From NCBI GenBank assembly GCA_022574595.1, contig JACZRS010000006.1:41848-105847 (forward strand): a stretch of 64,000 nt of DNA, given 5' to 3'. Positions 1-64,000 of this stretch are shown piece after piece. The DNA is from Planctomycetota bacterium. Lineage in GTDB: Bacteria > Planctomycetota > Phycisphaerae > Phycisphaerales > SM1A02. Made by a program: the position numbers and the translations under genes. Below the pieces are notes generated by a model. The model did not search any database. It was not told the DNA's origin and saw only the letters and a list, made by a program, of their open reading frames with translations. How positions within the stretch are numbered: position 1 is the first letter of the stretch; each line of letters starts with the position of its first letter.

Positions 1-576
1 CGTGAAGTTTTTGCTGGCGATGATCACGACATAAAGTACGTATTGCAAGAAGAACAAAAAGGCACAGGCCACGCGACAAATTGTGCAAGGGAATTACTGA
101 AAGATTTCACAGGCGATGTTTTCGTTCTAGGAGGCGATGGCCCACTTATCCGCTCCTTTATCTTGCAGCAAATGCTGGAGCAACAACGTAGTGCCCAAGC
201 AGCAGCAACACTTGCAACAGCCTCTATCGCTGACCCAACCGGCTATGGCCGAATCATCCGAAATCATGAAGGCCGATTCGAAGCAATCATCGAACATTCA
301 AACGCAACTCCCGACCAACAACTCATAACAGAAATCTACCCAAGCTATGCGTGCTTTGATTGCTCGCTGCTTTTTGAAATGTTAAATAAGCTTCAACCAA
401 ATGAAACTTCCGGTGAGTATTATGTAACTGATGTTCCTGCTATGTTGCGAGCAGAGGGTAAAATTGTCGAGCTAGTTCAAGGTGTACCGGAGGAAGATGT
501 ACTATCGATAAATACGCCGCAGCAACTAGCAGAAGTAGAATCCATCCTTAATAGCCGAAGCCTGGAGGAAGTATGA
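1..576 (+). CDS. GlmU-like UDP-N-acetylglucosamine uridylyltransferase domain protein (5' end outside window)
   Basis: The reading frame is open from the first base of the window, so the start lies upstream; 191 residues are visible. The segment LQEEQKGTGHA matches the nucleotide-binding region of GlmU-type sugar-1-phosphate uridylyltransferases, and GGDGPLI corresponds to the metal and uridine binding loop (usually GDxPL). A GYGRIIR segment follows, as in the family. The protein stops after the Rossmann-like domain and has no left-handed beta-helix acetyltransferase domain, so it is a single-domain form; either GlmU activity is split between two proteins or it acts on another sugar phosphate. 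Its stop overlaps the prs start by 4 bases (ATGA), which implies translational coupling. Family assignment is firm; exact substrate is inferred. Confidence 0.85.
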   Translation, partial: REVFAGDDHDIKYVLQEEQKGTGHATNCARELLKDFTGDVFVLGGDGPLIRSFILQQMLEQQRSAQAAATLATASIADPTGYGRIIRNHEGRFEAIIEHSNATPDQQLITEIYPSYACFDCSLLFEMLNKLQPNETSGEYYVTDVPAMLRAEGKIVELVQGVPEEDVLSINTPQQLAEVESILNSRSLEEV

Positions 577-1559
577 GTAAGGCTGATAGCGACCATCTAC
601 TAAAAGTATTCGCAGGTCGAGCGGGACTTGATCTTGCTCAAGCAATGTGTGATCGTCTTGAAATCCCCTTAGGGCAAGCGCGTACTGAACTTTTTCCCGA
701 TGGCGAATTGATGGTAAAGGTCGAAGAGGATGTGCGGGGAAGAGACTGCTTTGTTGTTCAGTCTACATCCCATCCCGTCAATGCCAACGTCATGGAGCTG
801 TTGATCTATATCGACTGCTTAAGGCGAGCATCAGCAAAGCGCATCACCGCGGTCATTCCCTACTTCGGTTACGCACGCCAGGATAGAAAAGATGAAGGCC
901 GCGTACCCATCACCGCCAAGCTTGTAGCCAATCTCATCACTGCTGCGGGCGCGGATCGTGTTTTATGTATGGACCTTCACGCAGCACAAATTCAAGGTTT
1001 CTTTGATATCCCGGTAGATCACCTTTCAGCTGCTCCAGTCTTTCTCGAATACTTTGATGATCATCGCGACATGTGGGGTAACCTGGTTGTTGTTTCACCT
1101 GATGTTGGAAATGTAAAGGTTGCTAACAAGTATGCAGATTCACTTGGTGCGGATTTAGCGATAATCGATAAACGCCGTGAATCGGGAATGGAAGTTGTAA
1201 CAAGAAACGTCATAGGTGATGTCGAGGGTAAAACTGTCCTGATGATTGATGACATTATTTCAACAGCCGGAACAGTTTGTGAAGCTGCTAAGGTTGTCAT
1301 GGAATATGGCGCTAAGGATGTAATTTGTGCAGCCACCCACTCGGTTCTTGTTGGCCCAGCCATGGAAAGGCTTACGACAAGTCCAATTAGCAGCATCATT
1401 GTCACAGACACTTTGCCCAACGGTGACAGATTCCAGCCCATTCAGGATAGGCTGGTTCGCCTGACGGTCGCCAACTTATTAGGTGATGCTGTCCATCGCA
1501 TTCACCACGATCAATCAGTGTCATCACTACTTCAAGCACGTATAGGTACGAAACGTTAA
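573..1559 (+). CDS. prs: Ribose-phosphate pyrophosphokinase
   Basis: Makes phosphoribosyl pyrophosphate from ribose 5-phosphate and ATP for nucleotide, histidine and tryptophan synthesis, in the cytoplasm. At 328 residues it has the usual length. Visible signatures are FPDGE near residue 41, YFGYARQDRK near 97 (ATP binding), DLHAAQIQGFF from residue 134 (the PRPP synthase signature) and the PRPP-binding loop LMIDDIISTAGT at 223-234. The ATG overlaps the upstream stop by 4 bases and a GGAGG-like site lies just before it. It forms the head of a plus-strand run with rplY and pth, a neighbourhood (glmU-prs-rplY-pth) common in bacteria. Confidence 0.97.
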   Translation: MSKADSDHLLKVFAGRAGLDLAQAMCDRLEIPLGQARTELFPDGELMVKVEEDVRGRDCFVVQSTSHPVNANVMELLIYIDCLRRASAKRITAVIPYFGYARQDRKDEGRVPITAKLVANLITAAGADRVLCMDLHAAQIQGFFDIPVDHLSAAPVFLEYFDDHRDMWGNLVVVSPDVGNVKVANKYADSLGADLAIIDKRRESGMEVVTRNVIGDVEGKTVLMIDDIISTAGTVCEAAKVVMEYGAKDVICAATHSVLVGPAMERLTTSPISSIIVTDTLPNGDRFQPIQDRLVRLTVANLLGDAVHRIHHDQSVSSLLQARIGTKR

Positions 1560-1620
1560 GAAAGTTGTTTAACAACGAGCGGCTTGTCCGCTAGTTTGAA
1601 TTAATATAAGGATCCCATAA

Positions 1621-2292
1621 ATGCATGATACGCCAACCATTTCCGCAACTTCGCGGGAACGAACAGGCACGCGTTACTCACAGAGGTTACGCAAGCAAGG
1701 CCGTCTCCCGGCCGTGATCTACGGCCATAAGAAGACTCCTCTATCAGTCTCCATAGATGAGAAAGAGATTTTGATTCTTCTTCACAGCGGAGCGCACGTA
1801 CTAGAGGTCAAAGTTGAGGGCGGTTCAAAAGAAACCTGTTTAGTTAAAGACCTTCAGTTCGGCTATCTAGGGGATAACGTAATTCACGTTGACTTTGCCC
1901 GTGTTGATCTTGATGAAGAAGTAACCGTCAATGTTCACCTGAACTTTGTGGGCGTACCTGAGTCAGCAAAGAAAGCTGAAGCTATTTTAACACACGACAT
2001 AACAGAACTGGAAGTTATCTGCAAAGTCAATGCCATTCCCGAAGAAATCCGTGTGGATTTGACTGCTATGGGTGAAGCAACGCTCTTTACAATTGGTCAA
2101 ATAGAGTTGCCCGCAGGGCTTAAAGCTACTGCTGACTCGGAATCTCCTGTATGTCACATCTCATTCGTCCACCAGGAAGAAGCCGAAGGCGAAGAGGTTG
2201 AGATTGATAGCAGTGAAGCTGAACCTGAAGTTATTACTGAAGCAAAGACTGATGATAAAGATGGTGATGCCAAGAAAGAGTCTGACAAGTGA
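1621..2292 (+). CDS. rplY: Large ribosomal subunit protein bL25 (CTC/TL5 form)
   Basis: Binds 5S rRNA in the large ribosomal subunit. The N-terminal part (about residues 9-100) carries the L25 pattern, including the R-x-x-G-x-L-P-A-V-I-Y-G segment near residues 26-35. The second half is the TL5/CTC beta-domain found in longer L25 proteins, and the last 30 residues are acidic and low-complexity. At 223 residues it fits the long form. It lies 61 bases after prs and its stop overlaps the pth GTG start, so the two are probably co-translated. Confidence 0.95.
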   Translation: MHDTPTISATSRERTGTRYSQRLRKQGRLPAVIYGHKKTPLSVSIDEKEILILLHSGAHVLEVKVEGGSKETCLVKDLQFGYLGDNVIHVDFARVDLDEEVTVNVHLNFVGVPESAKKAEAILTHDITELEVICKVNAIPEEIRVDLTAMGEATLFTIGQIELPAGLKATADSESPVCHISFVHQEEAEGEEVEIDSSEAEPEVITEAKTDDKDGDAKKESDK

Positions 2293-2864
2293 AGCTGATT
2301 GTTGGTTTAGGAAATCCCGGCGCTCAATATGACAAGACGCGGCATAACGTCGGCTTTTTGGCATTGGATAGTATCGCAAGACGCCTCGCTGCTGGTGAGG
2401 TTGGCCGCAGCAAATTCCATGGCGTGCTGCTTGATACAACTATCAAAGGGCAACGCATTTTGCTCCTAAAACCAACAACATTCATGAATTGCTCAGGCCA
2501 GGCAGTCGCTGAAGCTGTGAGGTTTTATCGCATTGATGCAGCAACACATCTACTAGTAATAGTTGATGATGTTGCGCTGGAATGCGGGCTGCTTCGTCTG
2601 CGTGAAAGTGGTGGAGCCGGTGGGCACAACGGACTAACCGATATCGAAGAAAAACTCTCGACGGATCAATATCCACGATTAAGAATCGGCATTGATAGCT
2701 CGGATGTAATACCTCAGCGCGAATATGTGCTGGGCAAGTTTAGACCAGATCAACAAGAGCTAATTGATGCTGCAATAAATACAGCTGTTGATGCCTGCGT
2801 GTGTTGGGCGTTAAACGGAACAACAGAAACCATGAATCGCTATAACCGCAAGAATACTGCGTAA
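2289..2864 (+). CDS. pth: Peptidyl-tRNA hydrolase
   Basis: Releases tRNA from peptidyl-tRNA that has dropped off ribosomes. The N terminus IVGLGNPGAQYDKTRHNVGF is the classical Pth signature, with the catalytic histidine at residue 19; KPTTFMNCSG and the GGAGGHNG loop are also present. At 191 residues it is a normal length. The start is GTG, overlapping the rplY stop (GTGA), and no better ATG lies downstream because the signature begins at residue 4. Confidence 0.97.
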   Translation: MKLIVGLGNPGAQYDKTRHNVGFLALDSIARRLAAGEVGRSKFHGVLLDTTIKGQRILLLKPTTFMNCSGQAVAEAVRFYRIDAATHLLVIVDDVALECGLLRLRESGGAGGHNGLTDIEEKLSTDQYPRLRIGIDSSDVIPQREYVLGKFRPDQQELIDAAINTAVDACVCWALNGTTETMNRYNRKNTA

Positions 2865-2888
2865 ACCAATTGTTAATGAGGGCAGATT

Positions 2889-3386
2889 ATGCCAGAACAG
2901 CAGAAGAATTATTACGAAGGCCTTTTTCTCTTTCCGCAATCTGTAACAGCAAATTTGCAAGCAGCTTCGGATCATGTCAAGGAAATTTTGCAGCGAGCTG
3001 AGGTAAGTTTAATCAGCTTCAAAAAGTGGGATGAACGCCGACTCGCTTATGAAGTTAAGGGTAACAGGCGAGGTGTTTTTTTCCTGGTTTACTTTGAAGC
3101 TCACGGTAGCGCAATCGCTAAAATTGATCGTGACTGCAATCTGTCAGAGCAGGTGTTACGTGCAATGATCACTCGAGCGGATAATATGTCACTTGAGCAA
3201 ATGCAAGCAGCAGACGGTCAAGAGCAACTTGCGGTTGAAATCAAATTGCGCGCAACTGAAGAAGCCGAAGCGGCTGAAAAGGCTGAAAAGCCCAAAGAAG
3301 AAATTAAGGAAACTGTTAAGGTTGTCCAAAAGCCCGAAATAGTTGTAGAAACAACTGAGGATGTCCCGGTAACTAAAGAGTCTTGA
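2889..3386 (+). CDS. rpsF: Small ribosomal subunit protein bS6 with charged C-terminal extension
   Basis: S6 binds the central domain of 16S rRNA with S18. The first 97 or so residues follow the S6 fold: YYEGLFLFP at the start, then KKWDERRLAYEVKGNRRG in the middle, which is the family's K-x-W-G-x-R-x-L-A-Y motif. The remaining 65 residues are a tail rich in Glu, Lys and Ala. At 165 residues it is longer than the usual 95-135. It is followed by ssb and rplI as in many bacteria, but rpsR is not in its usual place between ssb and rplI. Confidence 0.95.
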   Translation: MPEQQKNYYEGLFLFPQSVTANLQAASDHVKEILQRAEVSLISFKKWDERRLAYEVKGNRRGVFFLVYFEAHGSAIAKIDRDCNLSEQVLRAMITRADNMSLEQMQAADGQEQLAVEIKLRATEEAEAAEKAEKPKEEIKETVKVVQKPEIVVETTEDVPVTKES

Positions 3387-3480
3387 TCTGCTGGAACTTG
3401 TATATACTTTTGAACATGTATTTATTAGACTGAATGTCACATTACGATTTTTTGGAACTATAAACCTTTAGGGGTAAATC

Positions 3481-3969
3481 ATGGCTGGTAGCTTTAATAA
3501 AGTAATTTTAATGGGTAATTTGACACGCGATGTTGAACTAAAAACATTGCCAAGCGATCAGAGCGTCGCAAAAATTGGTCTGGCGGTAAATCGCAAATTT
3601 CGAACCAAAGATGGCGAAAATCGCGAAGAAGTCACATTCATCGATTGTGAAGCTTGGGGCAGAACCGCAGAGATTATGAACCAATATCTGTCAAAGGGAA
3701 GACCTGTATTAATCGAAGGCCGCCTCAAGCTCGATCAATGGCAAGATAAGGAAGGGCAAAACCGCTCGAAACTTAAAGTTGTTATTGAAAACTTCAAGTT
3801 TGTAGATTCAGGTGGTGGTTCGGGTGGCTCGGGAGGTTCCGGGGGTTCCGGGGGTTACGAGGGCAGCTCATCCCGACAAGCGGTAGGAGCAACAAGCGAT
3901 AGCCAATCAGGATCAGCAAGTTCCTCCGAACAACATCAGCCGGTTAGTGAGGATGACATTCCCTTTTAA
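3481..3969 (+). CDS. ssb: Single-stranded DNA-binding protein
   Basis: Coats single-stranded DNA during replication and repair. The OB fold occupies about residues 1-112, beginning FNKVILMGNLTRDVELK and including the FIDCEAWGRTAE motif. A Gly/Ser-rich linker built from GGSGGS repeats follows, then the acidic tip EDDIPF that recruits partner proteins. At 162 residues it is typical. The Gly-Ser linker is encoded by near-tandem GGTTCCGGG repeats around 3815-3856, which could vary in copy number. A plausible site AGGGG lies about 7 bases before the ATG. Confidence 0.97.
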   Translation: MAGSFNKVILMGNLTRDVELKTLPSDQSVAKIGLAVNRKFRTKDGENREEVTFIDCEAWGRTAEIMNQYLSKGRPVLIEGRLKLDQWQDKEGQNRSKLKVVIENFKFVDSGGGSGGSGGSGGSGGYEGSSSRQAVGATSDSQSGSASSSEQHQPVSEDDIPF

Positions 3970-4071
3970 CCAACTACCTTAACGTTTATTAGTAATTTTT
4001 TGTAGCTCGCAATACGCGAACCTATTCGAACTTAATGATCGAAGTAACGATCTATATTTTAGTGAAATAAA

Positions 4072-4644
4072 ATGTCCAAGAACACAGAATTGTTATTGCT
4101 CAACAGCATCGAGAATCTCGGAATTGTTGGCGATGTAGTAAAAGTAAAAACCGGGTACGCACGCAACTTCTTATTGCCGCAAGGTCTGGCGGAAGTCCCC
4201 ACACCTTCAAAGATCGAAAGCCTTAAGGAAGCTCGCGCTGCAGCGCAGGCTGAGATGAATGCACTCAGAAGCGCGCGTCTGCAAATCGTCGATCAGCTGA
4301 CTGATGTGACAATCACACTGACTAGAAGCTGCAACGATCAAGGTAGTCTCTATGGCTCGGTCACTCCACGTGATATTGCAGATGCACTTCATGAAGCAGG
4401 CCACGGAGTTACACCAGAATATGTGCGATTAGCTCATCCGATTCGCCATATTGGAAGCCATCCCGTTCCAATCCAATTCGATAAGGATCTCAAGGCTGAG
4501 GTGACACTGGTAGTAAATCCCGACCGTGAACTCGAAGCACTCATGGAAGATAAAGATAAACCAACTGAGGCTGAAGAAACTCCAGCAGATGACAATAACG
4601 AGGTGGAAACCAAGCAGGAAGAGGAGCCTGCAACTGCTTCCTAA
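4072..4644 (+). CDS. rplI: Large ribosomal subunit protein bL9
   Basis: A structural protein of the large ribosomal subunit. The N-terminal RNA-binding domain is clear: LLLLNSIENLGIVGDVVKVK followed by GYARNFLLPQGLA, the L9 signature. A connecting helix and the C-terminal domain (GSLYGSVTPRDIADAL) follow, then an acidic tail of about 35 residues. At 190 residues it is longer than the usual 150 because of that tail. It closes the translation cluster; the next gene is convergent. Confidence 0.96.
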   Translation: MSKNTELLLLNSIENLGIVGDVVKVKTGYARNFLLPQGLAEVPTPSKIESLKEARAAAQAEMNALRSARLQIVDQLTDVTITLTRSCNDQGSLYGSVTPRDIADALHEAGHGVTPEYVRLAHPIRHIGSHPVPIQFDKDLKAEVTLVVNPDRELEALMEDKDKPTEAEETPADDNNEVETKQEEEPATAS

Positions 4645-4683
4645 TTTCTTAACGAAGCTCAGCTAATGGAAAAGATTTGATTA

Positions 4684-5076
4684 CTATCTTGCAATACGCA
4701 AGGCAGGCGATCGCTCAGCTTCACACAAAAATCGAAGCTCAAGATATCTTGCTACATAATCAAGAAGGCTGGAAGCTTCGGGAATCTTCGGATTATTGGT
4801 TGGCCCCATCGGCTCAAAACGCATCCCTCGAAAACGATCGACTGCATCCTGTAATGGCAAACCGTATTGCAAAGCCAAACTAAAGGCACGACAAAAGCCC
4901 TGCATCAACCCTGAAAGTGTTGAGCCTTCTTTGCTCATCTTAATAAAGATCTCGCCGGGTTGGCCATCACTAAATAGACCGATTGTCAGATACCCCTCAT
5001 AACCCGCAACGGTGAACTTATGCGTTTCGGATTTTCTAGTGGTCGGAAGAACCTTGCGGTTATTAGCAACAGGCAT
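4684..5076 (-). CDS. Standalone TSCPD-domain protein (C-terminal module of B12-dependent ribonucleotide reductase)
   Basis: The segment GEIFIKMSKEGSTLSGLMQG followed by FSLALQYGLPL and RFRGMRFEPMGPTNNP matches the C-terminal TSCPD region of adenosylcobalamin-dependent ribonucleotide reductase (NrdJ). That module lies after the catalytic barrel and is needed for full enzyme function. Here it is a separate 130-residue protein with no catalytic domain in the window. It could be the detached tail of a split NrdJ encoded elsewhere or a regulator built on that fold. The start is the ATG at 5076. It converges on rplI with a short gap of 39 bases. Confidence 0.8.
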   Translation of the reverse strand: MPVANNRKVLPTTRKSETHKFTVAGYEGYLTIGLFSDGQPGEIFIKMSKEGSTLSGLMQGFCRAFSLALQYGLPLQDAVDRFRGMRFEPMGPTNNPKIPEASSLLDYVARYLELRFLCEAERSPALRIAR

Positions 5077-5159
5077 TATTGAGTCTCACAAAATGCGTAA
5101 AAAGTATCAATGAACTGTGAAACACATTCATCGGCCAGTAGCATTGTTGGCCTTCAAAT

Positions 5160-6098
5160 TCAACCGGCAGGTATTAACGCCAGCTTCCAAACACACCAGG
5201 CAATGGCAAACACAAGAACCCCTCCACCCCAAATCAGCCCAGAAATGCCTGATAGCCGTTTTAGCAGCATGGGAAAACATGCTAATGCTATGAGCATTAC
5301 CGATTCAGGCGCAAATATCCAAAAATCTTTGGCAACATGAATATACTTTTCACCATCGCCTGAGTTGAGAACTACTCTAGCCATGGGAACCAACTGCATA
5401 AGCGTCATGAAGCCGATCGCAAAGAAAACTCCGTAGCACGCAACCCATCCTCCAACACGAAGAACTCGTAGTGGACCACCAAGTGATGCAACAATCGCAA
5501 GGGCCATGATTGCGTAAACCATCATCAGAGTACTGCTAATTCGCGCAAGATCTTTTTCGATAAATAAAGCAACAAGCGCTTGCGCAACCCCTAAACCAAG
5601 CACCCAACTAAAGCCAGCGCTGTTGCGATCTTGATCGTTATCACCAGCGTCATTAGGCAATTGATCCGTTGGCGTATTTAACCAAAGTGAAATAGCAGCA
5701 ATAGCAAATACACATTGGCCAACTGGTATGGTTAATTCATTAGCAGCTGCAAGAAGTAGCAAGATAACACCACTTGCCAGCCACATTACTATGCTAAAAG
5801 CGCTAAGCGAATCATTCTGATCTTTTATGGATTTGCTAACAATCAAGGAACATCCTGCTGCAACAAGACCGCAAACTACAGGCCCACCAATGGCAATCCA
5901 GCCAAACCCGCTAACCGAATTCTCAACTCTCGTAGCCTGTAGAGCCAGGGGAAATACAATAGCGATGGGTAATACAACATCAAGCGTAATGCCCTTAGGT
6001 GAACTAGCCTTGCATGTTGAGCGAAACGCTCTGCGCAATAGCTCCAATCCGACCACAGCCAGAGTTGCCTGCACCAAAAGCAATATCCACCATAACAT
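5160..6098 (-). CDS. Polytopic membrane protein of unknown function
   Basis: A 312-residue protein with about nine or ten hydrophobic stretches, beginning MLWWILLLVQATLAVVGLE, and short charged loops typical of an inner-membrane protein. I recognise no family motif. It lies 22 bases after mfd on the same strand and 83 bases before the TSCPD gene, so it may be read through from mfd. A membrane role is all that can be supported. Confidence 0.7.
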   Translation of the reverse strand: MLWWILLLVQATLAVVGLELLRRAFRSTCKASSPKGITLDVVLPIAIVFPLALQATRVENSVSGFGWIAIGGPVVCGLVAAGCSLIVSKSIKDQNDSLSAFSIVMWLASGVILLLLAAANELTIPVGQCVFAIAAISLWLNTPTDQLPNDAGDNDQDRNSAGFSWVLGLGVAQALVALFIEKDLARISSTLMMVYAIMALAIVASLGGPLRVLRVGGWVACYGVFFAIGFMTLMQLVPMARVVLNSGDGEKYIHVAKDFWIFAPESVMLIALACFPMLLKRLSGISGLIWGGGVLVFAIAWCVWKLALIPAG

Positions 6099-6120
6099 GG
6101 AAAGTAGTGTATCCCTCTTA

Positions 6121-9100
6121 CTAAGTAGGTGCGGTAACCTGCCCCCGATTTACTTGATGTGATAGATTGCTCAATCGATGACGAAGCACCGTAAGAATCG
6201 TCTGCGACTCGAAATAGTTTGGTGGCGGACGGTAATAAACCTGAACCAGCCCCCTAGCATCCGCCTGGCCAACTAACCTGAGTGTTCCCTTGGCGTCGCG
6301 CAACAGCTCTTGAAGCTCAAGAGGTCGCTCAGTTAGAATAATCAAATCATGTTCGTGTCGAGTTATTGATTTTATCCCCATAGCAGTTGCAAGAATTCTA
6401 ATTTCTGATAGATGCAGCATTGTCTGGGCACTAGTCGGCAGTTCACCATAAGCACTTTCAAGATCACGCTCGACTTGTTCTAACTGCTGGATAGTTTCTG
6501 CTCGACTTATGCGCCTATATGCTTCAAGCCTACGAGTATCAGATGGAATATACCCTTTAATAAGCGAGCCAGAAATACCTATGTCAATAATCGTATCCAG
6601 CGCTGTCTCCGTCGATTCATCCTTTAATTTCGCTACGGCCTGCTCTAGTATTTGACAATACATTTCATAACCAACAACTGCGATATGCCCGGACTGTTCT
6701 GCGCCTAATAAATTGCCTGCACCGCGCAGCTCCAAGTCACGCAATGCAATTTTAAATCCAGCACCGAGCATTGAAAACTGCTCAATAGCTCTTAGCCGCT
6801 TCATTGCAACTTCAGAAATAACATTATCTGAATCTAAAAGCAAATAACAATATGCGCGATGTTTGTATCTCCCGACCCTGCCTCGCAGTTGGTGTAGTTC
6901 GGAAAGCCCAAACATATTTGCATCATTAATGAACATAGTATTTGCGGTCGGTATATCAATTCCCGATTCAATAATGGTTGTGCAAACTAAAATGTCCGCT
7001 TCATGCCTCATGAATTTAAGCATCACAGACTCAAGTTGCCTTGCAGGCATTTGCCCGTGGCCGACAATTACCCGCGCATCAGGAACAAGCCGCTGTACCT
7101 CATCCGCAACCGACTGAATGTTATGTACGCGGTTATGCACATAGAACACCTGCCCCTCGCGCGCAAGTTCGCGCTCTAACGCTATCTGCACACGATGTTT
7201 TTCATAGCTTAACACTTCAGTAACAATGGCGCGCCGATCAAGCGGTGCAGTTGAAAGAGAACTAATATCACGAAGCCCTAACAGTGACATGTGAAGCGTG
7301 CGTGGAATCGGCGTGGCGCTTAATGTCAGCACATCAGCCGTCATTCGAAATTCCAGAAGTCGATGCTTATGCTCTACCCCAAAACGCTGCTCTTCATCAA
7401 TAATTACTAGCCCAAGATCAGCAAATTGAACATCTTTACTAAGCAGTCGATGCGTGCCAATAATTATGTCCACCAGACCTTGCTCAACAGCTTTGAGAAC
7501 TTGGCCTTGCTCCTTTTTGGTTTTGAATCTACTTAACGATTCAATGCGAAACGGATAGTCCGCGAATCTCTGCTTAAATGTTCTTTCGTGCTGCTCCGCT
7601 AATACAGTAGTTGGCACTAAAACTGCGACTTGTTTGCCATATTCCGCTGCTTTAAATGCTGCTCTTATTGCGACTTCTGTCTTTCCAAACCCCACATCGC
7701 CGCAAATAAGTCGATCCATAGGCCGAGCGCCCGCCATATCCGCCTTGACTTCAGCAATAGCGGTTAATTGGTCTTCGGTTTCTTGATAGGGAAACTCAGC
7801 TTCAAACTCTTTTTGCCAGGTAGTGTCAGCTGGATATCGTATTCCAGGCATCAACTCGCGTGCAGCTTGTACCCGCAGCATTTCTCCAGCAAGATCTCGA
7901 ACAGCTTCTCTCACTCTACCTTTTTGATTGTTCCATTTCACGCCGCCAAGATGTGAAAGCTCGGGCTTGCCTTTGAATGCTCCAATATATTTTTGTACAA
8001 ATTCAATTTTCGATGCCGGAACGTGAAGTTTGCTGCCCTTAGCAAATTCCAGTGTGAGAAATTCCTGCAAGTCACCACTTGAGCTATCCTTAATCATTTG
8101 AAGCTGAATAAAGCGCGCTATTCCATGATCGCGATGAACAACAATATCCCCTAGTTGAAGATCAACAAACGTATCCATAGCCCGCGAAGCCAGGCGATGC
8201 ACTTTCCGCCTTACTTGATAACGATGCAGCAATTCCTGATGCGGAACAACGGCTAATTTAGTTTGTGAACCATCCCATAGAAACCCACGATGAACGTACT
8301 GTCTTTGGATTTTCACCTTGGAATTAGGCGCTAGCTCGGTAAGCAATTCTCCTATACGCTGCGCTTCACCATCATTTTGGCACATAACAATGGTTTCCCA
8401 TTGATCGCTAAGTTGCGCTAATTCCACAACAGCCTTTGATGAATCTTCATCAAACGAAACAAGTGGCTGCACCGGCAAATCAACAGTTTTATCCGGTGCT
8501 GAACCCGGTGAGTATTGATTAACTTCTGCTACTGCGCAGCAGGTTTGCACAAGTGATGCGATAACTTCTGCGCAAGTTAAGATATTTCGCGCATCAGAAG
8601 TGCGATCCATATAGCTTCGACCTTGCTCATTAATCTCAACCATTTCAGCTAAAATTGCCACGGTATTTGGCGCAAGATATGAAGTTAATAGTTCTTCACC
8701 GCAATACTCTTTTTCATCTTTTACAGCTGCACGTGTTAGCTCAATCTGCTCAAGACGACGATCTGATGCAAGTGTGTCCAGATCAACTTCAAATAGACCT
8801 TCAACCGCATCACCAAATAAATCTATTCGCAATGGAGCAACACCAGGGCAGAATATATCTATGATCCCACCTCGAATCGCATATTCTCCAGGTGAATCTA
8901 TAGCTTCGACTCTGGTATAACCCGCATCATGCAACCAATTCGTGAACGATTTCAAATCAAGAGTTTGTCCAGTTGATATTAAGTAAATTGCATCTTTTAA
9001 CTGCGTCCTTGCTGGAACCGTCTGCATTAATGCGTGTATGGGTGTCACTAATACGCGTGGTCCATCCTCAGCCACAAGTTTTCGCAGCAAACTCAATCGC

Positions 9101-9423
9101 TCGTTAATCAGCTCGACATGGACCATCGATTCGCCGGGCAACTGCTCCATTGCTGGGAACTTTGCGACTTTAACTCCCGCAGCTTCAAGTTCATCAACAG
9201 CTTCATCTGCCTGATCAAGATGACCAACAACTAGAAGTATGGTTGAATCAATATGCTCTGTCAGGGCTGCCGTTAGCAAGATTGTGCTTGACCCCACCGA
9301 ACCGCGTGCCGCAACCAAGCCCCCATTGTTAAGTAGCTCGACAAGCTTCTGTACGGAAGCATCGGTTGCAAGACGTTTTACTATCGTCACAGTTAAAGTT
9401 CCAAGCCATGCGCGCACGACCAC
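6121..9423 (-). CDS. mfd: Transcription-repair coupling factor Mfd
   Basis: An ATP-driven DNA translocase that displaces RNA polymerase stalled at lesions and recruits UvrA. At 1100 residues it is full length. In order: a UvrB-like N-terminal region containing the VEAIDSPGEYAIRGGIIDIF segment, the RNA polymerase interaction domain (GDIVVHRDHGIARF), the RecG-like helicase with Walker A GDVGFGKTE near residue 575 and the DEEQ box near 676 (VIIDEEQRFGV), the QLRGRVGR motif, and the C-terminal TRCF domain. The start is a GTG at 9423. It heads a minus-strand run with the membrane protein downstream. Confidence 0.97.
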   Translation of the reverse strand: MVVRAWLGTLTVTIVKRLATDASVQKLVELLNNGGLVAARGSVGSSTILLTAALTEHIDSTILLVVGHLDQADEAVDELEAAGVKVAKFPAMEQLPGESMVHVELINERLSLLRKLVAEDGPRVLVTPIHALMQTVPARTQLKDAIYLISTGQTLDLKSFTNWLHDAGYTRVEAIDSPGEYAIRGGIIDIFCPGVAPLRIDLFGDAVEGLFEVDLDTLASDRRLEQIELTRAAVKDEKEYCGEELLTSYLAPNTVAILAEMVEINEQGRSYMDRTSDARNILTCAEVIASLVQTCCAVAEVNQYSPGSAPDKTVDLPVQPLVSFDEDSSKAVVELAQLSDQWETIVMCQNDGEAQRIGELLTELAPNSKVKIQRQYVHRGFLWDGSQTKLAVVPHQELLHRYQVRRKVHRLASRAMDTFVDLQLGDIVVHRDHGIARFIQLQMIKDSSSGDLQEFLTLEFAKGSKLHVPASKIEFVQKYIGAFKGKPELSHLGGVKWNNQKGRVREAVRDLAGEMLRVQAARELMPGIRYPADTTWQKEFEAEFPYQETEDQLTAIAEVKADMAGARPMDRLICGDVGFGKTEVAIRAAFKAAEYGKQVAVLVPTTVLAEQHERTFKQRFADYPFRIESLSRFKTKKEQGQVLKAVEQGLVDIIIGTHRLLSKDVQFADLGLVIIDEEQRFGVEHKHRLLEFRMTADVLTLSATPIPRTLHMSLLGLRDISSLSTAPLDRRAIVTEVLSYEKHRVQIALERELAREGQVFYVHNRVHNIQSVADEVQRLVPDARVIVGHGQMPARQLESVMLKFMRHEADILVCTTIIESGIDIPTANTMFINDANMFGLSELHQLRGRVGRYKHRAYCYLLLDSDNVISEVAMKRLRAIEQFSMLGAGFKIALRDLELRGAGNLLGAEQSGHIAVVGYEMYCQILEQAVAKLKDESTETALDTIIDIGISGSLIKGYIPSDTRRLEAYRRISRAETIQQLEQVERDLESAYGELPTSAQTMLHLSEIRILATAMGIKSITRHEHDLIILTERPLELQELLRDAKGTLRLVGQADARGLVQVYYRPPPNYFESQTILTVLRHRLSNLSHQVNRGQVTAPT

Positions 9424-9481
9424 CCGCCGATGGACGCTCCATCGGTGGTGTCTGCCATTAGTTTTCCCCTACCCATTATCC

Positions 9482-9922
9482 TTAGTCTTGAATCGGCTGT
9501 TGGTAATCTCCATGCGAATTTTGGCTGGGAGAATGTTTGGCAATTTCAAAGGCTTTATCAAAACCTGCTTCAGCATAAGGCATTAAACGCTCTATTTTTC
9601 GTTTGCCTATACCATATACTTGCTGAAGATCATCCAGTGTAAGAAATCTGCCATTACTCCTGCGATAATCAATAATTCGCTGAGCTAGATTCGGCCCAAT
9701 ACCCGGCAAAAGTTCAATCTTTGCTGCGCTTGCGGTATTGATATCGATTTTAAGATCTGGCCAAATCTTTGTAGTTGGCTTAATTACTCCAAACTCATCT
9801 CTCGGCAAAACAGAAGTGGGTACAAAGCGATTTAGTCGCAAAACCCCTGCCCAAATAATTGCTATACCAAGTATGCAGCTGACAAATACCGCCCCGGGCA
9901 TTTGCTGTGAGCGATCACGCAT
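9482..9922 (-). CDS. ComEA-like helix-hairpin-helix DNA-binding protein
   Basis: A membrane-anchored protein with a hydrophobic segment near the N terminus (VSCILGIAIIWAGVL) followed by a tandem helix-hairpin-helix domain: INTASAAKIELLPGIGPNLA and DLQQVYGIGKRKIERL. This is the ComEA DNA-receptor module used in DNA uptake; HhH proteins of this kind also occur outside competence systems. I chose the ATG at 9922 because AGAGG lies 7 bases before it and it overlaps the upstream stop by 8 bases; a longer frame exists to 9970. The resulting protein has 146 residues. No other competence gene is in the window. Confidence 0.85.
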   Translation of the reverse strand: MRDRSQQMPGAVFVSCILGIAIIWAGVLRLNRFVPTSVLPRDEFGVIKPTTKIWPDLKIDINTASAAKIELLPGIGPNLAQRIIDYRRSNGRFLTLDDLQQVYGIGKRKIERLMPYAEAGFDKAFEIAKHSPSQNSHGDYQQPIQD

Positions 9923-11429
9923 CCAAAGCCTCTGAAACAATGCTCTTGGTAGACTTCTTTCTCTTGCCAAGGGGCTTTTTAAGTTGCTTTCGCATATTCA
10001 CTAATCGAGAAAGTGCAGGCTTGGTTCGACCGGCTGCATCAATAAGCCCTCCAAAGGGCAAATACGATCCAGAGTGGTCGTATAGATCGCTCCAAATAAC
10101 CGAATCTATGTTTGGCTTTGACATTGCAATCACAAATGCGCGTGACACCCATCGTGACTGCATCTGAGGAGACCACGGTTTATGCCACCAGCCACCAATA
10201 TCTCCAACCGGTTCGCTCGGAACGCCCATTGCGGAAACCAGAATCGGCAGTTCCACAGCCATATAACGATCAAGCACACTGCTTAGGTGCATTAGATTTC
10301 TTGTAGTAAATCCTATGTTTGAATGGCCGAAAAGTAACTGCACACCCACACAATCAAGTTGAACGCCCTCTTGAATAATCTGGTCAAGATATGTTAGCGG
10401 TGATAATGAGTTTTTGTTGCGCGAAGTATATTCACCGAACGGCTGCACAAGATCGATCATTGTGCGCGCGCCTTTATGTGCTTGACGCACAATAAGGCTA
10501 GTCATATGCGTCAGATCAACCATTTGCTCGGGCGTGAACTGGAAATTGTCGTTTACATTAAGGCCGGCTGCGATATTCCACATTCCCACAATTGATCCAT
10601 ATCTATGAACAATTCGTTCTACATGTTCATACGCAAGATCGCGTAAAGTGCTGTAATCATGCTGCCAAACGTACATCCACTGGGGAATAGCATCTTTGGA
10701 AAAATCTAAAAGAGGCCCAAGTACAAAAGGTATTTCTTCTTGTTGAGCCCATTTAACCCATCGATCTATTGGATCCCAGTTGTATCGCCCCTCTTCAACT
10801 TCTATTTCATTCCAGCGCAATGGGAAAAATAAAATGTCAAAATTCTTCTTAACCATCTCGCGCAAGGATTCAGAATCACGTCCAGTATGAATACGAACTC
10901 CGAGTGTGGTTGAAGAAGCTGCACGACTGGCAAACTTCCAATGAAGCAATAACTCTGCATGAGCTAGAGCTAAGCTTTCATTAGCTTTGATGGCGTTCTT
11001 TAGAGCCTTTCTGGCAATTTTATCAAGCTCTGCCTGTTCATCGATAATTAGCGCTTCTGCGAAGAGATGCCTGGCTTTTTCCCACTGCTGGATAGCTGGA
11101 TGATCAGAATCTAGATCAAATAGCTGCCACTCTTCACTTTTTGCCAGGAAGGTTTTTATGCTGTGACGCACTAACTCAATTGACAGGTTGTAGGGCCTTT
11201 CTCTTTCTGGCAACAAACATGTCTGCAGCATAATGCGGCCCATTGAATCCGCATCAAAAGGAAGACACAAACCAATGGAGTGGCTGGCTTTTACTTTACA
11301 ATTGATTTGCCCGCCCTTGAAAGTCACCTTACCTGCTATGGCAATATCATCAGGCCCCAATAGATAAGCGCTATCTAAGGGCCAGTCAGGTGCCAGGACA
11401 CCTTTGTCATATACCGTGAAACGTAGCAT
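9915..11429 (-). CDS. GH10-fold (xylanase-like) protein lacking catalytic glutamates
   Basis: A 504-residue protein whose second half follows family 10 glycoside hydrolases: FPLRWNEIEVEEGRYNWDPI aligns with the strand that normally reads ENEMKW, then RYGSIVGMWNIAAGLN with the acid/base strand (normally WDVVNE), LPILVSAMGV with the nucleophile strand (normally ITELDV), and a final GGLIDAAGRTKPAL as in GH10 ends. Both catalytic Glu positions appear replaced, by Gly and Ala. The N-terminal 170 residues look like a beta-rich accessory domain plus helices. No signal peptide is evident. It is probably a non-hydrolytic relative; alignment by eye only. Confidence 0.7.
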   Translation of the reverse strand: MLRFTVYDKGVLAPDWPLDSAYLLGPDDIAIAGKVTFKGGQINCKVKASHSIGLCLPFDADSMGRIMLQTCLLPERERPYNLSIELVRHSIKTFLAKSEEWQLFDLDSDHPAIQQWEKARHLFAEALIIDEQAELDKIARKALKNAIKANESLALAHAELLLHWKFASRAASSTTLGVRIHTGRDSESLREMVKKNFDILFFPLRWNEIEVEEGRYNWDPIDRWVKWAQQEEIPFVLGPLLDFSKDAIPQWMYVWQHDYSTLRDLAYEHVERIVHRYGSIVGMWNIAAGLNVNDNFQFTPEQMVDLTHMTSLIVRQAHKGARTMIDLVQPFGEYTSRNKNSLSPLTYLDQIIQEGVQLDCVGVQLLFGHSNIGFTTRNLMHLSSVLDRYMAVELPILVSAMGVPSEPVGDIGGWWHKPWSPQMQSRWVSRAFVIAMSKPNIDSVIWSDLYDHSGSYLPFGGLIDAAGRTKPALSRLVNMRKQLKKPLGKRKKSTKSIVSEALDA

Positions 11430-11584
11430 TGTTAAAAACCGTTGGGCAAGACTAGTTGGAACTCTTTCGAATTGAGAATACCACTATAGTTTATGGTAGA
11501 AGCTTGCTTTACTTTCTCATGTTGGAAACCTGTTTTTTAGGCTGTGAAATCGCTGGATTGGGCCATATATGGTAAATTACGCAC

Positions 11585-12550
11585 ATGATAACTAAGCAAG
11601 AAGACCCACGCACCATGAATACACAAGCTCTATATCAAACAGATTTCCCTCTGCCTGGCCGACGCCAAGGCAAGGTACGAGATATTTACGCTATTGAGGC
11701 TACTGCTGATGCATCAGGCCAGGTATTGATCATCGCTACCGATCGTATTAGTGCGTTTGATGTGGTTTTGCCTACTCCTGTCGCAGGAAAAGGGAGGCTA
11801 CTTACCCAAATTAGCGCTTCCTGGTTCGATCTGGTTCGTTCATGGGGGATTATTGAGGATCATCTGATTTCCACTGATCCTGCTGATATTCCAGGCTTAT
11901 CTGATGAGCAGCGTCAGTTGCTTATTGAGCGTGTGATGGTTTGCAGGCCGGCCAAGGTTGTGCCTGTTGAGTGTGTGGTGCGTGGTTATATCGCAGGCTC
12001 AGGCTGGTCTCAGTACAGCCAGGATGGGACTATTTGTGGAATAAAACTACCCGATGGGCTAAAGCGTGCCGAACGCCTGCCTGAGCCGATCTTCACACCT
12101 ACAACCAAGGCTGATACTGGCCACGATGAACCAATGAGCTTTGATGAAGTTTGCTCAACTCTCAGCCATGCCTTAGCTGAGCGACTTAGAGACATATCTT
12201 TGCAAATATATAAACAAGCAGCCGAATATGCTTTAGAGCGTGGATTGATCCTGGCGGATACTAAACTCGAGTTCGGTTTCGCTCTTGATGATAAAGGCAA
12301 GCCAACCGACGAATTGATCCTCATTGATGAGATATTCACGCCTGACAGCTCACGATATTGGCCGGCGGATTCTTATGAACCGGGCGTTGAGCCGTTTAGC
12401 TTTGATAAGCAGTATGTACGCAACTATTTGCAAGAGCTTGTAGATGCAGGCAAATGGGATAAGACGCCGCCTGGGCCAGAGCTTACACCATTCGTAGTTG
12501 AGAATACTCTCAAGCGCTACGCACAAGTAAAGAGTAAATTATTTGGATGA
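11585..12550 (+). CDS. purC: Phosphoribosylaminoimidazole-succinocarboxamide synthase
   Basis: Joins aspartate to CAIR in purine synthesis, using ATP. The sequence shows GRRQGKVRDIY (SAICAR synthetase start region), RISAFDVVLP, ECVVRGYIAGSGW, and the IDEIFTPDSSRYWPADSY segment containing the second family signature. At 321 residues it matches the longer, yeast-like type of PurC. Two starts are possible: the ATG at 11585 or an in-frame ATG at 11615 (MNTQALYQ); the second is closer to the conserved region. It is a single gene transcribed toward folD. Confidence 0.97.
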   Translation: MITKQEDPRTMNTQALYQTDFPLPGRRQGKVRDIYAIEATADASGQVLIIATDRISAFDVVLPTPVAGKGRLLTQISASWFDLVRSWGIIEDHLISTDPADIPGLSDEQRQLLIERVMVCRPAKVVPVECVVRGYIAGSGWSQYSQDGTICGIKLPDGLKRAERLPEPIFTPTTKADTGHDEPMSFDEVCSTLSHALAERLRDISLQIYKQAAEYALERGLILADTKLEFGFALDDKGKPTDELILIDEIFTPDSSRYWPADSYEPGVEPFSFDKQYVRNYLQELVDAGKWDKTPPGPELTPFVVENTLKRYAQVKSKLFG

Positions 12551-12569
12551 GCTGCATTGCATACGCTGT

Positions 12570-13451
12570 TTATTGCTGAAAGTTAGCCCGCTCAGCTGCA
12601 TCAACTGTATTTCGAAGAAGCATGGCTATGGTCATTGGGCCAACACCACCCGGAACTGGAGATAGATATCCTGCGACTTCCTTTACCTCATCAAATGCAA
12701 CATCGCCTACTGTTCGTGATTGACCCTGGGGTGTTGTAATTCGACTGATCCCAACGTCAACAACAACTGCTCCGCTTTTAACCATGTCACCTCGAATTAG
12801 CTCAGGTACGCCTGTCGCAGAAATTAATATATCAGCAGAGCGCGTTAGATCCGCAAGTTCTGGGGTGTACTTGTTAGTTGAAATTACCGTTGCTTCATGG
12901 CGCATCAACAAAACCACAATGGGTTTACCAACTATATTGCTGGCACCAACACAAACGCATCGACTACCCTTTAGGCTTACACCCGTCGATTCGATCATCT
13001 CCATTACTGCAAGGGCAGTACAAGGCACGAGGCTTCTGCGGCCATACACTATATTGCCGATGTTTGCGGGATTAACGCCCTCCACATCTTTTGCCGGTGA
13101 AATAAGTGCTTGTATGCGTTCAGTATCAACGTGATCTGGCAGCGGCAAATGCACCATGATGGCGCTAACTTTTGAATCAGAATTTAGCCTTGTAATAAGT
13201 TCTGTTATTACCTGCTCACTAATTTGTTCATCAAGTTCATGCAGCACATATTCCACGCCTTCTTCCTTGCACATCTTTCCCTGATTTCGTGCGTATATGC
13301 TGGCTGCCCCCTCATTACCAACAATTATTGCGTCTAAGCGCACCCGACGACCTTGCTTACTCAACTGGTCAATGCGGCTGGCTGTTTGCTGCTTCACCTG
13401 CCTGGCCAAGGCTTTTCCATCAATGATCTTCGCCTGTTGCATAACTGTCAT
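12570..13451 (-). CDS. folD: Bifunctional methylenetetrahydrofolate dehydrogenase / cyclohydrolase
   Basis: Interconverts 5,10-methylene- and 10-formyl-tetrahydrofolate, supplying one-carbon units to purine synthesis, which fits its place next to purC. Seen in order: the substrate region YARNQGKMCKEEGVEY, VHLPLPDHVD, the signature DVEGVNPANIG, the dinucleotide-binding loop VGASNIVGKP, and the PGGVGPMTIAMLLRNT end. The frame is open to 13469 with a GTG start, but ATGs at 13451 (MTVMQQAK) and 13442 are closer to the conserved core, giving about 290 residues. The end faces purC, 19 bases away. Confidence 0.96.
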   Translation of the reverse strand: MTVMQQAKIIDGKALARQVKQQTASRIDQLSKQGRRVRLDAIIVGNEGAASIYARNQGKMCKEEGVEYVLHELDEQISEQVITELITRLNSDSKVSAIMVHLPLPDHVDTERIQALISPAKDVEGVNPANIGNIVYGRRSLVPCTALAVMEMIESTGVSLKGSRCVCVGASNIVGKPIVVLLMRHEATVISTNKYTPELADLTRSADILISATGVPELIRGDMVKSGAVVVDVGISRITTPQGQSRTVGDVAFDEVKEVAGYLSPVPGGVGPMTIAMLLRNTVDAAERANFQQ

Positions 13452-13675
13452 TGCCCTATAAGGATACACGATTTTTATGATTGGTTTTAAGATGCCCTTC
13501 GCAACTCGTTTGATCTGGTAAATCCTGCTTTTTTAGTACCAAACTCTTCTCGGACCCACCTAAAAGTATAATCATGGAATAATTATAACTGGCAAACGAT
13601 TCTACATAGAGCATCAAACTGCTAGCCGATACTGAATACTAAGCAAACAGATTGCGCAATCTCAGGACTGATCTT

Positions 13676-14137
13676 ATGCAAGCATCGCCTCCAATCGAGC
13701 CTTCTTCAGCCCAGGAAAATGAGCCAAGCCTATGGAAATGGGTGGCAAAGGTCGCCAGTTCAGTCGGCCTGGCGGGGATGCTCTGTTGTGTGGCTCCGGC
13801 TGTGCTATTTATGCTGGGAATAATGGGAGGCGCTTATGCGATCTCATTTGCAAATTTCTTCTACGAGGAAGATGGATCAGCTGGAATCGGCGCCTGGGTG
13901 CTGCGTGGAGTTGCAGTAATCATTGGAATCGGCGGATTCGTGCTATTTAAGCGCAAGCAGAATCAATGTTCGATCGATCCTAAGCGAAAACGAAAAAATC
14001 TCATTCTCATTTTCGTGATGATTGCAGTCTTCGGAGTCGGAATTTTCTTAACGCTGGAAAAACTTTCGGGCTGGTATTTCGACAAGGTCATCGTCCCAGC
14101 CAAGGAAGCAGAGCTAAACGCTCAAGCGCCCCAATAG
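13676..14137 (+). CDS. Small membrane protein with CC motif, MerT-like
   Basis: About 153 residues with three hydrophobic segments: VGLAGMLCCVAPAVLFMLGI, VLRGVAVIIGIGGFVLF and LILIFVMIAVFGVGIFL. The adjacent cysteines in the first membrane segment resemble MerT-type mercuric ion transporters, but the resemblance is short and there is no MerR or MerP gene nearby, so the function stays open. The ATG at 13676 was chosen over a TTG at 13652. It converges on the CRTAC1 gene with only 11 bases between stops. Confidence 0.6.
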   Translation: MQASPPIEPSSAQENEPSLWKWVAKVASSVGLAGMLCCVAPAVLFMLGIMGGAYAISFANFFYEEDGSAGIGAWVLRGVAVIIGIGGFVLFKRKQNQCSIDPKRKRKNLILIFVMIAVFGVGIFLTLEKLSGWYFDKVIVPAKEAELNAQAPQ

Positions 14138-14148
14138 TAATTGCTGTA

Positions 14149-15999
14149 TCACTCAATTAACTGCTTAACAGTAATAGTTGTGTCTAGTTCAACTATTTGA
14201 ACACTTTGCTCCGAACCATCAGGCCATAGCACTTTAAGTGATTCAACCGTCTCTGCATCACCTAAACCAAATGTGATTGGCAGCTCGACTTGAGACAAAT
14301 AACTACGCGTTGGCATTACCTGTTTTCGCTGCACAATACCGCCCGCAGATAGTTCAACCCAAGCCCCAATCGCATCTGCATTAACTTTAGTCCCGACCAG
14401 CTTTACGCGCAGCCAATGATGATTGGTTTGTTGATCGTTGCGAAGTAATAACGGGCCAGCACCGGTCTGTGTTATCAGTACATCAAGATCACCATCAGAA
14501 TCAATATCAGCATACGCAGCACTTCGACCCACAATCGGTGTAGCGAGATCCCCTAGCTGCGATTCAGGTACAGCTGCGAAACAAGCCTTCGCAGACGGTC
14601 CACAATTCCAAAATAGTTGAGGCGCCTGGCGATAACTCTGGCTTGACTGGATTTCATTGATCTCTTGCTCAAGATGCCCGTTTGCCTGTAATAAATCGAC
14701 CCAACCATCAAGATCATAATCAAAGAAAAATAATCCAAAGCTGAGCTTTAGCCGACTAGGTGAACCGATCCCCTCAACACTGGACATATCAGCAAACTGC
14801 CAGGGATTACCTGGTTGCTGTACGTATAAAGATGATTGTTCGTTGGCGAAATTGGCAATCCCTACCGCAAGTTGCCCATCGTTTCGCGCTATCGCAGCAT
14901 CGATCCCCATTGCTCCAGTTGCTGATCCCATAGTGTCAAAGGCAATGCCGGTTACTGCCCCCACTTCTGTAAATGTGCCATTGCCATTATTTTGAAGCAG
15001 GAAGTTCTGCACCGTGTCGTTAGCCACGACGATATCAATGTTGCCATCTTGATCTACATCAACAAACGTGGTTGCTAATGCCTTTCCCATAGGCTCAAAA
15101 GTAGCGGGGTTTTTTACATCAATACCCGCTGATGCGGTTACATCCGTAAACGTTCCATCACCGTTGTTGTGATATAGCGTGTTGTTTGTACCTGCATATA
15201 GCAGAGGTGGTCCGTAAGCGCGATCAGTACCATTAAGAGTGAAATTCAGCTTTATGTCAATATCACGCGACCATCTTACATAATTGCAAACAAATAAATC
15301 CAGCAGGCCGTCATTATCATAATCTAAAAACCCTGCGCTGGTGCTCCATGCAGATTCATCGCCGGCAACGCCCGCTTGAGTAGTTACATCAGTAAATACA
15401 CCGTCGTTATTAATAAACAAATGATTGCTACCCAGTGCTGCAATGAATAAATCAATATCGCCATCGTTATCTATGTCACCACACGCTATGCCTGTTCCAT
15501 AGAGGCTGATATTAAGCCCTGCTTGTGCCGTTACATTTTCAAACTTACCGCTGCCATCATTTCTGTAAAGAGCAATTGGTGATGGCGAATCATAAATAAG
15601 ATTATGAGGCCAGGGTGCTGCGTTAATGAATATTATGTCTTGATCTGAATCGTTATCGTAATCTAGAAATGCGCATCCGCTACCCATTGTCTCAGGCAGA
15701 AGCTTTTCGCCCGTGGCTCCATTGTTATGAACGAAACCAATACCAGCTTCAATTGTGATATCAGTGAATCTAACTTCAGGTCGATTGGCGCTGCTTTGTA
15801 CAAGTGGCTTGGGTGGCTCAACCGGGCTGTTATTTTCAACGACTACTTCGGGCGCTTTAGTCTTAAGTACTAGCACAATTATTACCGCTATCGCAGCAAG
15901 AATTACAATGACCAGCATCGACCACTTGAAGGCAACGCCGATGATTCGATCATCAACTGCAACGTATTCAACTTTCTCATCTGGTTGTCTATCATTCAT
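14149..15999 (-). CDS. CRTAC1-family FG-GAP/VCBS repeat protein with ASPIC/UnbV domain
   Basis: A membrane-anchored extracytoplasmic beta-propeller protein. One N-terminal membrane segment (about residues 27-46) is followed by many FG-GAP/VCBS blade motifs with calcium-binding patterns such as DYDNDSDQDI, DIDNDGDIDLF, DYDNDGLLDLF and DVDQDGNIDIV. The C-terminal 100 residues form an ASPIC/UnbV domain (NHHWLRVKLVGTKVNADAIG through VLWPDGSEQ). About 616 residues. The ATG at 15999 overlaps the end of the multiheme cytochrome gene by 8 bases (ATGAATGA), so the two proteins are likely made together and may act together at the membrane. Confidence 0.88.
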   Translation of the reverse strand: MNDRQPDEKVEYVAVDDRIIGVAFKWSMLVIVILAAIAVIIVLVLKTKAPEVVVENNSPVEPPKPLVQSSANRPEVRFTDITIEAGIGFVHNNGATGEKLLPETMGSGCAFLDYDNDSDQDIIFINAAPWPHNLIYDSPSPIALYRNDGSGKFENVTAQAGLNISLYGTGIACGDIDNDGDIDLFIAALGSNHLFINNDGVFTDVTTQAGVAGDESAWSTSAGFLDYDNDGLLDLFVCNYVRWSRDIDIKLNFTLNGTDRAYGPPLLYAGTNNTLYHNNGDGTFTDVTASAGIDVKNPATFEPMGKALATTFVDVDQDGNIDIVVANDTVQNFLLQNNGNGTFTEVGAVTGIAFDTMGSATGAMGIDAAIARNDGQLAVGIANFANEQSSLYVQQPGNPWQFADMSSVEGIGSPSRLKLSFGLFFFDYDLDGWVDLLQANGHLEQEINEIQSSQSYRQAPQLFWNCGPSAKACFAAVPESQLGDLATPIVGRSAAYADIDSDGDLDVLITQTGAGPLLLRNDQQTNHHWLRVKLVGTKVNADAIGAWVELSAGGIVQRKQVMPTRSYLSQVELPITFGLGDAETVESLKVLWPDGSEQSVQIVELDTTITVKQLIE

Positions 16000-18832
16000 C
16001 AATTGATTCCCCGGATGCTTCGCGCGTTACATTGGGCCCATCATAAGCATCTGCTCGATTCAGATCGTATATCACCACAGCTTCGCTTGCATGGTTGGCA
16101 GCTGGATATTTGATCCTGGCAGCAGCAACTGCACTATCGCGTGCGTTATCATCAGGTTTGTATTTTTCATGTAGTGAGCTATGTATTTTTTCGTTGGCAT
16201 TATCACCAAGATCCCGATACACCTGCTTTAACCCCCAATGGGCCGCGAGGTTCTCCGGATCATATACCAATGTTTGTTTATACCAATTTTCCGCCTGGGC
16301 CATTACTTGCTTGCGCTCAGTTTCGCGTGCTTGTAATCCTCTTTGATAAAACGCAGCTCCCAGCTCATTGGAAACACGGTAATCCTTGGAAAAATCAAAT
16401 CCTCTTCCGCTTGCCTGAGAAAAGCCACCTTTCTCAAGTGCTAACAGATTCTCGATTACTTGATCATAATCACCATTACGGCTTGCGACCTGTGCGCCAA
16501 ACCAAAGTAGCGACCATGCATAGGCTGGTGGATCAAACTCCGAAGCGCGTTTTAATGCAGCTGGAGCGTGCGTTTGCACAAGTCCTTCATTGATAAACAC
16601 ACGCGCTAGATTCAGTGGGCCATCGGGTCGATCGAGCAGTTCCACCTGCTCGAATGCGTGCCTGGCCTGCCTAAGTTCGCCTTTGCCCTTGCCTTTTCGA
16701 AGTAATCCAATTCCGTAATCGTTCCAACGCATCCACGGTTCGATCTTTGTATCTTCATTCAACACCGGTTGATCTGCGCCCTTGATCGGGAACGTCACCG
16801 TATCCTGGGCCAGGGTCACCACCGGCAGGTCGTTGACATAGTTATCATCTGCTGTGACCAGACGCATATACTCCGTGTCGAACTTTCGGTACTGAAGCTT
16901 CACATCAACCGTGATTGGTTCGTCGGCATCATCCGGCACGCGCAGCAAATAATGAACTACATCGGCTGCGCCGGGGGGGATCTGATTGTTGTACAGCGCG
17001 ATGAAGATGTCCTGTGCATTGCGCCGGTTGATGCGGTCACCATAACGATCGAGGATGAACGCGTTGACAAAGTGTGACCAAGGATCGACTTCGCGGCTGT
17101 CCGGCTTGCGCCCTCCACTGCGCCCGATCACCCGATCACCACTTGTGACCGTCACATCCATCCACACCTGGTTGGAGTCTGCGGTACCCTGCGTAAACAC
17201 GTGACCCATCTTGACCGTGCGAATAACCGTCTCGAGCAGGTAGATGCCGCCGGGTCTTAGCACGGGCATCTTCGGCCGTAGCGGCGCTATCAATTCGCCG
17301 TCGATGGTGCCGCCCTGCTTGAGGCCGAATATATCCACCCGCATCACACCCTCGAGGAACGCTCGATGGGCTTCGATCGCTCCATCCGCATCGGCGAGCG
17401 AGTCACGCAGAAGGTAAGGGATGGCGGTATTGGCGGACGGGAACTGGTGATCCGTTGTCTTGAGCAGGCCAGAATCATCGCGAACTCTGGCGCTGAAGTT
17501 GGGCCGATCCGAAACCTCCACCATCGGCATGTGGCAGTTGTTGCAGTTGGTCTCAGCCTTGGGCGGATAGTAAAAACTCGTGACGCCATGGCCGGAAACG
17601 CCGCTGAGCCAAAACGCATCGTAATGGTTTTGTCCACGGAGGAATCTGTAATTGTTCAGTTCCTCGGGCAGGTGGACTTTGTGGCAAGTGCCACAGAACT
17701 CGGGAGAGCGGTGCAGAGGCTTGAGGAACGTGGCTTTGTGAAACTCCGGCTTGGCCTTAACCAGCTGACGATTGACCCACTTCAAAATCCCATTGTCGCT
17801 GAAGGTAAAGGGATAATGGATCGGTTCATCAATGGTATAATCCGCGTTGCCGCGCACACTGTTAATGTGCGATATGCTGTGACAGACCGTACAGGTAATC
17901 CCAGCCTGGGCGGTTGAGTCGCTCGCGAGGTCGTAGTTCGGATCATCGAACTTGGGATCGTCAAAGGCGCCGCTGAAAAACGGAACCGGATCGTGACAAC
18001 CAGCACAGAACCGGGAGGCCTGGACGCTGCCATCGCGAGCCATCAGCACCCGCCGCGTCTCCAGGACGCTGAACAGGTAAGGCGGGTTGTTGAATGAGCT
18101 GAAGCGGTGGACACTATGCGACCAGCTTTCGTGGATGTCGGTGTGACATTCCAGACAATACTGATCGTTCTGGAGTACGTAAGCGGGAATAAAGTTGCCA
18201 GTCGAGGTGCGGGCTAATGATGGGAAAAAGTATTGCTCGCCGGACTTGGGCCCGGCAACGTTCCAAGCTCTGGGATCTTGCGTCTGCAGGATCAGCATCA
18301 CCAGTGCGAAGACCCCGGCCAGCGCGGCCCACGTCAGGCCGATCCGCCATTTGATCCGTCGTCCCGCAAGTCGATGTAGTACAAACAGCCAAATTGCCAC
18401 TACCGGGCAGATCACGTGGGACCAATAGGCGACCGAGCGCCCCACTTGATTGTTCAGCTCAAAGCGCAGCCCCAACACATCTACGCGCATCAGCACGATC
18501 CCGGTGATGAGCACTATATTTGCTGTGATAAAGAGCGCCATCCCGGCGCGAATTGCCCGCTTGTTCGGCCGATTCCACGCATTTCGAATATGTATAAAAC
18601 CGAACACAATCACAGGTCCAACTAACAAAATCCCCAGTACTAAATGAACCAGGAACATGATCAGGTAAGTCCAATTCTGATACTGCACCCCCGCAATTGT
18701 CACGCTTACCAGATAAACTGAGTTCACCACCAGAATCGCAAATAACGCAAAGACCACGCTTAATAGAACCTTTAGCCTTGGCCCAACTACCGGCACATAT
18801 CTCTTTCGTTTTGGTTGTGAGGACTCGGGCAC
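15992..18832 (-). CDS. Membrane-bound multiheme cytochrome c with TPR-like C terminus
   Basis: A 946-residue protein with about five membrane segments in the first 190 residues, then an extracytoplasmic haem region with five CXXCH sites: CLECH near residue 227, CAGCH near 277, CTVCH near 315, CGTCH near 382 and CNNCH near 432. The spacing resembles cytochrome c554-type domains. The last third is helical with TPR-like repeats. It probably moves electrons across the periplasmic face of the membrane. The start is GTG at 18832. The middle of the gene (about 16.7-18.5 kb) is visibly richer in GC than both ends. Co-translated with the CRTAC1 gene downstream. Confidence 0.85.
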   Translation of the reverse strand: MPESSQPKRKRYVPVVGPRLKVLLSVVFALFAILVVNSVYLVSVTIAGVQYQNWTYLIMFLVHLVLGILLVGPVIVFGFIHIRNAWNRPNKRAIRAGMALFITANIVLITGIVLMRVDVLGLRFELNNQVGRSVAYWSHVICPVVAIWLFVLHRLAGRRIKWRIGLTWAALAGVFALVMLILQTQDPRAWNVAGPKSGEQYFFPSLARTSTGNFIPAYVLQNDQYCLECHTDIHESWSHSVHRFSSFNNPPYLFSVLETRRVLMARDGSVQASRFCAGCHDPVPFFSGAFDDPKFDDPNYDLASDSTAQAGITCTVCHSISHINSVRGNADYTIDEPIHYPFTFSDNGILKWVNRQLVKAKPEFHKATFLKPLHRSPEFCGTCHKVHLPEELNNYRFLRGQNHYDAFWLSGVSGHGVTSFYYPPKAETNCNNCHMPMVEVSDRPNFSARVRDDSGLLKTTDHQFPSANTAIPYLLRDSLADADGAIEAHRAFLEGVMRVDIFGLKQGGTIDGELIAPLRPKMPVLRPGGIYLLETVIRTVKMGHVFTQGTADSNQVWMDVTVTSGDRVIGRSGGRKPDSREVDPWSHFVNAFILDRYGDRINRRNAQDIFIALYNNQIPPGAADVVHYLLRVPDDADEPITVDVKLQYRKFDTEYMRLVTADDNYVNDLPVVTLAQDTVTFPIKGADQPVLNEDTKIEPWMRWNDYGIGLLRKGKGKGELRQARHAFEQVELLDRPDGPLNLARVFINEGLVQTHAPAALKRASEFDPPAYAWSLLWFGAQVASRNGDYDQVIENLLALEKGGFSQASGRGFDFSKDYRVSNELGAAFYQRGLQARETERKQVMAQAENWYKQTLVYDPENLAAHWGLKQVYRDLGDNANEKIHSSLHEKYKPDDNARDSAVAAARIKYPAANHASEAVVIYDLNRADAYDGPNVTREASGESIDE

Positions 18833-19040
18833 CTTGTTACCTCTACCTGGGACACTTTAGTCTTAGCACAATATGCACATCGACTGTCAATTGCTCGGAC
18901 AAATCGTTGCTTGTCCAACAGTTGCAATCAAGGAAAATAACTGGATACCACCACAAATAAAGCAGTTTAGCCGTTTGATTAGCTTTACAGCAACGCCTAA
19001 GTAGCCCAGACGGCCGCAAGGGTCATACACTAACTCGATT

Positions 19041-19841
19041 ATGAGTGCCCCAAGTATCATCGCAATTAGTGTCGGAAATAGTCGAATCCATGCCGGTTTG
19101 TTCATAAATGGCGATTTGCAATCAGATGAGCATTTCCCAAATAACCAACTCACAGAGTCCGCCCATCAAATTGTGCAGTGGTGGGAGCAAATCGCCAGCG
19201 AATCAAGGGCAACTATTCTCACAGCTTCGGTTAATGATTCTGTATGTAAACCCCTCTCTGCGATGATTCAAGATCAACTTTCCGTGGATATCTATAGGAT
19301 AGGGTCCGATCTTCCAGTTCCAATCGGTGAACAACTCAATCCGGAAACTATAACAGGCGTTGATCGATTACTAAACGCAGCGGCAGCTTACGCCACGTTA
19401 AAACAAGCGTGCGTTGTAATTGATGCAGGCTCTGCAATTACTGTTGATTTTGTTGATGGTGAAGGAACATTCCTTGGCGGAGCAATAACGCCCGGAGCTA
19501 GTATGCAGCTTCGATCACTTCACGAGAACACTACGACACTGCCTGAACTTCAACTTGCGTTACCGGATGATAATCCATTTGGGAAATCAACCAGCCAGGC
19601 GATTCTACACGGAGTTTTCCATGGCATCCGCGGCATGGTGCAGCGACTGGTTGAACATTATGCCCAACATTATGAAGCATTCCCGTTTGTTATTGCAACG
19701 GGAGGAGATGCCAAGCTGCTATTTGAAAACGAAGGATTGGTTGATCGAATTGTCCCCCAATTAACGCTGCTTGGTATGTCCATTACAGCAAAGCACGCAC
19801 TTGCAGTTACTGAAGCGGATGATTCGGATGTCCGAACATAG
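19041..19841 (+). CDS. coaX: Type III pantothenate kinase
   Basis: Phosphorylates pantothenate in the first step of coenzyme A synthesis. The ASKHA-fold signatures are visible: ISVGNSRIHAGLF near the start (phosphate loop, normally DxGNT), TGVDRLLNAAAAY in the middle, and VVIDAGSAITVDFVDGEGTF with GGAITPGASM following, as in CoaX. At 266 residues it is typical. The first loop reads SVGNS where DIGNT is usual, so the first aspartate position is Ser; CoaX enzymes often keep Asp there, which is worth noting. The stop lies inside the next gene's start region. Confidence 0.93.
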   Translation: MSAPSIIAISVGNSRIHAGLFINGDLQSDEHFPNNQLTESAHQIVQWWEQIASESRATILTASVNDSVCKPLSAMIQDQLSVDIYRIGSDLPVPIGEQLNPETITGVDRLLNAAAAYATLKQACVVIDAGSAITVDFVDGEGTFLGGAITPGASMQLRSLHENTTTLPELQLALPDDNPFGKSTSQAILHGVFHGIRGMVQRLVEHYAQHYEAFPFVIATGGDAKLLFENEGLVDRIVPQLTLLGMSITAKHALAVTEADDSDVRT

Positions 19842-20898
19842 CTGCACTGAACCAACTAATAATATTTGCAAATTGCAGCTTGCAACTGCCAACCGAAGCG
19901 GCGCCATCGCAATATTGCAGTTAGTTGGCGATGTTCAATCCATACTCGAGCCATTAACAAATATCTCAGATTGGCCCATTGGTAAATTGAGTTATGTTAA
20001 ATTCGATGATATTGATGATGGAATTGCCGTTCGACTCTGTGAGGATGTTGCTCAGATTATGCCGCACTCTGGCCCGCGTGTTGTACAGCTACTAACCGCT
20101 CGGCTTATAGAGCTAGGAGCAGTGCTGGTTGATGAGGAATATCCCATATCGGCGCACCAAATCTACCCAGAAGCACAGGATGAATATGAAGCTTTAGCCC
20201 TCGAAGCTGTGGCGCGTGCGCAAAGTCCCTTGGCTATTGACCTATTGCTGGATCAACCTCACAGATGGAGAGATTTTGTTGCTGCGGATTCATCCTTGTC
20301 TGATGAAGATATCGCACGCTCAAAGCGCTTAAACCGCCTAATTACCCCCCCACTTATCGCATTGGTCGGCTTACCCAACGTCGGTAAAAGCACACTTAGT
20401 AACGCACTACTAGGAAGGTCAATGTCCATAACAGCCGACATGCCGGGCACAACACGCGACTATACCTCCGGGCGAATAAACCTGGCCGGCCTTGTGGTAG
20501 ATTGGTACGACACGCCCGGCTTGCACCAAACAACTGATCCAATCGAAGCCAAAGCCATCGAATTTGCACATCGCTTAATACAGGATGCAGATTTAATAAT
20601 CGCACTAAAAGATCACGAGCAAGATTGGCCAACCTTGCCGCGCGATCCCGATCTTTACGTTCAAAACAAAATAGACCTAATCCCCTCCATCTTATCCCCC
20701 TCTCCCCCCGGGAGAGGGGCTAGGGTCTCCATAGGCGACTCGCCTGGGCAAGGTGAGGGTCCCCTCTTAATCAGCGCACAAAACAACACCAACATCGATC
20801 AACTAGTTCTAGCAATACGCGACAAACTAATCCCACCCACTGATCTACAAAACCCTAGCCCTTGGCTATTCGATAAACGCCTAATAAAACCCATCTAG
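19828..20898 (+). CDS. MnmE-like GTPase, divergent and without C-terminal CxGK
   Basis: About 356 residues. The N-terminal third (ATANRSGAIAILQLVGD, then PHSGPRVVQLL) resembles the folate-binding domain of the tRNA-modifying GTPase MnmE. The GTPase domain is clear: GLPNVGKST (G1, near residue 180), PGTTRD (G2), DTPGLHQTTDPIE (G3), NKIDL (G4) and ISAQ (G5). The C terminus lacks the CxGK cysteine motif that MnmE needs, and a GC-rich palindromic segment adds about 24 residues between G4 and G5. It overlaps coaX by 14 bases when the ATG at 19828 is used; the frame is open from 19771. A remodelled MnmE or a related GTPase is most likely. Confidence 0.75.
   Translation: MSEHSCTEPTNNICKLQLATANRSGAIAILQLVGDVQSILEPLTNISDWPIGKLSYVKFDDIDDGIAVRLCEDVAQIMPHSGPRVVQLLTARLIELGAVLVDEEYPISAHQIYPEAQDEYEALALEAVARAQSPLAIDLLLDQPHRWRDFVAADSSLSDEDIARSKRLNRLITPPLIALVGLPNVGKSTLSNALLGRSMSITADMPGTTRDYTSGRINLAGLVVDWYDTPGLHQTTDPIEAKAIEFAHRLIQDADLIIALKDHEQDWPTLPRDPDLYVQNKIDLIPSILSPSPPGRGARVSIGDSPGQGEGPLLISAQNNTNIDQLVLAIRDKLIPPTDLQNPSPWLFDKRLIKPI
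20696..20766. repeat. GC-rich palindromic repeat inserted in frame in the GTPase gene
   Basis: A segment of about 71 bases built from a 10-bp stem (CCCCTCTCCC with GGGAGAGGGG, 20697-20719) and a second small hairpin (GGCGA-C-TCGCC). The text resembles intergenic repeats of many bacteria that read CCCTCTCCC...GGGAGAGGG. It is translated in frame as Pro-, Gly- and Arg-rich sequence between the G4 and G5 motifs of the GTPase. Base composition differs sharply from the flanks. Confidence 0.7.
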
Positions 20899-20977
20899 CG
20901 TGCTTTTCTAACGCTATCTTCCATTTCAGCTTGCTAATACCATTGATTTCAACGCATTTAATGCGATAATAAAATAT

Positions 20978-21181
20978 ATGCAAAGCAACATTGTCAATTC
21001 ATCTCCCGATGTAATGGGCGGCACATCCGTTTTCAGTGGGACAAGGGTACCCATCCAAACACTCTTGGATTACCTGGAAGCTGGCGAGACTATCGACGAC
21101 TTCCTAAAAGGATTCCCCTCAGTAACTCGCGAACAAGTAATCGCTTTCTTGGAAGAAGCTAAGAGGCGAATGACCGCCTAG
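20978..21181 (+). CDS. DUF433 antitoxin-like protein
   Basis: A 67-residue protein with the DUF433 pattern: a PDVMGGTSVFSGTRVPIQTL segment, then DYLEAGETIDDFLKGFPSV and a C-terminal helix. DUF433 proteins have a winged-helix-like DNA-binding fold and are often paired with a PIN-like DUF5615 protein, exactly as here with 10 bases between the genes. By the family's context it is the likely antitoxin or autoregulator; toxicity of the partner is inferred. Confidence 0.88.
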   Translation: MQSNIVNSSPDVMGGTSVFSGTRVPIQTLLDYLEAGETIDDFLKGFPSVTREQVIAFLEEAKRRMTA

Positions 21182-21191
21182 GCAAACCTGC

Positions 21192-21512
21192 ATGAAACTA
21201 CTGCTAGATGAGTGTATTGATTGCAGACTTGCAACAGAACTAACTGAGCATACTGTCCAGACAGTCCTACAATGTGGCTGGGCTGGAATGAAAAATGGAA
21301 GCCTCCTCGAGCTTGCACAAAAGGATTTCGACGCCTTCATTACCGTTGATCGCAATCTTTCATTTCAGCAACAATTAACCGATTATGATATTGCTGTAAT
21401 TATTCTGCATGCGTCAAGTAATCGGTTAAATGATTTACAACCACTTGTGCCAAACATTCTCGAAATGCTTCCTACAGCAAAACCGGAATCGGTAACTATC
21501 ATCCGTCAGTAA
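21192..21512 (+). CDS. DUF5615 PIN-like protein, putative toxin
   Basis: A 106-residue protein beginning MKLLLDECID, with an acidic residue pattern (LDEC near 5-8, DFDAFITVDRNLSFQQ near 46-62) that matches DUF5615 PIN-like nucleases. These lie directly after DUF433 genes in many bacteria and are considered ribonuclease toxins of type II modules. Start ATG at 21192. It is the last gene before fabI, which is convergent. Family call is good; enzyme activity is not shown. Confidence 0.87.
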   Translation: MKLLLDECIDCRLATELTEHTVQTVLQCGWAGMKNGSLLELAQKDFDAFITVDRNLSFQQQLTDYDIAVIILHASSNRLNDLQPLVPNILEMLPTAKPESVTIIRQ

Positions 21513-21560
21513 CAATTTCTCTCCCACGTTTAGCGGCAGACGCGCAGCGTCACTCCCCCC

Positions 21561-22340
21561 CTATATTCCCATAGCGCTATAGCCACAATCAACGTAAATA
21601 TTCTGACCAGTTATCCCCGATGATAGATCGCTAAGCAAGAATACCGCGGCATCCCCAACATCCTTACCAGTAACGTTTCGCCCTAGAGGTGATTTCTTTC
21701 TTGTCCAATCCATAATTTCTGTCAAACCCCCAACTGCCAAGGCTGACATTGTTCGAAGCGGACCACCTGATATGGTATTAACACGAATATTCTTCGGCCC
21801 AAGCTCATAAGCTAAATACCGACTAGTGCTCTCAAGCGCAGCCTTAGCCACACCCATTACGTTATAACCCGGCACAGCCTTCACGGACCCGTAATAACTC
21901 ATTGCCAGCATCGACCCGCCATCGGACATTAACGGCACAGAGCGATTGGCCATGGCAAGGTATGTATAAGCGCTAATATCCAGAGCTTGACAATACGCAG
22001 CGCGAGGCGTTTTTGTGAAATTCCCGACACTAAGCCATTCCTTGTCCGCATAGGCGATCGAGTGAACCAGAAAATCCATCTTCCCAAAGTCTTCGCCAAT
22101 TTTGTTAAATACGCGATCAAGATCTTCATCGCTAGACGCATCCATAGATTCCAGCCAGGGATCATCTTGGCCCAGTTGGCTCAGAGCCTTAGCCACCCGC
22201 CGCTTCATCTTATCACCAGGCAGATGCGTAAAAAGACATTCCGCACCCTGAGCCAGCAGCGACTCAGCAAGAAAATAGGCATAGCTGTGATCGTTAGCGA
22301 TTCCAACAACTAGCCCGCGTTTACCATCCATCAAGCCCAT
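21561..22340 (-). CDS. fabI: Enoyl-[acyl-carrier-protein] reductase (NADH)
   Basis: Catalyses the last reduction of each fatty-acid elongation cycle. It is a short-chain dehydrogenase of 259 residues with the FabI nucleotide-binding start GKRGLVVGIANDHSYA, the SIAYA segment, and the catalytic pair in YNVMGVAKAALES (Tyr-x6-Lys). The GPLRTMSALAVGG region is the FabI substrate-binding loop. It lies just upstream of the tRNA-Arg gene that the mobile element uses, and is not part of that element. Confidence 0.97.
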   Translation of the reverse strand: MGLMDGKRGLVVGIANDHSYAYFLAESLLAQGAECLFTHLPGDKMKRRVAKALSQLGQDDPWLESMDASSDEDLDRVFNKIGEDFGKMDFLVHSIAYADKEWLSVGNFTKTPRAAYCQALDISAYTYLAMANRSVPLMSDGGSMLAMSYYGSVKAVPGYNVMGVAKAALESTSRYLAYELGPKNIRVNTISGGPLRTMSALAVGGLTEIMDWTRKKSPLGRNVTGKDVGDAAVFLLSDLSSGITGQNIYVDCGYSAMGI

Positions 22341-22545
22341 GGGTCAAACTCCATTCCTAACAGTGTCAGGCGAGGGAGATTAACGCCAAGGGGCAAAAAA
22401 CGCCAATTTGGTGCCATTTCAAATCCCAAGCAAAGCCCATGACTAGCTATTTATCCTATTAAATAAGCGATTTACTCAATTCATGCTTAGCACCTCTCCA
22501 CAAAGCCGCCATCATCTGCTGAAGATGCTAAAATGGCTCATACCT

Positions 22546-22621
<76 letters not shown>

Positions 22622-22652
22622 CGTGAGAGGGGTTTTTGGGGTGTTTCGCAAA

Positions 22653-22674
22653 TAGTGCGCACTAAAGTGCATAC
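22653..22674 (+). promoter_or_regulatory. Left terminal box (possible integrase arm site)
   Basis: A 22-base stretch TAGTGCGCAC-TAAAGTGC-ATAC lies between attL and the end of the integrase gene. A near copy in the same orientation is at 42085-42106 near attR. The position just inside each attachment site suggests arm-type binding sites for integrase or excisionase; function is inferred. Confidence 0.5.
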
Positions 22675-22682
22675 TTCTCATA

Positions 22683-23918
22683 TCATGCCACCTTGGTAAA
22701 TACGGCTCGCTGTCGATCTGCTGCCGACTTCTCGACTTCGGTGTAATACTCAGCCGTGGTTGTGATACTTGAGTGTCCTAGAGCTGCTTGTAGTTCGTGC
22801 ATGGGGACACCGTTGGTAGCGCATATTGTTGCGAATGTTTTTCTTAGATCGTGCCAGCAGCCATGAGGCCAATTCTTGATTTCAAGCTTCTTTTTGGCTG
22901 CGTCTTGGATATCGTTAAATTCGCGGGTGAAGTTGTTTATGATATCAAAGTTGGCTCGGAGCTTTCCAGCCTTAGCTTTTGCATCAATAGCCAGCAGCCT
23001 TTTGATGCTGATAAAGATATAAGGGCTTCCATCGCCTAGTTTTTGCATCCGCATCAGCATCAAGACTGTCTCGGCTGGTATGGCTACGGTGCGGGTGGAC
23101 TTCTTTGTTTTAGGCTTCCAGGCCAAGATAGGCAGATCATGTTCATCGGTCGTGTAGCGCCCTTTGCGGTGTTCCTCGACCCGCACACTTCCAACACTAT
23201 CAAAGTCTACCCAACGTAAGTGAAGCAACTCGGCCCGTCTCAACCCGCTTGTGTATGCCAGTGTGATTGCTAGCTTCCACCAATTATCCGCAGCCTCGAC
23301 CATACCATCTAATTCACAATTCGAGAAGATGCGTTTGGGCCTGCTGATTTTCTCGCCAAGTTCTTCATCAGCAAATGGGTTTTCGGCAATCAGCTTCTTC
23401 TTAGTAGCTCGAGCAAACATTGCCCGCAGCATTGAAAGCGTTTTGCGAACAGTTGCTTTGCTTCTACCTTTACCCTCAAGATAAGCGCGAATCTCACCAG
23501 CATCAGTCCATTCGATATCGTTGAGAAGCTTGTCTCCAATCGCTTTGATGGCGTGGTTGCAAGCTGTACTCCATTCGATAACAGTTGTAGGCCGACAGTT
23601 GGGTTTGAGCTTTGTTTCGTGGTACTTGATGAACGCACTAAGTTTAATGCGAGTCCCGCTATTTTCTTCGGCGGCAAGTTTTTCAGTCTCGAGCTTAGCA
23701 TCACGTTCAGCTTCGAGCTGCTCAGCAAAAGCGTCGCACAATTCTTTCTTCTTTTGTTTTCTTGCTATGGCATCATTAGGAAGATCAACACTTTCACATC
23801 GGCCAAGGCTTCTATACTTAAACCCCGTCTTTTCACTCCACCGGAAATTAAAGTATTTAGTTGTCACACCACCTGGCATTTTCTTTGTTCTGCAAATTAG
23901 TATAACTTTGGGGTCCAT
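22683..23918 (-). CDS. Tyrosine recombinase / site-specific integrase
   Basis: Catalyses integration and excision of the element at tRNA-Arg. The 411-residue protein has an N-terminal arm-binding region, a SAM-like core-binding domain (about 95-180) and a catalytic domain with Arg in TSGLRRAELLHLRW near residue 226, HxxR in WHDLRKTFATI near 356, the LGHSSI box and the nucleophilic Tyr in TAEYYTEVE near 391. All catalytic positions are present. I chose the ATG at 23918 because GGAGGT lies 7 bases before it; the longer TTG start at 23933 would sit inside that ribosome site. Its 3' end points to attL. Confidence 0.95.
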   Translation of the reverse strand: MDPKVILICRTKKMPGGVTTKYFNFRWSEKTGFKYRSLGRCESVDLPNDAIARKQKKKELCDAFAEQLEAERDAKLETEKLAAEENSGTRIKLSAFIKYHETKLKPNCRPTTVIEWSTACNHAIKAIGDKLLNDIEWTDAGEIRAYLEGKGRSKATVRKTLSMLRAMFARATKKKLIAENPFADEELGEKISRPKRIFSNCELDGMVEAADNWWKLAITLAYTSGLRRAELLHLRWVDFDSVGSVRVEEHRKGRYTTDEHDLPILAWKPKTKKSTRTVAIPAETVLMLMRMQKLGDGSPYIFISIKRLLAIDAKAKAGKLRANFDIINNFTREFNDIQDAAKKKLEIKNWPHGCWHDLRKTFATICATNGVPMHELQAALGHSSITTTAEYYTEVEKSAADRQRAVFTKVA

Positions 23919-24036
23919 AGCCGTTACCTCCAATTATCCAATTGGCAGCCGCTACTGCTGCGGTTCCTGGAATAGGACAGACAGCAACGGCCACCAAAGC
24001 TTAGATTTTCGCCAGTGTTTCCAGGAACCGGCAACA

Positions 24037-24279
24037 TCATGCTACATCACCTGAATACCCTGTCAAACCTTCATTTTCAGAATATCTAAGCAATTCACCT
24101 AAAAGCCATTTATGCTTCTTGCCCAGGCCCTTAATCGGACGAATCTTGCCAGATCGTGCTATCCTGTGTAAAGCAGCTACCGCGTCGCCAATATCCACAT
24201 AATCAGAATCCAGGCGAAGGAAAATCACAGCTTCTTCCGATGTAAGAATTGGCGAATCACGATTGTTTCCCTGTTCCAT
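24037..24279 (-). CDS. Small HTH-like protein, possible excisionase
   Basis: An 80-residue protein, directly before the integrase in the same direction. The pattern ILTSEEAVIFLRLDSDYVDI through LHRIARSGKIRPIKGLGKKH resembles MerR/excisionase-type winged helices (T-x-x-E-A-x-x-F-L-R-L with a following R-x-G-x-I wing). Excisionases typically lie next to integrases, so this is the best candidate, but the match is weak and only by eye. It starts 5 bases after the next gene's stop. Confidence 0.6.
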   Translation of the reverse strand: MEQGNNRDSPILTSEEAVIFLRLDSDYVDIGDAVAALHRIARSGKIRPIKGLGKKHKWLLGELLRYSENEGLTGYSGDVA

Positions 24280-24284
24280 TATGT

Positions 24285-24572
24285 TTAGCCCAATCTATCT
24301 GCGAAATCGTTGTGCGCACGTTCATTAAGCTCTGCTAGCTGTTCCTCGTCGGGTAGGATGCGCTCCAACGCCTCCAGCACTCGACGTTCGCCTGGGGAGC
24401 GGGAGGAAAACTCATCTATCTGCCCCGGATTCTCTTTGTGCTGTTGTAGCCAATCGTTATGTTCGCGGTCCTGTTCGGCTTCGATATCGCGCTGCACGTC
24501 TTCGATGTCCTTGTTCGTATTAAGCAGTTCGTCAATAGCTGCGATAGCTTTTTGTCTGTTAAATTCGGTCAT
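24285..24572 (-). CDS. Small charged helical protein, unknown
   Basis: A 95-residue protein rich in Glu, Asp and Arg with long predicted helices (VQRDIEAEQDREHNDWLQQH, then RVLEALERILPDEEQLAEL). No family recognised. Its start overlaps the stop of the upstream gene by one base (TAATG), so it is translationally coupled within the element's small-gene run. Real coding is supported by this tight packing. Confidence 0.6.
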   Translation of the reverse strand: MTEFNRQKAIAAIDELLNTNKDIEDVQRDIEAEQDREHNDWLQQHKENPGQIDEFSSRSPGERRVLEALERILPDEEQLAELNERAHNDFADRLG

Positions 24573-25369
24573 TAAAAGTCCCTTTCGATGATAGGTTTGA
24601 ATTTCTTGAATTGGTCTAGCTCGAATATGAAAGCGCCGCCATCGGGCCTTGCGTTTTTGTCTCCCCTAGTATTACCCCAATCATCGTCAGTTGGTGGTTT
24701 TACCAGTTTATGTGCTAAATCAACGAAGCCGACATCAGAACCGCACGTTAGTTCAACCCTAGAATGTTTGTTTAGGTAAGTTGAGTCAGCGATTGAATGT
24801 CGGTAATCTTCGGCGCACTTCACAGCCTGATTAGCTTTAAGGAACACAAGCGCACCAAGTTCATCGTCTCCCAGTATCTTTTCATTGGGAAAGCGCACGC
24901 ACCATAGTTGGGGCAGATCACTATAATCAAAATCAGGTGAGCTACTGCTCACTACTGGCTGAACATCTTCCGCCATTCGCTTGTTGTGTGGCGGTTCCCA
25001 GCATTTATACTCGGCAAAGACAACCGAATATCGCGCTACTAGGCACTTATGCGCATCTGCTTTTTCCTTAAGTTTTGAATAAGCTGCGTCATCGCCACCA
25101 CGCTTAAATTTTGAATACGCCCTTTTTAATTTACTTGTAAACGCAGCCGACCGAAAATCGGGATCAGCGGCCAGCCCCTTGCGGATATCCTTGTACCACT
25201 TTGTCGGTGTCCCTTCTGGTCGAGTTACCCACGCATCAATAATCTCTACAAGTTTTAGTATCTCGTATTGATGTATTGAAAACTGTTGCGGTCCAGATTC
25301 AGCCATGCTTTTGAATTTTAGTTGCAGGGTTGTCCATGCGTTCTTTTGTTCCGTTAGTAGTAAATTCAT
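24572..25369 (-). CDS. Element-encoded protein of unknown function
   Basis: A 265-residue soluble protein with a helical, Lys-rich first half and a second half containing a DLPQLWCVRFPNEKILGDDE segment. No motif recognised. It lies 3 bases downstream of the 78-residue gene and overlaps the following gene by one base, placing it in the same transcript as the ATPase/helicase. Such genes between integrase and replication ATPase in mobile elements are often replication accessories; this is guesswork from position only. Confidence 0.6.
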   Translation of the reverse strand: MNLLLTEQKNAWTTLQLKFKSMAESGPQQFSIHQYEILKLVEIIDAWVTRPEGTPTKWYKDIRKGLAADPDFRSAAFTSKLKRAYSKFKRGGDDAAYSKLKEKADAHKCLVARYSVVFAEYKCWEPPHNKRMAEDVQPVVSSSSPDFDYSDLPQLWCVRFPNEKILGDDELGALVFLKANQAVKCAEDYRHSIADSTYLNKHSRVELTCGSDVGFVDLAHKLVKPPTDDDWGNTRGDKNARPDGGAFIFELDQFKKFKPIIERDF

Positions 25370-25372
25370 GTG

Positions 25373-25609
25373 TTAATTGTCTCCGGGTTTATTCTGGTTT
25401 TGTTTAAGTTCAATCGCATCAGCCAAATCTTCCAAATCTTTTTCCAACATTGCTAAATCCGCTAAAGATAAAGCCGAGAAACCTTTGATCGAATTTTGTA
25501 CAGCGCGTGAAATCCTTCGCAAATCTGCCGCATCCTTATCGCATTTTGAGGCCGATACGAATAAGTTTCTTAGCATTTTCAGTAAAAGTATTTTGTCTCG
25601 GTAGTTCAT
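25373..25609 (-). CDS. Small helical protein, unknown
   Basis: A 78-residue, mainly helical protein (ILLLKMLRNLFVSASKCDKD, then LADLAMLEKDLEDLADAIEL). Its start overlaps the end of the ATPase gene by 4 bases (ATGA), showing it is a translated part of the unit. No family recognised; could be a helicase partner by position. Confidence 0.55.
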   Translation of the reverse strand: MNYRDKILLLKMLRNLFVSASKCDKDAADLRRISRAVQNSIKGFSALSLADLAMLEKDLEDLADAIELKQNQNKPGDN

Positions 25610-27201
25610 TGTTTAGTTTCTCCTGCACCTGGATAACTAAGGACCACTTCGCCGTCGTCTTTTTTAATAAAATAAGTAAAGGGATTTCCACTTCTTCCTG
25701 TTCCCTCGCGTTGCCATAAGGGCGTATCTTTTTCAGCGCCTAATTTCAAGTCTCTGCGGATGGTTCTTTCCCCCGGTCGTACGATATCGGTATCGGAATC
25801 TTCCCAGAGTTCATTGTGAATCTGGAGGGAACTAGCTCCGGGTGACTCAGTGGGAAGAATACTACGTAAAACTTTCAAGCGGTCCATTTCTTTGGCATCG
25901 CTCTTACTGCCAACACCCTCATAGTCACCATCCGCTGTGAGTTCAAGCACAATTTCATCTGGGGTTTCGTCAAATCGGCTATATGTGGTCAGCACCCGTC
26001 GGCTGTCCGAACGGTTCTTTGCATCGAACCGTCGTATTTCAATCGAAACATCTACAAAGCCGACTAGCGCACCACTGCCTCGACTAGCTTGCCCCTCGCC
26101 TGCGTCGCCCTTCTTGGAATGATGGATTAAGAGCAGCGCTGCACCTGCGGCTGTGATTTTCTCCAAAGGCAATAGAGCAGTGAGCATTTCAGCACTAGAA
26201 TTTTCGTCTCTCAGCGGGCACAAAGAGGCGAAAGTGTCGAGAATAACGATATCAAACTCATCTTCATGTACCCACTCCGCTAGCTGGTCAATAAAACCCA
26301 CCCATTCCCTATGAGAAGGTTTGGCTAAGAAAGGCTTGAGCTTGAAGTGAACATAATCGCCAAAGCCAAGGTCATCGCGCCGCCTTGCCCAAAGCGTACC
26401 CCCTTCTTCACTAACAACCAAAACGCGGGCCTTTTCAATTTTCGTGCCTAGTTGGCCTCCTTCACCACAAGCTTTTAACAGATGTGAGATTGCAGTCGTT
26501 TTACCGACTTTGGGAAGCCCACTAAACAGGGTTTTATATCCCACAGCGACAAAGCCGTCCCAAATAAATTCGATGGATTCTCCCTCAGCTAGTTGTGAAG
26601 CAGGAATTGGGCGGGATTGTAATGTCTTGTCTGGCAGACTTGCCCCTATAGGGGCCAGACAAGACATTTCCCCCTCTAGGGCCTTTAAGGTGCTATCGGC
26701 ACTTGCACCATTTAGTAAATCCGCATGAGTTGAACGGAGAATATCGTCAAGCTTCATCCGCTTTAAGCGGTCCACCAAGATAGCTAGTGATTCACTTACC
26801 CAATGAGGTTGGATTACTTTAGCTGCGTAGCCCCAGCTGTTATGCACTCGCTCTAGCGCTGCGGTTATTTCATAATTTTGATACCTGTTTAGGTCGTCAA
26901 GCTTCTTGCCAACGATATGAGGATCAGCTTGTTCGCACTCTATCATCTCATCAATGCAGATGCGGGCCATATCCTGCTCAAGATTGCTTACGAATAAGTC
27001 GGGTTCCAGCAACGAGATATGGCCGTTAATCAACTCAGGCCGCACCATCATTGTTGCGAGAAGCAAATCTTCATTTTCCTGCTGTGAGTCCCTTGTTCCA
27101 GGTGTGGGAAGTGGCGGAAGTTTGATATCCCTCCCTAAAAGTGAGCCTGGAGGTTTGACAGCACGAGTTCCCATAGCTATATTTTGGTCGTCCTTGAACA
27201 T
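25606..27201 (-). CDS. DnaB-N-like / RepA-type (AAA_25) replicative ATPase
   Basis: A 531-residue protein that probably drives replication of the excised element. Residues about 35-150 resemble the helical N-terminal domain of DnaB helicases (LLLATMMVRPELINGHISLL). A RecA-fold ATPase follows: Walker A SGLPKVGKTTAISHLL near residue 229, VVSEEGG, Walker B IVILDTFASL and LLLIHHSKKGDAGEGQASRG, the pattern of RepA/RSF1010-type hexameric helicases. A winged-helix-like C terminus ends the protein. A perfect palindromic repeat of the element is embedded in frame at 26621-26668 between the two domains. Confidence 0.85.
   Translation of the reverse strand: MFKDDQNIAMGTRAVKPPGSLLGRDIKLPPLPTPGTRDSQQENEDLLLATMMVRPELINGHISLLEPDLFVSNLEQDMARICIDEMIECEQADPHIVGKKLDDLNRYQNYEITAALERVHNSWGYAAKVIQPHWVSESLAILVDRLKRMKLDDILRSTHADLLNGASADSTLKALEGEMSCLAPIGASLPDKTLQSRPIPASQLAEGESIEFIWDGFVAVGYKTLFSGLPKVGKTTAISHLLKACGEGGQLGTKIEKARVLVVSEEGGTLWARRRDDLGFGDYVHFKLKPFLAKPSHREWVGFIDQLAEWVHEDEFDIVILDTFASLCPLRDENSSAEMLTALLPLEKITAAGAALLLIHHSKKGDAGEGQASRGSGALVGFVDVSIEIRRFDAKNRSDSRRVLTTYSRFDETPDEIVLELTADGDYEGVGSKSDAKEMDRLKVLRSILPTESPGASSLQIHNELWEDSDTDIVRPGERTIRRDLKLGAEKDTPLWQREGTGRSGNPFTYFIKKDDGEVVLSYPGAGETKQ
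26621..26668. repeat. Element palindrome copy 1 (inside ATPase gene)
   Basis: Perfect 15-base inverted arms AATGTCTTGTCTGGC (26621-26635) and GCCAGACAAGACATT (26654-26668) around an 18-base centre, which overlaps a second palindrome GCCCCTATAGGGGC (26642-26655). Translated in frame within the linker of the ATPase. Related copies lie at 39804-39853 and 39965-40010. Confidence 0.9.
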
Positions 27202-27244
27202 TCAAAAATCCCCTAAAGCTCCGCCTGCCAGCGGAGTTTGTCTT

Positions 27245-27298
27245 TGCGCGCAATCGCGCATGATTTCTCGCTGAATCTGCGTAACGATTACGCGGATT
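27245..27298. promoter_or_regulatory. Two palindromes upstream of the ATPase gene
   Basis: TGCGCG-CAAT-CGCGCA (27245-27260) and AATCTGCGTAA-CGA-TTACGCGGATT (27274-27298, 11-base arms with one T-G pair) lie 44-97 bases upstream of the ATPase start. The first shares its arms with a palindrome just before the HTH gene. Candidate operators or origin elements. The rest of 27202-27509 holds no gene that I can see. Confidence 0.5.
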
Positions 27299-27509
27299 AA
27301 CAGCTTTTTCATTTAAGTTTGGGCCACATCATCGCGGGATGCGTGAGTGGGGTTGCCTTGAGTCCTCAAGGCTAATCTGCATGTATTTTCAACCCTGAAA
27401 AACTACAATGCTTTTTTACGATCAAACATAGTATCCCATATCATTGCCCATGCGTCAACCCCGATCCCACAATACTATAAGCTTAATGTCTATCAGTAGT
27501 TAAACCTTC

Positions 27510-27719
27510 CTATGCCAGCACAGCTTTACGCCGTGTGTTAATTTTTTCTAGTTCTAATGCGATCTTTCTGACTGTAGCAGTATCAAACATTCGTACATGC
27601 GCGATCCGTGTCACTGGCTCAATATCAACGCGGGCATCTACGAGATAACGAATCCTTGACGGCGCCAAACCAAACATTTTCGCAATTTCATTGACGGTTT
27701 TTAGCTCATTACTAACCAT
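27510..27719 (-). CDS. Small HTH DNA-binding protein (MerR/excisionase-like)
   Basis: A 69-residue protein. LKTVNEIAKMFGLAPSRIRY is a helix-turn-helix with the MerR/excisionase style, followed by VDIEPVTRIAHVRMFD, which would be the wing. The ATG at 27719 is preceded by AGGAG with proper spacing; a longer frame to 27755 would run over the palindrome TGCGCG-N7-CGCGCA at 27734-27752. That palindrome directly upstream suggests self-regulation. It is divided from the ATPase operon by about 310 bases. Confidence 0.75.
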   Translation of the reverse strand: MVSNELKTVNEIAKMFGLAPSRIRYLVDARVDIEPVTRIAHVRMFDTATVRKIALELEKINTRRKAVLA

Positions 27720-27733
27720 GAATTCTCCTGTTC

Positions 27734-27752
27734 TGCGCGCGAAAATCGCGCA
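27734..27752. promoter_or_regulatory. Palindrome TGCGCG-N7-CGCGCA before HTH gene
   Basis: Perfect 6-base arms immediately upstream of the ribosome site of the 69-residue HTH gene; same arms as at 27245-27260 upstream of the ATPase gene. A candidate operator for the HTH protein. Confidence 0.5.
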
Positions 27753-27755
27753 CAA

Positions 27756-28204
27756 ATGCTCTTGTTTGTGTGATCTGAATTGTTCCCGCTAAATAAATCC
27801 ACTTCCTGTTGATCTCCGTCCTTGGAGTTCAAAAATGCGTAAACTCGCCATAGTAGTTACTACGATGAGCCTCCATGCCTTACAGGGTTTAGCTGGGAAG
27901 TTGAACCCCCTCTCAGCTTGCAACAATGTATAGCAGATTGGATGCGATTATCAACCAAACGTTCACGATAAAAGTAGATTTTTCCCCCCGTAACACAATA
28001 CAGGGCAAAAGGTTATGTGTAAAGCCACGGCGCAACCTTTTTGTAGTCAAGCACTTACGCATCAATAAGTGTTGAGAGTGATTGATATATCTATCAGGTA
28101 AAAAAGTAGAGAAAGTTTTGCAAATAAATCCCCCTGTGTGAACCGTCAATTTGTTAACAAATCCCCGGCCAGGATCAGCCGGGGAGGATTAGGCAAGTTT
28201 ACGA
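27756..28204. other. Non-coding stretch with one strong hairpin
   Basis: I see no convincing gene here. It holds a GC-rich hairpin TCCCCGGC-N8-GCCGGGGA (28162-28185), followed on the minus strand by ATTTGTT, which could end transcription of the unit coming from the right. A short AT-rich frame at 27913-28149 lacks a ribosome site and protein-like composition. Confidence 0.5.
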
Positions 28205-28363
28205 TTAAGATTTTAACAATTCTCGACCTTCATCAGTAACATAAATTACACCACACTCATCAAAGGCAAGAATTCCACAACGCACAGCTTCATAGACATT
28301 AGCTTCAAGGCGAGAGGCAAGCGTATTGCAACTGGCTGCATTATCAAGCCAGCCATGTTGTAC
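28205..28363 (-). pseudogene. C-terminal remnant of a small winged-helix-like protein
   Basis: In the same frame as, and directly after the stop of, the FG-GAP cargo gene, about 52 codons continue without a start: the text includes LASRLEANVYEAVRCG and ECGVIYVTDEGRELLKS, then TAA. This looks like the tail of a small DNA-binding protein (a wing ending VTDEGRELL). No ATG, GTG or TTG gives a sensible complete protein, so it appears to be a gene truncated when the cargo arrived. Confidence 0.55.
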
Positions 28364-30415
28364 TTACGGACACGGCCCCCAATTAGCGAAGAGGATTAGC
28401 ATATCGCTGGTATCTACGACACCGCTGCCATCGAAGTCGGCTGGACCTGCTGTACCCCATTGTGCAAAGAGTGCAAGTAGATCGGATGTTCCGACACTTT
28501 CATCACTGTCGAGATCCCACGGACACAATTCCTCACACTCATCCGGTATCCAGTTGCCGTTCTTGTCGGGTAAGCCGCCGAAAAGGATGTCGCAAATATC
28601 AGGGATGTTGTTGCCGTTACAATCATCTTCGGTAACTGCCTGATACTCAATCTGGACTGTGACAAATGAGTCTTGACACAATTCGGCATTTACAGCAAAC
28701 GAAGCAACAAGCTGAAACTCTGCATCACCATCAGCGACTAATAAGGCGTATGCCTCGCCTTCCAAAACTAACTGCGCTTCATCAGGAGGATCTGGACAAT
28801 CGTTGCCAGTCTGCATGAATACAGTTCCAATTAGCTGGTTGTTGAGGAAAACATCAATCCATTCAGTTGCCGATCCCAAATCGGCAGAAGCCGTCATTGT
28901 GACTATCACCTGTGTCCCAGGCTGTGGTGATACTTCGGGCTGTGCAGTGAAAGTGTGTGATTGTGGAACACCGTCACCGATTGGTCCTAGTGGAGGTGAA
29001 GTCTCTACAAAGTAAAGAACCTGACAATCATCAGGCACTTCATCGCCATCGCAATCCTCGCTAAATCCATCCGCTACATCACACTCGTCCGGTACACCGT
29101 TACCGTTGCAATCATCACTCGACTGATCGGTAATGTCGCACTCGTCTGCGATTCCATTCCCATTGCAATCAGGTTCACAATCATCTGGTATTCCATTCTT
29201 GTTGCAATCAGGCGCACCTAGATCCACGGAAAAGACATAAGCTGAACCTGACCACTCGCCATTGTCATTATCAAAACGTGCGCCAAAAGCTGTCAAGCCT
29301 TCATCTATTACAACGGCAGTACCAAATCCATCATTCTCAAAGCCATCTGATGATTCAAGTATTGCCTCTTCGTTCCACGATTTCCCATCGAAACGAAATA
29401 GATACGCCGCGTCTGCGCTTCCGACTATCACTAGATCGCCACTAATGCCTACTGAAAAGCCAAAGTTGTCATCTGGTGATCCATCTGATGCGAGTAGTTT
29501 TATTTCTTCATCCCAAGTCGATCCGTTGAATCGAAAGACATATGCTGCACCAGAATCACTGCCATTGTCATCACTACCCCATGCTCCAACTACGACTACT
29601 TCACCACTGATCGCGACAGAAGCTCCGAAGTTGTTGAAAAACTCAGAATCTGACGCAAAGAGGGTCACTCTCTGCCACGACACACCATTGTGTCGAAAAA
29701 TGTGTACTGCGCCTGCATCGGTTCCTTGAGCGTCAGAGCCCGGCTCACCGGCTATGGCAGAATCTCCATCTACGTCTACAGATAGGCCAAAATGGAAGAA
29801 AGGGTTAGGAGCATTCGAGTTAAAGATGTCTTCTAAAATCCATTCAACTCCAACAAAGCGGTACACTCTCGCTAAGCCAGCGTCAGTCTCCCCCGGATTC
29901 CCGGCATTGTCAAAAGGTGCTCCTGCAATCGCAACATCACCACTGATTGCTACAGAAAATCCTAACTCGCCATTACTGTTCATGGGGTTAAGAAACGATT
30001 CTTCTTCGATCCAGGAGATGCCATCAAATCGGTAAATGTAGATTTCACCGCGCCCGCCCTGCAACGGCGCACCTACTATTACCGCATTGCCATCAATGCC
30101 TACAGTAAACCCGAATTCATCTAACGAACCTCCATTGGAGGCTAAGAGCTTAACTTCTTCTCCCCAAGTCGATCCATTAAACCGATAGATATATGCTGCG
30201 CCGGTGTTCGGACCATTTTCATCATCGTGACGAGCACCTACTACAACAACATCACCGCTAATAGCTACCGCATTCCCAAATTGATCGAACGCTTCGCCAT
30301 CCGATGCCAGCAACTTCTCTAGCTCACACTGCCCCCAAATAGCAGAGTTGATAAGAGTCACAGCGCACACACTGACGAGCAAATATAGTGCGATATTTCT
30401 GCTATTGATAAACAT
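28364..30415 (-). CDS. Secreted FG-GAP repeat protein with Ca-binding and dockerin-like tail (cargo)
   Basis: A 683-residue exported protein. The signal segment NIALYLLVSVCAVTLINSAI is followed by about seven FG-GAP-type repeats (LLASDG..., then FGNAVAISGDVVVVGA and AAYIYRFNGSTW) over residues 30-410. Next come thrombospondin type 3-like calcium motifs (DCNGNGIADECD, DCNGNGVPDECD), a beta domain, and a planctomycete dockerin-like end (DLDSDESVGTSDLLALFAQW, DFDGSGVVDTSDMLILF). The ATG at 30415 is preceded by AAGGAG. It lies inside the mobile element, next to a truncated gene. Confidence 0.85.
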   Translation of the reverse strand: MFINSRNIALYLLVSVCAVTLINSAIWGQCELEKLLASDGEAFDQFGNAVAISGDVVVVGARHDDENGPNTGAAYIYRFNGSTWGEEVKLLASNGGSLDEFGFTVGIDGNAVIVGAPLQGGRGEIYIYRFDGISWIEEESFLNPMNSNGELGFSVAISGDVAIAGAPFDNAGNPGETDAGLARVYRFVGVEWILEDIFNSNAPNPFFHFGLSVDVDGDSAIAGEPGSDAQGTDAGAVHIFRHNGVSWQRVTLFASDSEFFNNFGASVAISGEVVVVGAWGSDDNGSDSGAAYVFRFNGSTWDEEIKLLASDGSPDDNFGFSVGISGDLVIVGSADAAYLFRFDGKSWNEEAILESSDGFENDGFGTAVVIDEGLTAFGARFDNDNGEWSGSAYVFSVDLGAPDCNKNGIPDDCEPDCNGNGIADECDITDQSSDDCNGNGVPDECDVADGFSEDCDGDEVPDDCQVLYFVETSPPLGPIGDGVPQSHTFTAQPEVSPQPGTQVIVTMTASADLGSATEWIDVFLNNQLIGTVFMQTGNDCPDPPDEAQLVLEGEAYALLVADGDAEFQLVASFAVNAELCQDSFVTVQIEYQAVTEDDCNGNNIPDICDILFGGLPDKNGNWIPDECEELCPWDLDSDESVGTSDLLALFAQWGTAGPADFDGSGVVDTSDMLILFANWGPCP

Positions 30416-30599
30416 GTCCCAAACTCCTTCTTTGGCCGCAGGTGTCACCAAATCAATCACCTCATACTAACGCGCCAGCCTGGTATCTGAAAGGTTTCTC
30501 AGCAAGAACGGGGTTATGGGTGTGAATTCGCCTATCATGGCCTTATGCCCGATGTTTGTGCAAACTAGGAAAGGATATCAAAACTCACTTTAAGAAAAG

Positions 30600-30659
30600 T
30601 CAATCACTCTCATCGAGCAGCACTTCTTGATAATACTGCTCAGCCTTACCCAACAAATC
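30600..30659 (-). pseudogene. Duplicate 3' end of the giant polyvalent gene
   Basis: Nineteen codons before a TGA read DLLGKAEQYYQEVLLDESD. The giant gene that ends at 31579 closes with DLLGKAEQYYTEVLLGGG. The copy is cut off upstream by a stop and has no start. DNA similarity over about 45 bases is also visible. It marks a partial duplication flanking the membrane-protein gene between them. Confidence 0.75.
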
Positions 30660-30707
30660 ATGTTACATATTGATTGCACTTAAGTTGCAAGTGTGGAGTA
30701 CAAAGAG

Positions 30708-31409
30708 TTAGTTGCGTTGTTCTAAAAATGATGCTCGTGCATTTTCTACCTTGGAAATACCATCGTTCAGCTTAGCGAGTATCTCATTGCGCTCTTTCGT
30801 AGGAACAAACGCCTCGATCTCCACCTCAAGATGATCTTTGTCCAAGAGTAAATTCACCGACAACCTCCATGCTTCGGCTTCGACCGCACATTGTTCGATT
30901 GTCGTTGTGTATAGCGTCCCGGGATGAAGTTCAGTACGAAGCCGCTCTTCTAATTGCTTGCCACTGTCAAGAAGTCTGTTGAAGAGGTGAAGAGTTATGT
31001 CGCGTTTAGCGTCCGTCACCGAACTAGCTTTTAGATGCTGCCTTTCCTCTTCAATATTCCGCCTAATCTCTTCTGCTGTTTCGTTAGCGGTTGTTTCGGC
31101 TTCTTCGCGCTCCAGATCAATCGAAGCTGCCGAGCGACATATCCCGACAAGAAACATGCATACCCACAAGATGACGCCTACGCCTATTGCGAGCAACGTT
31201 GGTCCTATCTGGGCCTTGGCATCAACCGGCCCAATGAATATCGCATAGAGTGGAAGGCTGATAAGTGTGACAAGCGGGGGCATTAGAATCGCTCCAAAAG
31301 CAATCCACGGGTGGCCCCACGTCCAATACCACGCTCGCCGTGTAACTCGTCTGCAATACGACAAAATCGCCCCAAACAAAATTGGCCGGCCAGCTTTCTT
31401 GGTATCCAT
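30708..31409 (-). CDS. Membrane protein with coiled-coil domain, unknown (cargo)
   Basis: A 233-residue protein with two membrane segments (IAFGAILMPPLVTLISLPLY and IGPTLLAIGVGVILWVCMFL) followed by a long charged helix (REEAETTANETAEEIRRNIE) and a soluble alpha/beta end. No family recognised. It lies between two copies of the giant gene's 3' end, so it was probably added to the element. A role in cell envelope or superinfection exclusion would fit a mobile-element cargo, but nothing in the sequence proves it. Confidence 0.6.
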   Translation of the reverse strand: MDTKKAGRPILFGAILSYCRRVTRRAWYWTWGHPWIAFGAILMPPLVTLISLPLYAIFIGPVDAKAQIGPTLLAIGVGVILWVCMFLVGICRSAASIDLEREEAETTANETAEEIRRNIEEERQHLKASSVTDAKRDITLHLFNRLLDSGKQLEERLRTELHPGTLYTTTIEQCAVEAEAWRLSVNLLLDKDHLEVEIEAFVPTKERNEILAKLNDGISKVENARASFLEQRN

Positions 31410-31578
31410 CCCCTCATCATAACTAAGCTAGCTACGCGGTTTTTTGCGATTTGGTGTTTCATAGGTTAATTACCAATTTTTTGCCTTTCAGTGCGTTTTA
31501 TGACGCTTTGGCGGCATTCCCCCCTACCCAAACATACTCTTAAGCCGCTGTATATCGTCATGGTCATCTTTAATCTTT

Positions 31579-34500
31579 TCAACCCCCACCCAGCAATACC
31601 TCAGTGTAATACTGCTCCGCTTTACCCAACAAATCCAAATCGTTCTTGCTCAAACTTGCAGCAAACAACTTTCTATCTCGCTCAGATAATCCACCCAGCG
31701 GGTGCATCCTTTTCAAACTTCGCTTAATACCTTCCTTGCTACCGCCCAAAGTTATATATTCAACTAGGTAGCGTTTAGCTGAATCTTCATCTTGGTATCG
31801 AATACTTAACCTGAAATTACGCAACGCATCAGTTCTTGCACCTTCACTAAAACCTACTGACTTGCCTTGCTTGATATTCCACTTGCGCTTTAAGCTTTGA
31901 ATTTCCGAATATGCGCTTTTATTCGGCTCAATTGTGTAGGCAGGTAATGAAGTTAATCGGTTCTTCAAATATGGCTTGCTTGGCTTGTCGGTGATAGCTC
32001 GGTATTCCTGCGATAAGCCATACACACGGAAAACATATTCCCAGCTATCTTGAATACGTCTTGGACGAGTTACATCGGGAAATAGTGACCGGCCAGTTGC
32101 CAACTCGAACGGGCCTTTGACGAATGGGCTTACACCTTGGAATACTTTATTGACTGGACCCAACGCTACATCGCTTGAAAGTTCCTTGACAGTACGTCTA
32201 TCAGAAAAATAGTCTGTTATATCCGTTGAAAGTTGATCTATACCGAACCATTCCAGGAAGTCACCACTTGTTCCCAGCCTGGAGAAGTAGATAACTTCGC
32301 CTTCATCATTGCGACCAAAGATAATATGCGGCCTACCTCGAACATGGTCTGGCAACTCTTTTTCTTCATCGCCAAAGAATACTAAGTTAAACGCTTGTAA
32401 TAATGCATGCGCGCCATACAACAAGATTGTAGCCTGTCCTAACTTAACTCCTGCCCAAAGACTCTTGCTTGCTATGGTTATTCCAAGCTTACGCGCAACC
32501 ACAGCCCCGACTTTACCAGCAATTTGTTCATTGTTTGCAATGTTCCTTAGACTCTGACTGTATGCTCTAAAGTTCGTTTCTTGGAATGACCAGAAGGGAT
32601 ACCAGCGTTTGCGCAGCTCTTGTCCGACAATTGAAACATCGTCATACGCGCCAAGTAAATCATTCGCTAACTTGTAGGCTCTATCTCTTGCATCTGCAAT
32701 TCCTTGAACCTCTGCGGGTACGGAGGCATGGTTCCTGTTGGGATTATCTCGATAATCCAAGTAAGCAGCGTATCGGAGTATAGATTCGCGATAGTCAGTT
32801 CCTAAACCAGCTATGCGCCAATATCCGCGCCATGCACTCATAGGTAAAGTAACAGTTTTCTTTACTATGCCAGCTTCTTTATTACGCAGAAACCTATCAA
32901 ACTCTTTGAGCTTATCAATCTCGCCAATCTCTTGCACTCTGATTAGCGACTTAGTGCCTCCACGTTCTGCCCAATCTTTAACAGATGTTGACGCTTCTGA
33001 TGGATTCCTGAATAACGTGTATAGTTCTTTTACAGATTGCGGAACCCGTTGCAGAGCCTTTGGATTTATTGTAAACACCTTCTCGATTTCACTTGCATTG
33101 CGCAGGTTGTATTTGATGATACTTGTCGGACCCAGCAGTCTAAACTTCTTCCAGCCCCTTAACAGCGAAGCTTGCATAGTGGCAAACACACCCTCGGTAG
33201 GTGGCGGTGCTAGATTATCAAGTTGTTGTGCTAACTCGTTGGGAATTACCAGCGGCCTAAACTCTGAGCCTATACCTCTAACTTCTCTTAGGTCATCAGC
33301 CGTTATGCCTAATTCCTCGACTGTACCTTCAAGTAACCGCTGAGCCATAGACTCTTGAATTGAATGTGCAAGGTAGATAGTTCTCCCAGGTCTAATTGCA
33401 TAAGCAATGTGTGACTCCGGTACTAAACTTTCCCACTCCACAAACTCGTCGCCAAGTTCTTTTCTAATCAGTTGCTTACGCTCTTGGATACCCGCCAGAA
33501 CAGTTCGCGCTCCTAGTTGCACCTCACCCTTACCGGAATCTGCGAGCTTGGCAATCTTCTCTATATCTACATCAGATACTTCGGCCTTTTCAAGTGTGGA
33601 CATACCGATTGCTATTTTTCTTCGCATCGGCATCGTGGGGTCTAGTTTGTTTACTTCTTCACTGATGGCTGCGAGTTGAGCTTTGATATCTTTATCCAGT
33701 GGCCGCACTTCACGCAACCTTGCTTGCTTGTTACGCAATACATTTATGCGCTCGACATTACTCTTGCCACCTACTAGCAGTTCGAAGTTCTTGGCCTTAG
33801 CTTGTGCCTTTAACTTATCAAGAATGTCGTAACGCTGGCGAATACTTTGAATAGTGTTGGCGGTTTGGGTGTCAACAATTAACTGGCTTATTACTTCCCA
33901 TTCAGCCTGGAGATAGTTGGCGTTGATATCAAGCTGAGAACCTTTGCGATGTTTTAAGAATCCTCGACTTGTTGGTGTTCTTAACTTCGCGGTTCCCTTG
34001 GTGGCGCTTTTAACATTGAGATAGTGCAACACCTGATGGCGGTAGTAGTCTTGCTTTTTTAGACGTTCGCTTGCCGGATATCCCACCGATTCCATTGCTT
34101 GAACATAATCACCACGAACAGCATCCCACATCTTCTTGCGAAACTCGATAGATGCCTGAATCACTTTGTCTGTGCTAACCGCAGCATCTATTCTCGCTTT
34201 ATCTACTTTAACTTGCGCGGGTGTGTAACCATACGGTAGTTCTCCGGTTTCATGGGATAAGTCATCTAGCAATACTTTTAACGAGAATGTTTCATACTGT
34301 GCAGCATTTAGTGGTTTAAGTGTACGAGTAAGTAAATCAAAGGTTCTATCCTGAGCAAGTGAACGAGCTTTGCTGAGTTTTAATAAATCACTTCGAGCTT
34401 GTCCAAACTGTTGTGTACGAGGAAGAAACTTCAATGCTCCGCGCTGTGTGCCTTCTGTTAATGATTGCCACCAATCACGCATCTTGCCAGCAAATCCAGT

Positions 34501-37164
34501 TTTACCTACACCTTCACGCGCAGCCATGATGCGCTGACGGATATCTTCATCCTCAATCAAACTGTAAGGTTTATCTCTTTCGGTTTGCTTGGCGGTATCT
34601 TCACCTACCAAATCTGCTGCGGATCTAACGCGCGGCCGCACTTTACCGCTGGGTGATATTTCCGAATCGGGTTGTTTGCTTGCGCCAACACCAGGAAACT
34701 CTGTACCTGGATCAAGTAAGTCTCTTGTCCTTGGTAAGCCACCTTCGTCTACTTCTTTTTCTTTAGAGGCAAAGAGTCCTTCAGCAGTTGGGGAAGTTGG
34801 CGCAGCACTGATCGTATTTCCGCTTTGCTTAATCGTTTGAAGGGTGTCTGTAATTTTGATAATAATGTCATTAACGATCTCCGATTGCTTTGCGCCCTTC
34901 TGGATAGCCTCAACGCCTTCATTAAGCGCATCCGATACAGGCCCTTTAACACCACTTAATTTATTGTAGACAAACTCGGCCACAGCAGCCCGTTCAGCCT
35001 CTTTGCCTGCAATGCTTAGGTTTACAATGGCCGCTTCCGATGATTCCAAGGCCGCTGCCTTATCAGTATTCGATATGTCTGCAAACAGCCGCTTATTCCT
35101 GCGGAGCAGCTTTTTTACTGCTTCACTGAGCTTAGCTTTGGCAACAAACAGATTAACTTCCGTGGACGTATCACCAAACAATGATGCCGTTGTCTCCGTG
35201 GTGGTAGGTGCTAGACCTACCAGCCGCACCATTTCCTGAACAACATCATCACTGACAGTGTTCTTACGCTTTCTAAGCGCTTCGGTAATCGCAGCTTGCT
35301 CTGAGTTTGAAAGCTGACCGATTATCACCCCCCGCTTAATACTCATCTCACCCTGCACAACCAGATCAAAGATTCCGTCCGTCAAGTTGGCCAGCAAAAG
35401 CCCCTTATGGACAAGCGGTTCTTTAATGTCGAGCCGTTCTATTTCGGCCTTCTCACTGGTTATGCCTGTTTCACGGAAAAACTTTGCAGCGTCGATTGGA
35501 GAGCCTTTACCTTCGGCCAGGTTAATCATCGCGCCAATGGCACGCGCTACCTTTGCATCGGCAGCTTCAACGAACCTTACAGCAAGTGTTTCTACTCCAA
35601 ACTTCTTGGCGATAGACAAACGATGATGCCCGTTTATCACATACACCTTGCCATCCGCCGAATCACGCCACACGGCTACAACACCCGCAAGATTCTGGTC
35701 GAATCCAGATACAGTTGAAAGTGCCGTTCCAACCCCCTCCACATTCAAACCTTGCTTAAACTGGAACCGAACTGGATCAACGGAAATATCTGCTATTGGG
35801 AAGTTTGCGTCAATGGCAGACTTTGGCGATATGTTGAGTTTTGGCTGCGTGGTTGGTTTTATGGGTGTATCTGGTGGCTTTGGTGCATCAAAAGCGCTGG
35901 GAGACTTTTGCGGAGCCTCTAACGCCTTCTTGACGGCATCTTGTATTTGTTGACGTTCCGGGCCTGTTGTACGCTCTGATGGCTTAACGATTCCCTTCAA
36001 GTCTGCTCTGCTCGGAGTATTTGGAATATCTGCAAGTTTGCGGGCTAAATCTGGTTTTGCTTTAACAAATTTCGATGCATCTGTAAGCAGTTCACCTTTA
36101 CTTGGCAGAATGTTTACGCCGGCAGAGATAGTTCCGCCAGCACCGGCTCCCAAAGTAAATGATGCCTTGAGTTCGGTACGGAAGTCCTCATCAAACTCTA
36201 GTGCAGTTGGATCTGCACCTGTCAATACTTGGGTAGTGCGTTCTAAAACGGTTTGGACCGCTTCTTCTCCACCCTCGCTTATTGCTGAAACAATAACATT
36301 GACTAATGCTTTTCGTCCACCTGGAACCCGCTTTAATATCATCCCCATTGGTGTAACTTCAACAATTCCCGCAGCTAGACCATAAGCCGATGCACCAAGC
36401 CTTGCGATACTCTCTGCTTCTTCTGGTTCATAACCCTGAGCTATTAACTTATCTCGCATATCTTCGAAGCTGAGTCCAGCTTCAATTGCACCAGCAAACG
36501 CTCCACCTGTTCCCGCAGCTAATAGAGCCGATGCTCGTACACTTAATCCCGCTGCAACTCCCGCAGCTCCGGTTGCTCCGCCAGTTAGAACCGCAGGCAG
36601 TAAAGTACCAATTGCCTCAGATCCATGCGATGCCCACCATCGCCATTTAGTAGGTGCAAAGCCGCCTGTTTGCTCAGCTTCAGTTGATTGTGGTATTTGT
36701 ACTTCTCTTATACCTTGAGGAATTGCTGAAACATCGGGTAAGCCAATCATTGCGCCCGCCTTGGCAATACCTTCCCCTGCAAGAAGTACACCTCGTCCAA
36801 CACCCGCAGCAATTTCGCCAACAGGTGACCGCTCGATATTTGCTCCTAATCTACGGCCCAAAGTTATTTCGGCTGCTCGGAGTTCTCTATTAGTTGTTAC
36901 TCCATCTGAGATATTAAATTGTTGTGATACAGCGATTGGGGTTTGTGAAACTCGACCGCTTATAGTCGATGCAGGCATACGGAAGCCAGGTGGCAAGAAA
37001 CTTTCGACAGGCTTAGGTTTATCAAAGAATCTATCTATTTTACTGGGGGACAAGCCAGGCCGATTTAGTTCATCAAGTACATCAAAGCTGCTCGGCTGCT
37101 GCGCTAACTCATCGAGTACATCGAAACCAGTTTGCTGTTTAAGTTCGTCGAGTACATCAATCAT
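31579..37164 (-). CDS. Giant phage-type polyvalent protein with ParB-like domain
   Basis: 1861 residues. The N terminus has three short repeats of F-D-V-L-D-E-L (residues 3-32). Residues about 110-350 are Gly/Ala-rich and hydrophobic (LLPAVLTGGATGAAGVAAGL), as in phage internal or ejected proteins. A ParB-like domain follows with YVINGHHRLSIAKKFGVE near residue 511. Long helical regions continue, and the last 500 residues (YNLRNASEIEKVF near 1350, RWYPFWSFQETNFRAY near 1525) resemble large polyvalent-protein-associated phage domains. It probably travels with or prepares DNA on transfer. Its start overlaps the upstream gene's stop by 4 bases (ATGA). Confidence 0.75.
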   Translation of the reverse strand: MIDVLDELKQQTGFDVLDELAQQPSSFDVLDELNRPGLSPSKIDRFFDKPKPVESFLPPGFRMPASTISGRVSQTPIAVSQQFNISDGVTTNRELRAAEITLGRRLGANIERSPVGEIAAGVGRGVLLAGEGIAKAGAMIGLPDVSAIPQGIREVQIPQSTEAEQTGGFAPTKWRWWASHGSEAIGTLLPAVLTGGATGAAGVAAGLSVRASALLAAGTGGAFAGAIEAGLSFEDMRDKLIAQGYEPEEAESIARLGASAYGLAAGIVEVTPMGMILKRVPGGRKALVNVIVSAISEGGEEAVQTVLERTTQVLTGADPTALEFDEDFRTELKASFTLGAGAGGTISAGVNILPSKGELLTDASKFVKAKPDLARKLADIPNTPSRADLKGIVKPSERTTGPERQQIQDAVKKALEAPQKSPSAFDAPKPPDTPIKPTTQPKLNISPKSAIDANFPIADISVDPVRFQFKQGLNVEGVGTALSTVSGFDQNLAGVVAVWRDSADGKVYVINGHHRLSIAKKFGVETLAVRFVEAADAKVARAIGAMINLAEGKGSPIDAAKFFRETGITSEKAEIERLDIKEPLVHKGLLLANLTDGIFDLVVQGEMSIKRGVIIGQLSNSEQAAITEALRKRKNTVSDDVVQEMVRLVGLAPTTTETTASLFGDTSTEVNLFVAKAKLSEAVKKLLRRNKRLFADISNTDKAAALESSEAAIVNLSIAGKEAERAAVAEFVYNKLSGVKGPVSDALNEGVEAIQKGAKQSEIVNDIIIKITDTLQTIKQSGNTISAAPTSPTAEGLFASKEKEVDEGGLPRTRDLLDPGTEFPGVGASKQPDSEISPSGKVRPRVRSAADLVGEDTAKQTERDKPYSLIEDEDIRQRIMAAREGVGKTGFAGKMRDWWQSLTEGTQRGALKFLPRTQQFGQARSDLLKLSKARSLAQDRTFDLLTRTLKPLNAAQYETFSLKVLLDDLSHETGELPYGYTPAQVKVDKARIDAAVSTDKVIQASIEFRKKMWDAVRGDYVQAMESVGYPASERLKKQDYYRHQVLHYLNVKSATKGTAKLRTPTSRGFLKHRKGSQLDINANYLQAEWEVISQLIVDTQTANTIQSIRQRYDILDKLKAQAKAKNFELLVGGKSNVERINVLRNKQARLREVRPLDKDIKAQLAAISEEVNKLDPTMPMRRKIAIGMSTLEKAEVSDVDIEKIAKLADSGKGEVQLGARTVLAGIQERKQLIRKELGDEFVEWESLVPESHIAYAIRPGRTIYLAHSIQESMAQRLLEGTVEELGITADDLREVRGIGSEFRPLVIPNELAQQLDNLAPPPTEGVFATMQASLLRGWKKFRLLGPTSIIKYNLRNASEIEKVFTINPKALQRVPQSVKELYTLFRNPSEASTSVKDWAERGGTKSLIRVQEIGEIDKLKEFDRFLRNKEAGIVKKTVTLPMSAWRGYWRIAGLGTDYRESILRYAAYLDYRDNPNRNHASVPAEVQGIADARDRAYKLANDLLGAYDDVSIVGQELRKRWYPFWSFQETNFRAYSQSLRNIANNEQIAGKVGAVVARKLGITIASKSLWAGVKLGQATILLYGAHALLQAFNLVFFGDEEKELPDHVRGRPHIIFGRNDEGEVIYFSRLGTSGDFLEWFGIDQLSTDITDYFSDRRTVKELSSDVALGPVNKVFQGVSPFVKGPFELATGRSLFPDVTRPRRIQDSWEYVFRVYGLSQEYRAITDKPSKPYLKNRLTSLPAYTIEPNKSAYSEIQSLKRKWNIKQGKSVGFSEGARTDALRNFRLSIRYQDEDSAKRYLVEYITLGGSKEGIKRSLKRMHPLGGLSERDRKLFAASLSKNDLDLLGKAEQYYTEVLLGGG

Positions 37165-38717
37165 TGAGTTATACCTAAGTCACGCTTAACTTCTTCTTCG
37201 GATATGTTTTTATTCTTCGCAGCTTCAGCAATTTCTTGCTTTGTTATGTCGCGTCTAAGTCGAGGCGAGTAGAACGTCTGCGCGCTACTTAAAGATTGCT
37301 GCAACTCAAGTATTTGTTGTGCTGCTAGTTTTACAGCTTCGGGGTCTGCCGGACTTAGATCGGCTGCTGATTTGGCTTTCTGAACCGCATCAACCGCAGC
37401 CGCATATAGCTTTGCAGCTTCGCTTGAGGTTAGTTCGCCATCGTCATCCTTGTTTTCACCAAGCCGTCTAACGTCACCGTCTTGGTCGCGTGTGTATTCA
37501 AACCGACCATTTTCGCTAGTCCAAACGTCACCAAGACCCTGACCTTCCGCAAACTCGCGCGGACCTTCAACTTCATCCAGCCCGCTGTGTGCGAAAGTGA
37601 ACAACAACGAAGCTTCTTGATCGTCCAACAGTTCTAGCTCATTCTGTATATCTTCTTGGCGCATCCTATCGCCAGCCGAATCGCTAAAGTTAGATGAAGT
37701 TTCAGCGATTTGCATACGTTGGTTTTGAATATCGTTAAGACTTCTAGCAAAGTTTGTACCCGATGCCATTACTCGTTTTCGCCGGAGCGCACGTTCTTCA
37801 TGCGATAACTCTTGTTGGAATTGTCGCAGTTCAATTTGACGTTCATCAATGACAGCTTCGCCAGTATGCAAGTCGGTTTTAAGTGGAGTTATTGACTTTA
37901 CGCCATTCTTATTATTGAATCGCCCCAAATCTCCATCTTCAGTAATTAGTATCTGCCCATCAGCGATATTGCTGAAGTGAATTTCCTTAACAGTTTCTTT
38001 ATTACTGAAATCAATCGACGCTACTTGCATAGGTTCTCGCTGCAATACTTTGGGACCAATTGCCGGTAGACCACGCCTGGCCCGATTAGCGTTGGCACGT
38101 TCAAACATGGCTGCGCGCTCTGCTTCGGGATTCTCGTTTATAGCTCTTCGTGTTGCATCCGCTGCGCGCCCTTCGCGTCGCTGTTTCTGAAATGCTCGGC
38201 GCTCAGTTTGCTTTTGTAATTCATCAGGAGATAAAACCCTTTGCGTTTGATTCTGAATATCCTCAAGCAAAGGAGCATTTTCAACAACACGCCGGTCTAT
38301 ACCGCGTTGGGTTTCCTCAAACTCTACTGCACGTTGGCGATTCAGTTCGTCTTGTATCTCAATGGCACTGGGATTAAGTCTGCGCTTCTCAGCAACAGCC
38401 GCAGCTAACTTCGCAGCCGGAGAGCCGGGCGATGGTGGTTGTGGATTGGCAAGTGAACGCTTCTTCTCAGCTACCGCGCCAGCTAGTTGATCGGCAGCAG
38501 ATAGAGCCGGGGCTAGTGGTGATTTAGGTTTGCCAATGTTCTTCAAGTCTCGCTTCTGGCGTTGTATGTTCGCAACGATTTCATCTTCACGTTTCTTGTT
38601 CAGCGCCGCAAGTTCTCGCTTTTTACGATTAAGCCTAGCCTTCCGCTGGCGATCTATTGCGCTATCGACGCGCTTGTTAAATTTCTTGCTTGGGTTTATT
38701 AGTCCTGGGTGTGGCAT
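37161..38717 (-). CDS. Coiled-coil partner of the giant protein, scaffold-like
   Basis: A 518-residue, highly charged helical protein. It begins with Lys/Arg-rich coiled coil (SAIDRQRKARLNRKKRELAA), has Ala-rich spacers (AKLAAAVAEKRR), a small beta-rich centre, and a second helical half ending near KQEIAEAAKNKNISEEEV. No family recognised. It is coupled by a 4-base overlap to the giant gene downstream, so the two probably form one structure. In phages, proteins of this type next to ejection proteins are scaffold or core components; this is inferred. Confidence 0.65.
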   Translation of the reverse strand: MPHPGLINPSKKFNKRVDSAIDRQRKARLNRKKRELAALNKKREDEIVANIQRQKRDLKNIGKPKSPLAPALSAADQLAGAVAEKKRSLANPQPPSPGSPAAKLAAAVAEKRRLNPSAIEIQDELNRQRAVEFEETQRGIDRRVVENAPLLEDIQNQTQRVLSPDELQKQTERRAFQKQRREGRAADATRRAINENPEAERAAMFERANANRARRGLPAIGPKVLQREPMQVASIDFSNKETVKEIHFSNIADGQILITEDGDLGRFNNKNGVKSITPLKTDLHTGEAVIDERQIELRQFQQELSHEERALRRKRVMASGTNFARSLNDIQNQRMQIAETSSNFSDSAGDRMRQEDIQNELELLDDQEASLLFTFAHSGLDEVEGPREFAEGQGLGDVWTSENGRFEYTRDQDGDVRRLGENKDDDGELTSSEAAKLYAAAVDAVQKAKSAADLSPADPEAVKLAAQQILELQQSLSSAQTFYSPRLRRDITKQEIAEAAKNKNISEEEVKRDLGITQ

Positions 38718-38777
38718 CCCTAGCCCTTATCCCTAAAGTTCCCAAAAGACACCGCCAGGCGTTTATGAAAAACGCAA

Positions 38778-38838
38778 TGTCCGATCAGGAATCCTTGGCG
38801 ATGTCTGAGGGCTTGTCTTGTTAAGTATTGATCGGACA
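38778..38838. promoter_or_regulatory. Inverted repeat upstream of the giant-protein operon
   Basis: TGTCCGATCA (38778-38787) and TGATCGGACA (38829-38838) are perfect 10-base inverted arms 41 bases apart, 60-120 bases upstream of the coiled-coil gene. They could be paired operator half-sites or a hairpin. The remaining part of 38718-39019 shows no gene. Confidence 0.5.
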
Positions 38839-39019
38839 CCCTTTTCTCAACACTATTGTACGCCGCGCACTTTCAAAAGTTCAACTGCAAGCTTTGTTAA
38901 TTTGAGTTTTGTACGATGGGGCTAATTACAAACACGATCCCCACTATATAATCGAGAACATATCAATACCGATACACTAGACAGGATATGGGCGGCGCTG
39001 GGGGAGAAGCCGAAGTGAG

Positions 39020-39298
39020 TTAGGGCAACGGCGTATAATAATAACCGTCGGATCGTTTATAATCGACTGGCATGAATACACGCTCTGTTGACACTTCGCC
39101 GTCAATCGTCTTGGCTTGCATTTGCCACACCATGCCACTTTCAGTATCAACCATAAACTGATCCCTGCGCATATTAGATAGCTGTATTAGCTGATATCTG
39201 CCACCCTGATAGCCTGCCTGGTTCTGGGCGCTACCGCCTAGAATCAGTAAGCCAAATACTGCGCATATACCTATCGTTATCAAGTTACTTTTCCGCAT
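39020..39298 (-). CDS. Small exported protein, unknown (cargo)
   Basis: A 92-residue protein with an N-terminal hydrophobic segment (LITIGICAVFGLLILGGSAQ) that looks like a signal peptide or anchor and a short beta-rich exported part (YQLIQLSNMRRDQFMVDTES). A strong ribosome site GGAG lies 7-10 bases before the ATG. Such short anchored proteins are common in planctomycetes. It lies 40 bases downstream of the dockerin-tail gene and is likely in the same unit. Confidence 0.65.
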   Translation of the reverse strand: MRKSNLITIGICAVFGLLILGGSAQNQAGYQGGRYQLIQLSNMRRDQFMVDTESGMVWQMQAKTIDGEVSTERVFMPVDYKRSDGYYYTPLP

Positions 39299-39338
39299 CA
39301 GTTTATCTCCTAGAAAAAGTTTAACATTTACTGACTTC

Positions 39339-39701
39339 TTACTCGCACTCGCCCCAATCGGCGAATAGTTCTAATAGATCGACGGTATCAACAGTTCCGT
39401 CACCGTTGAGATCGTTGCAACCGCCGATCAAGTCACCGCCGCAAAAAGGGCTATAATCACAATCATTTATTGTCACAAACCCTCTAACATCGACTGAGCC
39501 ATCATCATAGAAGCGGAATATTCGTCCACTGCTACCGTTCATGCCTACAGCTGACCCACCTACAACCTTAGGCACTGGCGGCGGCCCTAAATTGGTTTGT
39601 GTGTCTGCCTTTGCTTGAGGCTCAAATTGCATAACAAGATTAACTGCAAGCAGAATTGCGATGATCGCAAGTAAGACCGGAATACTCTTTTGGTTGTTCA
39701 T
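39339..39701 (-). CDS. Small exported protein with dockerin-like tail (cargo)
   Basis: About 120 residues: an anchor or signal segment (SIPVLLAIIAILLAVNLVMQ), a short middle with FRFYDDGSVDVRGFVTINDC, and one dockerin-like unit DLNGDGTVDTVDLLELFADW at the end. The ATG at 39701 has AAGGAG before it; the longer frame to 39851 would start inside the element palindrome and is less likely. It carries the same type of tail as the large cargo protein at 28-30 kb. Confidence 0.75.
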   Translation of the reverse strand: MNNQKSIPVLLAIIAILLAVNLVMQFEPQAKADTQTNLGPPPVPKVVGGSAVGMNGSSGRIFRFYDDGSVDVRGFVTINDCDYSPFCGGDLIGGCNDLNGDGTVDTVDLLELFADWGECE

Positions 39702-39803
39702 AGTGATCTCCTTACCACCTAAACCCAGCCACAGCGTCCCTGCTATTACCACCGTCCTTGGTAATTTAGATTTTGACAGAAAACGATAGAAATGCAAGAT
39801 ACT

Positions 39804-39853
39804 AAATGTCCTGTCTGGTCCTATAGAGGGGGAGCGTGCCAGACAAGACATTT
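39804..39853. repeat. Element palindrome copy 2
   Basis: Arms AAATGTCCTGTCTGG (39804-39818) and CCAGACAAGACATTT (39839-39853), one mismatch in 15, upstream of the small dockerin gene. Same family as 26621-26668. Confidence 0.85.
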
Positions 39854-39964
39854 ACATATAAAAGTCTTATCTCTGAATACTCTCCTAGAGCTGTATAAGT
39901 GTGTTGTTAAAATCCCTGTCCAGACATTTTCAAAGAAACCGCCTTAACACTATCGTAAGTGTAT

Positions 39965-40010
39965 AAATGTCTTGTCTGGCCAACCCACTCTCTTAAAGGC
40001 CAGACAAGAC
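39965..40010. repeat. Element palindrome copy 3
   Basis: Arms GTCTTGTCTGGCC (39969-39981) and GGCCAGACAAGAC (39998-40010), perfect over 13 bases; the left side extends to AAAT at 39965 as in the other copies. Confidence 0.85.
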
Positions 40011-40785
40011 TTTCCATTTTTAACAGCAACACACACTTCCAAGACCCCCCTGTTTGGTAACTTTGAGCAGCTTAAAAGGTACTGCGTTTCAAGTTTGTTT
40101 AAGCTGTGGATAGGTGGCGTTACGCTCAGGGGTCTAAGGCTGAGGAGGGGGTTAAGTAGTACTATATGCTGTGAAGCCGGACTGTCTGGTTCAATTCCTG
40201 AGCGGCAATGGGTCCCCCCAGCGATACCAATATCACGCTGAAAGTATGAGCATCGGTTTGATGAACCGTTGTTAAACCATCCTGGCGATACTAATAACGC
40301 TGATTATCGCATAAGTGCACACTATAAATGCACACTAAATCGCGTTGCCGGCCAGCCTCGCGTGCGCAGGCGCGTAGATATATTGCACAGCCGGACAGTG
40401 CTAACCTAGCCACATATCCAGCCATTGAGCAAACTGTCATTGCACAATGACAATCACCAGCTCTATCAGGCAAATATCAGGGCGCCATGATATTCTAAGG
40501 TTCGACCACCACCAAATAGTCGCGGCACTTGATAGACCTTCACCAGCAAATACGAAGTTGACTTCGGGTATCAAATTGATAGGCGTCTATCAAATGTTAA
40601 CCATGGTCAACAAAACCGCCTCAGCCCCACTTATCCACTATTTCATAAAATTCAAAGTTTATACTTGACAGTCTAAATATAAACTGTAACGTCGCATATA
40701 TGGCTGGTAATGACTAGCCAACAACTAAAAGCGCCCCCGCGATGCTGCTACATCCGAGGGCATGGCCAAAGAAAGGTGAATTTCA

Positions 40786-41016
40786 ATGGCGAACACATCA
40801 TATCACAGAAGCAAGCTACACGGTGTTGAAACCACCAATTCGCTAATGTTAAGCATTGGCTGTATTGGTGATCTCAGACTCAGCCCCTTGTATGTCCAGG
40901 TCAAGATCATTGATTCCCGCAAGGTATTCAATCGCATCGACTTCCTAGTCATACCTATCGCTGGATCTGGCGAGAAGTGGGTTGCTGCTGATTCGATTGT
41001 GAACATCACACGCTAA
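40786..41016 (+). CDS. Small element protein, unknown
   Basis: A 76-residue protein with mixed beta-type sequence (YVQVKIIDSRKVFNRIDFLV), preceded by AAAGGTGA 7-14 bases before the ATG. No family recognised. It lies 35 bases before the ArdC-like gene on the same strand, the only plus-strand unit within the element, so the pair is probably one operon. Confidence 0.55.
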   Translation: MANTSYHRSKLHGVETTNSLMLSIGCIGDLRLSPLYVQVKIIDSRKVFNRIDFLVIPIAGSGEKWVAADSIVNITR

Positions 41017-41051
41017 ACCATTCTTGGCTTCAACTGAAAGGAGCTATAGCT

Positions 41052-41387
41052 ATGGCTACAGCAACCGCACAAATGAACGACGAGGCACTGGACCGCGCAC
41101 AGAACGGGCAATCAGTGTCAAACTATCCAACCATCTACGCAGGGTTTGAGGCTCTAGGAATTGCTACGGCTGCGATCCTACCCCGGATCAACATATTCAG
41201 CTATCGAGCCTGGAAAGCTAAAGGCCGGCAAGTACGACGTGGTGAGCATGGCGTCAAGGTTGTCACTTATCTTCCGACCGAGAAGAAGGTAAAGCAGCCA
41301 GACGGGTCTGAGAAGATCGAGCATGGCAAACGTCCATGGCGCGCCACAGTGTTTCACATTAGCCAGACCGATTCCTTGACGGCTTAA
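41052..41387 (+). CDS. ArdC-like N-terminal domain protein
   Basis: A 111-residue protein. RINIFSYRAWKAKGRQVRRG followed by EHGVKVVTYLPTEKK and ATVFHISQTD matches the N-terminal single-stranded-DNA-binding domain of ArdC antirestriction proteins (family pattern N-x-x-T/S-Y-x-A-W ... Q-V-R-K-G-E-x-x ... V-F-x-x-x-Q-T). The metalloprotease half of ArdC is absent. A strong AAAGGAG site precedes the ATG. By family it would protect or bind the incoming single strand of a mobile element. Confidence 0.75.
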   Translation: MATATAQMNDEALDRAQNGQSVSNYPTIYAGFEALGIATAAILPRINIFSYRAWKAKGRQVRRGEHGVKVVTYLPTEKKVKQPDGSEKIEHGKRPWRATVFHISQTDSLTA

Positions 41388-41402
41388 CGGCCGTAGGGGG
41401 AC

Positions 41403-41411
41403 TTATCCACA
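41403..41411 (+). promoter_or_regulatory. DnaA-box-like site TTATCCACA
   Basis: An exact match to the bacterial DnaA-box consensus, in a non-coding interval that also holds tandem repeats. Supports an origin in this part of the element; may also occur by chance. Confidence 0.4.
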
Positions 41412-41497
41412 GGCTTGACAGCCAGCTAATAGATGATATCTAATATGCGTTATTACTAGCGTGATGTCTTCATTGTTTCCTTGATTATGGCGTTGCG

Positions 41498-41556
41498 AGT
41501 CACGGCAAGTCACGGCACGGCAAGGCATCGCGTCGCAACACAACGCAACGCAACGA
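41498..41556 (+). repeat. Short tandem repeats
   Basis: AGTCACGGCA is repeated twice in tandem (41498-41517) and followed by a degenerate copy CGGCAAGGCA; a second cluster of CAACG units is at 41541-41555. Iteron-like arrangement close to the DnaA box. Confidence 0.6.
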
Positions 41557-41590
41557 AGCCCGTTATAGAAATATGACGGGCTGCTTTTTT
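41557..41590 (+). terminator. Rho-independent terminator
   Basis: Stem AGCCCGT (41557-41563) and ACGGGCT (41576-41582) followed by GCTTTTTT. It lies 170 bases after the ArdC-like gene and faces the minus-strand gene ending at 41675. Confidence 0.75.
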
Positions 41591-41674
41591 ACAAACCGAC
41601 GCCGACCGCTACCCGCAACCGAACCACGGACATAATCCGGCTTGCGAGTAGCAGCAATGCTAACATTCAGAGTT

Positions 41675-42049
41675 TTACAAACTAATTTTCCCAGCCTGGA
41701 CAGACTGAATTTGTTCATCGCTCATTTCCCCGGCTAGAAACAGTTTTAAGTTGTCTGATTGAGGCGGCTGCCACGGTAACGGTTCAAGTAGATTCTCGTC
41801 GCGCGTTGTTGGCCTGGGCAATTCAGCTTTTTCAGCTAGCCACTGTTCCAGTTGTTCAGTTTCCATCAGTGCATCGCGCGCTGATTCCATTGATTTTCGC
41901 CAGGCTCTTGCAATAAAGTCATTTTCGCCAAATTCAGTATTGCTGAGATAATGTTCAGGGCAATTCTGCTTAACCAAGTTGTATAGATCATGCGCTGCAT
42001 CCGCGATTTGAGTCCCTTTCGCTGCTGACATTTTCGGTCGTCCCGTCAT
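41675..42049 (-). CDS. Small element protein, unknown
   Basis: About 124 residues, beginning MTGRPKMSAAKGTQIADAAH, with helical content and an acidic, Pro-containing C-terminal half. The start MTGRPK is seen in some small terminase subunits, but no further match supports that, so it is left as unknown. ATG at 42049 chosen over a longer frame to 42109 that would cover the terminal box. AAGGAAA precedes it. First gene inside attR. Confidence 0.5.
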   Translation of the reverse strand: MTGRPKMSAAKGTQIADAAHDLYNLVKQNCPEHYLSNTEFGENDFIARAWRKSMESARDALMETEQLEQWLAEKAELPRPTTRDENLLEPLPWQPPQSDNLKLFLAGEMSDEQIQSVQAGKISL

Positions 42050-42084
42050 AATTAGTTTTCCTTTTCTAGTGGTTAATTGTTGGC

Positions 42085-42106
42085 TAGTGCGCACCAAAGT
42101 GCGCAC
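42085..42106 (+). promoter_or_regulatory. Right terminal box
   Basis: TAGTGCGCAC-CAAAGTGC-GCAC, a near copy (three differences in 22) of the box at 22653-22674, 99 bases inside attR. Possible integrase or excisionase arm site, or promoter element of the gene starting at 42049. Confidence 0.5.
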
Positions 42107-42204
42107 CATCCGAGGTTAATTGAATGTTTTTGAAAGTAGTTTGAGATATAACGAATCTCGTTTGAGATACCGACAGGCCGTTTTTAGCCTAGAAACGATA
42201 CCTT

Positions 42205-42256
42205 GCATCGGTCTTCGGAACCGAGGGTTGGGGGTTCGAGTCCTCCCGGGCGTGTT
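42205..42256 (+). repeat. attR: 52-bp direct repeat
   Basis: Identical to 22570-22621. It contains only the 3' part of the tRNA-Arg and is not a functional tRNA. It ends the integrated element. Confidence 0.95.
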
Positions 42257-42405
42257 GGGAAAGAAGGTACAAGGCATTAGGAATTAGGCATTAGCAAGCC
42301 GGACCTGAGGCTTTGTGAAGGTCCGGGTAGAACGCATTTTTAAACTACAAGGCATTATGCCAGTTTTCACTTCGTGGTATGCTCCTGCACTCAAGGGAGC
42401 TGTCG

Positions 42406-43914
42406 ATGTCCGTCTTTGCAATATCCTTTGCTGCTTACACCCTGGCGATTGTTGCCATCGGAATTTACTCCGCGCGCTTTAGCAAGAATTCTGATGAGGA
42501 TTACTTCCTTGCAGGCCGCAAACTTGGACCCTGGATGGCGGCTCTTTCAGCATCGGCATCAAGTGAATCGGGATGGGTAACAATCGGCTTGGTAGGCATG
42601 GCGTTTCGTCAAGGCTTCGTTGCATATTGGATAATCCCTGGAGTACTATTCGGATTCATCTTCAATTGGTTTGTCGTAGCTGGACGCATGCGCGATCGTT
42701 CTGCTGAACTCGGCGCATTAACAATTCCAGATTTCTTCAGCTTACATTTTAAGGAACGATTACCAATACTCCGAATCATATCGGTAATAGTAATTCTAAT
42801 CGCAATGTGGCTTTACGTTGCGGCACAATTTAGTGCTGCGGGTGCTGCTTTCTCCGCAGCATTTATAGATATGGATTATAAAGTTGGTGTTGTTCTCGGT
42901 GCATCAATCGTACTTATATATACAGTAATAGGCGGCTTTCGAGCTGCATGCTGGACCGATTTCGCGCAATCCTTACTGATGGTTGGCGTACTAGTAATTT
43001 TCCCCATCTACCTGCTTCTTAATCATGGCGGTTTTGATTACGTACACGAGCAATTTGCTGCAATAGACGCTGCTCGAACTACTGCTGATGCACCATCCAT
43101 GCTTGCGTTTTGGCCTGAAAAGACAGGTGCTGCACTTATAGGTTTCTTGCTTGGTAGTGGCGCATTAGGAATTAACTTTGGATTCCCAGGCCAACCACAT
43201 GTACTAGTAAGATTCATGGCCCTTAGAAGTCGTAAAGATGCAATGATCGGCGGATTTATCGCGGTAACTTGGGCGGCAATGATTATTTGGGGAGCAATAA
43301 CCATAGGATTAATTGTTAGAGCACTATCGCAAGGTTCTATGGAATGGACGGGCGAACTTACTGCCCAACTAGCCGCTGGATCGGATAATGCAGGCGATCA
43401 AGCTCTAGTGCTCGCAGCAAAGAACCTGATACCAGGCGTACTATCAGGTGTAGTTCTCGCAGCGGTTCTCGCAGCAATCTGCTCAACAGCTGACAGTCAG
43501 CTTGTAGTAGCTGCAAGTGCAGGAACTAATGATGTTTACGCTCGCCTTATAGATCGTTCAGGCAAGAAGTCACACCCAATCATCAATCGCGTGGTTGTAT
43601 TCGGACTGGGTATTGCTGCGATGCTACTTGTAATGGGAGAAAGCAAAAGTATTTTCGGTTTCGTGCTCGATTACGGCTGGGCAATCCTCGGCGCATCCTT
43701 CGGCCCACAATTAATTCTAATTCTATTATGGAAGCGCGCAACCTACGCAGGTTGTGTCGCAGGCATGGCAACAGGTTTTTCCGTAGCCCTACTTTGGAAG
43801 ATGCTGGATCTAGAAAGCGTAATCGAAGGCGTAAAAATCTATAACCTAACCCTAGCTTTCATCAGCGCTTTGATAGTGAATGTAATTGTGAGTTTGCTGA
43901 CTAGATCCAAATAA
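42406..43914 (+). CDS. Sodium:solute symporter (SSS family, PutP-like)
   Basis: About 502 residues and about 13 membrane segments. YFLAGRKLGPWMAALSASAS followed by SGWVTIGLVG is the SSS-family start with the conserved sodium-binding helix. Later segments GVLSGVVLAAVLAAICSTAD and QLVVAASAGTNDVY match the fifth sodium-site helix region of proline/sodium symporters. The exact solute cannot be read from the sequence. The ATG at 42406 has AAGGGAG before it. Its 3' end overlaps the convergent nuclease-like gene by 63 bases. Chromosomal, just outside attR. Confidence 0.88.
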   Translation: MSVFAISFAAYTLAIVAIGIYSARFSKNSDEDYFLAGRKLGPWMAALSASASSESGWVTIGLVGMAFRQGFVAYWIIPGVLFGFIFNWFVVAGRMRDRSAELGALTIPDFFSLHFKERLPILRIISVIVILIAMWLYVAAQFSAAGAAFSAAFIDMDYKVGVVLGASIVLIYTVIGGFRAACWTDFAQSLLMVGVLVIFPIYLLLNHGGFDYVHEQFAAIDAARTTADAPSMLAFWPEKTGAALIGFLLGSGALGINFGFPGQPHVLVRFMALRSRKDAMIGGFIAVTWAAMIIWGAITIGLIVRALSQGSMEWTGELTAQLAAGSDNAGDQALVLAAKNLIPGVLSGVVLAAVLAAICSTADSQLVVAASAGTNDVYARLIDRSGKKSHPIINRVVVFGLGIAAMLLVMGESKSIFGFVLDYGWAILGASFGPQLILILLWKRATYAGCVAGMATGFSVALLWKMLDLESVIEGVKIYNLTLAFISALIVNVIVSLLTRSK

Positions 43915-44685
43915 CTCTAGTATTGGCTCACTTGCTTTTTCCTTAAGCTGGGGTTTAATGCGCATCGCTGCAAAGCTTGCCGAAACAGCAATATTTCTTA
44001 GCAGCCTCACGCGATGATCATCGCGCGAATTTAGTCTGGGGGCATCAATGGTTGCTTGCAAAGCAATCTCCGTAAAATCATTACTGTTATCCTTGAGCCA
44101 ATTGCGCGGGCATTCAAGCAAACCCCAACCGGGTGGAATCTCGCAACGGCGTATCATGCCACGGGGTGCGGCGATGAATAAATAATCTGCAAGCTGATAT
44201 TGCTTTAGTAAGTGAAACTTCGTATGGCCGTAGATTTTCTTATCTAACAGCCGAAGTTGAGATAGAATTTTGCGATAACTAGGCAGCTTGCTTTTACTGA
44301 AATCCCATTCTTCAAGTTCGGCGAATAATGCTGATCCAGACTTTCTAAGGTTCGGCTCCTCTTTCTTTACACGATTCTCTTCAATTGATCTGCGAATACA
44401 ATGTAAATCTTTTCGATAAGTCAGCAGCTCATCTTTGCGCTCATTGTCTCGAAGAAAATCGCTGCGCGATTGCTTGCATTCAATAACAATCGTGTACGGG
44501 TCACATCGTTTGCGCAGAGATCGGCCGTTGTCATTGGTAATTCTTTCTGAATCACAATAACCCGCAACATCGACTCGATACCGACTAATCGGGCAACGCA
44601 CTTCGGTAGCGACTGCCAAACAGCCACGCGCCCGCAGGAACGCAACCGCAAACTCCTTCAAGCGTAGGTGTGCCAGCGTTTCCAT
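43852..44685 (-). CDS. PD-(D/E)XK nuclease-like protein (MmcB-like)
   Basis: A 277-residue protein. The N-terminal 80 residues carry a PD-(D/E)XK arrangement: Glu28 in VATEVRCP, Asp39 in RYRVDVAGY, and Glu69-Cys-Lys71 in TIVIECKQSRSDFLRD; the sequence after it resembles MmcB-family DNA repair nucleases (E-x-K-x-S-x-x-D-F). The rest is helical with basic patches. Probably a DNA nuclease of repair or defence. It converges with the symporter and overlaps it by 63 bases, unusual for chromosomal genes. Confidence 0.75.
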   Translation of the reverse strand: METLAHLRLKEFAVAFLRARGCLAVATEVRCPISRYRVDVAGYCDSERITNDNGRSLRKRCDPYTIVIECKQSRSDFLRDNERKDELLTYRKDLHCIRRSIEENRVKKEEPNLRKSGSALFAELEEWDFSKSKLPSYRKILSQLRLLDKKIYGHTKFHLLKQYQLADYLFIAAPRGMIRRCEIPPGWGLLECPRNWLKDNSNDFTEIALQATIDAPRLNSRDDHRVRLLRNIAVSASFAAMRIKPQLKEKASEPILELFGSSQQTHNYIHYQSADES

Positions 44686-44749
44686 AATTTGATAGTAATT
44701 GTAATATTATAATCTATCGGCCAAGCAGCGTACGCAAACATGAAAACCC

Positions 44750-44776
44750 GTTTAGCCGCGCCCCGGAGGGAAGCGC
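44750..44776 (-). repeat. Variable-stem hairpin with GGCTAAAC tail (1)
   Basis: On the minus strand GCGCTTCCC-TCC-GGGGCGC followed by GGCTAAAC. One of a family of hairpins with different stems and a shared tail between 44.7 and 51.4 kb. Confidence 0.55.
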
Positions 44777-44831
44777 TTATAGTAGGCATCAAAAGATAGT
44801 TGCATCTTGACAACAAATCAGAATATACATG

Positions 44832-44856
44832 TAAAGCCGCGACCAGTGGTCGCGTT
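44832..44856 (-). repeat. Hairpin, left copy of an inverted pair
   Basis: On the minus strand CGCGACC-ACT-GGTCGCG followed by GCTTTACA. Nearly identical in opposite orientation to 46801-46827; the two flank the zinc-ribbon gene pair. Confidence 0.75.
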
Positions 44857-44930
44857 AATAAAATGACAGCGCATTGAATTTTACGTATGTCTTCATAAGC
44901 AAAAAATGCGCAGTTCTAAGTCACCATCAC

Positions 44931-45614
44931 TTATGCATCACCGCCTCCAAGCGCTAAGCTTTCACCCCGTCCCCAACCACATTCCGGGCAGTCTTCCCCG
45001 GAAGTTCCGCGCAGGTCGTAACCGCACTTAATGCACAAGCCTCGCTTGATGCGGATCATTCGCCGCACGGAGAATGGGCCGAGTATAAATGTCCAAAGAA
45101 TCGCAGCATATAAGATCGTGTTGGTTGCAAAGCCAGGCCACAATGGGCGAACCGGAATCCAGCGATCTTCTCCTACAATAAGTAAAATGCCGGATTTCTG
45201 CTCCTCCATGATTGGATCTAACCCAGAATCAGTATCGCTTTCACGGTAGTAAAAGGTGTAATATGCAGCCAAGCTAGCGGAGGGCCATCCAACGTGAAGC
45301 GCATTAGTTACTAGTTGGCGATCAGGAGATTCGAGAGATTCTAGAGAACGAATTCTGTATGCCTCGAAGCCGAAATCGATGCCGCTCTCAAATACTTCAT
45401 ACACACTACTACGCTCGGATGTAAGGTGTGACTTGTGAAACTTCCATACCTGATTCGAAACACGGGCAGGCCCGAATCCAAGATCTACATGGTTCGAACT
45501 GATAGACTGTTCTGGATTGGTTCCTGACCAAAGAGCACATCCCCACGCCACAGCTACATTAGCTACAGCGCCAAGAAGAAGAAACAATACAAGTTTGAAC
45601 AGGCGGCGTTTCAT
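44931..45614 (-). CDS. Membrane protein with planctomycete CxxC zinc ribbon (paralog A)
   Basis: A 227-residue protein with an N-terminal anchor (KLVLFLLLGAVANVAVAWGC), an exported middle domain, a second membrane segment (NTILYAAILWTFILGPFSV) and a zinc ribbon CIKCGYDLRGTSGEDCPECG at the end. This double-anchor plus ribbon design is typical of planctomycetes; its function is unknown. It lies 9 bases after its paralog at 45624-46415, with which it shares both ends and the membrane segments but little of the middle. Confidence 0.75.
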   Translation of the reverse strand: MKRRLFKLVLFLLLGAVANVAVAWGCALWSGTNPEQSISSNHVDLGFGPARVSNQVWKFHKSHLTSERSSVYEVFESGIDFGFEAYRIRSLESLESPDRQLVTNALHVGWPSASLAAYYTFYYRESDTDSGLDPIMEEQKSGILLIVGEDRWIPVRPLWPGFATNTILYAAILWTFILGPFSVRRMIRIKRGLCIKCGYDLRGTSGEDCPECGWGRGESLALGGGDA

Positions 45615-45623
45615 AGGATCATT

Positions 45624-46415
45624 CTACGCCTCAGTTTCACGTCCCCAGCCACATTCTGGGCATTTATCGTGATCCGTACCGCGCAGGTCATAACCGCACT
45701 TAATGCACAAGCCGCGCTTGCGGCGGATCATTCGGCGTACGGTGAATGGGCCAAGTGTTAGCAGCCACAACAGCGTAGCGTAGAAGATCGAATTGATCGC
45801 AAAGCCTGGCCAGATGGGCCGGAGTGGCATACAGCGATAATCTGTAAAAACAACTGGAGGTAGAGGGTTCTCTAGAGTAAAGATCCAATACCGCTTCTCA
45901 ATGAGTGGAATTGGTTTTCTATCGTTATCGTAATTAGTAAAACCAGGGTTAGGAACCCTTAACACACCCCAGAGCGATAGGCTTGGCCAACCTCGGCTAT
46001 CAATGATCGCAGTGTGGGTAAGAGCATCTCTCTCAAAAACAGCATTGTCAGTGGAAGCTTTTGATTCACGATTGTTCAATTTAGAAATGTAGAGAAATCC
46101 GCGCGACCATCGTGGGATTATGTCCTCTAAACCAATAGTTATCTCCCCGGGCACCGCATCGTAGAAATACGAATGGAATACAGAAACGCGTTGTGATCCA
46201 AACCCTTGATAGCGCTTGACGGTGTATTCCCCTAAGCGCTTGGCATCGTTGCTGTTGTGTGGCAACCACCAACCTACAAATTGATCGTAATGGCCTTCTA
46301 CACTAACCGTTCGCAAGTCAAATTTGATCCAGAAAGCACACCCCCACGCCACAGCAACATTAACTACCGCGCCGAGGATGAGGAACATTGCGAGTTTGAA
46401 CAGCCAGCGTTTCAC
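45624..46415 (-). CDS. Membrane protein with planctomycete CxxC zinc ribbon (paralog B)
   Basis: A 263-residue paralog of the downstream gene. It opens with KLAMFLILGAVVNVAVAWGC and closes with CIKCGYDLRGTDHDKCPECG; the second membrane segment reads INSIFYATLLWLLTLGPFTV. The middle domain has diverged. The tandem arrangement shows a local duplication. The first gene of the pair, with hairpins immediately upstream. Confidence 0.75.
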   Translation of the reverse strand: MKRWLFKLAMFLILGAVVNVAVAWGCAFWIKFDLRTVSVEGHYDQFVGWWLPHNSNDAKRLGEYTVKRYQGFGSQRVSVFHSYFYDAVPGEITIGLEDIIPRWSRGFLYISKLNNRESKASTDNAVFERDALTHTAIIDSRGWPSLSLWGVLRVPNPGFTNYDNDRKPIPLIEKRYWIFTLENPLPPVVFTDYRCMPLRPIWPGFAINSIFYATLLWLLTLGPFTVRRMIRRKRGLCIKCGYDLRGTDHDKCPECGWGRETEA

Positions 46416-46478
46416 GGCAATAAAGTATACGCTAACGTAAACATTGGGGGCCAGATAAAGGGCTACATCCCCATTTAG

Positions 46479-46502
46479 CCCGCCGTGAATACACGGCGGG
46501 CG
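46479..46502 (-). repeat. Variable-stem hairpin (3), TATT loop
   Basis: On the minus strand GCCCGCCGTG-TATT-CACGGCGGGC followed by TAAAT; perfect 10-base stem. Same architecture and loop as 46602-46625 with a different stem. Confidence 0.8.
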
Positions 46503-46601
46503 GAGAGTGTGCGAATTTCAAATAACGAACACAAACACAGCAGCCTTGGCATACCACAGTTTATTGCACAATCGAACATGACAGTGTTTGCGGGCGCTTC
46601 G

Positions 46602-46625
46602 CCCCAGGTGTATTCACCTGGGGCT
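46602..46625 (+). repeat. Variable-stem hairpin (4), TATT loop
   Basis: GCCCCAGGTG-TATT-CACCTGGGGC followed by TAATT; perfect 10-base stem. It faces hairpin 3, 100 bases away. The surrounding 46416-46898 interval shows no gene. Confidence 0.8.
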
Positions 46626-46800
46626 AATTAGTTTGAGGCGGCAGATTGACGTTTCTACGCTTTTGATATATCGACGTTTTATATCAAACATACGCTTCTG
46701 TGTGCGCATACGTGCGTGTCCTAAGCCTCGGAAAACGAAAAAATATGAAATTTGTGAAAAATATTTTTCAGGTATCAGAACGCCACCATTCCCGGTTGAA

Positions 46801-46827
46801 GAACGCGACCAACGGTCGCGGCTTTAC
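46801..46827 (+). repeat. Hairpin, right copy of an inverted pair
   Basis: CGCGACC-AAC-GGTCGCG followed by GCTTTACA; matches 44832-44856 in reverse orientation with two differences over 26 bases, both in the loop region. Confidence 0.75.
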
Positions 46828-46898
46828 ACAGGACTCACCCCTTGCGTGTATCATCTGTCTAATAACTGACAAATTACAACTCCCACAGAGGTTATGCA

Positions 46899-48164
46899 AT
46901 GTCATCCAATATCAACACGCTTGAGCAACGTATCGAAATCCTTGAAAAACAGCTTGCTAGTCAAAGACGATGGTTACGGTTCAGCAGAGTTGTAATGACC
47001 ATCCTCATCCTAAGCAGCCTGGGCTTTTTTACTATTGCTGCGAATTCTGAATTTGCTGCGCCTAGATTGATTCAAGCCAAACGCTTTGAAGTAGTTTCAG
47101 ATGATGGCCGAGTGGTACTGGCACTCAGTACAGGAGCGAACGGCGGACAGTTCGATCTTTGGGGAGCAACTGGGAAAAACGTACTACGCGCCTGGTCCAA
47201 CGAGAGCGGCGGAGATCTGGCAATCTGGAACAATGCTGGCAAAAACGTATTCGCAGCATACGCAACTAAGACAGGATCAGAGACTGCTCTTTTTAATGCA
47301 GATGGCAATAAGGTTTATCGCACAATAAGCGATGGCCAAAACGCCAAAATCGAATTGCTTGATCCGGAAAGTCAAAACCCACTTTTTACTGCTACCACTC
47401 AAGCAGGTGGCGGAGTTCTGGCTTTGGCGGATGTTGCGGGCATTACACAATTCCAAGCGGCAGCAACTGCAAAAGGCGGTCGATCAACATTAGCTACTAA
47501 TACTGGAAGTGTTGCCTTAATCAATCAGGCAACTTCCAATGGGGGCGCAATAGTGTTGGGCAATTCCTCGGGCAGGGCAGTGGGTTCGCTACGGGTTGAT
47601 GATCAGGGATCTGCGCTTCTGGAAATGGCAGACACAAACGGCAAACGTAGATTCGCAGCAGGAGCCTCGGCTAATGAAGATGATGAGAGTTCGTTGCGGC
47701 TGTATGGGGCTAATGGTGAGGCTGTTATTTCTATGGGGGCATTTACGCAAATCGGCGGTGGATTCCTGCATGTACTTAATTCGCAGGGAACTCGCGTTAT
47801 ATCAGCCATCGCAGAATCTGATGGTGGCGGGCGATTTGATCTGGCAGGCTCAAATGGAGGGGCTGTCTATAGCGTTGATGCAATCAAAGATTCAGGGGTG
47901 GCAATGGCATTGATGAACTCTGCTGGGACCAAGCTGTTCCTGGTAGGCACATCAAAAACGGGAGGATTGATGAACATAATGAACAATAAGGGCCAGGCCA
48001 TGGTGATTTGTGGAGTGGCAGGTGAGGGATTGGGCGGCGCAATTACTGTCCGAAATCAAGAAGGAAAACAGGTAATAGAATCAGGCGTGGATGATCGAGG
48101 CGGCGGTATCATCAGCGTTTGGGATGCTAAAGGCGAGAGGCGCAAGACAATTACCTCTCGTTAA
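46899..48164 (+). CDS. Membrane-anchored beta-repeat protein, unknown
   Basis: A 421-residue protein. A short coiled coil (INTLEQRIEILEKQLASQRR) is followed by one membrane segment (VVMTILILSSLGFFTIAANS) and then about 350 residues of repeats of roughly 30-35 residues with the pattern N-x-x-G-x-x-V-x-x-x-x-x-x-x-x-G-G-x-L (for example NNAGKNVFAAYATKTGSETA and NSQGTRVISAIAESDGGGRF). This is likely a beta-solenoid or other repetitive beta fold outside the membrane. No enzyme motif is seen. A possible surface or scaffold protein. Confidence 0.7.
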   Translation: MSSNINTLEQRIEILEKQLASQRRWLRFSRVVMTILILSSLGFFTIAANSEFAAPRLIQAKRFEVVSDDGRVVLALSTGANGGQFDLWGATGKNVLRAWSNESGGDLAIWNNAGKNVFAAYATKTGSETALFNADGNKVYRTISDGQNAKIELLDPESQNPLFTATTQAGGGVLALADVAGITQFQAAATAKGGRSTLATNTGSVALINQATSNGGAIVLGNSSGRAVGSLRVDDQGSALLEMADTNGKRRFAAGASANEDDESSLRLYGANGEAVISMGAFTQIGGGFLHVLNSQGTRVISAIAESDGGGRFDLAGSNGGAVYSVDAIKDSGVAMALMNSAGTKLFLVGTSKTGGLMNIMNNKGQAMVICGVAGEGLGGAITVRNQEGKQVIESGVDDRGGGIISVWDAKGERRKTITSR

Positions 48165-48409
48165 TAGAGCCTGAATTTTGAGCATGAGTGATTATTATTA
48201 TAGTCTCGTATTGTCGATCCGCACCAGTAAGACTGGGGATCTAATGGATCAAGAACTGAGCTTCAAACGGATATACCTTTTGTGAGCCCAGAAAATTCAA
48301 TTATGTTCGTCCGTTTTTGAGTTATCTTCCGCTCTGAGCGATCGCTTGGCGTACAGTTGGGTAGTTATATTTGATGTAGTTATTCTTGGCAAGGAGTCCA
48401 TGCTGCGAT

Positions 48410-48868
48410 ATGGATGCTGCTGCTTCAAAAACTCATTTGCGGCTTGTTGGTGCTGATGATCCATCTGCAATGGAATCGATGCGCGCATCACAGGCAGTTG
48501 CCAGGGAAAACGCTGCAGCCAGCAGAAATGAGCATCTTGATCCAACCGATCCCAGGTGGATAATTGCCGCAAAAACACATGCTCAATTGCAGGGATCCGC
48601 ACTTACCCATGAACGCAGACAACGTGTCCTGAGGCTGGCTCATCGTTTGGGGGTTCGCCCATTTGAAGCAAATGTCATAATTGCAATAGTCCAGGATAAA
48701 GCTAGACAGGGCGAAACACTTTCCGATGCTACCCCTACACTGAAAATGCTTAGGGATCCGCGAGAAGATCGAAAAACAAGAAACAGTGGACTTGTCCGTT
48801 GGTTGTGGGCCATTGCCACAGCTACCCTAGCCAATATATTGCTTATTTGGTGGCTAATGTCGGGCTAG
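48410..48868 (+). CDS. Tail-anchored small protein, unknown
   Basis: About 152 residues, soluble and helical (HLDPTDPRWIIAAKTHAQLQ, RLAHRLGVRPFEANVIIAIV) with a C-terminal membrane segment WLWAIATATLANILLIWWLM and three residues after it, so it is tail-anchored. ATG at 48410, with AAGGAG 13 bases before; a TTG at 48386 would be longer. No family recognised. Converges on rnc with 16 bases between stops. Confidence 0.6.
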   Translation: MDAAASKTHLRLVGADDPSAMESMRASQAVARENAAASRNEHLDPTDPRWIIAAKTHAQLQGSALTHERRQRVLRLAHRLGVRPFEANVIIAIVQDKARQGETLSDATPTLKMLRDPREDRKTRNSGLVRWLWAIATATLANILLIWWLMSG

Positions 48869-48884
48869 AGTTGGCATTGGCGCG

Positions 48885-49679
48885 CTAGCTTGGTTGTTCA
48901 GCAGTTGGTTCTGGGATAACTTCGAGCGATTCGGACTTCTTTGATCGAGTTCGGCAAAGTCTAACCTCACCATTATCCAAGCGCTCTGCAACTTCTAATT
49001 CGAACAGTGCTTCCAAAGCAGCTTGTTGTTCCGCCTGCTTTTTAGACTGCCCCCAACATGATTTAAAGCGAAGAGTACCGATCTCAACACAGACCTCGAA
49101 GCATTTGGCGTGGTCCGGGCCTTTTTCATCAAGTACCAAATACAGCGGTGACTGGTCCATTAGCTGCTGAGATGCTTGTTGCAAGACTGACTTAAAGTTG
49201 TGCTGATGCCCGGAATCGGCTGCACTTTCGATCATTGGCTCAAGATATTTGAGTATGAAATCGCGCGCAACCTCTATTCCCCCATCGATCAGTAGCGCGC
49301 CAATGAGAGATTCGTAGACAGCCGCCAGCACCGATTTAGGCAGAGATTCTCGATCGGACATACCCTTGCCCAGCCTGATAACCCCATCCAATCCCAGGTT
49401 GCTGGCGACTATGGCGCAAGTGCGCCTGCTCACGACCGTTGATTTGATCTTGGTCATATCGCCTTCGAGCAAGTCCTTATACGTGCGAAAGAGATGCTCG
49501 CAGACGACCATACCCAGTATTGAATCGCCTAGAAATTCGAGTCGTTCATTGCTTTGCAGTCGTGAATCTGCCAGCGATGCATGAGTTAGCGATAGCTTAA
49601 GCAACTTTTTATCATTGAAAACGTGTCCGAGCAATTGCTCGACTTTGTGAATCTCTTCTGGGTTCATTGGTTCCGCCAC
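48885..49679 (-). CDS. rnc: Ribonuclease III
   Basis: Cleaves double-stranded RNA in rRNA processing and regulation. The endonuclease domain shows the signature NERLEFLGDSILGMVV with the catalytic acidic residues, and later VYESLIGALLIDGG. The double-stranded RNA-binding domain follows (KSVLQQASQQLMDQSPLYLV through SKKQAEQQAALEAL). At 264 residues it is slightly longer than usual because of an acidic C-terminal extension. Confidence 0.96.
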   Translation of the reverse strand: MAEPMNPEEIHKVEQLLGHVFNDKKLLKLSLTHASLADSRLQSNERLEFLGDSILGMVVCEHLFRTYKDLLEGDMTKIKSTVVSRRTCAIVASNLGLDGVIRLGKGMSDRESLPKSVLAAVYESLIGALLIDGGIEVARDFILKYLEPMIESAADSGHQHNFKSVLQQASQQLMDQSPLYLVLDEKGPDHAKCFEVCVEIGTLRFKSCWGQSKKQAEQQAALEALFELEVAERLDNGEVRLCRTRSKKSESLEVIPEPTAEQPS

Positions 49680-50074
49680 AGCTCATTTAATAGTGCCAAT
49701 AGATTGATCCATCGCTAATTTTGCGATGGGTTGGAAGAGACTCTTCCAATCTGGGCGGGTTTTTCGGTCGCCATGGTTTGTCCCAAGCGGCCGGAAAACT
49801 AGTCCAGCAAAGCCAACACAGCTTCTATATGATCCTACGCCAGAAGTATCGACCAAGACCAGTCTCATGCTCAGTCGTAGGTTGGGGTATTCCTGGATTG
49901 GAGGAAAAACCCATAAATCTGCCTAAAAAAGCTCCTGAGAGACGGCTAATAAGCACTTCTGCGCAGAACTAGCGCCAAGCGAAGTCGCCTACCAGCCTTT
50001 GAGGTGCTAAGCTACGTGGCTCGCAAAAGTGGCAAAAGCTAAGCGAGCGATGGGCCTGAATTCCTGGAGTTAAA
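49680..50074. other. Non-coding interval between rnc and rpmH
   Basis: I see no convincing gene. It holds a perfect palindrome TTGGAAGAG-A-CTCTTCCAA (49731-49749) that may be an operator or hairpin. Short frames here lack ribosome sites and conserved features. A structured RNA is possible but none was recognised. Confidence 0.4.
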
Positions 50075-50209
50075 ATGCATTATCCGCGTCGAGTAAGCAC
50101 AATCAAACGAATACGACAGTTAGGCTTCCGCGCTCGGATGAAGACGCGCCTAGGTCGCAAGCTCATAAACAAGAAGCGCAGGCTAGGCCGACGCGTTTCT
50201 TCTTTATAA
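50075..50209 (+). CDS. rpmH: Large ribosomal subunit protein bL34
   Basis: A 44-residue, strongly basic protein: MHYPRRVSTIKRIRQLGFRA followed by RMKTRLGRKLINKKRRLGRR, which matches L34 (GFRARM then GRKxxxxRRxxGRxxL). GGAG lies 7 bases before the ATG. Usually rpmH stands between dnaA and rnpA; here neither is adjacent, and rnc is the nearest core gene. Too short for a standard gene-length threshold. Confidence 0.9.
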   Translation: MHYPRRVSTIKRIRQLGFRARMKTRLGRKLINKKRRLGRRVSSL

Positions 50210-50312
50210 TTTACAAATCCCACCCGCTTTGGCGAAACAAATTCCAGTAGCACTATCGCAAACAACTTGTTTATATTGCCGTTTATCCCCTCTCCTCCCT
50301 GAGAGCAAAGAT

Positions 50313-50337
50313 CGCGGGGCAAGCCCCGCGGCTAAAT
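50313..50337 (+). repeat. Variable-stem hairpin (6)
   Basis: CGCGGGGC-AA-GCCCCGCG followed by GCTAAAT; same conserved tail as the other hairpins. It is followed by TTCGACG direct repeats and by CTGACTCC-like units (50373-50402). Confidence 0.65.
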
Positions 50338-50408
50338 ATTTCGACGTTTCGACGTTTTCTTGTTCTTCTCTTCCCTGACTCCCGACTCCTGACTCCTGAC
50401 CCCTTCTT

Positions 50409-50460
50409 CTACTCACACGGCCCCCAGTTGGCGAACAAGATGAGCAGGTCGGCTGTGTCC
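50409..50460 (-). pseudogene. Out-of-frame dockerin tail
   Basis: Directly after the stop of the gene at 50461, the +1 frame reads KDTADLLILFANWGPCE and then TAG, a second dockerin end. It has no start. It suggests loss of frame or recombination between two dockerin ends. Confidence 0.6.
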
Positions 50461-51267
50461 TTACCCCCAATTGTTTAGTACGAGGAGAATATCTGAAGTG
50501 TCTACTGTGCCGTCGAATGTTATGTCTTCGGGACAGATTATGTAGTTGGCATCTGGGCATGAGCCGAAGGAACCTAGTATTATTAACAGATCGCTCGTGC
50601 CTACTATACAATTGTCATCAGTGTCAGCGAAACAGCCATCCGGCTTGTCGCAATCATCGCAAGGCCCCCAATTATCCAGCAAGAGGAATAAGTCGCTAAT
50701 GCCCACCACATTGTTATCGTTTATATCTCCCGGGCAGGGATCGACTTGTTCAGGACAAGGGCCGTAACCACTGAGAATTATTAAGAGATCTTCAATTCCT
50801 ACTATGCCATCATGGTTGACATCACCGGGAATGCCGAAACCGAAGTGAAGATCGTCGATGACTGCTTCGCCAAGTACCCAGTCAGTGAGGATTGCTGAAT
50901 CGAATGGTTGTACAGAGACAAGGCCGGCGAAGAATCCGGTGCCTCCGACACCGAAGCCGCTACTCGTGTAGATTAATTCACCTTTACTAAACAACTCCAA
51001 TTGCATTGCTCCGGGGTAGTCCACAGTAATGTACGTTTGGGGTGTGTCGAATATAAGATCAATAGCTTGATTTCCATCGAAACCTGCGCCATCGTTTAAA
51101 AATATTTCATTGATGTAAGCATTATCGTTTCCGTCTGTAAAAATTACGCCTTGGTGAGCATACTGATCGGTAATAAAAGTCCCATCTTCAAAGCCGGTGA
51201 AATCGATAGTAGTAAACTTGCCAACTAAATTGATCCAATCATCCTTTTTCGGTGAGTTCGAGAACAT
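50461..51267 (-). CDS. Exported protein with four dockerin-like units, N-terminal frame broken
   Basis: The 268-residue open frame has a beta-sandwich-like first part (FTTIDFTGFEDGTFITDQYA, typical of planctomycete exported proteins) and four dockerin-like units such as DVNHDGIVGIEDLLIILSGY and DTDDNCIVGTSDLLIILGSF. The apparent start MFSNSPKK is artificial: the true signal peptide lies upstream in another frame (51239-51343) and joins at a run of A and G around 51243-51249. Either a one-base error in the sequence or a genuine frameshift; the other end is also disrupted. Confidence 0.75.
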   Translation of the reverse strand: MFSNSPKKDDWINLVGKFTTIDFTGFEDGTFITDQYAHQGVIFTDGNDNAYINEIFLNDGAGFDGNQAIDLIFDTPQTYITVDYPGAMQLELFSKGELIYTSSGFGVGGTGFFAGLVSVQPFDSAILTDWVLGEAVIDDLHFGFGIPGDVNHDGIVGIEDLLIILSGYGPCPEQVDPCPGDINDNNVVGISDLFLLLDNWGPCDDCDKPDGCFADTDDNCIVGTSDLLIILGSFGSCPDANYIICPEDITFDGTVDTSDILLVLNNWG

Positions 51268-51343
51268 CAGCGATCACAGAATGAGAAACTGTAAAACAAA
51301 GTAGTGCCGCGATGAATCGTGTTATGAGTTTTCTAGAGTTCAT
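51239..51343 (-). pseudogene. Signal-peptide segment of the dockerin gene, different frame
   Basis: From an ATG at 51343: MNSRKLITRFIAALLCFTVS followed by HSVIADVLELTEK, a classical signal peptide, then a stop. Reading past the stop in the other frame gives DDWINLVGKF. One base must be skipped near 51243-51249 to join them. Confidence 0.7.
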
Positions 51344-51372
51344 TTTGTAATACTCTCACTTTGTCGCAATCT

Positions 51373-51398
51373 CGCCGCCTCAAGGGCGGCGGCTAAAC
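51373..51398 (+). repeat. Variable-stem hairpin (7)
   Basis: GCCGCC-TCAAG-GGCGGC followed by GGCTAAAC, just upstream of the signal-peptide start of the dockerin gene. Confidence 0.6.
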
Positions 51399-51530
51399 TG
51401 GTTGTTTCTACACCAAGTTTATCCTCAATGAAGCGGTATGCAAGGTTTAAATGAGGTGTTTTGCATGATAAAATCTTTAAGAAGCGCCCGGCAGTCGTGG
51501 CCGGGCGCTATGTGCAGAAATCAAATTGCC

Positions 51531-52871
51531 TTACTGAGATGGATCACACTCGGGGTCAACAATGCACAGGCATTTTTCAAGTGCCAGTAAATCCTCAGGG
51601 GCGCAGCAATATCGATTGAGACAATCCTGAACAGTTTGTGGAATCTCAGCGCCAATGAAACACGGCCCCCAGTTTGCCAGCAATTCCAACAGATCTGATG
51701 TGAGAACTGAGCCATCAAAGTCATAATCAGCATCACAGAATTTGCCTGTTTGGCCAGCATCGGGACACGGCCCCCAAGAAGCAAGCAGGATTAACAGATC
51801 AGCGGTACTTACCGCACCATCCCCGTCCAGATCGTGCAGACACGTGGTGATGGGTCTCAACAAAAAGGCGCGATGAGCGCCATCGTGATCGCCCCAACCT
51901 ACAATCCAACCGTTGTCATTTATGGCTCGGGCTTCAACAAGCTCCCAGTCATGGTCGATGGGGATGATGAGGTCATTTAAGTCTGAGTATATCCAAGTGC
52001 CCGGAACTGTCGAGTCCCAGAGGACAGCGACGACCAAGTCGATGTTCGCACCAACAACGTCCTTATTGCTATTTATGCCAAGAGCGCGGCCTTGCTGCCC
52101 AGTCGGCACTGTCTCCAGAATGATACCGACTGCCATTGTGTCCTCCCAATACAGAGGCCGATTTCGGCAATCGTTAGTGGGATCGGTACCCCAACCGACA
52201 AGATTGCCCGCATCATTCAAATCGCGAGCTTCGCCCTCAATATTATTAAGGGGCGGCGGCTGATTGAGAGTTGACGCGGTCAAGTTGACCCAGGCCACCG
52301 CATCACTGACATTAAATGGATATTGTGGAGCACACTCTACACACACATTAGGACAAATAGCACCATCATCGATCCAGCCTCCAATGAGAGTTGCGCCCAA
52401 CTGCTCTCGGATATCAAAAGCCTCAGATCTGAAACCTGTCGGCGTAGTTAGTTGAGTCATGTTTGCGCTAGCGCTGTCCCATACAAAGCCTCTATAACAG
52501 CCAAGGCCAAAAATGGTTGACCCGCCGACGACGTAATATGGATCAGAGCCGGTGATACCCCAGCCTGTGCTATCAACTGACCCATCGGCAAGATCGCCGA
52601 TATCAGTCAATCGTAAATTTGGAGTCAGGTTTGGATCCCAGAAGAAGGCGTGATTAGTCTCGCCACTCTGGCCGGTTATGCGAACTTCGGTTCCATTGCG
52701 AACGATGGCATACGCCTGGCTCAAAGCCTCGAGAGGATCGGCGCCAGCAAAAACCTTCAGGTCGTTCAAACCAGCTACAAGATCACCTGGGAAACCATCA
52801 GGCACACTGCCCTCGGGCATCCAAAGGAAAGCGCGATGCTTAATCAGGGGGCCACAATCTGAGCCGCCCAT
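51531..52871 (-). CDS. Exported HAF-repeat protein with dockerin-like tail (5' part frame-disrupted)
   Basis: The 446-residue open frame contains HAF-type repeats (HRAFLWMPEGS, HAFFWDPNLTPNLRLTDIGD, GDHDGAHRAFLLRP) and two dockerin-like units (DLDGDGAVSTADLLILLASW, DYDFDGSVLTSDLLELLANW) before a Cys-rich end. The upstream 190 bases complete the gene: a signal peptide from the ATG at 53063 (after AAGGAG) in this same frame, and between them the first HAF repeat (RVTDLGAFAAGSSEAYDISN) in another frame. Two compensating one-base shifts would restore an intact protein. Confidence 0.75.
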   Translation of the reverse strand: MGGSDCGPLIKHRAFLWMPEGSVPDGFPGDLVAGLNDLKVFAGADPLEALSQAYAIVRNGTEVRITGQSGETNHAFFWDPNLTPNLRLTDIGDLADGSVDSTGWGITGSDPYYVVGGSTIFGLGCYRGFVWDSASANMTQLTTPTGFRSEAFDIREQLGATLIGGWIDDGAICPNVCVECAPQYPFNVSDAVAWVNLTASTLNQPPPLNNIEGEARDLNDAGNLVGWGTDPTNDCRNRPLYWEDTMAVGIILETVPTGQQGRALGINSNKDVVGANIDLVVAVLWDSTVPGTWIYSDLNDLIIPIDHDWELVEARAINDNGWIVGWGDHDGAHRAFLLRPITTCLHDLDGDGAVSTADLLILLASWGPCPDAGQTGKFCDADYDFDGSVLTSDLLELLANWGPCFIGAEIPQTVQDCLNRYCCAPEDLLALEKCLCIVDPECDPSQ

Positions 52872-53063
52872 CCTACTACATGGTTCTGGTTTGAGATGTC
52901 ATAGGCTTCACTACTACCGGCAGCAAACGCTCCCAGATCGGTGACGCGATACGTGGGATCCTGGCCCAGCACACTGTTCACAGACAAGCACACCGGCTGA
53001 CGCGGTAAATACCACGAAACCTGTGCCTACCAACCGCTTTCTTTTTTGTTTTCTCATGAACAT
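52872..53063 (-). pseudogene. 5' part of the HAF/dockerin gene with two frame breaks
   Basis: ATG at 53063, MFMRKQKRKRLVGTGFVVFT then ASAGVLVCEQCAG, is a signal peptide in the frame of the main gene. After about residue 30 the coding signal moves to the neighbouring frame (QDPTYRVTDLGAFAAGSSEA, YDISNQNHVVGWAAQ), and it returns to the first frame near 52870. Confidence 0.65.
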
Positions 53064-53369
53064 TACTTCTGTCTCCTTGTAGAATGGAGTTGTTATTTTT
53101 TCCTGCATCAGCCAGTCTGATGCAAAGGATTAAGAGTTCACGTCCAATTATTTTCTCATGGGCGTGGGCTTTTTTTATTTGGATTATTTATTTTGCGTCA
53201 TTCTGCGCAGTCTCCTTTTCCCAGGAAACACACTAATCCGACGAAATAACGCCTACTCGCTTCCCAGGAGTTTGAAATGTCAGCCGATTTGTAACACATT
53301 GAAAAACGCTGTCAAGATAAATCTTTTAGAAATTTAGTACAAATAACAGTTGTTACATTTTGGTCAAGA

Positions 53370-53460
53370 AAACCGTCAGTAAAACCGTCAGTAGAACCGT
53401 CAGTAAAACTGTCAGTAAAACCGTCAGTAGAACTGTTAGTAAAACTGTCAGTAAAACTGA
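53370..53460. repeat. 12-bp tandem repeat, seven full units
   Basis: Seven consecutive units of AAAACCGTCAGT and variants (A/G at position 2, C/T at positions 6 and 9), plus a seven-base partial unit. It lies within 53064-53604, where no gene is seen. Unit length is constant, so it is a true tandem array. Confidence 0.92.
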
Positions 53461-53604
53461 CCAGAACTCTGGACATTAAGGGGATAGATAAGGAATTAGA
53501 GAAATAGCAAGGGTGTGATCCCAGATCCCGATGGAATCCGCAGCATCTATGCTGTACAAGTCAGAGTCGTTGGGGTAGTGCCTGAGCGATCACCGCCACA
53601 GCGT

Positions 53605-54129
53605 CTAATCCAATCGGCCTGCCAATTTCGTTGCGGCTTCATCTACCGATATGTTTGTGACATCAATTACAATATCCGCCAATGATCGATATATGGGATC
53701 GCGTTGGGACAGCACGTTTGTCACTTCTTCTTCGGGGGTTTGAGCATCGGAAAGTGCTGGCCGATCTCCCGGTGCATTTTTGAGCCTGCGAACTAGCTCC
53801 GGGATCTCACAGCAAAGATATATGAGCTTAGCGCGACCAGCATCTTGCTCATCTTTGATAAGTTCAAAAGCATCATCAATAGTAACGGTACCACCACCAA
53901 GGGAGACAATTTGCCTATCTTCACGCAGAGTAATGGCAAGTTGCTTGACTTCCTCCATGCGCCAAGCTATTTCGCCTTGCAGTTCCCAAACTTCTTGTAC
54001 CGATTTTTCTGCGAACATGGCAAGAACGCAGTTGTCCAATTCAACAAAGGGCCGGCATGAAATTTCCGCAAGTCTTTGTCCCACAAGGGACTTACCGCAA
54101 CCTCGTGGTCCAATTAATAGAGTGTTCAT
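53605..54129 (-). CDS. aroK: Shikimate kinase
   Basis: Phosphorylates shikimate for aromatic amino acid synthesis. Walker A is LIGPRGCGKSLVG near residue 5; FVELDN near 34 is the shikimate-binding acidic site, and SLGGGTV near 97 the substrate loop, followed by the lid Arg region RLKNAPGDRPALSD. At 174 residues it is typical. A single gene with a flanking tandem repeat. Confidence 0.92.
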   Translation of the reverse strand: MNTLLIGPRGCGKSLVGQRLAEISCRPFVELDNCVLAMFAEKSVQEVWELQGEIAWRMEEVKQLAITLREDRQIVSLGGGTVTIDDAFELIKDEQDAGRAKLIYLCCEIPELVRRLKNAPGDRPALSDAQTPEEEVTNVLSQRDPIYRSLADIVIDVTNISVDEAATKLAGRLD

Positions 54130-54354
54130 ACCTAAAGCACCACATATTGTCGTAGATTGATATATCTCATAAGAAGCTACCTGGTTACAAACAGCGTACC
54201 TATATCACGATACTTTTCCAGCTTAGCCGAGTTACCAACTCTGATGATCTTAACACGGTAGTAAAAAAGTTTTTTTATAAAACACGCAAGCTAATGCTTG
54301 AATTGCAGGCAAAAATCCGCGAAGATAGCATCGCTTCGTGGGAGGGCAGTAAAG

Positions 54355-54744
54355 ATGCGAGTTGCTCGACAGGTTATTAATGAATCGACACAACAGTTGC
54401 CGCGCTGTGTTGTATTTCGAGTTTCAGAAGCTCGACGAGCGCTACCATATATATCCCGTGCTGTAACTGATATCCAACTAGCATTTAAAACTGCTAAGCG
54501 GTGTCGCGCTGCTCTAAAGAGGAATCTTTCAATTGAGGAAAAAGTTGGCTTCGAACAGATGCGCGATAAAGCTTTAATGCAACTTAATCGTGCAATCGAT
54601 GAGTGCGATTCTGTGGGCGCCAATGTGGTGGATATGGGTAAAGGTACGGTTCGCTTTGAGTCCAAGACTCAGGGAAAACTTGTAAGTTTAGTGTGGCGTT
54701 TAGGCGAACCAACCAACAACGTCTGGCTTGATATTACAGATTAA
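54355..54744 (+). CDS. DUF2203 family protein
   Basis: About 129 residues. VFRVSEARRALPYISRAVTD at the start and FESKTQGKLVSLVWRLGEPT at the end match DUF2203, a small helical family whose function is unknown; the WRLGEP motif is diagnostic. The ATG at 54355 has GGAGGG before it; the frame is open further to 54298 but lacks a ribosome site. It converges with the PilZ gene. Confidence 0.85.
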   Translation: MRVARQVINESTQQLPRCVVFRVSEARRALPYISRAVTDIQLAFKTAKRCRAALKRNLSIEEKVGFEQMRDKALMQLNRAIDECDSVGANVVDMGKGTVRFESKTQGKLVSLVWRLGEPTNNVWLDITD

Positions 54745-54790
54745 CTATTACAAAAGTTGTAATAGTTAAATACACTTGACGCGCAATTAT

Positions 54791-55174
54791 TTAAGCAGCG
54801 CGTCGAACCTGTGCGCTTCCTAGATAATTAAGTAAGCGAAAGCGATCTTCATCACTATTAAATCCTGTGAATTGAATTGCTAAGCGTCTAGGTCCGGGAT
54901 CGTCTGCTTCATCATTTACCCAAACGACATCACCAGTAGCACTAACAGAAGATTGCATACCGGGTAGTGTTAGATCAACTGTAATCGACTCGCCAGGATC
55001 AATGACTTCATCAAGCTCAAAACGCACGCCCGCTTCTGAAACATCGTATGCATGTCCATGTAGTTCCTTGACATCTTCACTACCCACACGCCTAGCAGTA
55101 ACGCTGCTGTACATGGGAGCTAGCGTAAATCGTTCGTATTGGCGGCTATCTACATTAGATTGTTCTGGAGACAT
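54791..55174 (-). CDS. PilZ domain protein
   Basis: A 127-residue protein made of one PilZ domain. The N-terminal RxxxR-like region is QYERFTLAP, and the core reads HAYDVSEAGVRFELDEVIDP with the D-x-S-x-x-G motif. PilZ domains bind cyclic di-GMP. No attached output domain; likely a small adaptor. The first c-di-GMP motif is shortened (only one clear Arg), so binding is not certain. Confidence 0.82.
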   Translation of the reverse strand: MSPEQSNVDSRQYERFTLAPMYSSVTARRVGSEDVKELHGHAYDVSEAGVRFELDEVIDPGESITVDLTLPGMQSSVSATGDVVWVNDEADDPGPRRLAIQFTGFNSDEDRFRLLNYLGSAQVRRAA

Positions 55175-55436
55175 ATGCCTGCTCCTTTAGGATCGCTGCT
55201 GGCAGCATGTATCGCTACAAGCATGCCATGGTGATTGGCCAATATCGGTCATAGCTAAGCTCACCTTAAATAGATCCGCGATGCACAATCATCGCTCAAA
55301 CTATCTCTGGAAGCCTACAACAACTTTGAGTGCGGGCAATTGGACATTTACACATTAATTCTTACCCAAGCTACTATTCATCTGAGATAAACTCCTTTAG
55401 GCAATTTTTGCATGAGATAATCCGCAGGTTCACTCT

Positions 55437-56468
55437 ATGAGAATCATTCGCGACGAAACGCAAGCTCCAATTGATCCCTTAAAGGAGAAGGTTGTGGCGG
55501 TTGTGGGATTTGGGAACCAAGGCCACGCCCATGCGCTGAATCTACGCGATTCGGGTGTGAAGGTTTTGATTGGTGCACGTTCGCATTCAGCAGGCTGCAC
55601 TAAAGCAAAAGAATATGGATTCAAGCCTCTTACAATAGAAGATGCAGTAAGGCAATCCGATTTAATTATCCTGGCATTACCTGATGAAGCGCAGCCAGAT
55701 ATATACAAAGAACAAATAGCGCCGCACATACGAAATGGGTCAACAATCGGGTTTATCCATGGCTTTAACATTCGTTATGAATTCATTAAACCGAGCAAAG
55801 AGCTAGGCGTGGTTATGGTCGCACCTAAAGGACCCGGCCACACACTTCGAATGCTTTATGAACAAGGCCAGGGTTTACCCAGCTTATTTGCAGTACATCA
55901 GGAATCACCACAGCAAGATGCTGAAGCTATGGGCTTGGCGTGGGCTAACGGTATCGGCAGCGCTCGAACTGCGATTGTTTACACAACGTTTGCAGACGAA
56001 ACCGAAACAGATTTATTCGGCGAACAAGCGGTTCTCTGCGGGGGTATAGGGCAGTTAGTAGTTGCTGCCTTTGAAACTTTAACAGAAGCAGGTTATCCGC
56101 CTGAGCTTGCGTACATTGAATGCTGTCACGAAGTTAAACAAATTGCGGATCTTGTATACGAGCGCGGTCTTGCAGGAATGTATGAAATGATTAGCAATAC
56201 TGCGGAGTTTGGCGCATACAAAGCTGGCCCTATTGTTGTTGATGATGCAGTCAGAGAAAGATTGCGCGAGATTCTTAGTGAGATCAAGAGCGGTGAATTC
56301 GCAACAGCAATTCGTGATGATTACTCAAAAGGCTTTGTTTGGTTTAAGGATAAACAAAAAGCTGCAAAGCAACATCCAATCGAGCCCGCTGGAGATGCAG
56401 TACGCAAACTTATGCCTTGGCTGGCGGAAAACTCACAAATAAACCCGACTGAGCCGAAGAAGTCCTAG
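55437..56468 (+). CDS. ilvC: Ketol-acid reductoisomerase (class I)
   Basis: Converts acetolactate and acetohydroxybutyrate in branched-chain amino acid synthesis, with NAD(P)H and magnesium. The nucleotide-binding loop VVGFGNQGHAHALNLRDSGV is at residues 22-41, the PKGPGHTLR segment near 130, the metal-binding DLFGEQAVLCGG near 193 and CCHEVKQIADL near 227. 343 residues, class I length. Single gene with ATG at 55437, upstream of uppP. Confidence 0.97.
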   Translation: MRIIRDETQAPIDPLKEKVVAVVGFGNQGHAHALNLRDSGVKVLIGARSHSAGCTKAKEYGFKPLTIEDAVRQSDLIILALPDEAQPDIYKEQIAPHIRNGSTIGFIHGFNIRYEFIKPSKELGVVMVAPKGPGHTLRMLYEQGQGLPSLFAVHQESPQQDAEAMGLAWANGIGSARTAIVYTTFADETETDLFGEQAVLCGGIGQLVVAAFETLTEAGYPPELAYIECCHEVKQIADLVYERGLAGMYEMISNTAEFGAYKAGPIVVDDAVRERLREILSEIKSGEFATAIRDDYSKGFVWFKDKQKAAKQHPIEPAGDAVRKLMPWLAENSQINPTEPKKS

Positions 56469-56509
56469 CCTGTATTGTTGAGGAATTACCCTTTGCGATT
56501 TGGATTTTT

Positions 56510-57373
56510 ATGACCCTGCTTGAAGCAATAATTCTCGGCATAGTCGAGGGTATCACCGAATACCTGCCTATCAGTTCTACGGGGCATCTGATATTGACTA
56601 AAAGTGCGTTAGGCCTTAGCGGATCTGCGGTTGATGCTTTTATCATTGTTGTTCAAGGCGGAGCAATACTCGCAGTACTAGGGCTATACCGCAAAAGAAT
56701 TCTGCAAATGATTCAGGGATTACTTGGTAAGAATCAAGCCGGCCGAAAATTACTCATAAATCTCATAATCGCTTTCTTGCCCGCAGCAATTCTTGGCCCT
56801 CTATTAGATGACAAAATCGGGGAATATCTTTTTAAGCCAATCCCTGTTATTGCTGCGCTTGCAGGTTGGGGAGTTGTGATGATTTTGCTCGGCCCTTGGC
56901 AGCGAAAGATATTTCACAAGAAATCTGATATCGATAAAACCAATGCGCATAGCTTTATTGATATAGAACACTTAACTTGGCGCAAAGCTTTGATAATTGG
57001 GCTGCTTCAATGTGTGGCAATGTGGCCGGGTACTAGCAGGTCAATGATGACGATCGTTGGTGGAATGTTCGTTGGGATGAAACCTAAACACGCTGCGGAG
57101 TTCAGTTTTCTTTTAGCACTACCTACACTTGGTGGAGCGTGTGTTTACAAGGGTCTTAAAAATGTTCTTGGTGAAGGGCCGAGTATGTTTGAAGTGCTTG
57201 GCCCAACCAGCTTTATAATTGGGACCATCGCCGCGACCATAGCTGCTGCTCTATCAGTTAAGTGGTTAGTTAATTACCTTCAAAAGCATGGCGTAGCGCT
57301 ATTTGGTTGGTATCGCATCGCGCTCAGTGTGGTCTTTGCGATTCTACTTTGGCAAGAAGTAATTAGTCTCTAA
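56510..57373 (+). CDS. uppP: Undecaprenyl-diphosphatase
   Basis: A membrane enzyme that recycles the lipid carrier for cell-wall synthesis and gives bacitracin resistance. The BacA signatures are present: EGITEYLPISSTGHLIL near residue 15 and PGTSRSMMTIVGGMFVGM near 175, with about eight membrane segments. At 287 residues it is normal. It starts 41 bases after ilvC and may share its transcript. Converges on the CYTH gene with no space between the stops. Confidence 0.96.
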   Translation: MTLLEAIILGIVEGITEYLPISSTGHLILTKSALGLSGSAVDAFIIVVQGGAILAVLGLYRKRILQMIQGLLGKNQAGRKLLINLIIAFLPAAILGPLLDDKIGEYLFKPIPVIAALAGWGVVMILLGPWQRKIFHKKSDIDKTNAHSFIDIEHLTWRKALIIGLLQCVAMWPGTSRSMMTIVGGMFVGMKPKHAAEFSFLLALPTLGGACVYKGLKNVLGEGPSMFEVLGPTSFIIGTIAATIAAALSVKWLVNYLQKHGVALFGWYRIALSVVFAILLWQEVISL

Positions 57374-57895
57374 TCAATCGCTCGCAGTAGAAACGATCTG
57401 CGCCATCAGATCGCTATAGCTGGGTGCAACGGGCTCCCCCAGTGTTGGGCCAAATACTTGGCGCAGATGCTGCAAAGCCATGTGACATTCTTTGACATCT
57501 CGCTCTTTTGAAACAATGGCTTCGAATTCAAGGAAATTACCAAGCTGATCAACATCATCAAGATGGATGCGAACATTTTCCAGCATCCAAAGCTCGCGCG
57601 TTTTAACAACATTTAGCCAATGCCGTAGAGATTGAGTCCCCCATCGGCGAGTTGCTTGTTCATCAGTAAGTATGCTGAAATTACAAAGCCGAGGCCGAAC
57701 ATCATCTTTTCTGTGATAATAAATCCATTCGATAGGTTCGCCCGGAGCTTCACGCCGTTTCAGACGGCCGTCCGCTAAACGGAAATATGAGTCCGTCTGA
57801 TGCAGCTTGCCAATAAGCTGCGCACCAAGCACTTTACATTGATACCTTGCAGCAATTGGATCACGCAATTCAGCTTTGAATTCGATATTATGCAT
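57374..57895 (-). CDS. CYTH domain protein (class IV adenylate cyclase-like)
   Basis: A 173-residue CYTH-fold protein. NIEFKAEL at residues 3-10 corresponds to the ExExK motif (here E-x-K-x-E), with beta strands carrying basic residues, LKRREAPGEPIEWIYYHRKD and NVRIHLDDVDQLGNFLEFEA. Family members are class IV adenylate cyclases, thiamine triphosphatases or polyphosphatases; I cannot decide which. Located 50 bases downstream of ligA in the same direction. Confidence 0.82.
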   Translation of the reverse strand: MHNIEFKAELRDPIAARYQCKVLGAQLIGKLHQTDSYFRLADGRLKRREAPGEPIEWIYYHRKDDVRPRLCNFSILTDEQATRRWGTQSLRHWLNVVKTRELWMLENVRIHLDDVDQLGNFLEFEAIVSKERDVKECHMALQHLRQVFGPTLGEPVAPSYSDLMAQIVSTASD

Positions 57896-57945
57896 GGCAA
57901 TAGCTTCGTAATTGATATCGACCTGTCTAGTACCTTAGCCCAAAA

Positions 57946-62023
<4,078 letters not shown>

Positions 62024-62030
<7 letters not shown>

Positions 62031-64000
62031 GTAACCTCCACACTAAAGGAAGCGGACCCATTCTCATCAAGGATCACTTCATAATGTCCATCATCATCAA
62101 TTTTGCTTAAATACGAAGGGATATTTGTAATGCTGGTTCCGCTTAAGTTCACAATAAGTTTAGCTCCTGCAGGTCCGGATAGATCAAATTCTCGCAGTAA
62201 GTACGATCGGCCGTCCTGTATTACTGCACGTGGTTTTTCCCGAACAGAAACAACCACACCGTCACCCATTACATCATAGTTAAAGGTTGGGTATTTATTT
62301 TCATCTAAGCTGTATCCGCGAAAACGCTGTGCGCCCGATTGGTATTCTTCCGGCCAAGGCTTGGGCAACTCATCGCCAACAATAAAGATAGGCCCTTTAG
62401 GCGCCAACCAAGCTACACCTTGTTCGGGATTAGTATTAGTTCCGCCTCGCCCTCCCCAAACACCTTGCGCGCTAAGAAACTGCCCATCCCAAGCTACTGC
62501 GAGCTTGCAGTTTTGGGCATCAAAGGCACAATGTAATTGCTCGGGAAAACCTACAGCTATCGCTCGTGAACCTACTTCTTCCATAAAAGTACGTAATACG
62601 ACTGGTTCATCTGTAACTTCCAACATGAAACTTCCAGGGTCTATCAGTCCATCTGGCAGAGGCAAAAATTCACCTTGTGATAAGTACGCCCAAAGCGCAT
62701 TTATCTGCGGGAGCGCGTTGGCATCGTAATACTGGTTATTTCCCGAATAGCCTTCAAAGAAAAATGTTGGCATGCGTGTATTTGAACGAATGAGCTTGGG
62801 ATTCATTAGCCACTGCACAAAATACTCGTAGCGCAGACGCTCAGGCATAAACGCCAGATCAGGCCCGGGAAAGTCCGCAGCATCGTGGCCGGCAATTGAA
62901 TGACATTGGATGCAGTTAAAACCGCCACTGCCCGCAAGCTTGCGCCCAATTGATGAATCTTCAATACTAACAATTGGATCCGGTGTGAAATGCCCCACAT
63001 CCCCCACATCCCCCACACCTGATGCACTCATAAACCAATCAGGAAAAGAACCTACATTTTCCTTACCAAACTGGGGCATTCGCACACCCATATATGGACG
63101 GGATATTGCTGCATCTTGCAAAATCCTGCGCAGCCAATCAGGATGTAACCTAGCACCCACATCACCTAGATCAGGAGGCAGTCGCCCTTCATCACCTAGA
63201 TCCACTTCACCTTGCACCCTGAAATACTGCGAAGTCGCAGGCTCTGGGCCACCAATTCCCTGGAAGGTATGGCAGGCAAGGCAGTTGAATCGATTCATGG
63301 CAGCTGCTAGTTCATCATGTGGAGCAACATTACTTAATTGTTCGGGTACGGTAAGTAGGTAGATGATGATGTTTTGTTTTTCAAATGATGCAAGTGCAAA
63401 TTCGGGTGCAACACCATTGCTGGTTTCTGCTAGGCAGCCTCCAGGTAGAGGTGTTGCTGCAATCGAATCAATCATCTTTTCAAATGATGGAACACTAAGT
63501 GTTGAAATTATTGCTGAACGGTTCGGCCCTAAGCTATGACAGTTAGCACATCCTTTATTAGCAAATATTTCTCGGCCACGCTTAACACGATTGTTATCTA
63601 TCACAAATGAGGCGTTGATTGAAGCGGTTGCATTTTTTCTGTCATTAGCAATTAAATAAGATGCAATTGCTTTGGATTCCAATTCATTTAATCTAAGCGA
63701 AGGCATCCGCCCACTAGGGCGAATCGAAACCGGATCAGCTAAAAATGTTGCGAGCTGATCTACATTTGTCTTAGCATCAAGTGGCCCTAGAAGCGTATAG
63801 GCTTGAGCAGGCTTCTGTCCAGGTTGATACCCACCTGGAAGCTTTTCGATCGGCTCTAGTGGGCCATGACAAGCAAAGCAACCAACTGAGTGATACATCA
63901 CCATTCCAGTATTTACCAGATCCGAATTTAAAGTAGCCTGTCCCCTTTTAATCGGTCCACCCATTGATACAAGATAGTGTTTTACGTCCTCAATTTCTTG
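62024..64000 (-). CDS. Multi-haem cytochrome c family protein (5' end outside window)
   Basis: The frame is open to the right edge of the window (QEIEDVKHYLVSMGG before the internal ATG at 63964), so the start lies beyond. Four CXXCH sites are visible: CFACH, CANCH, CLACH and CIQCH, matching several cytochrome c domains of the planctomycete type (VGCFACHGPLEPIEKLPGGY). The C-terminal 200 residues are a beta domain. It probably accepts electrons from the propeller protein downstream in the transcript. Confidence 0.85.

What the first reader, a model, noticed from the sequence alone, without database searches (positions are those of the whole stretch)
31579..37164. Giant polyvalent protein with N-terminal triple DVLDEL motif and ParB-like domain
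Three copies of a short F-D-V-L-D-E-L motif at the N terminus, a hydrophobic Gly/Ala region, a ParB-like GHHR site near residue 511 and a C-terminal half of phage polyvalent type. Proteins of this kind are thought to be injected with DNA. The repeated N-terminal motif could be a packaging or docking tag, possibly for the coiled-coil partner gene that overlaps it.
Basis: partly seen in the sequence, partly recalled or inferred. Interest (0 to 1): 0.78.

Follow-up and report, generated by a model that had tools for sequence, protein, structure and literature searches.

The report
Phage ejection genes on capsid-less island
A 19.6-kb mobile DNA island inserted in a bacterial tRNA gene carries two cysteine-free proteins of the kind that phages eject into host cells, but no gene for a virus particle; the giant one begins with a triplicated short tag, and many related phage giants begin with a repeated tag of their own, which may help load such proteins into virus heads.

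Summary
The 1861-aa protein (31579-37164, minus) starts with DVLDEL three times; residues 512-515 are GHHR inside a confidently predicted ParB fold (CTP-binding plus HTH domain). It is a phage ejection (internal virion) protein: ParB homologues sit after the tail genes of cultured podoviruses, full C-terminal homologues occur in about 80 loci, mostly uncultured phages, and both the giant and its 518-aa partner contain no cysteine (21.6 and 6.0 expected), a published mark of proteins ejected through tails. First, the genes lie on a 19.6-kb island bounded by a 52-bp repeat of the tRNA-Arg 3' end, with integrase, helicase and ArdC-N genes but no recognisable terminase, portal, capsid or tail gene; a smaller related island sits in tRNA-Thr. 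A phage satellite carrying its own ejection cassette is the best reading; a decayed prophage is the main rival. Second, literal DVLDEL repeats were found nowhere else, but 19 of 58 non-redundant giants carry a duplicated short N-terminal motif, each its own sequence, versus 12 of 992 neighbouring ORFs (p=5e-18). This suggests a co-evolving loading or docking tag. Packaging, the tag's function and helper dependence are untested.

The parts
22545..22620 (+). tRNA-Arg (tcg), integration site
   Evidence: ARAGORN
22570..22621 (.). attL-like: 52-bp repeat in the tRNA 3' part
   Evidence: exact direct repeat
42205..42256 (.). attR-like: second copy of the 52-bp repeat
22683..23933 (-). tyrosine integrase
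   Evidence: PF00589 E=7e-18; phrog_1 E=1e-53
24572..25369 (-). 265-aa island protein, shared (36%) with the second island at tRNA-Thr
25606..27201 (-). replication AAA_25 ATPase with weak DnaB-N match
   Evidence: PF13481 E=2e-20; phage primase/helicase PHROGs
27510..27755 (-). small HTH protein, possibly AlpA/excisionase-like
   Evidence: weak hits only: MerR_1 0.016, HTH_17 0.027; phrog excisionase 0.01
28364..30460 (-). secreted FG-GAP and dockerin-like protein, probable cargo
   Evidence: PF14312 E=2e-81
30708..31409 (-). 233-aa membrane protein downstream of the giant
   Evidence: two hydrophobic segments; weak Rz-spanin hit 0.003
31579..37164 (-). giant ejection-type protein, 1861 aa, no cysteine
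37066..37158 (-). triplicated DVLDEL tag, residues 3-33
36085..36816 (-). hydrophobic Gly/Ala-rich region, residues 117-360, part of which is homologous to a Vibrio phage giant
35200..35817 (-). ParB CTP-binding domain plus HTH domain, residues 450-655 (GHHR 512-515)
31579..34467 (-). C-terminal helical region, residues 900-1861, shared with giants of uncultured phages
37161..38717 (-). 518-aa charged partner, no cysteine, 4-nt overlap with the giant
41052..41387 (+). short ArdC-N antirestriction-like protein
   Evidence: PF08401 E=8e-7, above cut-off
41675..42109 (-). 144-aa island protein, shared (35%) with the tRNA-Thr island

Best explanation
The giant gene and its partner are a phage ejection cassette carried by a 19.6-kb tRNA-Arg-integrated island that has no particle genes. 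The island most likely behaves as a phage satellite: it excises and replicates with its own integrase and helicase, is packaged by a helper phage, and has its own giant and partner loaded into the helper's heads. The N-terminal DVLDEL triplet would be a short multivalent loading or docking tag that binds an internal head component (portal, core or capsid). On infection the cysteine-free proteins would thread through the tail, the hydrophobic and helical regions would help form the envelope channel, and the ParB CTPase/HTH domain would bind the incoming DNA. Shown: island borders, gene content, ParB fold (predicted), homology, synteny, absence of cysteine, statistical excess of N-terminal repeats. 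Inferred: packaging, helper, tag function, DNA binding.
For: 52-bp perfect repeat of the tRNA 3' end at both borders plus integrase and helicase. No terminase, portal, capsid or tail family among the ORFs of at least 78 aa scanned between the repeats. Second related island in the same genome at tRNA-Thr, 28002-37129 of C2, sharing two proteins clearly and two weakly, with no giant. Homologues occupy the ejection-protein slot after tail tubular genes in Prochlorococcus and MedDCM podoviruses and in a prophage of another genome of the same phylum, with capsid and tail genes. C-terminal homology to 63 viral and 19 genomic loci. Zero cysteine in 1861+518 aa, chance about 1e-12 at the local host rate; family median 0 per 1000 versus 8.4; N4-like vRNAP precedent (PMC3715699, PMC3915230). 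ParB fold: Foldseek E=2.7e-6, Z 11.1. Repeats in 19/58 giants versus 12/992 ORFs, p=5e-18, and versus 25/3229 internal windows, p=2e-23.
Against: No helper is known; the tag was not found in viral contigs. The host genome shows no Terminase_6, Phage_capsid or Phage_portal hit, so a resident helper prophage of those types is absent. AlpA-like identity is weak. Two thirds of the giants have no detectable repeat. Integrases also occur beside related giants in temperate phages, which fits a prophage remnant. No virion, excision or transfer data.
Confidence: 0.5

Rival explanations
1. Decayed prophage: a temperate podovirus-like phage integrated in tRNA-Arg lost its head, tail and packaging genes by deletion and kept the ejection cassette, integrase and helicase by chance.
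For: Related giants lie in temperate phages with a tyrosine integrase close by; no particle genes are left; host-like cargo sits inside the borders.
Against: Giant and partner are intact and still completely cysteine-free, with 376 single-base changes that would create a cysteine in the giant; a second island with the same accessory genes has no phage structural genes; borders are perfect.
Confidence: 0.27
2. Interference cassette: the island expresses decoy ejection proteins that enter or poison the heads of superinfecting phages, protecting the host; transfer is not involved.
For: Satellites commonly interfere with or defend against phages (established knowledge); an ArdC-N protein is present.
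Against: No clear PADLOC defence match; a complete giant with ParB and C-terminal regions is more than a decoy needs.
Confidence: 0.13
3. The N-terminal repeats are not loading tags but processing sites for a head protease, or simply recent duplications in disordered tails.
For: Extra copies occur inside two giants, near the ParB region in L050; linkers are low complexity.
Against: Internal windows of the same giants rarely repeat (25/3229) versus 19/58 N-termini; copies stay recognisable in related phages.
Confidence: 0.3

Closest known systems
Podovirus internal virion (ejection) proteins, T7 gp15/gp16 type; Prochlorococcus phage P-SCSP1 giant (2563 aa)
   Same: ParB region 30% identical over residues 453-776; preceded by a cysteine-free protein; giant itself cysteine-free
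   Different: there the genes follow capsid and tail genes of a complete phage; the window C-terminal region is not detectably shared with that giant
Polyvalent proteins with DdrB-like ParB domain (Iyer, Burroughs and Aravind 2017, PMC5512222)
   Same: large multidomain protein on a mobile element with a ParB-superfamily domain, predicted to be injected
   Different: no relevant Pfam model is hit by the window protein or by the homologous stretches tested; a HTH follows the CTPase fold; no other enzymatic domain found; the paper's passages found do not describe N-terminal repeats
Giant virion RNA polymerase of N4-like phages
   Same: giant, cysteine-free, ejected (PMC3715699, PMC3915230)
   Different: no polymerase; no sequence relation tested
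PICMI, PICI and other phage satellites (PMC10803314)
   Same: small integrated island with integrase, replication gene and a possible AlpA-like regulator, no head genes
   Different: PICMI integrate next to fis and carry no ejection genes; here tRNA site, AAA_25 helicase and a 7-kb ejection cassette

Membership tests
Phage ejection / internal virion proteins | homologues encoded in the ejection slot of phage morphogenesis operons | tested here: met
   after tail tubular A/B in P-SCSP1g and MedDCM S31-C1; prophage in G430
Phage ejection / internal virion proteins | absence of cysteine, as reported for N4-like vRNAP | tested here: met
   0 Cys in giant and partner
Phage ejection / internal virion proteins | present in virions and ejected | not testable with these tools
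   needs virion proteomics
ParB/Srx superfamily | ParB CTP-binding fold with GxxR motif | tested here: met
   model pLDDT 77.5; ParB/Noc/KorB at Foldseek E down to 2.7e-6 and Z up to 11.1
ParB/Srx superfamily | CTP binding or DNase activity | not testable with these tools
   biochemistry needed
DdrB-like ParB (polyvalent proteins) | match to a curated family profile | tested here: inconclusive
   no ParB-type Pfam hit for the window protein or for the homologous stretches tested; fold fits the superfamily only
Phage satellite | integrated, bounded island with integrase | tested here: met
   52-bp repeat, tRNA-Arg, PF00589
Phage satellite | no complete set of particle genes | tested here: met
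   no recognisable terminase, portal, capsid or tail gene between the repeats
Phage satellite | AlpA-type regulator and primase | tested here: inconclusive
   HTH only weak, AAA_25 helicase instead of a clear primase
Phage satellite | helper-dependent packaging and transfer | not testable with these tools
   no helper known
Intact prophage | terminase, portal, capsid, tail genes | tested here: not met
   whole genome lacks PF03237, PF05065, PF04860 hits

The most novel reading that the evidence does not exclude
Duplicated N-terminal motifs in giant ejection proteins are a general, fast co-evolving cargo-loading code for phage heads, functionally comparable to encapsulin loading peptides, and this island is a kind of satellite not seen before that brings its own ejection proteins and tag to a helper's particle.
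Probability: 0.3. Interest if true: 0.82.

Novelty: new variant of a known kind. Interest (0 to 1): 0.62.

Why it matters
How phages load huge proteins into heads and thread them out is largely unsolved. A short, repeated, phage-specific N-terminal tag would give a testable loading signal for phage heads. A satellite that supplies ejection proteins would mean that phage parasites can change what their helper delivers, not only what DNA it packs. Absence of cysteine is also a cheap marker for finding unknown ejected proteins.

Tried and rejected
Reading phrog_21 'portal protein' (E=1.7e-49) as a portal: the match is only to the last part of that profile and lies on the ParB region, so it was rejected. 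Weak matches in G038, G158 and G414 were judged spurious. Scans of viral and genome contigs with the window protein alone found nothing; alignment A1 was too divergent to scan with; A3 worked. Searching for a second DVLDEL pair in viral contigs gave two hits, neither lying in an ORF of at least 80 aa on the matching strand. tblastn with the 60-aa N terminus found nothing in phages. The C-terminal model is poor (pLDDT 55.8) and was not used for fold search; its profile had no meaningful PDB match. No plasmid match and no cultured phage shares the C-terminal region. Looking for the tag in other proteins of the same locus was mostly negative, with one suggestive case in Sphingopyxis flava. Partner homologues by sequence were not found; only position, size, charge and lack of cysteine agree. 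The cut-off of 41 for repeats was the window's own score, so it is post hoc; other cut-offs also separate giants from controls. Start codons of metagenomic giants were chosen mechanically.

Full report
Observation. The ORF at 31579-37164 (minus) is intact, 1861 aa, and starts MIDVLDELKQQTGFDVLDELAQQPSSFDVLDELNRP. DVLDEL occurs three times in 33 residues; F precedes only the second and third. Shuffling shows this is not chance. GHHR is at 512-515. The 518-aa ORF overlaps by four bases.

What the protein is. Pfam finds nothing. PHROGs gives phrog_21 at residues 444-758 (E=1.7e-49); although named portal, the matching part is the profile's end, and ParB-like families also match weakly there. tblastn in cultured phages finds the same region in giant proteins of Prochlorococcus, MedDCM, Ruegeria and Vibrio phages and in 'Dunaliella viridis virus SI2'. 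In P-SCSP1g and MedDCM S31-C1 these genes follow the two tail tubular genes, the slot of T7 ejection proteins. An alignment of 20 sequences has invariant F467, Q468, W499, D501, D504, G505, N511, G512, H513, R515, N548 and others. The AlphaFold2 model (pLDDT 77.5) matches ParB, Noc and KorB over the CTP-binding domain and the following HTH domain (Foldseek best E=2.7e-6, VIA Z up to 11.1). So the ParB part of the finding is right, and it includes a DNA-binding-type HTH.

The C-terminal half. Residues 914-1131 and 1287-1855 match giants of diverse uncultured viral contigs (L048, L051, L055, L056). A profile of this region finds 63 viral and 19 bacterial-contig loci, including the isolates Sphingopyxis flava and Novosphingobium sp. 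FKTRR1. No cultured phage in INPHARED has it. Among these loci the giant is usually preceded, within about -10 to +20 bases, by a charged protein of roughly 250-650 aa, mostly without cysteine. The window's 518-aa partner fits that pattern but shows no detectable sequence homology.

No cysteine. The giant has 0 cysteines; 21.6 are expected at the rate of host genes in the window (P=4e-10), and the partner has 0 where 6.0 are expected. Of 58 non-redundant family giants, 53 have fewer than one per thousand residues; other ORFs over 300 aa in the same loci have a median of 8.4. The N4-like virion RNA polymerase is reported as devoid of cysteine, explained by passage through the tail and periplasm (PMC3715699; PMC3915230). 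This is independent support that both proteins belong to the ejected kind, and that they have not drifted far from it.

The tag. In the C-terminal-region family, 19 of 58 non-redundant N-termini carry a duplicated short motif scoring at least as high as the window's (the window itself is one of the 19), against 12 of 992 N-termini of other ORFs in the loci (several of these are collagen-like, Pro/Ala-rich or probably spurious; Fisher p=5e-18) and 25 of 3229 internal windows (p=2e-23). An earlier set chosen by the ParB region gave 7 of 20 against 0 of 218. Each protein has its own motif: NPFDRFD, NPFAKYGG, NPLLQYLD, NPLL.[AE]WDR, LDYDPFED, DEEFASLDSIAS, EEFRDWL, P.ENEYLQ, DEFGIPIK, QF.DIP.GYKVLPP, IPEGFELE, DFLSSLGVK and others. 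By eye they share a grammar of acidic residues with two or three large hydrophobics, two or three copies 11-32 residues apart. In Sphingopyxis flava the 101-aa membrane protein just downstream of the giant also ends with NPLIEAYDR. In L056 the repeats are on the 944-aa protein directly upstream. This fits a short multivalent docking or loading tag that evolves with its partner inside each phage. It is inference; a processing site remains possible. The literal DVLDEL pair was not found in IMG/VR by a degenerate DNA pattern, which covers only some codon choices.

The island. tRNA-Arg (22545-22620) and a perfect 52-bp repeat of its 3' part at 42205-42256 enclose 19,635 bases. Inside are a tyrosine integrase beside the tRNA, an AAA_25 ATPase resembling phage primase/helicases, small HTH proteins, an FG-GAP/dockerin-like secreted protein, a membrane protein, the cassette, and an ArdC-N protein. 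PHROGs and Pfam find no terminase, portal, capsid or tail gene there. The same genome has a second, 9.1-kb island in tRNA-Thr (C2, 28002-37129; 45-bp att repeats with three mismatches) that shares the 265-aa (36%) and 144-aa (35%) proteins and, weakly, two small ones; it has another integrase, a primase/helicase-like protein and no giant. Several hundred other genomes of the phylum sample lack the cassette except for one prophage homologue. The whole genome has no Terminase_6, Phage_capsid or Phage_portal hit.

Interpretation. The cassette is phage-derived with high confidence (about 0.9) and the island has no particle genes of its own that these profiles recognise (about 0.9). Whether it is a working satellite (0.5) or a decayed prophage (0.27) is open: related giants occur in temperate phages with an integrase nearby, while intact ORFs, preserved absence of cysteine and the sister island favour a maintained mobile element. 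Satellites such as PICMI carry integrase, AlpA and primase and no head genes (PMC10803314); two full-text searches on satellites and ejection proteins brought up no report of a satellite carrying ejection genes, which is a limited search.

Limits. Host taxonomy is hidden by the tools; planctomycete affinity is my inference from dockerin-like repeats. Start codons of metagenomic ORFs were assigned mechanically; the repeat cut-off is post hoc; the C-terminal fold is unresolved; no complex was modelled.

Noticed in passing
genome contig C2 28002-37129 (loci L015, L016): A second, 9.1-kb island in tRNA-Thr shares two proteins clearly and two weakly with the window island but has a different integrase and no giant protein.
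   Followed up: partly
L077 12940-13245: In Sphingopyxis flava a small membrane protein directly downstream of the giant ends with NPLIEAYDR, nearly the giant's own N-terminal repeat NPLL.[AE]WDR.
   Followed up: partly
L050 (residues 296, 485), L059 (residue 394): Extra copies of the N-terminal motif occur inside two giants, in L050 just before the ParB region, as if modules with their own tags had fused.
   Followed up: no
L005 (HQ332136.1): 'Dunaliella viridis virus SI2', recorded with an algal host, is classed as a tailed phage and encodes a ParB-type giant; the host label looks doubtful.
   Followed up: no
window residues 444-758 of the giant (PHROG phrog_21): The profile is named portal protein, yet its end matches the ParB region of ejection giants, so annotation by this profile would call them portals.
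   Followed up: yes
L039, L041, L043 and similar: ParB-containing proteins of 663-1327 aa in other viral contigs; those of 1068-1327 aa that were counted have 9-17 cysteines and lack the giant C-terminal region, so they are probably not ejected.
   Followed up: no
window 28364-30460: A secreted FG-GAP protein with dockerin-like repeats, a host-type protein, lies inside the mobile island next to the ejection cassette.
   Followed up: no
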